From Clostridia bacterium (lineage in GTDB: Bacteria; Bacillota; Clostridia; Oscillospirales; Acutalibacteraceae), in assembly GCA_017621885.1 (NCBI GenBank), contig JAGASD010000057.1:1-32276 (forward strand): a stretch of DNA of 32,276 nucleotides. The letters run 5' to 3'. The notes under the pieces are model-generated. The model ran no database searches and was not told the origin of the DNA. It saw nothing but the letters and a program-made list of their open reading frames with translations. This document shows, piece by piece, positions 1 to 32,276 of the stretch (its first letter is position 1; each line of letters begins with the position of its first letter). Made by a program: the position numbers and the translations under genes.

Positions 1-192
1 GGCTACTACGTATACCGCAAAACAGCAAACTCAAGCTGGGTACGCATTGCAGCAGTAGGCGGCACAAATAACACAGCATACCTTGATAAAACAGCAAGGA
101 AGGGTGTAACCTACACCTACACAGTCCGTGCAGTTTACGGCGCAACGACAAGTGCATATAACTCAGGTATCAGTTGTTGCGATAAATACTAA
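1..192 (+). CDS. C-terminal end of a fibronectin III-like secreted protein (partial)
   Basis: The open frame enters from the left edge and stops at TAA 190-192, giving 63 residues. It reads as the last strands of a fibronectin type III-like domain: a GYYVYRK strand, a central tryptophan, then a YTYTVRAVYG strand followed by a short tail. In gut Clostridia such domains usually end large secreted or wall-bound proteins, so an extracellular role is inferred. The N-terminus lies outside the window, and no catalytic domain can be assigned. A strong hairpin terminator follows 14 bases after the stop. Confidence 0.7.
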   Translation, partial: GYYVYRKTANSSWVRIAAVGGTNNTAYLDKTARKGVTYTYTVRAVYGATTSAYNSGISCCDKY

Positions 193-205
193 ATAAAACA
201 AAAAA

Positions 206-240
206 GTCGTCAGAGAGTTTTTTCTCTCTGACGGCTTTTA
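206..240. terminator. Intrinsic terminator between convergent genes
   Basis: A 12-bp stem (206-217 with 224-235, one G-U pair) with a T-rich loop is followed by TTTTA on the plus strand and preceded by an A-run. It can end both the plus-strand gene on the left and murC on the minus strand. Confidence 0.85.
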
Positions 241-250
241 ATATTAAAAA

Positions 251-1615
251 TTATTCTTTACCAAGTATCATTTTAGCAACCTTATAAACGTCACCGCAGC
301 CGAGGGTGAGGATTAAGTCGCCTTCCTGAGCGTTTTCTTTAACGTAGTCACAAACCTTTTGAAATGTGTCGAACCAAACGCTGCCGGGGATTTCATCCGC
401 AAGGTCCTGGGTTGCAATACCGTAGGTGTTGATTTCGCGTGAACCCATAATCTCAGTAAGCACAACCTTGTCGGCAATTGAAAGAGCCTTTGCAAAAGCA
501 TCAAGATGAAGCTTTGTTCTGCTGAATGTGAAGGGCTGGAAAACTGCCCAAACGCGGTTGTAGCTCATTTTCTTTGCGGCGGAGAGAGTAACCTCAAGCT
601 CTGCCGGGTGGTGAGCATAGTCATCAACAATATCTGCACCGTTGTATTCACCAAGATATTCAAAACGTCTGCCTGCACCCTTGAAGGTGGCGATACTTAC
701 ACGGCATTGTTCAAAGGTTGCACCGCAGTACATTGCAGCACAAATTGCCGCAAGTGCGTTAAGAACGTTATGGTCACCGGGAACGCTTAATTCAACCCTT
801 CCTAATTTTTCACCCTTGTGGAAAACGTCAAAGCAGGGGAAAGCACCGTTTTTCCAGTCAACTTCTTTTGCAATATAATCACAGGTGTCATTTTTACCGA
901 AGGAAATCATTGTCTTACCTTCAACACCCGTAATGCTGTCGATAGTGTTTTTGTCATCACCGTTGTAGATAACGCAGCTTGACATATCAGCAAATTTTCT
1001 GAAGGATGCCTCAAGATTTTCAAGAGTCTTGAAGTATTCCATATGGTCGCGGTCAACGTTAAGGATAACGCTTACATCGGGGCTTAAATCAAGGAAGGTA
1101 TCCTTGTATTCACATGCTTCACAAACAAGGATGTCACTTTCGCCTACTCTGCCGTTTGTACCCGTAAGAGGAAGCTTGCCGCCGATTACCGCAGAGGGAT
1201 CAAAATTGTTATCAATAAGGATGTGTGTGAGCATTGACGTAACTGTTGTTTTGCCGTGTGTACCGCAAACACCGATACAGTTGCTGTATTCTTTTGTGAA
1301 ATAGCCGAAAAGCTTACTGCGTTCAAAGGTGGGAATACCTTTTTCTCTTGCGGCAACAAGCTCGGGATTGTCGGGGAGAAGGGCGGCTGTGAAAACAACC
1401 ATATCCGCACCGTCAACATTTTCAGCCTTCTGTCCTAAAACAACGGGAATACCTAAATTGCGTATACGTTTAAGAGTATCGGTTTCATTGTTATCTGAGC
1501 CGGTAAGGTAATAACCCTTGCTGTGCAGAATTTCTGCCAAAGGGCACATACCGCTTCCGCCGATGCCGATAAAATGAATTCTTTTAGCTGTTTTAATAAC
1601 TTGCTCTATGTTCAT
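251..1615 (-). CDS. murC: UDP-N-acetylmuramate--L-alanine ligase MurC
   Basis: A cytoplasmic Mur ligase that uses ATP to add L-alanine to UDP-MurNAc, the first peptide step of peptidoglycan synthesis. The 454-residue protein has the usual length. It shows the N-terminal dinucleotide-like motif GIGGSGM (residues 17-23), the ATP-binding P-loop GTHGKTT (118-124), the central-domain NVDRDHMEYF stretch and the C-terminal DDYAHHPAE motif. The ATG start has AAAGGG nine bases upstream. It is convergent with the fibronectin-like gene and is apparently transcribed alone from a promoter near 1656-1684. Assignment is by strong family recognition. Confidence 0.97.
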   Translation of the reverse strand: MNIEQVIKTAKRIHFIGIGGSGMCPLAEILHSKGYYLTGSDNNETDTLKRIRNLGIPVVLGQKAENVDGADMVVFTAALLPDNPELVAAREKGIPTFERSKLFGYFTKEYSNCIGVCGTHGKTTVTSMLTHILIDNNFDPSAVIGGKLPLTGTNGRVGESDILVCEACEYKDTFLDLSPDVSVILNVDRDHMEYFKTLENLEASFRKFADMSSCVIYNGDDKNTIDSITGVEGKTMISFGKNDTCDYIAKEVDWKNGAFPCFDVFHKGEKLGRVELSVPGDHNVLNALAAICAAMYCGATFEQCRVSIATFKGAGRRFEYLGEYNGADIVDDYAHHPAELEVTLSAAKKMSYNRVWAVFQPFTFSRTKLHLDAFAKALSIADKVVLTEIMGSREINTYGIATQDLADEIPGSVWFDTFQKVCDYVKENAQEGDLILTLGCGDVYKVAKMILGKE

Positions 1616-1655
1616 GAAAAAAACCCTTTCACTTTAAACAGTTAATTATGTATGA

Positions 1656-1684
1656 ATTATACTCTAAATTAATATAAAAATAAA
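1656..1684 (-). promoter_or_regulatory. Probable sigma-70/A promoter of murC
   Basis: On the minus strand a perfect TATAAT (-10, 1661-1656) lies 17 bases from a weak TTTATT (-35, 1684-1679), about 40 bases upstream of murC. Confidence 0.55.
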
Positions 1685-1706
1685 CCCCTGAAATAATATT
1701 TTTTCA

Positions 1707-2201
1707 TTATTTTAAATCGGTTTTAAAATAATTGGTTTTTTCTAAACCTTTTTTCAAAAGCAGACCCAAAATTCCGCAAGAAATTATTTCACCCGCACAA
1801 ACAGTAAGCGTAAAATACAAGTATGTGCCGGGGAGTGCATAAACATACATCAGTACAGGAGGAATAATCAAAGTGTTTGCTATAATGGGGGGGAGAATGT
1901 AAGCAAATTTCGTTTTTCTTAAAAGATAAGTAAAAATTGCACCTGAAAGCGTTGCAATACTGCCGAAAACGATATCCCAGGCGGCACAGCCCGTGAGAAT
2001 GTTTGCAAGAATGCAGCCGATAAAAAGCCCCGGTATTGCCGCAGGGGTGAAAATCGGAAGAATTGTCAGGGCTTCGGAAAATCTTACCTGAATCGCGTAG
2101 CTTGCAAGGCCAAATGCTGATGCAAGATATGTCAGTACCACGTACAACGCGGCAACAATTGCGCCAAAGGCGACGTTTTTGATTTTTTTTCTGTTTTTCA
2201 T
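1707..2201 (-). CDS. queT: QueT-family queuosine precursor transporter
   Basis: A small integral membrane protein of the QueT family, the predicted substrate-binding (S) component of an ECF-type importer for the queuosine precursor preQ1 or preQ0. It has about five or six hydrophobic helices and the family motif QVRFSEALTILP near residue 40. I place the start at ATG 2201 (164 residues) rather than GTG 2210. The GGAG ribosome binding site lies at 2213-2210 and overlaps that GTG, but is eight bases from the ATG. The preQ1-I riboswitch directly upstream supports the substrate. ECF energizing subunits are not in this window. Confidence 0.9.
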   Translation of the reverse strand: MKNRKKIKNVAFGAIVAALYVVLTYLASAFGLASYAIQVRFSEALTILPIFTPAAIPGLFIGCILANILTGCAAWDIVFGSIATLSGAIFTYLLRKTKFAYILPPIIANTLIIPPVLMYVYALPGTYLYFTLTVCAGEIISCGILGLLLKKGLEKTNYFKTDLK

Positions 2202-2209
2202 TTTTTTCA

Positions 2210-2251
2210 CTCCATAGTTTTTATTATTGTGAGGATGGTTTCGAACTCACA
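2210..2251 (-). promoter_or_regulatory. preQ1-I riboswitch controlling queT
   Basis: On the minus strand a 6-bp stem P1 (2251-2246 with 2233-2228) encloses a loop that begins TTC and contains CCAT (2238-2235). The tail is AATAATAAAAACTATGGAG. CCAT pairs with ATGG (2215-2212), forming an H-type pseudoknot that buries the GGAG ribosome binding site. The A-rich tail with AAAAACTA, the TTC loop start and the pseudoknot overlapping the Shine-Dalgarno are hallmarks of class I preQ1 riboswitches. Ligand binding is expected to reduce queT translation. A second hairpin (2255-2273) sits just upstream. Confidence 0.85.
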
Positions 2252-2323
2252 TTTGAGTAACAGACTGTCACTCTATATAAAAATATCCTTGCAGTTTCGT
2301 GCAAAAATACAATTTATATACGC

Positions 2324-2352
2324 TTGAAAAAAAACGCTTTGTGATATATCAT
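2324..2352 (+). promoter_or_regulatory. Promoter for the ThuA-like/SGNH pair
   Basis: TTGAAA (2324-2329) and TATCAT (2347-2352), each 5/6 to consensus, are separated by 17 bases. They lie 46 bases upstream of the ATG at 2399. Confidence 0.7.
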
Positions 2353-2398
2353 TATATCATAAATATTCTTAACAATCTACACAGAAAGGGTGTTTTTT

Positions 2399-3133
2399 AT
2401 GATAAATGTTACAATCTGGAATGAAGGCCGCCACGAAAAAGAAAGTGAAAGCGTTGCGGCGGTTTATCCCAAGGGTATTCATAACTGTATTGCAGATTTC
2501 CTGGGTACTGATGAAGAGTTAAATGTAAGAACAGCCGTTTTGGATGACCCCGACAACGGTCTCCCCGATGATGTTCTCAACAGTACAGATGTGCTTCTCT
2601 GGTGGGGCCACATGGCTCACGAATGTGTACCGGACGAGCTTGTTGAAAAAGTTTATAACCGAGTGATGTGCGGTATGGGCTTTATTGCTCTTCACTCTGC
2701 TCATTTTTCAAAACCATTCAAAAGGCTTATGGGTACAACCTGTTCACTTAAATGGCGCGACGGTGACAGAGAAAGACTTTGGTGCATTAACCCGTCACAC
2801 CCAATTGCTAAGGGCGTTCCCGAAAGCTTTGATATTCCCGTTGAGGAAATGTACGGCGAACGATTCGATATTCCTGCTCCCGATGAGACCGTTTTTATCG
2901 GTTGGTTTAAAGGCGGAGAAGTGTTCCGTTCAGGTAACTGCTGGTACAGAGGCTTGGGCAAGGTTTTCTATTTCCAGCCCGGTCACGAGGAAAATCCCAC
3001 GTACTATATTCCCGAGGTGCAAAAAATTATACATAATGCAGTTTATTGGGCTGCACCCGAAAAAATTGTCGGTGAAATAGAGTGCCCGTGGGTTGAAGCA
3101 CCCGAAAAGCATTATGACGGACCTAATAAATAA
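2399..3133 (+). CDS. ThuA-like (trehalose utilization) domain protein
   Basis: A 244-residue protein with the class I glutamine-amidotransferase-like fold of ThuA proteins. It begins with the typical strand INVTIWNEGRHE. It then has the segment DVLLWWGHMAH, the nucleophile-elbow-like GMGFIALHSAHFSK, and a C-terminal strand with YFQPGHEENPTYY. ThuA proteins are linked to sugar (disaccharide) metabolism, but the exact reaction is unknown. I chose ATG 2399 over GTG 2390 because AAAGGG ends eight bases before the ATG and overlaps the GTG. No signal peptide is seen, so it should be cytoplasmic. The SGNH hydrolase starts 56 bases downstream, probably in the same transcript. Confidence 0.88.
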   Translation: MINVTIWNEGRHEKESESVAAVYPKGIHNCIADFLGTDEELNVRTAVLDDPDNGLPDDVLNSTDVLLWWGHMAHECVPDELVEKVYNRVMCGMGFIALHSAHFSKPFKRLMGTTCSLKWRDGDRERLWCINPSHPIAKGVPESFDIPVEEMYGERFDIPAPDETVFIGWFKGGEVFRSGNCWYRGLGKVFYFQPGHEENPTYYIPEVQKIIHNAVYWAAPEKIVGEIECPWVEAPEKHYDGPNK

Positions 3134-3189
3134 TTATACATATTTTTTTAGCATTATCAATACAAAATAACTATGTAAAAGGTGAAAAA

Positions 3190-3807
3190 ATGATTAAATT
3201 TGTATTTCAAGGCGATTCAATAACAGATGCAAACAGAAACAGAGATGACGAAAGAAATTACGGCTACGGTTATCCAAACTATGTGGCAGGTGAATTGCTC
3301 AAAAAGCATCCTCATAAATTTGAATTTGTAAACGAGGGTGTCAGCGGCGACAGAATTGTTGACGTTTACGCAAGAATGAAGTGTGATATATTGAATCATA
3401 AGCCTGATTATATGTCAATTCTCATCGGTGTTAACGACGTATGGCACGAATTCGGCTGTCAGAATGGCGTGTCAGATGATAAATTTGAGAAGGTTTATTC
3501 AATGCTTATTGAAGAAATTATTGCCGAATTACCCGATATTAAAATCTATATTTTAGAACCCTTTGCACTTAAAGGCATAGGTAACGAGGCTTATTGGGAT
3601 GAGTTTAAGATAGGTGTTGAGAATAAAGCGGCAAGAGCTAAAAATGTTGCTGAAAAATTCGGTCTTAAATTTGTTCCGTTGCAGGATTTGTTTGATAAGG
3701 CTGCTGCTGACGGCAAAAACGATTATTGGCTTGCAGACGGTGTTCATCCCACAGCCGCAGGTCACGCACTTATAAAAGACGCTCTGATTGAAGCACTGGA
3801 TTTCTAA
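3190..3807 (+). CDS. SGNH/GDSL-family hydrolase (esterase)
   Basis: A 205-residue cytoplasmic esterase or deacetylase. Block I is FQGDSITDANR with nucleophile S10. Block III is LIGVNDVWHEFG with N82. Block V is DGVHPTAAGH with catalytic D183 and H186. A conserved Gly lies in VNEGVSGDRI. Family members deacylate carbohydrates or lipids. The adjacent ThuA-like gene makes a carbohydrate substrate plausible, but this is inference. There is no signal peptide. The start ATG 3190 follows AAAAGGTG by six bases. Confidence 0.92.
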   Translation: MIKFVFQGDSITDANRNRDDERNYGYGYPNYVAGELLKKHPHKFEFVNEGVSGDRIVDVYARMKCDILNHKPDYMSILIGVNDVWHEFGCQNGVSDDKFEKVYSMLIEEIIAELPDIKIYILEPFALKGIGNEAYWDEFKIGVENKAARAKNVAEKFGLKFVPLQDLFDKAAADGKNDYWLADGVHPTAAGHALIKDALIEALDF

Positions 3808-3818
3808 GTATTAAACAA

Positions 3819-3862
3819 AACCGATGCAGTTTGATTTGCTCAAGCTGTATCGGTTGTTTTTA
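3819..3862. terminator. Shared terminator of two convergent genes
   Basis: An 11-bp stem, AACCGATGCAG paired with CTGTATCGGTT (one G-U pair), is followed by TGTTTTT on the plus strand. The minus strand continues with TTTTGTTT after the stem, so it probably works in both directions. Confidence 0.75.
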
Positions 3863-4654
3863 TATTGTTATAATTCCGCTTTCGTTTTCCGGTAACGCAA
3901 CATTCAGTATATAATCTCTGTTTTCCAATGCTCCCATACTGCAAAGCGCCTCGGTGGAGGTCTTGTATGCTAATTCGGGAGTGTTGTTTTCTTTGCTGAG
4001 ATGTGCTAATACAAAGTGCGTTGTGCCCTTGTTTACCAAAGCACACACAGCATCTGCGCAGGCATCGTTTGAAAGATGACCGTAATCTGATAAGATTCGT
4101 TTCTGCAGCGTGAAGGGATAAGGCCCCGTGCGAAGCATATCAACGTCATGGTTTGATTCGATGTAAACAAGCTTACAACCCGTGATTGTGCTCAGGAGCT
4201 CCGGTGTTACATAGCCCGTATCTGTTGCAATGGCGGCTTTCGTTACTCCGTCACAGCCGGTTATTACGTAACCTCTGCCGTCTGCGCAGTCGTGGGAGGT
4301 TTTAAAAGGCTTTACATTAAGACCTGCGATATTAATATCGTCTGTATTTACCGCAATATCAACGTGCTTAAAGGAAAGCGTGCCCTTGTTTTTTAAGGCA
4401 AGGAGCGTACCCGCAGAAGCATATACGGGGATGTTGTGCCTTGCGGCAAAAACACTCAGTCCGTTTACGTGGTCGGTATGCTCGTGTGTGAGAAAAATTC
4501 CTTTAATTGCGCTTATATCCACACCTATGTTGTTGAGCATTTTTTCGGTTTGTTTGGCACTTCTGCCTACATCAACAAGTACACCGCCCTCGCGGTCGCC
4601 TATGTAAACAGAATTGCCGCTGCTTGAAGAAAACAGCGGACAAAATCTAAGCAT
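3860..4654 (-). CDS. YycJ/WalJ-type metallo-beta-lactamase-fold hydrolase
   Basis: A 264-residue MBL-fold metallo-hydrolase of the YycJ (WalJ) type. The start MLRFCPLFSSSSGN is typical of that group. The metal-binding motif is HEHTDH (57-62), with later metal-site segments ATDTGYV, ESNHDVDML and a C-terminal FVLAHLSKENN. YycJ proteins are DNA-processing exonuclease-like hydrolases linked to cell-wall stress regulons in Firmicutes. The start lies five bases after the murA stop. Its GAGGAA ribosome binding site sits inside the last codons of murA, so translation is likely coupled. Confidence 0.9.
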   Translation of the reverse strand: MLRFCPLFSSSSGNSVYIGDREGGVLVDVGRSAKQTEKMLNNIGVDISAIKGIFLTHEHTDHVNGLSVFAARHNIPVYASAGTLLALKNKGTLSFKHVDIAVNTDDINIAGLNVKPFKTSHDCADGRGYVITGCDGVTKAAIATDTGYVTPELLSTITGCKLVYIESNHDVDMLRTGPYPFTLQKRILSDYGHLSNDACADAVCALVNKGTTHFVLAHLSKENNTPELAYKTSTEALCSMGALENRDYILNVALPENESGIITI

Positions 4655-4659
4655 ATATA

Positions 4660-5931
4660 TTATTCCTCGTCAAAATGTACTCGGGCAATATCAGCACCCA
4701 CAGCGGTAAGCTTTTCGATAAGCTTTTCGTAACCTCTGTCAATGAGTCTGATGTTTTCGATGGTTGTTTCACCGTCAGCTATAAGACCTGCAATTACCAT
4801 TGCGGCGCCTGCACGAAGATCATCAGCCTCAACGGGGGCGGAATGCAACTTTTCAACGCCCGTAATTAATGCTGTGTCACCGTTAACAATGATGTTAGCG
4901 CCCATTCGTCTTAACTGATCAATGTATTTGAAGCGGTTATCCCACACGTCCTCAACAACTGTGCTTGTTCCGTTGCCAATGCAAAGAAGAGTTGCAAACT
5001 GCGGCTGCATATCTGTTGGGAAGCCGGGGTGGGGACTTGTTTTAACTCTGCAAGCTTTAGGATGATTGCCGTCAGAAATAATTCTTACGCTTTCATCACC
5101 CTCAATAACGGTGATACCGCAATCCTCAAGCTTGTTTGTGATGGACTCAAGATGCTTGGGGATAACATTGTTAATAACAACATCACCGCCTGCAGCAGCT
5201 GCCGCAACCATATAAGTACCTGCTTCAATCTGGTCGGGGATGATTGAATATGTGCAACCATGCATCTGTGAAACACCGCGGATTTTGATAACCTCTGTAC
5301 CTGCACCTCTTACGTCTGCACCCATTGAGTTGAGGAAGTTTGCGAGATCAACAATATGGGGTTCTCGTGCGGCATTTTCAATAACCGTAAGACCTTTTGC
5401 CTTAACAGCCGCAAGCATAGCATTAATTGTTGCACCCACAGATACAACGTCAAGATATATTGATGAGCCGTAAAGCTCTTCGCTTTCAACCTTAACAACG
5501 GCGTTGTCAGTGTTAACCTTAGCACCAAGGGCTTCAAAAGCCTTGATGTGCTGGTCGATGGGGCGCACACCGAAATAACAGCCGCCGGGGAGGGCAACGC
5601 AGGCAGAGCCATACTGACCGAGAAGCACACCGAGAAGATAGTAAGATGCACGTAATTTTTTAGTCATATCATCACGGATTGTGATATCGGATTTTACGTT
5701 GGTGGGATCTATAACCAAAACACCGTCTTCGGGAGAGGTAACCTCTGCGCCGATGTGTCTGAGTATTTTCGAAATCATTTTTACGTCGCTTATATCGGGA
5801 ACGTTTTCTATACGACAGGGTTCACCTGCAAAAATTGCAGCAGGAATAATAGCGAGAGCGGCATTTTTTGCACCGCTTATATTTATTTTTCCATTCAGCT
5901 TGTTTCCGCCGCGGATAACAAATTTTTCCAC
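4660..5931 (-). CDS. murA: UDP-N-acetylglucosamine 1-carboxyvinyltransferase MurA
   Basis: The first committed enzyme of peptidoglycan synthesis, transferring enolpyruvate from PEP to UDP-GlcNAc in the cytoplasm. It has the substrate-binding pair K22/N23 (SGAKNAAL) and the catalytic C118 in LPGGCYFGVRPID. The cysteine form implies fosfomycin sensitivity. I place the start at GTG 5931 (MEKFVIRGG, 423 residues), not GTG 5940. AAGGAG overlaps the upstream GTG and is eight bases from the downstream one, and MEKFVIRGG matches the usual family start. It forms an operon with the YycJ-type gene. Confidence 0.96.
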   Translation of the reverse strand: MEKFVIRGGNKLNGKINISGAKNAALAIIPAAIFAGEPCRIENVPDISDVKMISKILRHIGAEVTSPEDGVLVIDPTNVKSDITIRDDMTKKLRASYYLLGVLLGQYGSACVALPGGCYFGVRPIDQHIKAFEALGAKVNTDNAVVKVESEELYGSSIYLDVVSVGATINAMLAAVKAKGLTVIENAAREPHIVDLANFLNSMGADVRGAGTEVIKIRGVSQMHGCTYSIIPDQIEAGTYMVAAAAAGGDVVINNVIPKHLESITNKLEDCGITVIEGDESVRIISDGNHPKACRVKTSPHPGFPTDMQPQFATLLCIGNGTSTVVEDVWDNRFKYIDQLRRMGANIIVNGDTALITGVEKLHSAPVEADDLRAGAAMVIAGLIADGETTIENIRLIDRGYEKLIEKLTAVGADIARVHFDEE

Positions 5932-6004
5932 AAACTGCACTCCTTCAAATAATAGTGAGCTGATAAATCAGCACAGTGAACTGATGTTATCATTTACCAT
6001 TAGT

Positions 6005-6013
6005 AGTATAACA
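6005..6013 (-). promoter_or_regulatory. Extended -10 promoter of murA
   Basis: On the minus strand TGTTATACT (6013-6005) forms an extended -10 element about 75 bases upstream of murA. The -35 region is weak and T-rich. Confidence 0.5.
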
Positions 6014-6113
6014 CTTTTGTTAAAAAAAAGAAAGCATTATTTACAAGAAGAGTAAAGCAAAATGGTATAAAAAATTATTGATATTTTGTTAGCAATATAC
6101 AAAACAAATGTTG

Positions 6114-6131
6114 CCCGATCAAAATTTCGGG
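6114..6131 (-). terminator. Weak hairpin after the C39-like peptidase gene
   Basis: A 5-bp stem (CCCGA / TCGGG) with an eight-base loop is followed on the minus strand by CAACATTTGTTTTG. It is short, so termination here is uncertain. Confidence 0.35.
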
Positions 6132-6137
6132 AAACTT

Positions 6138-7118
6138 TTATTTTAAATACAGCATTTTGTAAAAATAAGGATATGCGCTGAAAAAGTCTGCAAGAGTTGT
6201 GCGTGTGTCGGAGCCCGGGTCATTTATAATAAAATTGTGAGTTGAAAGAGTTGTTGTGGCAGTAACACCTTTAACAACCACGTAATGCTGACCGCCGTTG
6301 GCTTTTTTTGCACCAACAATAACAGGCTTTCCCTGATGAAGGAGTGAATATATTTTTTCAAGATAACCGGAAGAGCTTGTAATGATATTGTAGTTTGATG
6401 GCCAGTAAACGGCACCGCCCGATGTGTAGCTGAGCTTTTTTGCCATCTGGTGGGGGTAAACTGTTGTGCCTGTGGCATAGCTGTGGGTCATTGCAAGTGC
6501 CGTTGTAGCGCAACCGATTCTGCCGATAGTCTGACCTGAGTTTCCGAGTGTTACGTTAGCCCATCGGGGATCCGTCTGCTTGAATGACGGTACATTAAGG
6601 CTTTTTGCCGTATATTTGCTTGTGGTTGAAGCGGAAACATTTTTAAGATATGCAGAGTGAACATATCCTGCTTTGTTTCCGTTATAAATAACCTTTGCAA
6701 AATCACCGCTTGTTGTGTGAACGCTCACAAACTGACCCTTCTGAAGGTAGCCTGTAACAGCGTGGCTTGTGGAAGCACCGCTTCTTACACGGAGCTTTCC
6801 CGATGATGTGTTAACAGTCTTAACAGTTCCCGAAACCTGATAAATATAGTTTGCGTGGCAATAGCCGTATCCGTTTTCTGAATAGCGCACGTACCAGTAG
6901 TTACCGCTTTTTGAAATAAGGGTAAGATAAGTGTTCTTTTTCAATGTGGTTTTAACCGTTGCGGTTGAAGATGGGGCAGAGCGTACGTTTAACGATGTAG
7001 ACGCGGTGCTGACCCGTCCTGCACCAACGGGCTTTGTGAATGCCTTGGCTTTGGGCGCTGACGTAAAAAGACTCACGCTTAAAAGAATTGCGAGAGCAAA
7101 TGATAAATATTTTTTCAA
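6138..7118 (-). CDS. Secreted SH3b-domain protein with C39-like peptidase domain
   Basis: A 326-residue exported protein. Residues 1-26 are a signal peptide ending AKA. Two SH3b-like wall-binding modules follow at about 38-95 and 98-162; both contain an LxVRSGAS-type segment and an aromatic Y/W pair. A papain-like C39_2 domain spans about 175-326, with C203 in IGCATTALAM, H278 in GQHYVVVKG and N299/D300 in NDPGS. It probably acts as a wall-associated cysteine peptidase or amidase. The start is TTG 7118: GAGGTGA (7129-7123) precedes it and the signal peptide begins there, while the upstream ATG 7148 has no ribosome binding site. It is divergent from the sigma-factor operon. Confidence 0.87.
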   Translation of the reverse strand: MKKYLSFALAILLSVSLFTSAPKAKAFTKPVGAGRVSTASTSLNVRSAPSSTATVKTTLKKNTYLTLISKSGNYWYVRYSENGYGYCHANYIYQVSGTVKTVNTSSGKLRVRSGASTSHAVTGYLQKGQFVSVHTTSGDFAKVIYNGNKAGYVHSAYLKNVSASTTSKYTAKSLNVPSFKQTDPRWANVTLGNSGQTIGRIGCATTALAMTHSYATGTTVYPHQMAKKLSYTSGGAVYWPSNYNIITSSSGYLEKIYSLLHQGKPVIVGAKKANGGQHYVVVKGVTATTTLSTHNFIINDPGSDTRTTLADFFSAYPYFYKMLYLK

Positions 7119-7213
7119 AAAATCACCTCGTATGTAAAAGCATAGCATACGGGGATTTTGATTTCATTGCATAAATTTTGCCAAAGGTAAATTCTGCCTT
7201 TTGTGAACCGATT

Positions 7214-7242
7214 TTGACAATGAAATTTTGTTGTGATACCAT
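7214..7242 (+). promoter_or_regulatory. Promoter of the sigma/anti-sigma-like operon
   Basis: A perfect TTGACA (7214-7219), a 17-base spacer and TACCAT (7237-7242) precede the sigma gene by about 100 bases. The consensus -35 suggests the housekeeping sigma factor starts it. Confidence 0.65.
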
Positions 7243-7339
7243 AAATTTAAAGAAAAATAAAAAAATTAAAAATCTTTATGTCAAAATCTGCAAGTTCTGA
7301 CACTATATAACAGAAGGCCATTATGAAAGGGGTGTGCAG

Positions 7340-7867
7340 GTGATTAAAAAGCAAACCGCAAATGAAAAGCTACGGCAGGATTACAATCATTATTTTATAA
7401 ATCTGCAACGCTTCTGCATGGTTAAACTGAAAAATAAAGAACAAGCGGACGATTGTGTTCAGGAAAGATTTTTCATTCTATATGAGCATTATATGAAAGG
7501 CGAAGATATAAAAAACGTTGCAGGTTTTTTATATAAAATAGCAGATAATTTAATAAAAACCCAATGGCGGGAAAACCAACGGGCAGAAAAAATAGTTCAG
7601 ATAGAAGCTGTATCGGACATAATCCCCACAAAAGAGGATGAATACAGCGATACGGATTACGATGCAATAGCCGAAAAGCTGCTGCAGACCCTTAGCGAAA
7701 GCGACAAAGAGCTATACCGATTAAAGTACATAGAAAATAAATCAATCGATGAAATTTCTAAAGAGTTGAATATGAATTATCAGGCGGTAGCCAAACGACT
7801 GTCAAGGCTGCGGCAAAGAGTTAAAGAAATGATTACAGAATATTTTGAAGGAGTTGACGATTTTTGA
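7340..7867 (+). CDS. ECF-like sigma-70 family RNA polymerase sigma factor
   Basis: A 175-residue sigma factor with region 2 (about residues 15-80, with EQADDCVQERFF and VAGFLYKIADNLIKTQWRE) and region 4 (about 115-165, with DKELYRLKYIENKSIDEISKELN as a helix-turn-helix). It directs RNA polymerase to a special promoter set. The start is taken as GTG 7340 because GAAAGGGG lies seven bases upstream; the GTG at 7334 is too close to it. The following membrane protein overlaps by four bases (TTGA), so the two are translationally coupled. A partner relationship like that of ECF sigma/anti-sigma pairs is inferred. Confidence 0.88.
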   Translation: MIKKQTANEKLRQDYNHYFINLQRFCMVKLKNKEQADDCVQERFFILYEHYMKGEDIKNVAGFLYKIADNLIKTQWRENQRAEKIVQIEAVSDIIPTKEDEYSDTDYDAIAEKLLQTLSESDKELYRLKYIENKSIDEISKELNMNYQAVAKRLSRLRQRVKEMITEYFEGVDDF

Positions 7868-8889
7868 AGGCTTCATTAAAACAGAATTTCATAACTAAAG
7901 AAAACCTCAATGATAACTTGTTTTACAACGCTCTTGCAGAGGAGTTAAACAAGATAATTGAAGAGGAATTAAATAAAAATTATGAAGATATAAACGCAGA
8001 GCTTATAGATGATTGTTGCCTTGCTTTGAGCGATATTTACGAGCTTCAGAACGGTGACGGAGCTGAGAGTAACATAATAAATATAAACAGCGTAATCAAA
8101 AAATATAATCTTCAGAAAAGAAAGAAATTTGCTGTTGCAGCGGCTTGTGCGGCAGTTGCAACCTTTGCGGTAGGAACTACAATTTTTGCTGTCGGCAACA
8201 GAACAATAATCGCAGAAAGTGAGCTTGTGCGCGCGGCAAAAGAAAAGTTTGAAGAGATTTTTGCAGGTAAAGAACCCCATACCGAGCGGACAACGGAAGC
8301 TACCGAAACAACAGCGGTAACAGAAACAACCGAGGCTCAGACTGCAACCGAAACACAGCAGCAAGCCGTTACACAGACGGTAACCCAAGCCCCGATTACA
8401 ACCCATGTTGAATTGATAATCAAAAATATAACTGCTTATCCGCCACTGGGATTTTATGCAACATTTTCTTCCCGTGACGAAATATCATTAAATAATTTCT
8501 ATGTTCGCGTTAACTACACAAACGGTGAATATGTGGTAGTCCCGATTTCAGATGCATCCTATGAAATATGTGAAACAGAGCAGGACGGCACAACTGAAAT
8601 AAAAATAAGTTACGAAGGCTTTACAACATCTTACTATGTAACGGTTTTACCGGAAGAAAAGCAGAATCCCGTTACAATTACATCAATTTACGGAACATTT
8701 GCAAATGAATACACAATAGATGATATGAGTGTGATTGCAGTATTTAGTGACGGAACAGAAAAACAGATTCCGAAATCCGAGTGTACAATAACAACCGAGC
8801 CCTATTCGGATGAAGAAGAAACAGGCGTTATTGTGAATGTGGAATACCAAGGCTGCAGCTTTCAGTTTTTCAGTGAGCAGGTAGAGTAG
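7864..8889 (+). CDS. Single-pass membrane protein with Ig-like ectodomains, probable anti-sigma partner
   Basis: A 341-residue protein starting at TTG 7864 and overlapping the sigma-factor stop, with GGAG about ten bases upstream. Residues 1-88 are a charged cytoplasmic part. One transmembrane helix spans about 89-111. A Thr/Glu/Gln-rich linker follows at 139-181. Two similar beta-domains follow, with repeating NNFYVRVNYTNGE and DMSVIAVFSDGTE patterns like bacterial Ig-like group 3 (Big_3) domains. The layout (cytoplasmic anchor, helix, extracellular sensor) fits an anti-sigma or co-sensor, but no canonical anti-sigma domain is recognised. The ectodomain may sense wall or ligand state. Confidence 0.72.
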   Translation: MKASLKQNFITKENLNDNLFYNALAEELNKIIEEELNKNYEDINAELIDDCCLALSDIYELQNGDGAESNIININSVIKKYNLQKRKKFAVAAACAAVATFAVGTTIFAVGNRTIIAESELVRAAKEKFEEIFAGKEPHTERTTEATETTAVTETTEAQTATETQQQAVTQTVTQAPITTHVELIIKNITAYPPLGFYATFSSRDEISLNNFYVRVNYTNGEYVVVPISDASYEICETEQDGTTEIKISYEGFTTSYYVTVLPEEKQNPVTITSIYGTFANEYTIDDMSVIAVFSDGTEKQIPKSECTITTEPYSDEEETGVIVNVEYQGCSFQFFSEQVE

Positions 8890-8996
8890 TTCTGAATTAA
8901 CGTTATCTTTATACATAAACCTGTAGAAGAACGAAAAAACAGATGTGCGCGAAGCCTATCATCCCTGTCCGCTTTGGCGGATAGGGAGGGGGACCG
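8888..8996. repeat. Dispersed repeat, copy A
   Basis: It begins on the stop codon of the upstream gene with agttctgaatt(a)acgttatc and continues through tttatacataaacctg and agaagaacgaaaaa. It ends with a hairpin (CCCTGTCCGC / GCGGATAGGG) followed by GGGGGACCG. The same order of blocks recurs at 9212. Confidence 0.75.
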
Positions 8997-9440
8997 CCAT
9001 TTTGTCAAGTTTTTATTAAGATGTACTTTCAAACGAGCAATATGTTTGAGTTTTTGGTTTAGTTCAGCGGAGCGGTGGTGGGTAGTTTACTGAATGTTAT
9101 TCTTCGGTTGAATAGGACAATAAACCACCGTAGGGTTCAGGCTTGCCTGAACCGCAAAGGTAACCGATGAATTCGCGGGTTGGGCAAGCCACAGCCCCTA
9201 CGATAGTCGACAGTTCTGAATTACGTTATCTTTATACATAAACCTGCAGAAGAACGAAAAAGCGGATGTTTGTTCTACCTCTCTGCGTAAGGAGAGAGGG
9301 GGACCGTCATTCCGTAAAATGTTTTATATAATAAAGTTACAAGCGTGACAAAAAGTGTTGTGAATAATAAACCTTGTCGGACGGTGGAGAGTCCCTGAAA
9401 CTTACTGCAAGAAACAATATTGTCAGGATTACTTCTATCT
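8890..9440. other. Gene-free, repeat-rich stretch
   Basis: No credible reading frame is present. It contains two copies of a roughly 105-bp repeat (8888-8996 and 9212-9316). Between them is a palindromic GGTTCAGGCTTGCCTGAACC hairpin (about 9134-9153) followed by a GGGCAAGCC-ACAGCCCCTACG segment. A segment with GTCGGACGGTGGAGAGTCCCTG lies at about 9376-9398. These look like compound intergenic repeats. Confidence 0.7.
9212..9316. repeat. Dispersed repeat, copy B
   Basis: It shares with copy A the blocks agttctgaatt-acgttatc, tttatacataaacctg and agaagaacgaaaaa. It then has its own hairpin (CCTCTCTGCGTAAGGAGAGAGG) and the same GGGGGACCG-TCATT-type end. Hairpin arms differ between copies while pairing is kept. 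Confidence 0.75.
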
Positions 9441-9482
9441 AAAAAAACCTACACTATCCCGATAAAAAGGGGAGTGTAGGTT
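9441..9482 (-). terminator. Terminator of dus
   Basis: A 10-bp stem (9447-9456 with 9473-9482) with an inner CCC/GGG extension is followed on the minus strand by seven T. It lies 14 bases after the dus stop. Confidence 0.88.
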
Positions 9483-9495
9483 TCTTATGCTTTTT

Positions 9496-10461
9496 TCAGT
9501 TGTTTTGCTCTATAAGCTCAGCTGCAATTTGTGCCAGCTCTTCAATGGATTCAATAAGACCTATGCGCGCTCTGTAATTAGCGGCTCCGTGAAGACCCTT
9601 TGTGTACCACGCAGCGTGCTTGCGAGCTTCTCTTATGCCCACGCGCTCACCCTTGTATTCGCATATTTTTTCAATATGCCTGAGCATCACGTGCATTTTC
9701 TGCATAACCGTTGGCTCAGGGAGAATTACCTCGTGGTCAAGGTATGCGTTGATTTCCTGAAATACCCAGGGTCTGCCTAAAGCACCGCGGCCAACCATTA
9801 CCATATCGCAGCCCGTTTCTTCAAGCATTTTTGCCGCAGATTTGCCGTCGACTATGTCACCGTTACCGATTACGGGGATGCTGACTGCGTTTTTTACCTC
9901 GCGGATAATGTCAATATTAACGGGGGGAGCGTACATCTGCACCCTTGTTCTGCCGTGAACTGTAATTGCCGCAGCTCCTGCCTGCTCACAGCGTTTTGCA
10001 AGCTCAACCGCGTTTATGGTGGAATCATCCCAGCCTGAACGCATTTTAACCGTAACCGGTACTGTTGAAGCCTTCACAACCGCCTCCACAATTTTTGCGG
10101 AGCTTACGGGGTCCTTCATAAGAAGTGCACCGCCGCCCGAGGATGCTACCTTTGGTGCGGGGCAACCCATGTTTATATCAATAAAATCAGGGGAGTATTC
10201 AAGGGCTTTTTCAGCGGCTGTTGCCATTGTTTCGGGTGAATTGCCGAAAATCTGCGACCCTGCCGGTCTTTCGGGTTCTGTTATCAACAAAAGCTCTGCA
10301 CTTTTTTTATCACCGAGGCTTATTCCCTTTGCGCTTGCCATTTCGCAAACTGTGTAAGCGGCTCCGTATCCGCGGCAAAGCTCTCGGAACGCTCTGTCTG
10401 CAACACCTGCCATAGGTGCAAGTGCAGCTTTTTCGGAAATGATAAGGTTTCCTGTTTTCAT
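9496..10461 (-). CDS. dusB: tRNA-dihydrouridine synthase (DusB-like)
   Basis: An FMN- and NADPH-dependent enzyme that reduces uridines in the D-loop of tRNA. The 321-residue TIM-barrel protein shows the FMN-site start ALAPMAGVADRAFREL, the conserved catalytic-type C100 in DINMGCPAPKV, KMRSGWDD, the AITVHGRTR motif and IGNGDI with MVGRGALGRPW. The start is ATG 10461: AGGAG lies eight bases upstream, and the frame upstream of it lacks a comparable site. Monocistronic, ended by a strong terminator. Assignment to DusB rather than another Dus is by general resemblance. Confidence 0.93.
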   Translation of the reverse strand: MKTGNLIISEKAALAPMAGVADRAFRELCRGYGAAYTVCEMASAKGISLGDKKSAELLLITEPERPAGSQIFGNSPETMATAAEKALEYSPDFIDINMGCPAPKVASSGGGALLMKDPVSSAKIVEAVVKASTVPVTVKMRSGWDDSTINAVELAKRCEQAGAAAITVHGRTRVQMYAPPVNIDIIREVKNAVSIPVIGNGDIVDGKSAAKMLEETGCDMVMVGRGALGRPWVFQEINAYLDHEVILPEPTVMQKMHVMLRHIEKICEYKGERVGIREARKHAAWYTKGLHGAANYRARIGLIESIEELAQIAAELIEQNN

Positions 10462-10688
10462 TGGATTAACTCCTGTTTGTTTCATTCTTTTCTTTCTCTC
10501 TGTATGTGAAAGAATAACACGAAAATGAAAACAATTCAAGTACGAAACTCAACAACGTCACGTCATATAATCGGAATATATAAAAAATTTTGGTATAAAA
10601 TAGCAATTTATTGTCATAAATCAGTAAGTTTAACAGTTTTTTTGCCTTATGTTTGTTAAAAGTGATAATATGAATTTTTGAATAAGTA

Positions 10689-10697
10689 TGTTATAAT
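10689..10697 (+). promoter_or_regulatory. Extended -10 promoter of the secreted repeat protein
   Basis: TGTTATAAT (extended -10 with a perfect TATAAT at 10692-10697) lies 43 bases before the ATG 10741. The -35 is weak. Confidence 0.6.
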
Positions 10698-10740
10698 TCA
10701 ATGGTAAAAGTATACTTTTTTGATTTGGAGGAATCACGCT

Positions 10741-12315
10741 ATGAAGAAATACTTCAAAAAATCCTTGGCAGTGTTTATGGCTATGTTAATGCTCTTCTCC
10801 GTTATGGGCGTTGTTGCTTTCGCTGCTTCATACAAGGTTGAATTTTTACCGGGTCGTTATGCTACCGGCACGGGTCCCGACCCCGTTATTGCTGAAAAGA
10901 ACGCAATTATCATTCTCCCCGGCGCTTCATTTACCCGTGAGGGCTACCAGCAGACCGGTTGGTCAACTGCTGCATCAGGTTCCAGAAAGAACTATGAGCT
11001 CGGTGCAGAATTCAAAGTAACTAAAGCCACAAAGCTTTATCCTTATTGGGAAGCAGTTAAGTGCGAAGTTACGTTTGCACCCGGTGAGTTCGGTGTGGGC
11101 GCAGAGAAGGTTGTTGACGTTTCAGAAGGCGATACAACATATTTCCCCGGTGCAATCTTTACACGCGAAGGCTTTATCCAGATTGGTTGGTCTTCTGTTG
11201 ACGGCGGCGCGCTTGAGTACGGCTTAACAGGAGCAACACCTGTAATTATGGCTGATATCGCGTTCTATCCCGTGTGGGAAAAATGTGTGTACGATGTTGA
11301 AGTTGACGTAACTAATATGAACTTCGGCAACGTTTGTGAAGATTACGTTACACCTGCAGCACAGACTGTTACTATCAAAAATATCGGTAACTCAACTGTT
11401 AAATATACATTACCCGTATCAGCAGGCTTCAACTTTACTGTTGTAAGCGGTAGTCTTGAGCTTGACAGAGATGAAACTCTTACCCTTTCAATTCAGCCCA
11501 AGGCTTCTCTCGGCGTTGCTGATTACAGTGGTGAGCTTCTTTTTGATTGCAATTATAATGAAGCTGACGTTGTTGTAAATGTGGTGTTTGTTGTAAACTC
11601 TCACAGCTTCGATAAGTATTATCCGAACAACGATGCTACTTATGAAGCAGACGGTACAAAGACTGCAGAGTGCTCAAACGGTTGCGGAAATACACATACA
11701 ATCGTTGATGAAGGCAGTATGAAGATTTATTCGGTTGATAACAATACTGTTGACGGTCTTCTTAAAGAGTACATTTACCACAAAACAGTTCGTGCAACAG
11801 CTTACGGCAGCGGTATGGATAACATCCAGGCTGACGGCACAATCAAAGCAGGTACAAAGAGATACCGTCCCGTTTCATGGTACGTGAATGATGAATTTAA
11901 CGGCGAATTCACAGATGGTAACTATGATATTAACTTCGTACATACATCATTTGGTGATTATACTCTCAAAATCAAATATGTTGAAGAGGTTTATGCTTGT
12001 GATAACCATGGCGAACCGATATTCTTCTGTGAGGCATGCGGTGAGCTTACAGGTGAAAAGTGCGAATACTGCGGTGCAGATGCATTAGCTATCGTTTGCG
12101 ACCTTTGTGAAGATCCCACTTGTCAGAATGTTCTTTTTGAAGATGAAAGCGAAAAAACATTCGGTTGGGTTGCAACCGGTGAAGAAGATGAAAAATCTTT
12201 TGAATACTACGTTGGTCCCTCTGCAAAAGAAGAGCAGGAAGTTATAAGACCCAATATGATTGTTAGTATCATATTCGGCATTTTCGCAAAACTCTTTGAA
12301 CTCCTCTTCGGTTAA
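10741..12315 (+). CDS. Secreted InlB-repeat-like protein with extracellular cysteine cluster
   Basis: A 524-residue exported protein. The signal peptide (1-29) ends AFAA. Two Listeria-Bacteroides/InlB-type repeats (about 30-90 and 95-160) share the pattern FTREGYxQxGWS. An ASPM-SPD2-Hydin-like Ig domain (about 170-265) has NFGNVCEDYVTPAAQTVTIKN. A further region contains CSNGCGNTH. Then comes a dense CxxC cluster (ACDNHG, FFCEACGE, CEYCGAD, CDLCEDPTCQN) like tandem zinc ribbons. The protein ends in a hydrophobic tail, IVSIIFGIFAKLFELLFG. I chose ATG 10741 (GGAGG ten bases upstream, then signal peptide). Function is unknown; a surface or matrix role is inferred. Confidence 0.82.
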   Translation: MKKYFKKSLAVFMAMLMLFSVMGVVAFAASYKVEFLPGRYATGTGPDPVIAEKNAIIILPGASFTREGYQQTGWSTAASGSRKNYELGAEFKVTKATKLYPYWEAVKCEVTFAPGEFGVGAEKVVDVSEGDTTYFPGAIFTREGFIQIGWSSVDGGALEYGLTGATPVIMADIAFYPVWEKCVYDVEVDVTNMNFGNVCEDYVTPAAQTVTIKNIGNSTVKYTLPVSAGFNFTVVSGSLELDRDETLTLSIQPKASLGVADYSGELLFDCNYNEADVVVNVVFVVNSHSFDKYYPNNDATYEADGTKTAECSNGCGNTHTIVDEGSMKIYSVDNNTVDGLLKEYIYHKTVRATAYGSGMDNIQADGTIKAGTKRYRPVSWYVNDEFNGEFTDGNYDINFVHTSFGDYTLKIKYVEEVYACDNHGEPIFFCEACGELTGEKCEYCGADALAIVCDLCEDPTCQNVLFEDESEKTFGWVATGEEDEKSFEYYVGPSAKEEQEVIRPNMIVSIIFGIFAKLFELLFG

Positions 12316-12339
12316 TCAAATAAGTTTAATATGTTTTAA

Positions 12340-12369
12340 GCAAGGCATCGTATGATGCCTTGCTTTTTT
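12340..12369 (+). terminator. Terminator of the secreted repeat protein gene
   Basis: A perfect 10-bp stem (GCAAGGCATC / GATGCCTTGC) with a four-base loop is followed by six T. Confidence 0.93.
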
Positions 12370-12375
12370 GTGTTG

Positions 12376-12404
12376 TTGCAAAAAGCCTTTTGTTGTGCTA
12401 TATT
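12376..12404 (+). promoter_or_regulatory. Promoter of the FAD oxidoreductase gene
   Basis: TTGCAA (12376-12381), a 17-base spacer and TATATT (12399-12404) lie just after the preceding terminator. Confidence 0.6.
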
Positions 12405-12431
12405 AAAAGAAAAAATGCAGTAGGTGATAAT

Positions 12432-13751
12432 GTGTCAAAAAAAGTTATTGTTGCCGGCGGAGGACACGGCGGTATTGCAGCGGCATCCTTAATTGCAAGA
12501 AGTGGTATTGACGTGACTGTGTACGAAAAAAACTCCCGTGAAGCAATGGGCTATGATTGGACTGATATTTTTGCTCCCGATTCCTTAAAGGATATCGGTA
12601 TAGCAATGCCTTCGGAAGAATTATATGAATATAAGACAGATATGACCTTCTATTCAACGGATGAAAAAAGCCCTATTTATCAGGATACGCCTGATGATGA
12701 AAAAGAGATTAAAATGGAACGTCGTGATATTTACAATATGCTTATAGAAAATGCAGAAAAATACGGCGTAAAATTTGAGTTTGAACAGAATATTCTCCAA
12801 CCTCTTACAGAGGGCACAAGGGTTGTAGGAATAAAAACTGATAAGGGTGAGTTTTTTGCTGACTTGGTGATTGATGCTTGCGGTTGTATGTCACCGATCA
12901 GAATGAATTTACCAAAGAACTTCCGAGTGCAGAAGGCGCCCGTAAAAAACGAAAAATTTTACATTTACAGAGCTTTTTTCAATAAGGTTCCGGAAACTGT
13001 CGCGGAAGATAAATATAAGGTGTGTATGCTGCCCGAGGGGAAATCCGGTATTGGTTGGGTGGCTTCAGAGGATAAATATACTGATTTGCTGATAGGCAGA
13101 TTTGAGCCTTTTGATGAAACGGAAGCAAGGCGTACGGCAGAGTATTTCCGCAGTAAAAATCCCACGTTAGGCAGTGAGATTTTACGTGGCGGTGATTTTG
13201 TGCAGATTCCCGTTCGTCAGCCCTTGTCGGTTATGGTTTGTGATGGGTATGCGGCAATTGGTGACAGCGCATTTATGACTGTTCCGATTATCGGTTCGGG
13301 TATTGCGAATTCCTTCAGGGCGGCAAAGATTCTTTCCGAAACGGTTATTGCAGACGTTGACGGTGAATATTCGGGAAAAACGTTATGGGCTTATCAATAT
13401 AGATTTTTTAAAGAGTACGGCGCAGGTCTTGCACCATTGGCAATTGTGAAGCTTCTTCTTGCAAAGCTTACTCCGGAGAAACTTAATTACATATTTGAAA
13501 AAGGTATTCTGACATCAAAGGAAATGACAATTACTGCAAAAAGCACGGGGATATGGGATTTCTTCCATTTTTCACCCGACTTACCTAAGCGTGGTATTGC
13601 AATTGTTAAGGATAAAGCGCTTCTTAAAGAAATTATTTGGGTTGCAAAGAAAATGGCTTCGGTTATAACTGTTTGCGCTAAAATACCTAAAAAATATGAC
13701 AGAGCATCAGTTTTCGCCTGGGCTTGGAAATACGATCAGCTTTTCAGATGA
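12432..13751 (+). CDS. NAD(P)/FAD-dependent oxidoreductase (geranylgeranyl reductase-like)
   Basis: A 439-residue flavoprotein. The N-terminus VIVAGGGHGGIAAAS with the following VTVYEKN is a Rossmann FAD-binding motif. A mid-protein DLVIDACGC segment and the second FAD motif AAIGDSAFMTVPIIGSGIAN match group A flavin monooxygenase / geranylgeranyl reductase-like proteins. Substrate unknown. The start is GTG 12432, preceded by AGGTGAT. Upstream in-frame ATG and TTG codons fall inside the previous terminator and promoter and lack ribosome binding sites. The C-terminus is charged, with no clear membrane helix. Confidence 0.85.
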   Translation: MSKKVIVAGGGHGGIAAASLIARSGIDVTVYEKNSREAMGYDWTDIFAPDSLKDIGIAMPSEELYEYKTDMTFYSTDEKSPIYQDTPDDEKEIKMERRDIYNMLIENAEKYGVKFEFEQNILQPLTEGTRVVGIKTDKGEFFADLVIDACGCMSPIRMNLPKNFRVQKAPVKNEKFYIYRAFFNKVPETVAEDKYKVCMLPEGKSGIGWVASEDKYTDLLIGRFEPFDETEARRTAEYFRSKNPTLGSEILRGGDFVQIPVRQPLSVMVCDGYAAIGDSAFMTVPIIGSGIANSFRAAKILSETVIADVDGEYSGKTLWAYQYRFFKEYGAGLAPLAIVKLLLAKLTPEKLNYIFEKGILTSKEMTITAKSTGIWDFFHFSPDLPKRGIAIVKDKALLKEIIWVAKKMASVITVCAKIPKKYDRASVFAWAWKYDQLFR

Positions 13752-13768
13752 AATAATGAAAATAAAAG

Positions 13769-13808
13769 AGCTCTCAAAAACCTTTTGCTTGGGTTTGAGA
13801 GCTTTTTT
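13769..13808. terminator. Bidirectional terminator between convergent genes
   Basis: AGCTCTCAAA pairs with TTTGAGAGCT, with a further AACC/GGG(T) extension. Six T follow on the plus strand, and an A-rich run precedes the stem and gives TTTTATT on the minus strand. Confidence 0.88.
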
Positions 13809-13811
13809 GAT

Positions 13812-14282
13812 TTATTCAGGTAATTTACATACGTCAATCCATTGGACGTAAGATGTATATTGCTCAAGCTGAGAAGGAGTCAGTTCAATTGCACTGTTAC
13901 TGCTACCGCAGGCAGGAAAAACCGTTTCAAAGCGTTTAAGAGAGTTATCAAGATAAATTTCAACTCCGTCATTAACAGCGAAGGGACAAACACCGCCCAC
14001 GGCGTGACCGATTTTTTCCGTTACCTCGTCGAATGAAAGCATCTTTGCCTTCGCTCCGAAAAACGTTTTATATTTTTTGTTGTCAATTTTTGCATCACCT
14101 GCGGTGACAATCAAAATAGTTTTTTCGTTAGCAGAGAACGAAAGTGTTTTTGCAATTCTGCAGGGCTCACAGCTTAAAGCCTGAGCCGCAAGCTCGACCG
14201 TCGCACTTGAAACAGAAAACTCCATAACCTTATCTTCCATATTGTACTGCTTAAAATACTCTTTTACTTTTTCAATAGACAT
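13812..14282 (-). CDS. YbaK/EbsC-family aminoacyl-tRNA deacylase
   Basis: A 156-residue free-standing editing-domain protein that probably hydrolyses mischarged aminoacyl-tRNA. Family marks are CRIAKTLSF with the conserved lysine, GHAVGGVCPF, DGVEIYLDNSL and the ending FPACGSSNSAIELTP. Such proteins clear Ala-, Cys- or Ser-type errors on tRNA; the exact specificity is not visible. The start is ATG 14282 with GGGTGG five bases upstream; the GTG at 14291 overlaps that site. Monocistronic, sharing a terminator with the oxidoreductase gene. Confidence 0.9.
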   Translation of the reverse strand: MSIEKVKEYFKQYNMEDKVMEFSVSSATVELAAQALSCEPCRIAKTLSFSANEKTILIVTAGDAKIDNKKYKTFFGAKAKMLSFDEVTEKIGHAVGGVCPFAVNDGVEIYLDNSLKRFETVFPACGSSNSAIELTPSQLEQYTSYVQWIDVCKLPE

Positions 14283-14579
14283 AAATACCACCCAAATTCG
14301 ATTGTAGAATTATAATATCATATTAGGGGGAAGAGCGCAAGGAATAAAGAGTTAATTATGAAAAATGAGGCTTTATTTTTCTTGATTACCAATAAATTGT
14401 TTCTTCGTTTCATTTACTAATACCCGATTTGAAAGTCGCGTGTATTGAATTAAAGTGTTCTTTTGAAAAAATGAAAAATATTCCCAAAGTTGGTAAAAAC
14501 CATTGTTTTATTTTCGAAATCTTGCTACAATTAAATTGTGTAATTGTATTAAAATCAACATTATTAAGAGGGTGCTTTT

Positions 14580-17500
14580 ATGAAAAAGATAAAAAAATTA
14601 TTATCCGTCATACTCTCAATACTGATGATTGTGTCGGCAATGTCAACGTCCGTTGCGGCAGTATGGGAGAATGTGCCGCAATTTACACAACAGACAACGG
14701 TTGAAAACAGCTTTGCTTACGATGACGATATAGCAGAACAATCTGATTGGACCGGTATTGTCGGCGATATCAATAATGACGGGATAATTGATGCTCAGGA
14801 CTATCAGCTGCTTGTAAATACAATTCTTGCAGGTGATCACGAACAGCTTGAAACATCAAGCTATGATGATATTATCCGTTATGATTTAAATGGTGACGGA
14901 TGTCTTGACGTTCTGGATGCTCATCTTATGCAACTCTTAATAAACGGCTTTGCAGATGCTGATGTATATACAGTTGGTGACTATGATTGTAACGGTGTTG
15001 CGTTTGAAGAATCGGATTTGATTGCAATTAAACATGCTATTGCAAACCCATATAAGCTTTCAACTGCTGAAAAATATGCATCTGATATCAATGGTGACGG
15101 CAAGGTGAGCGAAGAAGATTTAACTGAGCTTACAGCTATCTATGGTGAAATTTCAAATACGGAATGCAAAGATAATGCAAAGATTTATTATAGCTGGAAA
15201 AACAACTATACAGTCTGCACAGCAACTGCAATGTGTACCATTTGTAATGAGCACGTTGCAGCAGAAACCACTAACACAACAGGTGAAACACTTTCAGAAT
15301 TAACCTGCACAGAAGATGGCAAAATAAAATACACTGCAACATTCTCTGATGAGCTTTTTGGTACAAAAACAACAGAAATTGTTACAAAAACCGAAGGTCA
15401 TAATTGGAGCAAATGGAAAACTGAAACTCCTGCTTCTGCTGTATCGGCAGGAAAAGAGAAAAGGATATGCTCTGTTTGTATGACAGAAGAGGACAGAGTA
15501 ATTGATAAACTTAATTTAGATAGCCGCATCGTTGCATATTATACGGTGGTTGATGACAAGGTCATTAATTTGGTCAATGGTCAGCAAATGGAAAATGCTG
15601 TTGTAGATAGTGACGGTTATTTCAGAGGAGGAAAAGTCAAGCTTCCCGCTTATTATGAAAAGGCAAGTATTGAAGCTGTTATGGTTTACAATAATTTGTC
15701 CGCAGATTCACCGGTGGGGAAGGATTTAAGCTATTACGGCGGAGCATTTTTATTCCAGGAAGCTGTCGATCCGAGCACCTGGGGTCTGGTCAAAACTCCT
15801 TTCGGAGGCAGCCCGACCGGCACAAAATACATATTGAGACCCTCCTTGAATTATGACAAGAGCGTTATGAATGGTGGAGAATCTTATTGGTGTCTGGCTT
15901 TTAATAAGAATGAACTCCCTTATACAATGCAAATTAATGATGAATACATTGAAATAAATTCTTGGTCTAATTACTTCAGTAATGCGTTCGATTTATCCGC
16001 TGAACATCAATTCAAAGAATTTATAGTATATTCTGAAAAACTTACCAAAGAAGAAATGGCTGACCATTTTGCTGACACCGGAATCAATCTGACTTCAGAT
16101 ACTAATACAATTGTTGGTCGTGTTACTAACGGTATCACAGGCTTGGGAAGCTCCTTTGCTTTTACTAAAACCGGACAATACGGTGTTCCCGAATGGTATG
16201 ACACCAGCACCAAGGCGGGCAATTATTCTGTTGACGACGGAAACGGAATGATGTTAAATTACACTATTTCCGATTATGTTGAGCCGGACCTCGGAATTGA
16301 CCACAGCAAATACGAAAGTGTTCATATTATTAAAAAGCCTGAAACTTTACCCATGGGCTACAAATATGCATTATCTGCAGTTCCGTATCCCTTTAACGTA
16401 AATCATGACGGAGTTTCTGACCAATATGATGTTTCATGGAAATCTTCAGATGAAAGCATAGCTTTAGTAATCGATGGCTTGGTTGTTCCTCAAAAAACCG
16501 GAACCGTTACTATTACAGCAACATTAAGAGGAACCCAAATGTCGGATAGTTGCACAATCAAAATTGTAAATAAAAATGCAACAACCGATATTGCTGTTAA
16601 AATTTCTGCTGACTATGTAAGCCAAAACGGCAATTCGTTTTCTGACAGCGACTACGTTATGACAACCAATGCTATTTATGATGCTATCACAGAAGCATAC
16701 GAGGATGGTTACAATCACATCATTTTCCCCGAAATCGATTTTTATGCTGCTCCCACTGAAACTGAATTCTATATTCCCAGCGGAATGACCGTCGAATTCC
16801 CCGAAGGCTCAGCTTTCCATATGATGCCAACCGAAAGAGCTAAAACCGGAAGCTATGTCTATTTCAGAATGGGCTGGGGTTGGTGGAGCTGTGATATTCC
16901 CACCGAAAAAGCTTCTGTTGAAAAGGATGAAAACGGAAACATCCTTGCTTATTATTGCAGAGATGCACATTTGATTGTTGATAAATATTACGGTGAATTC
17001 TATAAGGAAGACGCAACAATGAGCGAGCTTTATACAGGTGCTCAACAATATCAATGGAATTGCAATCTGCTGAGTATCGGAAAACGCGCAGAGTTTTGCT
17101 CCGTTGAAGTACGAGAAGCTAACTGCCCTGTCGGTTTCTTTATCCTGATGGGCGGAAAAGGCAACTCTGAATTGGTCAATGGAGAACAAGGCAGTATCGC
17201 CGCAAATGAATTTGTATCCGGACGATTAAATGATAGGGGAGAATTGGTGGAAAATCCCAATTGGATAAGCACTGATAAGTTCTATTCAGTATCCAAGGCT
17301 GCTAACGGAATGGATACAATGCACGAATATTATATTGGCAATTGGCAACACGATCTTATTACGGCTACTCATCATTTATATGATATTTTATGGTATGATG
17401 AAAATTACAATCTGTTAGATATTAACAGATGGCAATATATTGACGAGGGTTACTCAAACAAACCTCAAAATGCCGTTTACTTTAAATTATCCATTCAGCA

Positions 17501-18086
17501 AAGTGAGCTTCCCTCCGGAACGGATGAATATGTGAGAATTTGCCCTGACGAATCATCAAGATTTTGCGAAATCAAAAATACTAATATTATAAACAGCGCC
17601 GTAGGGTTGGCATCCGTTGTCGGTGCTACCGAGGCCTGCTGGATTCACGATAATTATGTAGCCGGAGACGGAATGCTGCAGGGTGCTAGCCGTTCTCTTG
17701 ATTTGGAGGATGGCTGGGCAGGAATGCGAGGCACAATTATTGAGAGTAATATTTTCAAAAAATATGCATACTCCGGCAGTAGCGAATACCGTGGTCCTGA
17801 CACGGGAGTTTTAGCTATTTCTTCAGGATACAATACGTTTGTTATTTCTAATTATCTTGGTGCTATTAATCAAAAAAACTATAATGCGGCAAACACCCAC
17901 ATTATCAATAATGTTGTTCATACAATGTTCGGCAGCTTCAGTGGCACAAAGCCTAATGATATCATAACTAAGATTTACGGACATACTTATTACAATATTT
18001 TAGGCCAAAGCAGTAATCCAATATCGTCAAACGGTGTGAATTATTACTATGAAAATACAATAATTCCAACTATCAATCTTTGGTAA
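14580..18086 (+). CDS. Large secreted protein with dockerin-like repeats, Ig-like and beta-helix domains
   Basis: A 1168-residue exported protein. It starts with a signal peptide (1-27). Four dockerin-type calcium loops follow at about 62-74, 101-113, 133-146 and 168-180 (GDINNDGIIDAQD, DLNGDGCLDVLD, GDYDCNGVAFEESD, DINGDGKVSEED). Then come a CxxC-bearing linker (CTATAMCTICNEH), an EGHNW-type segment with CSVC, a possible LamG-like region (about 310-500) and a Big_2-like Ig domain (about 590-665, WKSSDESIALV). A right-handed beta-helix-like C-terminal half follows (from about 680, AIYDAITEAYEDGYNHIIFPE). It is probably a surface carbohydrate-active or adhesion protein; no catalytic residue can be named. 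ATG 14580 has GAGGGTG upstream. Confidence 0.85.
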   Translation: MKKIKKLLSVILSILMIVSAMSTSVAAVWENVPQFTQQTTVENSFAYDDDIAEQSDWTGIVGDINNDGIIDAQDYQLLVNTILAGDHEQLETSSYDDIIRYDLNGDGCLDVLDAHLMQLLINGFADADVYTVGDYDCNGVAFEESDLIAIKHAIANPYKLSTAEKYASDINGDGKVSEEDLTELTAIYGEISNTECKDNAKIYYSWKNNYTVCTATAMCTICNEHVAAETTNTTGETLSELTCTEDGKIKYTATFSDELFGTKTTEIVTKTEGHNWSKWKTETPASAVSAGKEKRICSVCMTEEDRVIDKLNLDSRIVAYYTVVDDKVINLVNGQQMENAVVDSDGYFRGGKVKLPAYYEKASIEAVMVYNNLSADSPVGKDLSYYGGAFLFQEAVDPSTWGLVKTPFGGSPTGTKYILRPSLNYDKSVMNGGESYWCLAFNKNELPYTMQINDEYIEINSWSNYFSNAFDLSAEHQFKEFIVYSEKLTKEEMADHFADTGINLTSDTNTIVGRVTNGITGLGSSFAFTKTGQYGVPEWYDTSTKAGNYSVDDGNGMMLNYTISDYVEPDLGIDHSKYESVHIIKKPETLPMGYKYALSAVPYPFNVNHDGVSDQYDVSWKSSDESIALVIDGLVVPQKTGTVTITATLRGTQMSDSCTIKIVNKNATTDIAVKISADYVSQNGNSFSDSDYVMTTNAIYDAITEAYEDGYNHIIFPEIDFYAAPTETEFYIPSGMTVEFPEGSAFHMMPTERAKTGSYVYFRMGWGWWSCDIPTEKASVEKDENGNILAYYCRDAHLIVDKYYGEFYKEDATMSELYTGAQQYQWNCNLLSIGKRAEFCSVEVREANCPVGFFILMGGKGNSELVNGEQGSIAANEFVSGRLNDRGELVENPNWISTDKFYSVSKAANGMDTMHEYYIGNWQHDLITATHHLYDILWYDENYNLLDINRWQYIDEGYSNKPQNAVYFKLSIQQSELPSGTDEYVRICPDESSRFCEIKNTNIINSAVGLASVVGATEACWIHDNYVAGDGMLQGASRSLDLEDGWAGMRGTIIESNIFKKYAYSGSSEYRGPDTGVLAISSGYNTFVISNYLGAINQKNYNAANTHIINNVVHTMFGSFSGTKPNDIITKIYGHTYYNILGQSSNPISSNGVNYYYENTIIPTINLW

Positions 18087-18273
18087 AAATATACCTGTTG
18101 TGTAAAATAACCCATCAATTACCGCAACGTTATTTCCTGAAAATAACGCAAAGTTTATCCTTAAAATATGCGGTGTTTCAGAAAAAAGCTTTCGGAAGGG
18201 TAAAATCACGAGCGGAAACAGTAGCGAATGCTACACTGACGGTTCACCTGAAATTAACGAAATATAAGAAAAC

Positions 18274-18316
18274 ACGCCTATGAGGTTAAATACTAACCTC
18301 ATAGGCGTCGTTTTTT
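18274..18316. terminator. Strong terminator after the beta-helix protein gene
   Basis: A perfect 15-bp stem (18274-18288 with 18294-18308) with a five-base loop is followed by CG and six T. It also faces the minus-strand RibD-like gene. The 187 bases between the stop at 18086 and this stem hold one short hairpin (CGTTATTT / AAAATAACG, about 18134-18155) and no supported gene. Confidence 0.93.
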
Positions 18317-18329
18317 GTGAAAGCAAAAA

Positions 18330-19042
18330 TTACTTTTTCCTTTTATAATTTAAAATAAGGTTTCCGTTTTTGTTTTCGGATTTTATGAGTTCAAAATTGC
18401 TGCTGATACTATCCGTAAACAATGGTTTGTCGTTTTTGTCGGCTACTATCGGTGATACCACAAGGCTCAATTCGTCAATGGCATCTGCACGTTGGAATGA
18501 ACCGTTTATGATGCTTCCGCCTTCTAAAAGCAGAGTTTCACAACCTATAATATTTTTGAGCTTGAACAACGCGAAATCTACGTCTATTTCATCTTTACCT
18601 GCAATAATAAAGGGGATTTCCATATCTATAAGATACGAAATATAACGGCAATCAGCCTGTTCGGTAAGCACTTCAATAATCTGTGCACGTCATATCCCGG
18701 GTCGCCGTCGGGGTCAATGATTTTATTGGCTTTCCATCCGAGCTTTCCTTTTGGATCGAATGCAATTGCATAAAATCCGCTCATATCATTGAGCATAAAA
18801 TCCATTTTATGACCTAACGGAAATTCTGCAGGCTCATATTTTGACAAGTCAGGATAATATCCACCTGTGAAACTGCCTTCCATAGTAACGCGACCACAGA
18901 TAAATCCGTTTGATTTGAGTTTTCTGTTAATATCATAATAAATTTCACAGGCACTTTCACATTCGGGTTGAGAGAGAAAATCTCCTGTTACTTTACCATC
19001 AAGTGAAGTTACCATGTGGCAAATAATGTAAGGCCTGTTCAT
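18330..19042 (-). pseudogene. RibD C-terminal / dihydrofolate-reductase-like protein, frameshifted
   Basis: Two minus-strand frames together encode one RibD_C-like reductase. The N-terminal part starts MNRPYIICHMVTSLDGKV and has CGRVTMEG. The C-terminal part has IPFIIAGKDEIDVD, the NADPH-site LLLEGGSIINGSF and ends LILNYKRKK. The reading shifts near 18684-18692: the first frame runs to DPGYDVH, and IIEVLTEQ continues in another frame. A single missing base would join them. It is either a genuine inactivating deletion or a sequence error. The start ATG lies four bases after the flavin reductase stop, so it would be an operon partner. Confidence 0.82.
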
Positions 19043-19046
19043 TATT

Positions 19047-19598
19047 TCAACTTCTTTCCGTCTGAAAAGCGTTGCCTACTTTTTCGCCAAGCTTGATATA
19101 TGTGTGATGAACGCTGTCATATGTGATAGCCTCTAATTTTTGTGCGTCAATAAGACCGTCATCGCCCAAAACAGACTCATCAGCAGAAATATTCACGATT
19201 TCACCAATACAAATTCCGTCTTCGTTGAATTTTAAGAGATTACACTCAACAGTCATCGGAAATTCATTGATAATTGGTGCATTTACAAATTTTGACTTCA
19301 CTGTTGTAAGTCCTGCTTTTTCCATTTTATCGGGTACTGTATTCCCTGAAACAATACCAACATAATCTGCTTCAACAATATGCTTTGCATCTGCAATGCT
19401 TACTGTGAATGCTTTGCTTTCAAGAATATTCTTTGTAGTTTTGTGGTCATCCGCAAGACAGACCATAATCTGATTTGCATCGTAAACTCCACCCCAAGCC
19501 GCATTCATACAACAAGGCTTTCCGCTTTTGTCGTAAGCACCGACAATAAATACAGGCATAGGGTAAGCCCAAGTTTTAACTCCAAAATCTTTACGCAT
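19047..19598 (-). CDS. Flavin reductase-family protein
   Basis: A 183-residue protein of the flavin reductase-like (FMN-binding split barrel) family, expected to bind FMN and reduce it or act as a redox partner. It shows the family start KTWAYPMPVFIVGAYDKSGKP, then NAAWGGVYD, a HKTTKNI phosphate-site segment, FTVSIAD, and a GEIVNISADESV ending. The start ATG 19598 has AAGGAG nine bases upstream. The RibD-like reductase follows four bases after its stop, suggesting a small flavin or NADPH-linked operon whose second gene is now frameshifted. Confidence 0.9.
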   Translation of the reverse strand: MRKDFGVKTWAYPMPVFIVGAYDKSGKPCCMNAAWGGVYDANQIMVCLADDHKTTKNILESKAFTVSIADAKHIVEADYVGIVSGNTVPDKMEKAGLTTVKSKFVNAPIINEFPMTVECNLLKFNEDGICIGEIVNISADESVLGDDGLIDAQKLEAITYDSVHHTYIKLGEKVGNAFQTERS

Positions 19599-19639
19599 AA
19601 TTATTCGCTCCTTGAATTCTATATTTCTCTGCTTTTTTA

Positions 19640-19717
19640 TTACTGCTGATTATTTGCTTTAATGATTTCTTCGAGTGTGATATTTTCGTTTCTGTATCTT
19701 GTGTCAGGATTTTTTTC
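19640..19717 (-). pseudogene. Possible 3' remnant of a lost gene
   Basis: A 25-codon stretch ending in TAA reads PDTRYRNENITLEEIIKANN in a coding-like manner just upstream of the flavin reductase. It has no start codon, and an in-frame stop precedes it. It may be the tail of a deleted upstream gene. The family is not recognised. The rest of 19599-19955 shows no gene. Confidence 0.3.
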
Positions 19718-19954
19718 TTATGAAGTTTAATATTTTTCAATACCTGTGGAATACTGTTTGGGTTTCAACCTATTTTTTCCCAATATAAACCGATAACTGT
19801 TGCCGTTAAAAAAATATAATAACACTTCCGACAATGTGGATTTATAAAGTAATTATACTGCTCACATAAGCAAAAAAGCAATAGTTTTTACTTTTTACTT
19901 AAAAATTCCGTATACAAAAACTTATTGAGTGAAGAGTGAATAGCGCGAATAAGT

Positions 19955-19991
19955 AAAAAATTCCGCACACTTTCGTGTACGGAATTTTTTT
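19955..19991. terminator. Bidirectional terminator next to the tmRNA-like end
   Basis: TTCCGCACAC (19961-19970) pairs with GTGTACGGAA (19975-19984), one mismatch and a TTTC loop. Seven T follow on the plus strand and six T on the minus strand. On the minus strand it comes directly after a CATCTCCACCA end, as expected for an ssrA terminator. Confidence 0.82.
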
Positions 19992-20012
19992 GGTGGAGAT
20001 GATGGGAGTCGA
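19991..20012 (-). other. tmRNA (ssrA) 3'-end-like sequence, possible attachment site
   Basis: The minus strand reads TCGACTCCC, ATCATCTCCACCA. This matches the T-arm and acceptor end with encoded CCA that close bacterial tmRNA genes, and a terminator follows at once. The remainder of tmRNA is not upstream: the recombinase gene is there. It is best read as a duplicated or residual target site at the left end of an integrated element. A similar CTCCACCAAAA occurs in the recombinase's last codons (20145-20155). Confidence 0.5.
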
Positions 20013-20089
20013 TGGGCTCTGCCCATCATTCGTTCGTTACACTCACGAAACCCGATTATGTTCGGCTTCGCCGAGGGGGTTCGACTCCC
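20004..20089. repeat. Cloverleaf-like palindromic module
   Basis: A 9-bp outer inverted repeat (GGGAGTCGA 20004-20012, TCGACTCCC 20081-20089) encloses three hairpins: GATGGGC-TCT-GCCCATC (20011-20027), TTCGT-7 nt-ACGAA (20033-20049) and TCGGC-TTC-GCCGA (20062-20074). It carries no gene and lies between the recombinase terminator and the tmRNA-like end. Confidence 0.7.
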
Positions 20090-20106
20090 GCATTTTTGTT
20101 TTCTAT

Positions 20107-20142
20107 ATAAAAAATCGTAGTCCTGCCTGATGGCAAGACTAC
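20107..20142 (-). terminator. Terminator of the recombinase gene
   Basis: GTAGTC..GCC (20117-20127) pairs with GGC..GACTAC (20132-20142), followed by ATTTTTTATATA on the minus strand. The stop codon TAG lies inside the stem. Confidence 0.75.
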
Positions 20143-21608
20143 AATTTTGGTGGAGTATCAATATATGTATCCGAAACGCTAATCAATCTGTCGAAGGGGA
20201 CAGTTTCTGTCCCCTCACGATAGTTGAAAACTAATTCTATTTTATCTTTATAAACTACGACTGAATTGAGAAAGGTATTTACCAAGCATTTGCGTGCTTC
20301 AAGGCTATCTATATTGAGTTTTCGAAGTTCGTAGAGCCAATATCTTATACATTCTCTTGGCAGAAGAGGTTTGCTGAGTTTTTCTTTTGCGATAAGAATT
20401 TCCAGTTCTTCTTTACTCTTTTCCAATTTATCCAAACGCTCTTTTGTGGACGAATTGTAAATGCCGTCCTGAATGGCGTTAAGCAGATTTTCAATGCCAC
20501 GTTTAATATCACTCAATTGTTTCTTCAAAGCAGGAAGAGCCACATTTTCTCTCGCCTGTTCTTTCATAGCAATATCAATAATTGCTTCTACAGTATCATC
20601 ATCCATAATGGTTTTTATAATGTGCGTAAGAACAAGATTTTCAAGAACATCTTTCTTGATGCCTTTTCGACTTTTGCATCCCTTTTTGCGTTTTGCACTT
20701 ATACACTTATAATAACGATACTGTTGATTATTTCTTCCTCTGCCGATTTCACCGACCATAATTGAGCCGCAGTCACCGCAGAACAGTTTTGTTGTGAGCA
20801 GATAATCGTCCGTTGCCTTATGACTTGCAGGAGCCTTTTTGTTTTTCTCCAAGGTTTTCTGTACTCTTTCAAATAAATCAGTGGGAATTATCTGAGGAAT
20901 ACCGCATTCGGTAACATGATTACTGTATCTGTATTCACCTAAATATTTACGATTCTGAAGCATTCTCTGTGTTGCACTTAGATTCAATTTATGTCCTCGG
21001 GCAGTACGCAGTCCCATTTCATTAACAATTTCCGTAACCTCTTTCATTGTCTTTCCGGAAACATAAAGTTTGAATGCTTCTAAAACAATAGGTGCAGCCT
21101 GCGGATCTATTTCATACATTTGCTCAGAATTTATAAGATAACCTATGGTTCTTGTACCACCATTGAATTTGCATTTAAGAGCATTTTCTGTAAGGCCTCT
21201 TGTTATCTTTTCACTTAACTCCGCTGAATAATATTCAGCCATACCCTCAAGCATGGATTCAAGAAGTATTCCTTCTGCTCCGCGGGATATTGTTTCAGTT
21301 ACAGAAACGACCTTGACTGAATTTTTGTTAAGCACATTTTTGTAATGAGCAGAGTCATAACGGTTACGAGCAAAACGGTCAAGCTTCCACACCAGGATTA
21401 TATCAAACAATTTGCGTGAGCTGTCATGAATCATTTTTTGAAATTGAGGTCTGTTATCTGTTTTTGCGGATAGTGCTCTGTCAATATACGAATTTATAAT
21501 CTTAATACCGTTTCTTTCGGCATAAGATTTACACTCTCTGAGCTGACCATCAATAGATTCTTCTTTTTGATTATCACTTGAATATCGTGCATAAATTACT
21601 GCTGTCAT
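20139..21608 (-). CDS. Large serine recombinase (site-specific integrase)
   Basis: A 489-residue serine integrase, probably catalysing excision and integration of the element. The resolvase domain (1-150) has YARYSSDNQ with the likely nucleophile S10 and the arginine-rich active-site segment KLDRFARNR (about 75-83). A recombinase domain follows (about 155-265). A zinc ribbon uses C277, C280, C302 and C311. A coiled coil lies at about 355-410. ATG 21608 has AAGGAGGAAT upstream. It is the last gene of the minus-strand mobilization run, at the element's left end. The family resembles recombinases of mobilizable elements in Clostridia. Confidence 0.93.
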   Translation of the reverse strand: MTAVIYARYSSDNQKEESIDGQLRECKSYAERNGIKIINSYIDRALSAKTDNRPQFQKMIHDSSRKLFDIILVWKLDRFARNRYDSAHYKNVLNKNSVKVVSVTETISRGAEGILLESMLEGMAEYYSAELSEKITRGLTENALKCKFNGGTRTIGYLINSEQMYEIDPQAAPIVLEAFKLYVSGKTMKEVTEIVNEMGLRTARGHKLNLSATQRMLQNRKYLGEYRYSNHVTECGIPQIIPTDLFERVQKTLEKNKKAPASHKATDDYLLTTKLFCGDCGSIMVGEIGRGRNNQQYRYYKCISAKRKKGCKSRKGIKKDVLENLVLTHIIKTIMDDDTVEAIIDIAMKEQARENVALPALKKQLSDIKRGIENLLNAIQDGIYNSSTKERLDKLEKSKEELEILIAKEKLSKPLLPRECIRYWLYELRKLNIDSLEARKCLVNTFLNSVVVYKDKIELVFNYREGTETVPFDRLISVSDTYIDTPPKL

Positions 21609-21631
21609 AATTTTTATTCCTCCTTCATTTT

Positions 21632-21658
21632 TAGGGGTGCAATTTTTTTACACCCCTA
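21632..21658. other. Intercistronic hairpin between the small gene and recombinase gene
   Basis: TAGGGGTG (21632-21639) pairs with CACCCCTA (21651-21658) around an AT-rich loop. There is no T-tract after the stem. It could be an RNA-processing or partial-attenuation hairpin. Confidence 0.5.
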
Positions 21659-21666
21659 TTATCTGA

Positions 21667-21918
21667 TTAAACATCTTCTCCTGTCAAAGGTGCAGTATCT
21701 GCATTTTCAGGCTTTTGCTGTCTGCAGTTAATTACATTTTCCTCTTTAGAGAAAAACTCTGTAATATCATACCAAACACAACGCACGAAATTTTCAAGGG
21801 CATAGGTATCTATAGGCAGTGTACATTCTGCTTTTGTGCCGCTTAATTTTTTTATAACATCTGCTTTTATGATTTCATAATACTCTTTTATTTTCTTCGC
21901 TAACTCTATAATTTTAAT
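21667..21918 (-). CDS. Small protein of the mobilization operon with ATT start
   Basis: An 83-residue frame with normal codon use and no in-frame ATG, and only internal CTG or GTG. A perfect AAGGAGG (21933-21927) is eight bases upstream of ATT at 21918-21916, and a TAA closes the frame just before. Initiation at ATT, or a recently mutated ATG, is inferred. The protein starts IKIIELAKKIKEYYEIIKAD. It has a conserved-looking middle LPIDTYALENFVRCVWYDI and an acidic tail. It resembles the small hypothetical proteins usually found between relaxase and recombinase; function unknown. Confidence 0.62.
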   Translation of the reverse strand: MKIIELAKKIKEYYEIIKADVIKKLSGTKAECTLPIDTYALENFVRCVWYDITEFFSKEENVINCRQQKPENADTAPLTGEDV

Positions 21919-21931
21919 AATTTATTCCTCC

Positions 21932-23251
21932 TTATCTCACATCCCGTGAATAGACACGGTTTCTGTTTTGTGTTTTATTTTTCTGCTGTTGTTCGATTTC
22001 AAGAATTTGGTCTATCTTGTTTTCTATCTCAGACTCTGATTTTTCAATTCTTTCGCAGGTGTTAATATCCTTACGAAGAACTTTCAACCTTTCGGAAAAT
22101 AGACTAATGGTATCTTTGATTTCTGCGATTTCCTTTTCATCACCCTTGCGAACAGCAGATTTTAATTTGTTGCGGCAGATTCTTCGGGCTTCTGTTACCT
22201 CTGCCATTTCGTTTATACATTCCTGTTTGAAAGACTGCAACTGCTCATCAGTTTCAATATCGTTATGACACAAAAGATTCTGTTGCTCAATCAATCGGTC
22301 AAGCTTTATAATTTCTCTTTGCAGATATTTTTCGATATAGTAGTTTTCTTTAGGACGGCTTTTCACCGTCTGAACCACTGTAACAAAATGAACATAAACC
22401 TCTTTGTAGTTTCTTTCAAAGTCGGTGAGATAATCTTTCCACTCGTCCTGATGGGGTAAATCAATCCTGTAATGTCTCCAATCAGCATAAAGTTTGTCAG
22501 ATATTCTTTCAAAAGAATATTCATCACCGAGGTCACATAACCAAATCGGTCTTTTGAATGACGGATGATTAACCGTTGTATGAGGTTTGGTGAAATCAAA
22601 TCTGTAACCGAGCTTTTGCATTTCATAAAGAAAACCTCTCTCACTACCAGCACGAAGAATGCACTCATCAATATCTTTTTTGAGTGTTGTGAATTTGTTA
22701 TACTCACCGTCACGCTCTGCGACATACTGAGGATAGCATTGATGCTTTGACGGTTTCGGATTTTCAATAACCGATAAACCTTGTTCTCTGCAAAGCCTGT
22801 CTGAAACATTTCGCATTTTATTCAGAAAAGATTTGTTATCATTAAACTTTTTACCGTCAACAAATGAAACACTGTTCACAACAATATGGCAATGAAGATT
22901 ATCTGTATTCTTATGAAGTGCAACTATTGTTTCAAATCTGTCACCGAATAATTCTTCTGCAAGTTTGCAACCGATTTCAAAAACCTGTTCATTCGTACCC
23001 TCGTTATCATCAAAAGATTGAATAATGTGATAACCGACATTGCCTGAATTTTTATTAAACAAATCTTTTGTTTCCTGCATCTGTGCTTTTGCAAATTCGG
23101 GAATGCAGTTTATACCTCGTACAAAAACTACTTCTTCGTTCTTCATACCGTCATTAAAAATTTTATCGGCAGTAGTTTTTGAAGGATTCATTGCATAATC
23201 AATCAGCTTTGAAAGTCCCGTTTTTAACTTTTTAATTTTTGTTATCGCTAT
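21932..23251 (-). CDS. Relaxase / mobilization nuclease with ATA start
   Basis: A conjugative relaxase (MobA/VirD2-type, PF03432 family) that nicks oriT and leads single-stranded DNA transfer. Read from ATA 23251 it is 439 residues. It begins (M)AITKIKKLKTGLSKLIDYAMNPSK, with catalytic Tyr19 in the DYAMNP motif. The metal-binding motif is HKNTDNLHCH (H113, H120, H122), preceded by GYHIIQSF. The first ATG (23191) would delete the catalytic tyrosine. GGAGG (23265-23261) lies nine bases upstream of the ATA and overlaps the mobC stop, so translation is coupled. The C-terminal part is a long charged coiled coil. Confidence 0.85.
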   Translation of the reverse strand: MAITKIKKLKTGLSKLIDYAMNPSKTTADKIFNDGMKNEEVVFVRGINCIPEFAKAQMQETKDLFNKNSGNVGYHIIQSFDDNEGTNEQVFEIGCKLAEELFGDRFETIVALHKNTDNLHCHIVVNSVSFVDGKKFNDNKSFLNKMRNVSDRLCREQGLSVIENPKPSKHQCYPQYVAERDGEYNKFTTLKKDIDECILRAGSERGFLYEMQKLGYRFDFTKPHTTVNHPSFKRPIWLCDLGDEYSFERISDKLYADWRHYRIDLPHQDEWKDYLTDFERNYKEVYVHFVTVVQTVKSRPKENYYIEKYLQREIIKLDRLIEQQNLLCHNDIETDEQLQSFKQECINEMAEVTEARRICRNKLKSAVRKGDEKEIAEIKDTISLFSERLKVLRKDINTCERIEKSESEIENKIDQILEIEQQQKNKTQNRNRVYSRDVR

Positions 23252-23257
23252 TTTTTA

Positions 23258-23578
23258 TCACCTCCCCATATCAAAATTTTCGAGTAATTGCTTTTCACAA
23301 TCACGCAGTTCTGTAATTGCATTTCTGATTTCTTTATCGGTTACAAAAGATTTTGAGTTTAATGCTCTTGCAATTTGGTTAAGATTGTTACCTATACGGC
23401 GAAGTTCCGGAACAACAGAACGGATTTCTTTGGGCGGAAATTTTATGCATTGGTACAAAATCAACAATCTTATTAGCTTTGAAACGCTGACGTTATATTC
23501 TTTTGTTTGACTTAAAAGCATTTCATTTTCTTCATCATCGAGATAAAAAGCGTATCGGTGTTGTCTTTTTCTCGGCAA
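23258..23578 (-). CDS. mobC: MobC-like relaxosome accessory protein
   Basis: A 106-residue small basic DNA-binding protein. The N-terminal part MPRKRQHRYAFYLDDEENEM suggests ribbon-helix-helix binding. The C-terminal part LRRIGNNLNQIARALNS is the signature of the MobC bacterial mobilization family, which opens oriT for the relaxase. The start is TTG 23578 with AAGGAG eight bases upstream; an upstream ATG would read through the oriT-like palindrome. It overlaps the relaxase ribosome binding site by its stop codon. Order and partners fit a standard mobC-relaxase module. Confidence 0.88.
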   Translation of the reverse strand: MPRKRQHRYAFYLDDEENEMLLSQTKEYNVSVSKLIRLLILYQCIKFPPKEIRSVVPELRRIGNNLNQIARALNSKSFVTDKEIRNAITELRDCEKQLLENFDMGR

Positions 23579-23603
23579 GTTTTTCACTCCTTTCTTCTGC
23601 TTT

Positions 23604-23653
23604 CGAGCGGATTTGTTGCAACAAATCCAATGCTCGCAAAGACGATACCACAC
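23604..23653. other. Probable origin of transfer (oriT)
   Basis: A perfect 20-bp palindrome (23609-23628, GGATTTGTTG / CAACAAATCC) is nested in CGAGC (23604-23608) and GCTCG (23632-23636). It is followed by GCAAAGACGATACCACAC (23636-23653). It sits in the 78 bases between parB and mobC, the usual place of oriT in such modules. The nick position cannot be told from sequence alone. Confidence 0.65.
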
Positions 23654-23656
23654 TTT

Positions 23657-24511
23657 TTATCGCTCCCACTGTCGTTGCTTCTGAAGCACCATTGCATACC
23701 GTGCAAGAGCTTTTTCCGTTATCTCTTCCATCTTTTTCGGCGGCATATCTTTCTTAAAATACTTCTTAAAAGTTTCAACAGGAATTTTTACATACTCTTT
23801 CTGATTAGCTTTTTGCTCCTGCATAATTTCAAAGATGGTATCCATAGTGAGTTTTTTCTCATCACTTAACTTGTGCATACGCTGAGCCTGAGAGAGTGAC
23901 GGAGTGCAATCTTCACTTTCAATAGTTTCAATTAAGTTGCACTGTTCCTCTTCAGTTAAATATGAAAGTTCAACTGCAGGTATAAAAGAAATTCTTTTTT
24001 CATCCACCATATCAAGAAGTGCAGGTTGCAAATTGTTCAATCGGATATATCTTTGAATCTGCATTCGGGAATCAGGCATTGTTTCTGCAAGTTTTTCATC
24101 ACTGCGGAACTTCGTCCCAACTTGTGACGAAGTTAAATCAGTTCTTGCACCTTGCTTTTTAATTGCATCGTGTTTCATTTTATACGCGCGGGCTTTTTCA
24201 CTCGGCAATATCTTTTCTCGGCTGAGATTACAGTCAACAAAATTTATTACCGCTTCTTCTTTTGAAAGCTCTCTTACATAAACGGGAACGACATCAAGAT
24301 TCAACTCTTTTGCAATCTGCCATCGTCTGTGACCTGAGATGATTTCGTAACCGTTATCTGACTTATTAACGATGAGTGGTGTGATTATTCCGAACTCTTT
24401 AACGCTGTCACGAAGCTCATCGTATTCACTTTTATTAACACTCTGAAACGGATTGTTTTCAAACGGATGAAGTAAATCGAGATTTAGATATTCAATTTTT
24501 TCGTTTACCAT
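23657..24511 (-). CDS. ParB/Spo0J-like partition protein
   Basis: A 284-residue ParB-family DNA-binding protein. The N-terminal ParB/sulfiredoxin-like domain (about 5-100) has PLIVNK, GHRRWQIAKEL and NLSREKILPSEKARA, the latter two fitting the CTP-binding motifs. A helix-turn-helix region (about 145-175) has MPDSRMQIQRYIRLNNL. A basic tail follows. On mobile elements ParB proteins help maintenance or regulate transfer; no ParA is seen in the window. ATG 24511 has AAAGGA upstream. It is the first gene of the parB-mobC-relaxase-small gene-recombinase run. Confidence 0.9.
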   Translation of the reverse strand: MVNEKIEYLNLDLLHPFENNPFQSVNKSEYDELRDSVKEFGIITPLIVNKSDNGYEIISGHRRWQIAKELNLDVVPVYVRELSKEEAVINFVDCNLSREKILPSEKARAYKMKHDAIKKQGARTDLTSSQVGTKFRSDEKLAETMPDSRMQIQRYIRLNNLQPALLDMVDEKRISFIPAVELSYLTEEEQCNLIETIESEDCTPSLSQAQRMHKLSDEKKLTMDTIFEIMQEQKANQKEYVKIPVETFKKYFKKDMPPKKMEEITEKALARYAMVLQKQRQWER

Positions 24512-24664
24512 TAAATTCTTTTTCCTTTCTTTGAAAATTTTTGTTTGAGTTTTTGCAACATAAAATGATGTTTTGTTTTTTGCTAAAGCATTGTTTCACC
24601 TTCCTTCGTTTTAAAATTTTTGTGATAAAAAATCCTTGTGTTTAAACGAGGATATGTATTCAGG

Positions 24665-24694
24665 TTGATTTGTTTGGTGGGTATGTGGTATAAT
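24665..24694 (+). promoter_or_regulatory. Promoter of the peptidase E-GNAT cargo pair
   Basis: TTGATT (24665-24670), an 18-base spacer and a perfect TATAAT (24689-24694) lie 31 bases before the ATG. Confidence 0.62.
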
Positions 24695-24725
24695 CTTTTC
24701 ATCAATATGAAAGCGTGAAATTAAA

Positions 24726-25514
24726 ATGAGCAGAAAAATAGTTGCTATTGGTGGCGGTGAAAACGGAAGAAAGCGTTCTGACGGTACACGCTACCCATAT
24801 GAACTTTCTAATCAAGATAAAGAAATAATCAGACTTACAGGTAAAGAACATCCAAACTTTCTTTTAATCGCTCACGCACAACCATTGGAAAGACAAGAAA
24901 GCTACTTTCAGGTAATGGTTGACATTTACGAAAAAATGTATGGCTGTTCCTGTAAAGATTTAAAAAGCAATGAATTAACTAATACCGAACTTGTACAAAG
25001 TCTTATTGACTGGGCGGACATCATATTTGAAGGTGGTGGAAACACACTTGATATGATTAAACTTTGGAAAGAAACAGGTTTTGACAAAACCTTAAAACAG
25101 GCTTGGCTTGACGGTAAAGTTATGTGCGGTGTTTCAGCAGGTGCTAACTGTTGGTTTAGTGAATGCTCTTCCGACTCACTTAAAATTAAGTATGGTAATG
25201 ACCAACCGCTAATTGGTGTTGAGTGCTTGGGATTTGTTGACGGATTGTTTGTGCCTCATTGTGATGAAAAAGATCGTCTTGATAATGTAAAAGAGTTATT
25301 GAAAACAAGTGAACACGTTGGATTATCAATGTCCAACTGCACAGCACTTGAGATTGTTGATGATGAATACAGACTTATTACAAGTGATGCTTCTTACCAC
25401 AATATTGAAGCGTTTGGTTTGAAATCATATTGGAAAGACGGAGAATATATCAAAGAATATATTGATACATCTGTTGATTTTAAGCCTTTAAAAAATTTGT
25501 TATCAAAAGAGTGA
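24726..25514 (+). CDS. Peptidase E-like (S51, class I glutaminase-like) protein
   Basis: A 262-residue protein of the peptidase E / cyanophycinase-type S51 family. It shows an N-terminal strand KIVAIGGGENG, the oxyanion region DIIFEGGGNTLDM, and the nucleophile elbow CGVSAGANCWF with the likely catalytic serine. FVPHCDEKDR supplies a candidate histidine. Members hydrolyse Asp-X dipeptides or related bonds in the cytoplasm. The ribosome binding site is weak. The GNAT gene follows after ten bases with its site overlapping the stop, forming a two-gene cargo operon on the strand opposite to the mobilization genes. Confidence 0.88.
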   Translation: MSRKIVAIGGGENGRKRSDGTRYPYELSNQDKEIIRLTGKEHPNFLLIAHAQPLERQESYFQVMVDIYEKMYGCSCKDLKSNELTNTELVQSLIDWADIIFEGGGNTLDMIKLWKETGFDKTLKQAWLDGKVMCGVSAGANCWFSECSSDSLKIKYGNDQPLIGVECLGFVDGLFVPHCDEKDRLDNVKELLKTSEHVGLSMSNCTALEIVDDEYRLITSDASYHNIEAFGLKSYWKDGEYIKEYIDTSVDFKPLKNLLSKE

Positions 25515-25524
25515 GGATTTCTCA

Positions 25525-26112
25525 ATGAACACAATCACAATAAAACCTTTATCATCCGAAATAAACAAAGACTATCTTGATTTTTTCGATACTCGTGCAT
25601 TTACTGACGGCAATCCCAACGGTCCTTGTTATTGTACATCCCCGAATCAGGATGAAGAAACCATTAAAAAGATGGTTAAAAAATTCAAAATTTTTGGTGT
25701 TAAGAAAACGCTCCGTAAGTATGCAGTAAAAATGCTTAATGAAAATAAAATTCAAGGTTATTTAGCTTTTGACGGAGATGTATCTATCGGATGGTGTAAT
25801 GCTGCAGATATTGAAAGTTATTCAGGCTTTATTCCTCAATTTGCAAAAGAAAATACTTGTGGAAAGACTGTTTCTATCGTGTGTTTTGAAATTGCCCCTG
25901 AATACAGAGGTAAAGGAATTGCATCAGCTTTTATCGAAAGAGTATGTAGCGATGCAAAGGAAAAGGGATACGTTGCAGTTGAAGGTTATGCCAAACTTTC
26001 CGAACAAAGAGATGATTTTGATTTCCAAGGTCCCGTCCAACTTTACAAAAAAGCCGGTTTTGTTGAAATTGCAAGAGAAAACGGACAAGCTATTATGAGA
26101 AAATTCTTATAA
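25525..26112 (+). CDS. GNAT-family N-acetyltransferase
   Basis: A 195-residue acetyltransferase. The acetyl-CoA motif A is visible in IVCFEIAPEYRGKGIASAFIERV (Y-R-G-K-G-I-A), and the C-terminal YKKAGFVEIAR strand-helix is typical. The N-terminal part has an unusual GPCYCTS cysteine pair. Substrate unknown; small-molecule or antibiotic modification is possible but not supported. ATG 25525 has GAGGA eight bases upstream. It is the second gene of a cargo operon ended by a terminator at 26126. Confidence 0.9.
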   Translation: MNTITIKPLSSEINKDYLDFFDTRAFTDGNPNGPCYCTSPNQDEETIKKMVKKFKIFGVKKTLRKYAVKMLNENKIQGYLAFDGDVSIGWCNAADIESYSGFIPQFAKENTCGKTVSIVCFEIAPEYRGKGIASAFIERVCSDAKEKGYVAVEGYAKLSEQRDDFDFQGPVQLYKKAGFVEIARENGQAIMRKFL

Positions 26113-26125
26113 AATAGTTCTATTT

Positions 26126-26156
26126 GCTCTCACATCTGTGGGAGCAGTTTCTTTTT
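26126..26156 (+). terminator. Terminator of the cargo operon
   Basis: GCTCTCAC (26126-26133) pairs with GTGGGAGC (26138-26145, one G-U pair), followed by TTTCTTTTT. Confidence 0.85.
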
Positions 26157-26491
26157 ATCCAAACCGCTGTATAATGAAAACAGTGAAATATTAGTGAAAA
26201 TTCATTCCTTTGAAAAAAATTATTTTTTCAACAGAGGCATTTTTGAGTACATTTTGCCCTTAGTACTACGGACAGAATGCACCGATTTTTAATGGAAATT
26301 TTGCTGACAGGGTGCTGTTCGTTTTACAAATTTCTATCGGCTGATTTGCAAAATTTGGATTTTTACGAGCCGAAGAAAGAATTCACTTCAGCTCTTTAGC
26401 TTTGCACATTCTAAATAGCTATTGCAAACACTTTACTAACCGAAGAAGAAATGCGTTGTTTCATCAGCCTTTCGAATTCAGCCAATACGCC
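26157..26491. other. Gene-free stretch between cargo and the repA remnant
   Basis: No supported gene on either strand. A 9-bp AT-rich hairpin (TTGAAAAAA / TTTTTTCAA, 26210-26231) is the only clear structure. It may terminate minus-strand transcripts coming from the repA remnant. Confidence 0.55.
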
Positions 26492-26962
26492 TTATATACT
26501 TAAAGTTACTGCTAACTTAATTAAAGAATATTTTCTCTCTTCTCGGTCGGTATATATCTCAGTCTTACTCTACTCAGTCTTATTACTTGCGACTTTTACG
26601 TAGACCTGATGCGTGTTTTCGGTATATCTAAAACATACAGCTTTGCAGGTTTGCCTTTACCCTGATATTTACGACGGAGCAGATTGTGTTTTTCAAGCTC
26701 ACGCTGTAGCCTTGTTGCTTTGTCATGTCCACAACCAAGCACTTCGCTTGTTTCAGCAATGGTATAGAAGATAAACACTTCTCCGTTTTTATCACACCAT
26801 CCGTTTATTGCAGATAACTGCATTCTGTCGAGCATTAAGCCATAAAGCAGTTTTGCTTCTGCTGATAAATCCTTGTACTCCTCCGTAAATAACATCTTCG
26901 GCATTTTGAAAAAGATTTTGCTTTGAGGTTCTTCGTAAACGATATCTATGTTCAGATTTCAT
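26492..26962 (-). pseudogene. RepA_N-type replication initiator, decayed
   Basis: The core (26596-26904) encodes the RepA N-terminal domain of Firmicutes elements: FFKMPKMLFTEEYKDLSAEA, LLYGLMLDRMQLSAINGW, VFIFYTIAETSEVLGCG and KGKPAKLYVLD. The start is damaged. The ATG after the AGGAG site (26962) is one base out of frame with the domain, and only a CTG (26955) is in frame. The end is also damaged. After the stop at 26596 a shifted frame continues as VYVKVASNKTE-stop-SKTEIYTDRE to 26492, like the low-complexity linker of intact RepA. The gene is most likely inactive. Confidence 0.68.
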
Positions 26963-27007
26963 CACACTCCTTTTTATTTTCGGTAGCGGCTACCAAAAAT
27001 TGTTTGA

Positions 27008-27445
27008 TTATCTTTCGCCCATCCGACGTAAGTCGGTTACGGCTTGTCCTGCGATATTGATTAGTTCTGTATTATTGGGTATTTGGTTTGATTCTTTCAA
27101 CGTAATTCGTATTTTACGTATGGATTTCTCTATCTCTCGGCAAGTACAACCATTTTTCAGGGCGGCAATAGAAAGATTGGCAATATATACACAGTGGCTC
27201 GGCTCGTGATGGTCTTGAACTAACATACGTCCGATTTGTTCAAGAATTCCGTCTTTTGATTTTATTGTCCATGTGGTTTCGTCAGAACACCAAAGTAATG
27301 ACTTGTCGGGAATTTCGGCAGCCGCTTCCGAAATCAACTGAGCAGCTTTGTTCACATACATTGAGTTAACGGCTTGTCTGCGGCTACATCTGCCATTTGG
27401 TACATCAAGCCTCGGTCTGCCACGACCTCGTTTCTTTTCTTCCAT
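27008..27445 (-). CDS. Conserved-looking hypothetical protein of the element
   Basis: A 145-residue protein, family not recognised. The N-terminus MEEKKRGRGRPRLDVPNG is strongly basic with a GRGRPR AT-hook-like motif, which suggests DNA contact. The middle has LLWCSDETTWTIKSKDG, and the rest is helical. ATG 27445 has a perfect AAAGGAGG seven bases upstream. It is the first gene after a 520-base leader and precedes the repA remnant by 45 bases, so a role in element replication or control is inferred from position only. Confidence 0.7.
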   Translation of the reverse strand: MEEKKRGRGRPRLDVPNGRCSRRQAVNSMYVNKAAQLISEAAAEIPDKSLLWCSDETTWTIKSKDGILEQIGRMLVQDHHEPSHCVYIANLSIAALKNGCTCREIEKSIRKIRITLKESNQIPNNTELINIAGQAVTDLRRMGER

Positions 27446-27700
27446 TTGTATTCCTCCTTTAATGTAGCTTTTCGGGTTAATTTTTATTGATTTTTTCCTC
27501 TATAACGAGTTTGATTTTTTTAGTGGGGTAATTTCATTAAGAGTGTCGTAAAAGTCTCTTTTGCCGTTTTGCCCGAAATAGTTCCTGCCCCGGAATTTCA
27601 CCGCAGCGTCTTTACGATCGCTCTTACGAGGTCTTGGCGTAGTATCACTTTCGGACGGTCATTCAATTTTCAAGGTACATATAAATAAAGGTTTTTAGCA

Positions 27701-27773
27701 AAAAGAAAAAGCACCGCACGAACTCGAATGGACATAGTTATCCCACATCCAATCGACTTTCGTTACGGTGCTT
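27701..27773 (-). terminator. Attenuator-like terminator in the leader
   Basis: On the minus strand AAGCACCG (27773-27766) with the adjoining ACGAA pairs with TTCGT and CGGTGCTT (27716-27709), followed by TTTTTCTTTT. The loop is about 36 bases, long enough for an alternative fold. Confidence 0.68.
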
Positions 27774-27792
27774 GGGTAGCATAATCTTACGA

Positions 27793-27933
27793 TTATCTCC
27801 GCATACGCGATTTAGAAAGTGGGTTCTTTCTTCTCTGCAACACGAATATGTAGGTTCTTGCTGTGTTGCTCTTTTGAAAGATATGTACATTCGACTTCAT
27901 ACGGTGCCAAATAGTCCTCTGATGACCTTGCAT
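27793..27933 (-). CDS. Possible leader peptide, 46 residues
   Basis: A short frame from ATG 27933 (MQGHQRTIWHRMKSNVHIF...) runs through arginine- and lysine-rich sequence to a TAA 20 bases before the attenuator stem. It lacks a clear ribosome binding site. It overlaps the alternative frame at 27812-27910, and at most one of the two is likely real. Confidence 0.3.
   Translation of the reverse strand: MQGHQRTIWHRMKSNVHIFQKSNTARTYIFVLQRRKNPLSKSRMRR
27812..27910 (-). CDS. Possible leader peptide, 32 residues, TTG start
   Basis: From TTG 27910, preceded by AGAGGAC, the frame reads MAPYEVECTYLSKEQHSKNL and ends in TAA at 27812, about 40 bases before the attenuator stem. Codon choice looks more protein-like than the overlapping frame, but the length is too short to be sure. 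Confidence 0.35.
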   Translation of the reverse strand: MAPYEVECTYLSKEQHSKNLHIRVAEKKEPTF

Positions 27934-27971
27934 CACGCTTAAAGTCGCAAATTTATTAAATTGTGGTTATC

Positions 27972-28000
27972 AGTATAGAACAAACGCTTCCAACAGTCAA
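27972..28000 (-). promoter_or_regulatory. Strong promoter of the leader transcript
   Basis: On the minus strand TTGACT (28000-27995), a 17-base spacer and TATACT (27977-27972) are each 5/6 to consensus. The start site would be near 27965. Confidence 0.75.
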
Positions 28001-28022
28001 TAGGGTTTTGGAAAGTCGTTTT

Positions 28023-28052
28023 AAGGTGTTGATTCTACTCAACACCTTTTTG
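28023..28052 (+). terminator. Insulating terminator upstream of the WYL gene
   Basis: A perfect 10-bp stem (AAGGTGTTGA / TCAACACCTT) with a six-base loop is followed by TTTTTG. No plus-strand gene precedes it closely, so it may shield the WYL promoter from read-through. Confidence 0.8.
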
Positions 28053-28072
28053 TATAAATTTGGTTGAATCTG

Positions 28073-28101
28073 TTGAATTAACGGGCATAAAGTGATATAC
28101 T
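28073..28101 (+). promoter_or_regulatory. Promoter of the WYL regulator gene
   Basis: TTGAAT (28073-28078), a 17-base spacer and TATACT (28096-28101) lie 50 bases before the ATG. Confidence 0.72.
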
Positions 28102-28121
28102 TTATTTTGTATAAGTATATC
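28094..28121. promoter_or_regulatory. Dyad operator overlapping the WYL promoter
   Basis: A perfect 9-bp inverted repeat, GATATACTT (28094-28102) and AAGTATATC (28113-28121), with a 10-base spacer overlaps the -10 and the transcription start. Autorepression by the adjacent WYL protein is a natural reading (inference). Confidence 0.65.
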
Positions 28122-28151
28122 TTAATTTGATTTAGCAAAAAGGAGTACACA

Positions 28152-29135
28152 ATGGATAACGATTCAAAGTTAAGACCTTTATATCTTGCTAAAATTTTAT
28201 ATGAGCAGACCGACGAGGAGCATTATCTCACAACCGTTCAGCTTATTAATATTCTTGAAGAAAAATACGGTATCAGTGCTCACCGTCAGACGATAAAATC
28301 TGAAATTGAGCTTCTTCGCAAGTTCGGTATAGAAATAGAGGAAGTAAAATCCGTTCAGAACAGATACAACATCTGCTCCCGTGATTTTGAAAACTCCGAG
28401 CTGAAGCTTCTTATAGACGCTGTTGAATCGGCAAAATTCATTACCGCCGGTAAGAGTAAAGAGCTTGTTGCAAAGCTCAGCTCTCTTGCAGGAAATTACG
28501 GGGCTGAAAAACTGAAGCGTAATGTCTGCTGTGAAGAACGAATCAAGTCAGATAATGAAAGAATTTATATTATTGTCGATACCATAAACGAGGCTATCAA
28601 TGAGGGTAAAAAGATTTCATTCCCGTACTTTCAGTACAATATAAAAAAGGAGCATCAGCTAAAACACAACGGTAATCCTTATGTTCTTTCACCCCTGCAC
28701 CTTGTATGGAACGGTGATTTCTATTATTTAGTCGGTGTTGCAGATGACGGCAATATCAGAAATTTCCGTGTTGACCGCATTGCAAAATGTCCGACAATTC
28801 TTGAAGAAAATTCAATACAAGCTCCCGAAGATTTCAATATTGATGATTACATAAACACAACCTTCCGTATGTTCAATGCAGAACATACAGATGTTGAGCT
28901 TCTTTGCGATAATGACGTTATTGATTCGATAATTGACCGCTTTGGTGAGAATATCGAAATAACGGAAGCCGCTACCGAAAATTTCAGAATAACGGTAAAT
29001 GTCGCCACCAGCCATATATTTTATAGTTGGATATTCGGCTTTGGCGGTAAGGTTAGAATACTTGGTCCTGAGTCGATTAAGGATGAATACATGGCGATGC
29101 TGGATAGAGCAAATGTATCAACAAATACATTATAA
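28152..29135 (+). CDS. WYL-domain transcriptional regulator
   Basis: A 327-residue regulator. An N-terminal winged helix-turn-helix (about 5-65) has LTTVQLINILEEKYGISAHRQTIKSEIE. A WYL domain (about 140-215) has PYVLSPLHLVWNGDFYYLVGV and RNFRVDRIAKC. A C-terminal extension (about 230-320) resembles the dimerization part of CapW/BrxR-type proteins. Such regulators repress phage-defence operons until a ligand is sensed. AAAAAGGAG lies seven bases before ATG 28152. A perfect dyad covers its own promoter, and a membrane protein, a TIR protein and a methyltransferase follow. Confidence 0.9.
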   Translation: MDNDSKLRPLYLAKILYEQTDEEHYLTTVQLINILEEKYGISAHRQTIKSEIELLRKFGIEIEEVKSVQNRYNICSRDFENSELKLLIDAVESAKFITAGKSKELVAKLSSLAGNYGAEKLKRNVCCEERIKSDNERIYIIVDTINEAINEGKKISFPYFQYNIKKEHQLKHNGNPYVLSPLHLVWNGDFYYLVGVADDGNIRNFRVDRIAKCPTILEENSIQAPEDFNIDDYINTTFRMFNAEHTDVELLCDNDVIDSIIDRFGENIEITEAATENFRITVNVATSHIFYSWIFGFGGKVRILGPESIKDEYMAMLDRANVSTNTL

Positions 29136-29260
29136 AAATACATCAACAGACAGAATCAACGACCACAAGGTTTATACAAAAGCTATTTACCGTAGTTACT
29201 TATGATGAGCATATAATAATCGCCCATAAGACTTATTATAAAAAAGACAGGAGAACAGCT

Positions 29261-29695
29261 ATGAAACCAAATGAAAAGCATCTTGAATTTTTACAAAATA
29301 ATATTGCAAGAATGAATCAGTGTTCATTTCAAATGAAAGGATGGGCCATCACATTAGCTTCTGCATTAATTGCAGTTTTTGTTTCAACTATCTCAAAAGA
29401 AAATCCTGGGAACAAAATTTATATTTGTGCTGCGATTGCTTCAACCATTTTATTCTGGTGCTTAGATTCACTGTATTTGTCCAAAGAAAGAAAATTCATT
29501 GGTGTTTATAATGATTTGATCGGTGTTACAAATGGCAAAAATCATAAACCAGTTAAAATCAAGGTTTATGAAATTCCAATTAAAAAATACAAGGAGTGGA
29601 AATACTCCTTTATTCGTGCAATGCTCTTGCCATCGGAAATCATATTATATGGTGTAATAATTATTGGTTTAATAGTGTTAAGTCAAGCTGTATAA
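29261..29695 (+). CDS. Three-helix membrane protein paired with TIR protein (SLATT-like)
   Basis: A 144-residue membrane protein. A short N-terminal helix (KHLEFLQNNIARMNQCSFQ) leads into hydrophobic segments at about 27-45 and 51-70, separated by a short hinge. A charged cytoplasmic stretch (SKERKFIGVYNDLIG) and a loop follow, then a third segment at about 122-142. The two-helix hairpin followed by a helical cytoplasmic part recalls SLATT-type defence effectors, but I cannot prove membership. AGGAG precedes ATG 29261. The TIR gene begins 19 bases after its stop, so they are co-transcribed. A pore-forming effector role is inferred. Confidence 0.78.
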   Translation: MKPNEKHLEFLQNNIARMNQCSFQMKGWAITLASALIAVFVSTISKENPGNKIYICAAIASTILFWCLDSLYLSKERKFIGVYNDLIGVTNGKNHKPVKIKVYEIPIKKYKEWKYSFIRAMLLPSEIILYGVIIIGLIVLSQAV

Positions 29696-29714
29696 AAAGA
29701 TAAGGAGCTAAAGC

Positions 29715-30506
29715 ATGTTTGCAAAATTCAACTATAATCCATCAAACGCATTTTATTGTTCCGAATTAAATCAACATTTCACACTTGGAAACAAGATATA
29801 TTCCGAACATAAAAAAGAAGTTCAAGATTGTTTGTCAGAATATATTACTGAAGATGGAATAATAAATGGAACAGCCTTGAAAGAACATTGGTTTTCTGTT
29901 TCCAAGAAAGATATATTTATATCTCATTCCCATAAGGACATAAACAAAGTTATAGCTTTTTCTGGTTGGCTTAAAGAGAATTTTGGGTTAGAATCGTTTA
30001 TTGACTCGTGCTCATGGGGATATTGTGACGATTTGCTTAACAAGATTGACAAAAAATACTGTTACAAACCCAAAACAAGAACATACGATTATAAATTGAG
30101 AAACTATACAACTAGCCATGTTCATATGATGTTATCGACGGCTTTAACTGAAATGATTAATAATACAGAGTGTATTATTTTTTTTAATACACCCAATTCA
30201 ATAATTATGTCTGATGAGTTAAAGAAAATTAACAAAAAAGAGAAAACGATATCACCATGGATTTATCATGAACTATCGATATCTACAATGCTTCAAATTT
30301 CACTTCCTAAAAGACGAAGTTTCTTGCAGGAACGATATGATCAAGGGTATTCATTTTCACATTCAGATTTAAAAATTGGATATGATGTTAGTGAGCAAAT
30401 AAAAAGCATGATTATGCTCTCAGACGAAATATTGAAAAAGTGGAAAGATGAACACGATAATAAAAAGCACGCATTAGATGAATTATATAAACTTTTGGGC
30501 GTCTAA
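29715..30506 (+). CDS. TIR-domain protein
   Basis: A 263-residue soluble protein. Residues about 65-195 form a TIR-like domain: the first strand KDIFISHSHKD (65-75), the helix and second strand GLESFIDS, the IIFFNTP strand and SPWIYHELS, whose E186 is the candidate NADase glutamate. The N-terminal 60 residues and C-terminal 65 residues are family-specific, the latter helical. Bacterial TIR domains of defence systems degrade NAD or make cyclic ADP-ribose-like signals. AAGGAG lies seven bases upstream of ATG 29715. It lies between the membrane protein and mod genes in a tight operon, which suggests a signal-effector couple (inference). Confidence 0.85.
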   Translation: MFAKFNYNPSNAFYCSELNQHFTLGNKIYSEHKKEVQDCLSEYITEDGIINGTALKEHWFSVSKKDIFISHSHKDINKVIAFSGWLKENFGLESFIDSCSWGYCDDLLNKIDKKYCYKPKTRTYDYKLRNYTTSHVHMMLSTALTEMINNTECIIFFNTPNSIIMSDELKKINKKEKTISPWIYHELSISTMLQISLPKRRSFLQERYDQGYSFSHSDLKIGYDVSEQIKSMIMLSDEILKKWKDEHDNKKHALDELYKLLGV

Positions 30507-30524
30507 TTTTAAGGAGAAAGCAAT

Positions 30525-32276
30525 ATGAGTACAAACATCTCAAAACAAAAGCGTGAGGATTTACTCGCCAAAATTAAAGAAATACGCACCTTTATTTCTG
30601 CTGCACCGCAGGATAAAAATACAGGTAATCTTTTGTCGTACCTTTCTGAGCTAGAAAAAGACGTTAACGGGAAGAAATACGGTCTTGTTTTTGAAGAGCA
30701 CCGTGAGGAAATTGATGAGGTTCTTGATACCCATACTCCTGTTCTCACGGAAGATGAAGACCTTTTTATCAATAACGACGGTCAAATGAATTTTCTTATC
30801 GAGGGCGATAATCTCGCTTCGTTAAAGCTTCTTGAAAAGACACATAAAGGAAAGATTGACCTTATTTATATCGATCCGCCTTACAATACAATGAGTACTG
30901 GGTTTACTTATTCTGATACATTGGTGGATAACGGAGATAATTACAGACATTCAAAATGGTCTTCTTTTATGAAAAACCGTTTGGAAATTGCTCGTTCACT
31001 TCTTTCACCAACAGGATGTATTTTTATCTCTATTGATGATAATGAATTTGCAGCTTTAAAATTAGTGTGTGATGAGGTTTTTGGTTGGCAGAATTTTGTT
31101 ACGTCTTGTATGTGGCAAAAAATACACAGCATCAAAAATGATGCTAAGTACATTTCTGTAAATCACGATTATATTTTCGTCTATGCAAAAAACATTGATT
31201 TGCTTAAATTCAATCTTCTTGATCGCACAGATGAAATGAATAGCCGATATAAAAATCCCGACAACGATCCAAGAGGTCCTTGGCAATCAGGTGACTTGGT
31301 TGCAAATGAAATTCGAGTTAATGGAAATTATGATGTAATTGGTCCAACTGGAAAAGTTTTTAATGTTCCTGAGGGTAAACACTGGGTGTATTCAGAGGAA
31401 AATATGCGTACTTTGATTGCAGAGAACAGAATTTGGTTTGGTAAGGACGGAACATCATTTCCGAGAAAGAAACGTTACTTAACAGAGGTTCAGCAAGGTC
31501 GCACACCAGATTCTTGGTGGACAAGTGCTGAAGTTGGGCATAACCAAGAGGGTGCTCGTGAATTAAAATCAGTCTTTGACGGTAGAATTGTCTTTACTAA
31601 CCCAAAACCAACACGTTTGATTGAACGTATTATTAAAATGGGTTCAAAAAGCGATAGCATAATTCTTGATTTCTTTGCAGGAAGTGGCACGACTGGACAT
31701 GCCATTCTAAAATACAATTATAACAACGAAGGTAGTAACCGCCGCTTTATCCTTTGCACCAACAACGAAAATAATATCTGTCGTGATGTTACTTATGAAC
31801 GCATAAAGCGTGTTATTGACAAAGAAGGATATGAAGCAAGTCTAAAATACTACAAAGTGGATTATATCCCCATTTGTGAGCGTATGTATTATGAATATGC
31901 CGACGAGCTTCTTCGACACATCAGAGAACTTGTAGAACTCGAAAATGGTGTTAATTTCACTAACAATGCGGAAATAGCCATTGTTCTTACCGAAGAAGAA
32001 CTTGAAGATTTCATCGCAAACATTGATGATTTCTCAAAGTGCAAAAAGCTCTATATGGGACATGACCTCTTACCTACCGAAGAACAGGAACAGGCTATAT
32101 CCTCACGCAAAATAGAGGTCAATATAATTCCTGATTATTTGCTTATGTGTGATAAAGAAGCAATAGAAGTGCAAAAAATTTTGCCGTTCCTATCCGACAC
32201 TTGGCCATTGTGTCGGATAGGTCGGGCGGTTATTCGGGCAAGTCAATCTTGCCGACAAAGCTGTAATAAATCTCAA
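30525..32276 (+). CDS. mod: Type III restriction-modification methyltransferase Mod (partial)
   Basis: An open frame from ATG 30525 (AAGGAG eight bases upstream) runs past the window end, 584 codons seen. It is a beta-class DNA methyltransferase. The catalytic motif IV DPPYNT lies at 117-122 and the AdoMet motif I LDFFAGSGTTGHA at about 381-393, in the order IV then I, with a long target-recognition region between. The sequence fits type III Mod up to KIEVNIIPDY (about residue 540). After that it reads LLMCDKEAIEVQKILPF and then translates a 12-bp inverted repeat and cysteine-rich sequence, unlike the usual short Mod ending. A Res partner is not seen and may lie beyond the window. Confidence 0.88.
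   Translation, partial: MSTNISKQKREDLLAKIKEIRTFISAAPQDKNTGNLLSYLSELEKDVNGKKYGLVFEEHREEIDEVLDTHTPVLTEDEDLFINNDGQMNFLIEGDNLASLKLLEKTHKGKIDLIYIDPPYNTMSTGFTYSDTLVDNGDNYRHSKWSSFMKNRLEIARSLLSPTGCIFISIDDNEFAALKLVCDEVFGWQNFVTSCMWQKIHSIKNDAKYISVNHDYIFVYAKNIDLLKFNLLDRTDEMNSRYKNPDNDPRGPWQSGDLVANEIRVNGNYDVIGPTGKVFNVPEGKHWVYSEENMRTLIAENRIWFGKDGTSFPRKKRYLTEVQQGRTPDSWWTSAEVGHNQEGARELKSVFDGRIVFTNPKPTRLIERIIKMGSKSDSIILDFFAGSGTTGHAILKYNYNNEGSNRRFILCTNNENNICRDVTYERIKRVIDKEGYEASLKYYKVDYIPICERMYYEYADELLRHIRELVELENGVNFTNNAEIAIVLTEEELEDFIANIDDFSKCKKLYMGHDLLPTEEQEQAISSRKIEVNIIPDYLLMCDKEAIEVQKILPFLSDTWPLCRIGRAVIRASQSCRQSCNKSQ
32189..32221. repeat. Perfect 12-bp inverted repeat near the end of mod
   Basis: CCTATCCGACAC (32189-32200) and GTGTCGGATAGG (32210-32221) flank a nine-base loop. 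A second hairpin (CGGGCAAG-TCAAT-CTTGCCG) follows at about 32236-32254. There is no T-tract. It could be a repeat insertion or an element end. Confidence 0.72.

Follow-up and report, generated by a model that had tools for sequence, protein, structure and literature searches.

A ThsB-type TIR protein and a small three-helix membrane protein form a recurrent gene pair that resembles a Thoeris variant

Genes of the locus and their neighbours

Four genes in the order WYL, membrane protein, TIR and Mod, all on the + strand, were identified at the end of the window (the whole stretch of DNA analysed here, a contig of 32,276 bases), which confirmed the gene positions given in a preliminary description of this DNA. 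The gaps between consecutive genes were 125 nt (WYL to membrane protein), 19 nt (membrane protein to TIR) and 18 nt (TIR to mod). The features were as follows:

28094-28121, no strand: weak candidate operator, a perfect 9-bp inverted repeat (GATATACTT-10 nt-AAGTATATC)
28152-29135, + strand: WYL-WCX transcriptional regulator, 327 aa (Pfam WYL, 1.8e-11; WCX, 5.7e-09)
29261-29695, + strand: small three-helix membrane protein, 144 aa, PDC-M50A family (PADLOC PDLC04686, 2.1e-30)
29715-30506, + strand: TIR protein, 263 aa, ThsB-type, PDLC00430 clade (PADLOC ThsB, 8.3e-74)
30525-32276 (window end), + strand: type III DNA methyltransferase Mod, incomplete (PADLOC MTase_III, 3.4e-116)

CapW/BrxR regulators contain WYL and WCX domains and are encoded upstream of defence genes. 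The regulator of the window exhibited this architecture, with both domains present upstream of the presumed defence genes; BrxR or CapW models were absent among its PADLOC and NCBIfam matches, the presence of such models in these libraries being unconfirmed. Related WYL genes were found in 67 of 99 genomes, own genome included, and among the matches listed their neighbours, as judged by eye, were mostly housekeeping genes or genes with no annotation. Downstream of the closest relative (63%) lies a NERD-UvrD gene. The regulator was considered as a possible part of the module, but no homologue was detected in any of 95 related loci (duplicates and loci with short flanks included), which ruled it out as a constant component; the WYL gene is an accessory gene. 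The inverted repeat upstream of it overlaps a promoter-like -10 box. Palindromes of such kind, 9 bp in length, turned up in 138 of 5,000 simulations and in 12 of 316 window tiles, and the 250 bp upstream of the 63% relative contained no palindrome of 7 bp or longer, so the repeat is listed only as a weak operator candidate.

The mod reading frame was still open after 584 aa where the contig ends, and a Res gene would be out of sight there. A relative (L002) showed the order membrane protein-TIR-Mod-Res (REase_III, 1.4e-18), and some solo membrane protein genes adjoined methylase or restriction-modification (R-M)-like genes (L093 to L097). The shared membrane protein-TIR-Mod order and these solo genes would fit a role of the pair as a back-up or suicide device coupled to Mod/Res and controlled by the WYL protein. 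Type III Mod homologues were, however, found in only 3 of the 95 other loci (L002, L088, and L095), among which only L002 contained a pair of the window TIR type, and the WYL gene recurred in none; an R-M accessory is thus a very improbable reading. The preliminary description had placed the pair inside a type III R-M operon; in the window it lies upstream of mod. Mod is a neighbour rather than a part of the TIR module, and its R-M context is occasional.

Properties of the membrane protein and the TIR protein

The membrane protein contained hydrophobic segments at about residues 26-46, 53-73, and 116-144. AlphaFold2 predicted helices at 3-42, 52-87, and 124-143 (mean pLDDT 87.3), arranged as a long helical hairpin plus a third helix, which agreed with the three-helix protein described earlier. 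No structure match was found for it, and no match was obtained in Pfam and NCBIfam at E<=1. In contrast, four PADLOC models named PDC-M50A matched the protein (best 2.1e-30), and a PDC-M50A match was present in all 29 aligned members of the family. R17, K26, F65, and E76 were invariant in these 29 proteins, and in a larger alignment only R17 was invariant (35/35). No ligand-binding domain was recognised, including macro, SLOG, and SIR2 domains, and comparison with the TM-macro ThsA from L029 revealed no detectable homology. A 308-aa protein of L024 was rejected as a family member; it had been picked up by a drifted profile and was lost with a later one.

SLATT membrane effectors have two transmembrane helices with a helical extension. 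The membrane protein had been called SLATT-type, but none of the 29 family members matched a Pfam SLATT model at E<=1, and hhalign comparisons with a single SLATT_5 and a single SLATT_1 sequence, a weak test for that reason, stayed below 1% probability. The PADLOC model RTasSLATT matched a single member weakly (E 0.021), namely the protein of the window. The family is not detectably SLATT. Further, three tblastn queries from the family against a phage collection returned only Vibrio phages or nothing; the phages named in the available part of PMC9503650, whose presence in this collection is unconfirmed, were not matched by these queries.

For the TIR protein, the Pfam TIR_2 match was below the cut-off (E 0.01), and the structure model resembled ThsB and other TIR structures, in line with the fold assigned earlier. 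The candidate catalytic glutamate pointed out in the preliminary description, E186 (the Glu of SPWIYHE), was conserved without exception in two alignments, of 22 and 26 proteins. The PADLOC model PDC-M50B did not match the TIR of the window at E<=1 and did match the TIRs of L023 and L026. The protein is probably a sensor and a synthase of an NAD-derived signal, with E186 as the putative catalytic residue. In the available part of PMC11204291, an active-site tyrosine is said to mark the type II signal.

Recurrence of the TIR-membrane protein pair

A member of the membrane protein family was encoded within 3 kb in 35 of 44 non-redundant TIR clusters (that of the window included), and a TIR gene was found alongside in 53 of 62 membrane protein clusters. 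With the count restricted to loci retrieved by means of the membrane protein, a TIR gene was present within 3 kb in 26 of 35 clusters. The weak TIR fragment of L007 and the weak membrane protein matches of L042, L025, and the second piece of L031 were left out of the cluster counts. The proposed two-gene module is thus conserved, and the co-occurrence check, which had been set as a refuting test, left it standing.

The pair was found in unrelated bacteria of several phyla, in an archaeon, on plasmids and in viruses including phages. In the Vibrio phage record PQ189363.1, the TIR gene is annotated as Thoeris ThsB and the membrane protein gene is left hypothetical. Since defence genes tend to cluster, the two genes might be coincidental neighbours within a defence island, but the same two families lie close together on plasmids, in phages and in genomes of several phyla, and the counts contradict this reading, whose likelihood is negligible. 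A pairing that recurs so often among the TIR clusters (35 of 44) is beyond chance.

Both TIR types were accompanied by one membrane protein gene in 7 of the 62 membrane protein clusters, which corresponds to the Thoeris layout. Examples of one membrane protein gene with two or more TIR genes include L009, L030, L052, L066, and L086, and the family pairs with two different ThsB clades. The divergence of TIR and membrane proteins was correlated (Mantel r 0.61; two short membrane proteins, L031 and L042, were left out of this set). Together with the tight adjacency, this correlation would suit a toxin in which both proteins act as a single complex at the membrane and need no diffusible messenger. 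Co-inheritance, however, also yields correlated divergence, the gene order varies with gaps that can exceed 500 bp and hold another gene (L009, L030, L037, L049, L052, and L053), and the TIR family also adjoins soluble SIR2-STALD effectors; such a complex is accordingly considered improbable.

In addition, the TIR family was found beside authentic Thoeris effectors, the SIR2-STALD ThsA and the macro-domain ThsA (L041, L029, and L069). On the TIR tree, a minimum of four switches to other effectors was required, and three further changes led to "none". L010 was omitted from this tree. Among the membrane protein genes, that of L048 was counted as "none", the annotated TIR-domain gene convergent to it not being accepted by the profiles. 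The TIR of L041 (annotated as 227 aa), matched in two pieces and probably frameshifted, was used unchanged. The argument that the TIR protein makes a signal follows from the ThsA neighbours themselves.

The same neighbours bear on a reversal of roles, in which the membrane protein would be a sensor or anchor for envelope or injection stress and the TIR protein an NAD-depleting NADase effector, as SpbK. TIR proteins can be direct NADase effectors, according to the available part of PMC12847820; among solved proteins, the TIR profile reached E<=0.01 with SpbK alone (E 0.0084), and the lack of a recognised ligand-binding domain in the membrane protein would also fit. Against this, the TIR family occurs with both known ThsA types, where TIR is the signal maker, and the presence of the membrane protein with two ThsB clades, one copy to several TIRs, is more readily expected of a shared effector than of a sensor. 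The reversed arrangement is therefore regarded as unlikely, though less so than the other alternatives.

Proposed mechanism and comparison with known systems

We infer that the pair is a Thoeris-like abortive-infection module, in which the TIR protein makes a signal and the membrane protein replaces ThsA as the effector, with phage defence as the presumed function (probability roughly 0.7). A membrane effector in the ThsA slot is the best explanation of the pairing, the conserved putative catalytic residue, the TIR-like model, the predicted helices and the occurrence of the TIR family with ThsA effectors. Signal synthesis, ligand binding, oligomerisation, membrane damage and phage defence would be linked as follows. 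A phage component would be sensed by the ThsB-type TIR, which would assemble and, via E186, convert NAD+ to an ADP-ribose-derived messenger. The messenger, or the TIR assembly, may be detected by the cytosolic helical part of the membrane protein (conserved R17, K26, D69, and E76), upon which this protein would oligomerise and its three helices would depolarise the inner membrane or make it permeable before phages are released.

A more specific proposal, put forward tentatively and at somewhat less than even odds, is that the pair represents a new Thoeris type with a bare three-helix effector that has no recognised ligand-binding domain. The helix ends carrying R17, K26, D69, and E76 would directly read the ADP-ribose-derived signal or the TIR assembly. 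As the downstream partner of a single TIR lineage, the effector would repeatedly have been exchanged for SIR2-STALD, macro and, probably, patatin proteins and vice versa. If so, the last step of Thoeris signalling would fall to a minimal membrane protein open to residue-by-residue dissection, a simple case of a small nucleotide or a TIR assembly opening or breaking a membrane. Several effectors per TIR family would predict that naturally exchanged effectors are exchangeable in the laboratory. Tools that need a known ThsA to call Thoeris would leave such TIRs orphaned (cf. PQ189363.1).

The PADLOC candidate PDC-M50, which comprises PDC-M50A and PDC-M50B (ThsB_TIR), shares with the window a PDC-M50A membrane protein beside a TIR, and differs in that its TIR is PDC-M50B, whereas that of the window belongs to another ThsB clade (PDLC00430). 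A literature search by the name PDC-M50 found no paper. TIR-SLATT pairs were predicted in Firmicute phages in 2022 (PMC9503650, available part); they share the idea of a TIR producing an ADP-ribose derivative and a small membrane protein controlling permeability, and differ in that the membrane family of the window has no SLATT match. In the available part of PMC9122126, a three-gene system of the P2-like phage AC1 that blocks phages in E. coli C likewise combines a TIR with membrane proteins; compared by description only, it differs in having three genes. In Thoeris type IV, as given in the available part of PMC12847820, a TIR messenger activates a partner of the same operon, as inferred for the present pair, but the effector is a caspase-like protease instead of a membrane protein.

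"Thoeris type III" was compared by name only and may be of the same kind as the pair. Costa et al. 2025 is said to be among the sources cited for "Thoeris type III" counter-defence genes, and 12 E. coli TIR systems reportedly described by Wang et al. 2024 could include a relative of the pair. The term is used in the available part of PMC12390725, which cites other papers for the counter-defence genes. PMC10889362 makes no mention of Thoeris.

The preliminary description had placed the pairing outside the standard Thoeris layouts. This held in that the neighbour of the TIR gene is PDC-M50A and no ThsA lies beside the pair; further, SIR2_2 or STALD had no match in the genome by a profile search in which the STALD control was also silent. 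The pairing is not wholly new, since PADLOC holds PDC-M50A/B, with the membrane family beside a ThsB clade different from that of the window, and a TIR with a SLATT effector is already proposed in the available part of PMC9503650. With Thoeris types I and II, the pair shares a ThsB-type TIR with a putative catalytic Glu, the combination of a single effector with one TIR or several, and a TIR family found beside both ThsA types elsewhere. It differs in the effector, ThsA being a SIR2-STALD or TM-macro protein and the effector proposed here a 144-aa three-helix protein. Judged from its sequences, the pair looks like a Thoeris variant.

Locus, regulator and type III Mod

Reading frames together with Pfam and PADLOC matches bore out the four-gene locus of the preliminary description, with all genes in series on the plus strand:

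28152-29135, + strand: WYL-WCX regulator (Pfam WYL 1.8e-11, WCX 5.7e-09)
29261-29695, + strand: membrane protein, 144 aa (PADLOC PDC-M50A, 2.1e-30)
29715-30506, + strand: TIR protein, 263 aa (PADLOC ThsB, PDLC00430, 8.3e-74)
30525 to window end, + strand: type III Mod, truncated by the contig end

The regulator gene lies upstream, 125 nt from the membrane gene, and the membrane gene-TIR and TIR-Mod gaps are 19 and 18 nt. The window (32,276 bases) is the entire contig C47 of a 2.63-Mb assembly in 64 contigs, which also contained a second Mod-like methyltransferase (G000:C13:2713-3915, 39% identical). A mobile element is suggested by genes to the left of the locus (20139-27445): ParB-like and RepA_N genes were matched by Pfam, and genes resembling a serine recombinase and a relaxase were recognised by eye.

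No homologue of the regulator gene (tblastn, E<=1e-6) was found in 95 loci with the pair or its parts, some of which overlap or have flanks of only 1.5 kb. The claimed type III R-M context held in part: homologues of Mod were detected in just three of these loci (L002, L088, and L095). L002 had the order membrane-TIR-Mod-Res, with identities to the window of 85% (TIR), 72-74% (membrane protein), and 55% (Mod). At least two genomes thus combine the pair with R-M genes, which are an optional companion. The nearest relative of the WYL protein (63%) precedes a NERD-UvrD gene, which fits a regulator of changing defence genes. This stretch (L122:5440-9734) comprised the WYL relative, the NERD-UvrD helicase gene, and a gene whose 1393-aa product matched nothing in PADLOC. 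A palindrome at 28094-28121 overlaps a promoter-like -10 box and could, tentatively, be a candidate operator of the regulator.

Co-occurrence of the membrane gene and the TIR gene

The pair is real and recurrent, as the two-gene module of the preliminary description implied. After clustering at 90% identity, with neighbours counted within 3 kb, 35 of 44 TIR clusters (window included) had the membrane gene; the others had macro ThsA (2), SIR2-STALD ThsA (1), patatin (2), or none (4, two of them at contig ends). Conversely, a TIR was near in 53 of 62 membrane clusters and absent in 9. By search side, pairing was found in 30 of 39 TIR-found loci and 26 of 35 membrane-found loci.

Among 10 genome loci, the membrane gene was adjacent to the TIR in seven (tblastn) and past a second TIR in L009; it was not seen in L007, which starts 93 bp before the match, or in L010, which carries a partial TIR close to the contig end. 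On viral contigs, 18 of 23 TIR-found loci had the membrane gene adjacent or past a second TIR (L052, L053). The remaining five were L065 (SLOG-patatin-like), L069 (two macro-ThsA homologues), L060 and L067 (contig ends), and L056, without any candidate. Of 20 viral loci found via the membrane protein, 18 had a TIR alongside, 11 of the PF08937 ThsB type and 7 of the window type (6 of the latter on contigs already found via TIR). In plasmid searches the membrane protein was matched in 84 records and the TIR in 120, with some plasmids (several) common to both lists; 8 and 14 of these records, respectively, picked for organism variety, were examined. Hosts included Klebsiella, Escherichia, Lactobacillaceae, Priestia, Vibrio, and the archaeon Halorhabdus. 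Near matches to one plasmid-borne form of the pair were present in 10 of 5,426 complete E. coli genomes, always on plasmids.

The TIR was also present in three Vibrio phage records. In PQ189363.1, a phage classed in Vinavirales, which are non-tailed phages, the annotators' note on the TIR reads Thoeris ThsB, while the gene after it, labelled "hypothetical", matched the membrane profile at 4.4e-42; this pair (L123:1347-2635) adjoins a gene noted as integrase.

Several variant arrangements were observed. On a Vibrio chagasii plasmid (L043:921-5132), two genes of the membrane family stood in a row with three for TIR proteins, and an 8.2-kb Salmonella plasmid with blaCTX-M-5 carried a TIR and a short membrane-gene remnant (L042:3612-4717). 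In Lactiplantibacillus plasmids (L037:4571-5071, L049:3370-3849, L040:4610-5107), a 159-166-aa protein family of no recognised kind directly followed the TIR, and the membrane gene came next in two of three. In two contigs (L002:4527-5981 and L011:4527-5981), the membrane gene lay in frame behind a 340-residue uncharacterised protein with no stop between, giving a reading frame of 484 aa in both.

The membrane family matched 12 of 398 sampled genomes of the phylum, at 13 places, two weak matches (L024, L025) being probably false. The window TIR profile matched two of the same genomes, the window's own and one weakly (E 3.6e-4), and no TIR relative was found in a kinship sample of 98 other genomes. 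No TIR was found within the short flanks of six membrane loci (L015-L020), nor in wide versions of five of them (L093-L097, for L015-L018 and L020; about 7-8 kb per side, but 0.7 kb on one side of L094). It is therefore likely that members of the membrane family also act in at least one setting without a TIR. These solo genes adjoined an HmaB/DUF1156-like methylase, a 1104-aa protein, or R-M-like genes (called by eye or from weak PADLOC matches).

Membrane protein and proposed effector exchange

In the membrane protein model, which is confident (pLDDT 87.3), helices 3-42 and 52-87 form a long hairpin and a final helix spans 124-143; hydrophobic segments lie at about 26-46, 53-73, and 116-144. 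Residues 71-120 contain 12 Lys/Arg against 4 Asp/Glu. The positively charged side of a membrane protein is cytosolic (positive-inside rule), which would place this loop and the N-terminus in the cytosol. R17, K26, F65, and E76 were invariant among 29 aligned family members, and Q12, I15, M18, S22, W28, T31, D69, L73, and Y83 nearly so; in a second set of 35, R17 alone was strictly invariant, and L8, Q12, K26, F65, L73, and E76 were kept at 90% or more. In the model, R17, K26, D69, and E76 would lie where both long helices exit the membrane, and we therefore guess at a ligand or partner site there. The earlier label "SLATT-type" was not sustained, as no SLATT relationship was detectable; nor was any relation to the TM-macro ThsA of L029, and a structural search returned no match.

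The TIR family also occurs beside known Thoeris effectors, a SIR2-STALD-type ThsA in L041 (6.2e-162) and a macro-type ThsA in L029 (3.8e-74), so the effector role in this pair probably belongs to the membrane protein; reversed roles, with the membrane protein as sensor and the TIR as effector, are possible. On a tree of 43 TIRs, the neighbour label takes 7 changes. Four of these lead to a different effector (macro 2, patatin 1, SIR2 1) and three to "none", one of the latter being a contig end. The sister of the L029 TIR was a TIR paired with the membrane gene (96/82, starred support), the L041 TIR grouped with such a TIR (88/94, not starred), and both patatin-neighbour TIRs were nested in an otherwise membrane-paired set (100/96); the L069 TIR formed a long branch of unsure placement. 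Shuffled labels required a mean of 7.9 changes, and as few as 7 in 11 of 200 cases. The label thus shows only weak clustering, the pattern that exchange of effectors would be expected to leave.

ThsB-type TIRs also clustered around a patatin-like phospholipase (L034:626-7100, L035:681-7361, L065:3488-8517), possibly another Thoeris-like effector type. The N-terminal part of the L065 protein resembles a SLOG domain by eye; the L034 and L035 phospholipase is annotated as CBASS, yet no cyclase is annotated in the stretch.

Comparison with known systems

PDC-M50A is a candidate defence family for which our paper search found no tested function. PADLOC-DB groups it with PDC-M50B, a PF08937 ThsB, whereas the window TIR belongs to another clade. 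The concept of a TIR with a membrane effector is already in print: excerpts of PMC9503650 state that TIR genes in several Firmicute phages typically adjoin 2TM SLATT genes, whose products are predicted to be membrane effectors controlled by ADP-ribose derivatives, and an excerpt of PMC9122126 reports a TIR with transmembrane proteins as active against phages. A non-exhaustive literature search found no test or description of PDC-M50A paired with a window-clade TIR. The general idea is ordinary; the clade combination and the evidence of effector exchange are new. Both TIR types were near one membrane gene in 7 of 62 membrane clusters, and in L086 one membrane gene was flanked by two ThsB-type TIRs. 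The pair is probably Thoeris-like. One membrane gene can accompany several TIRs, as in the Thoeris layout of a single effector with one or several TIRs outlined in excerpts of PMC11204291 and PMC12578639, an arrangement that likewise speaks for the membrane protein as effector.
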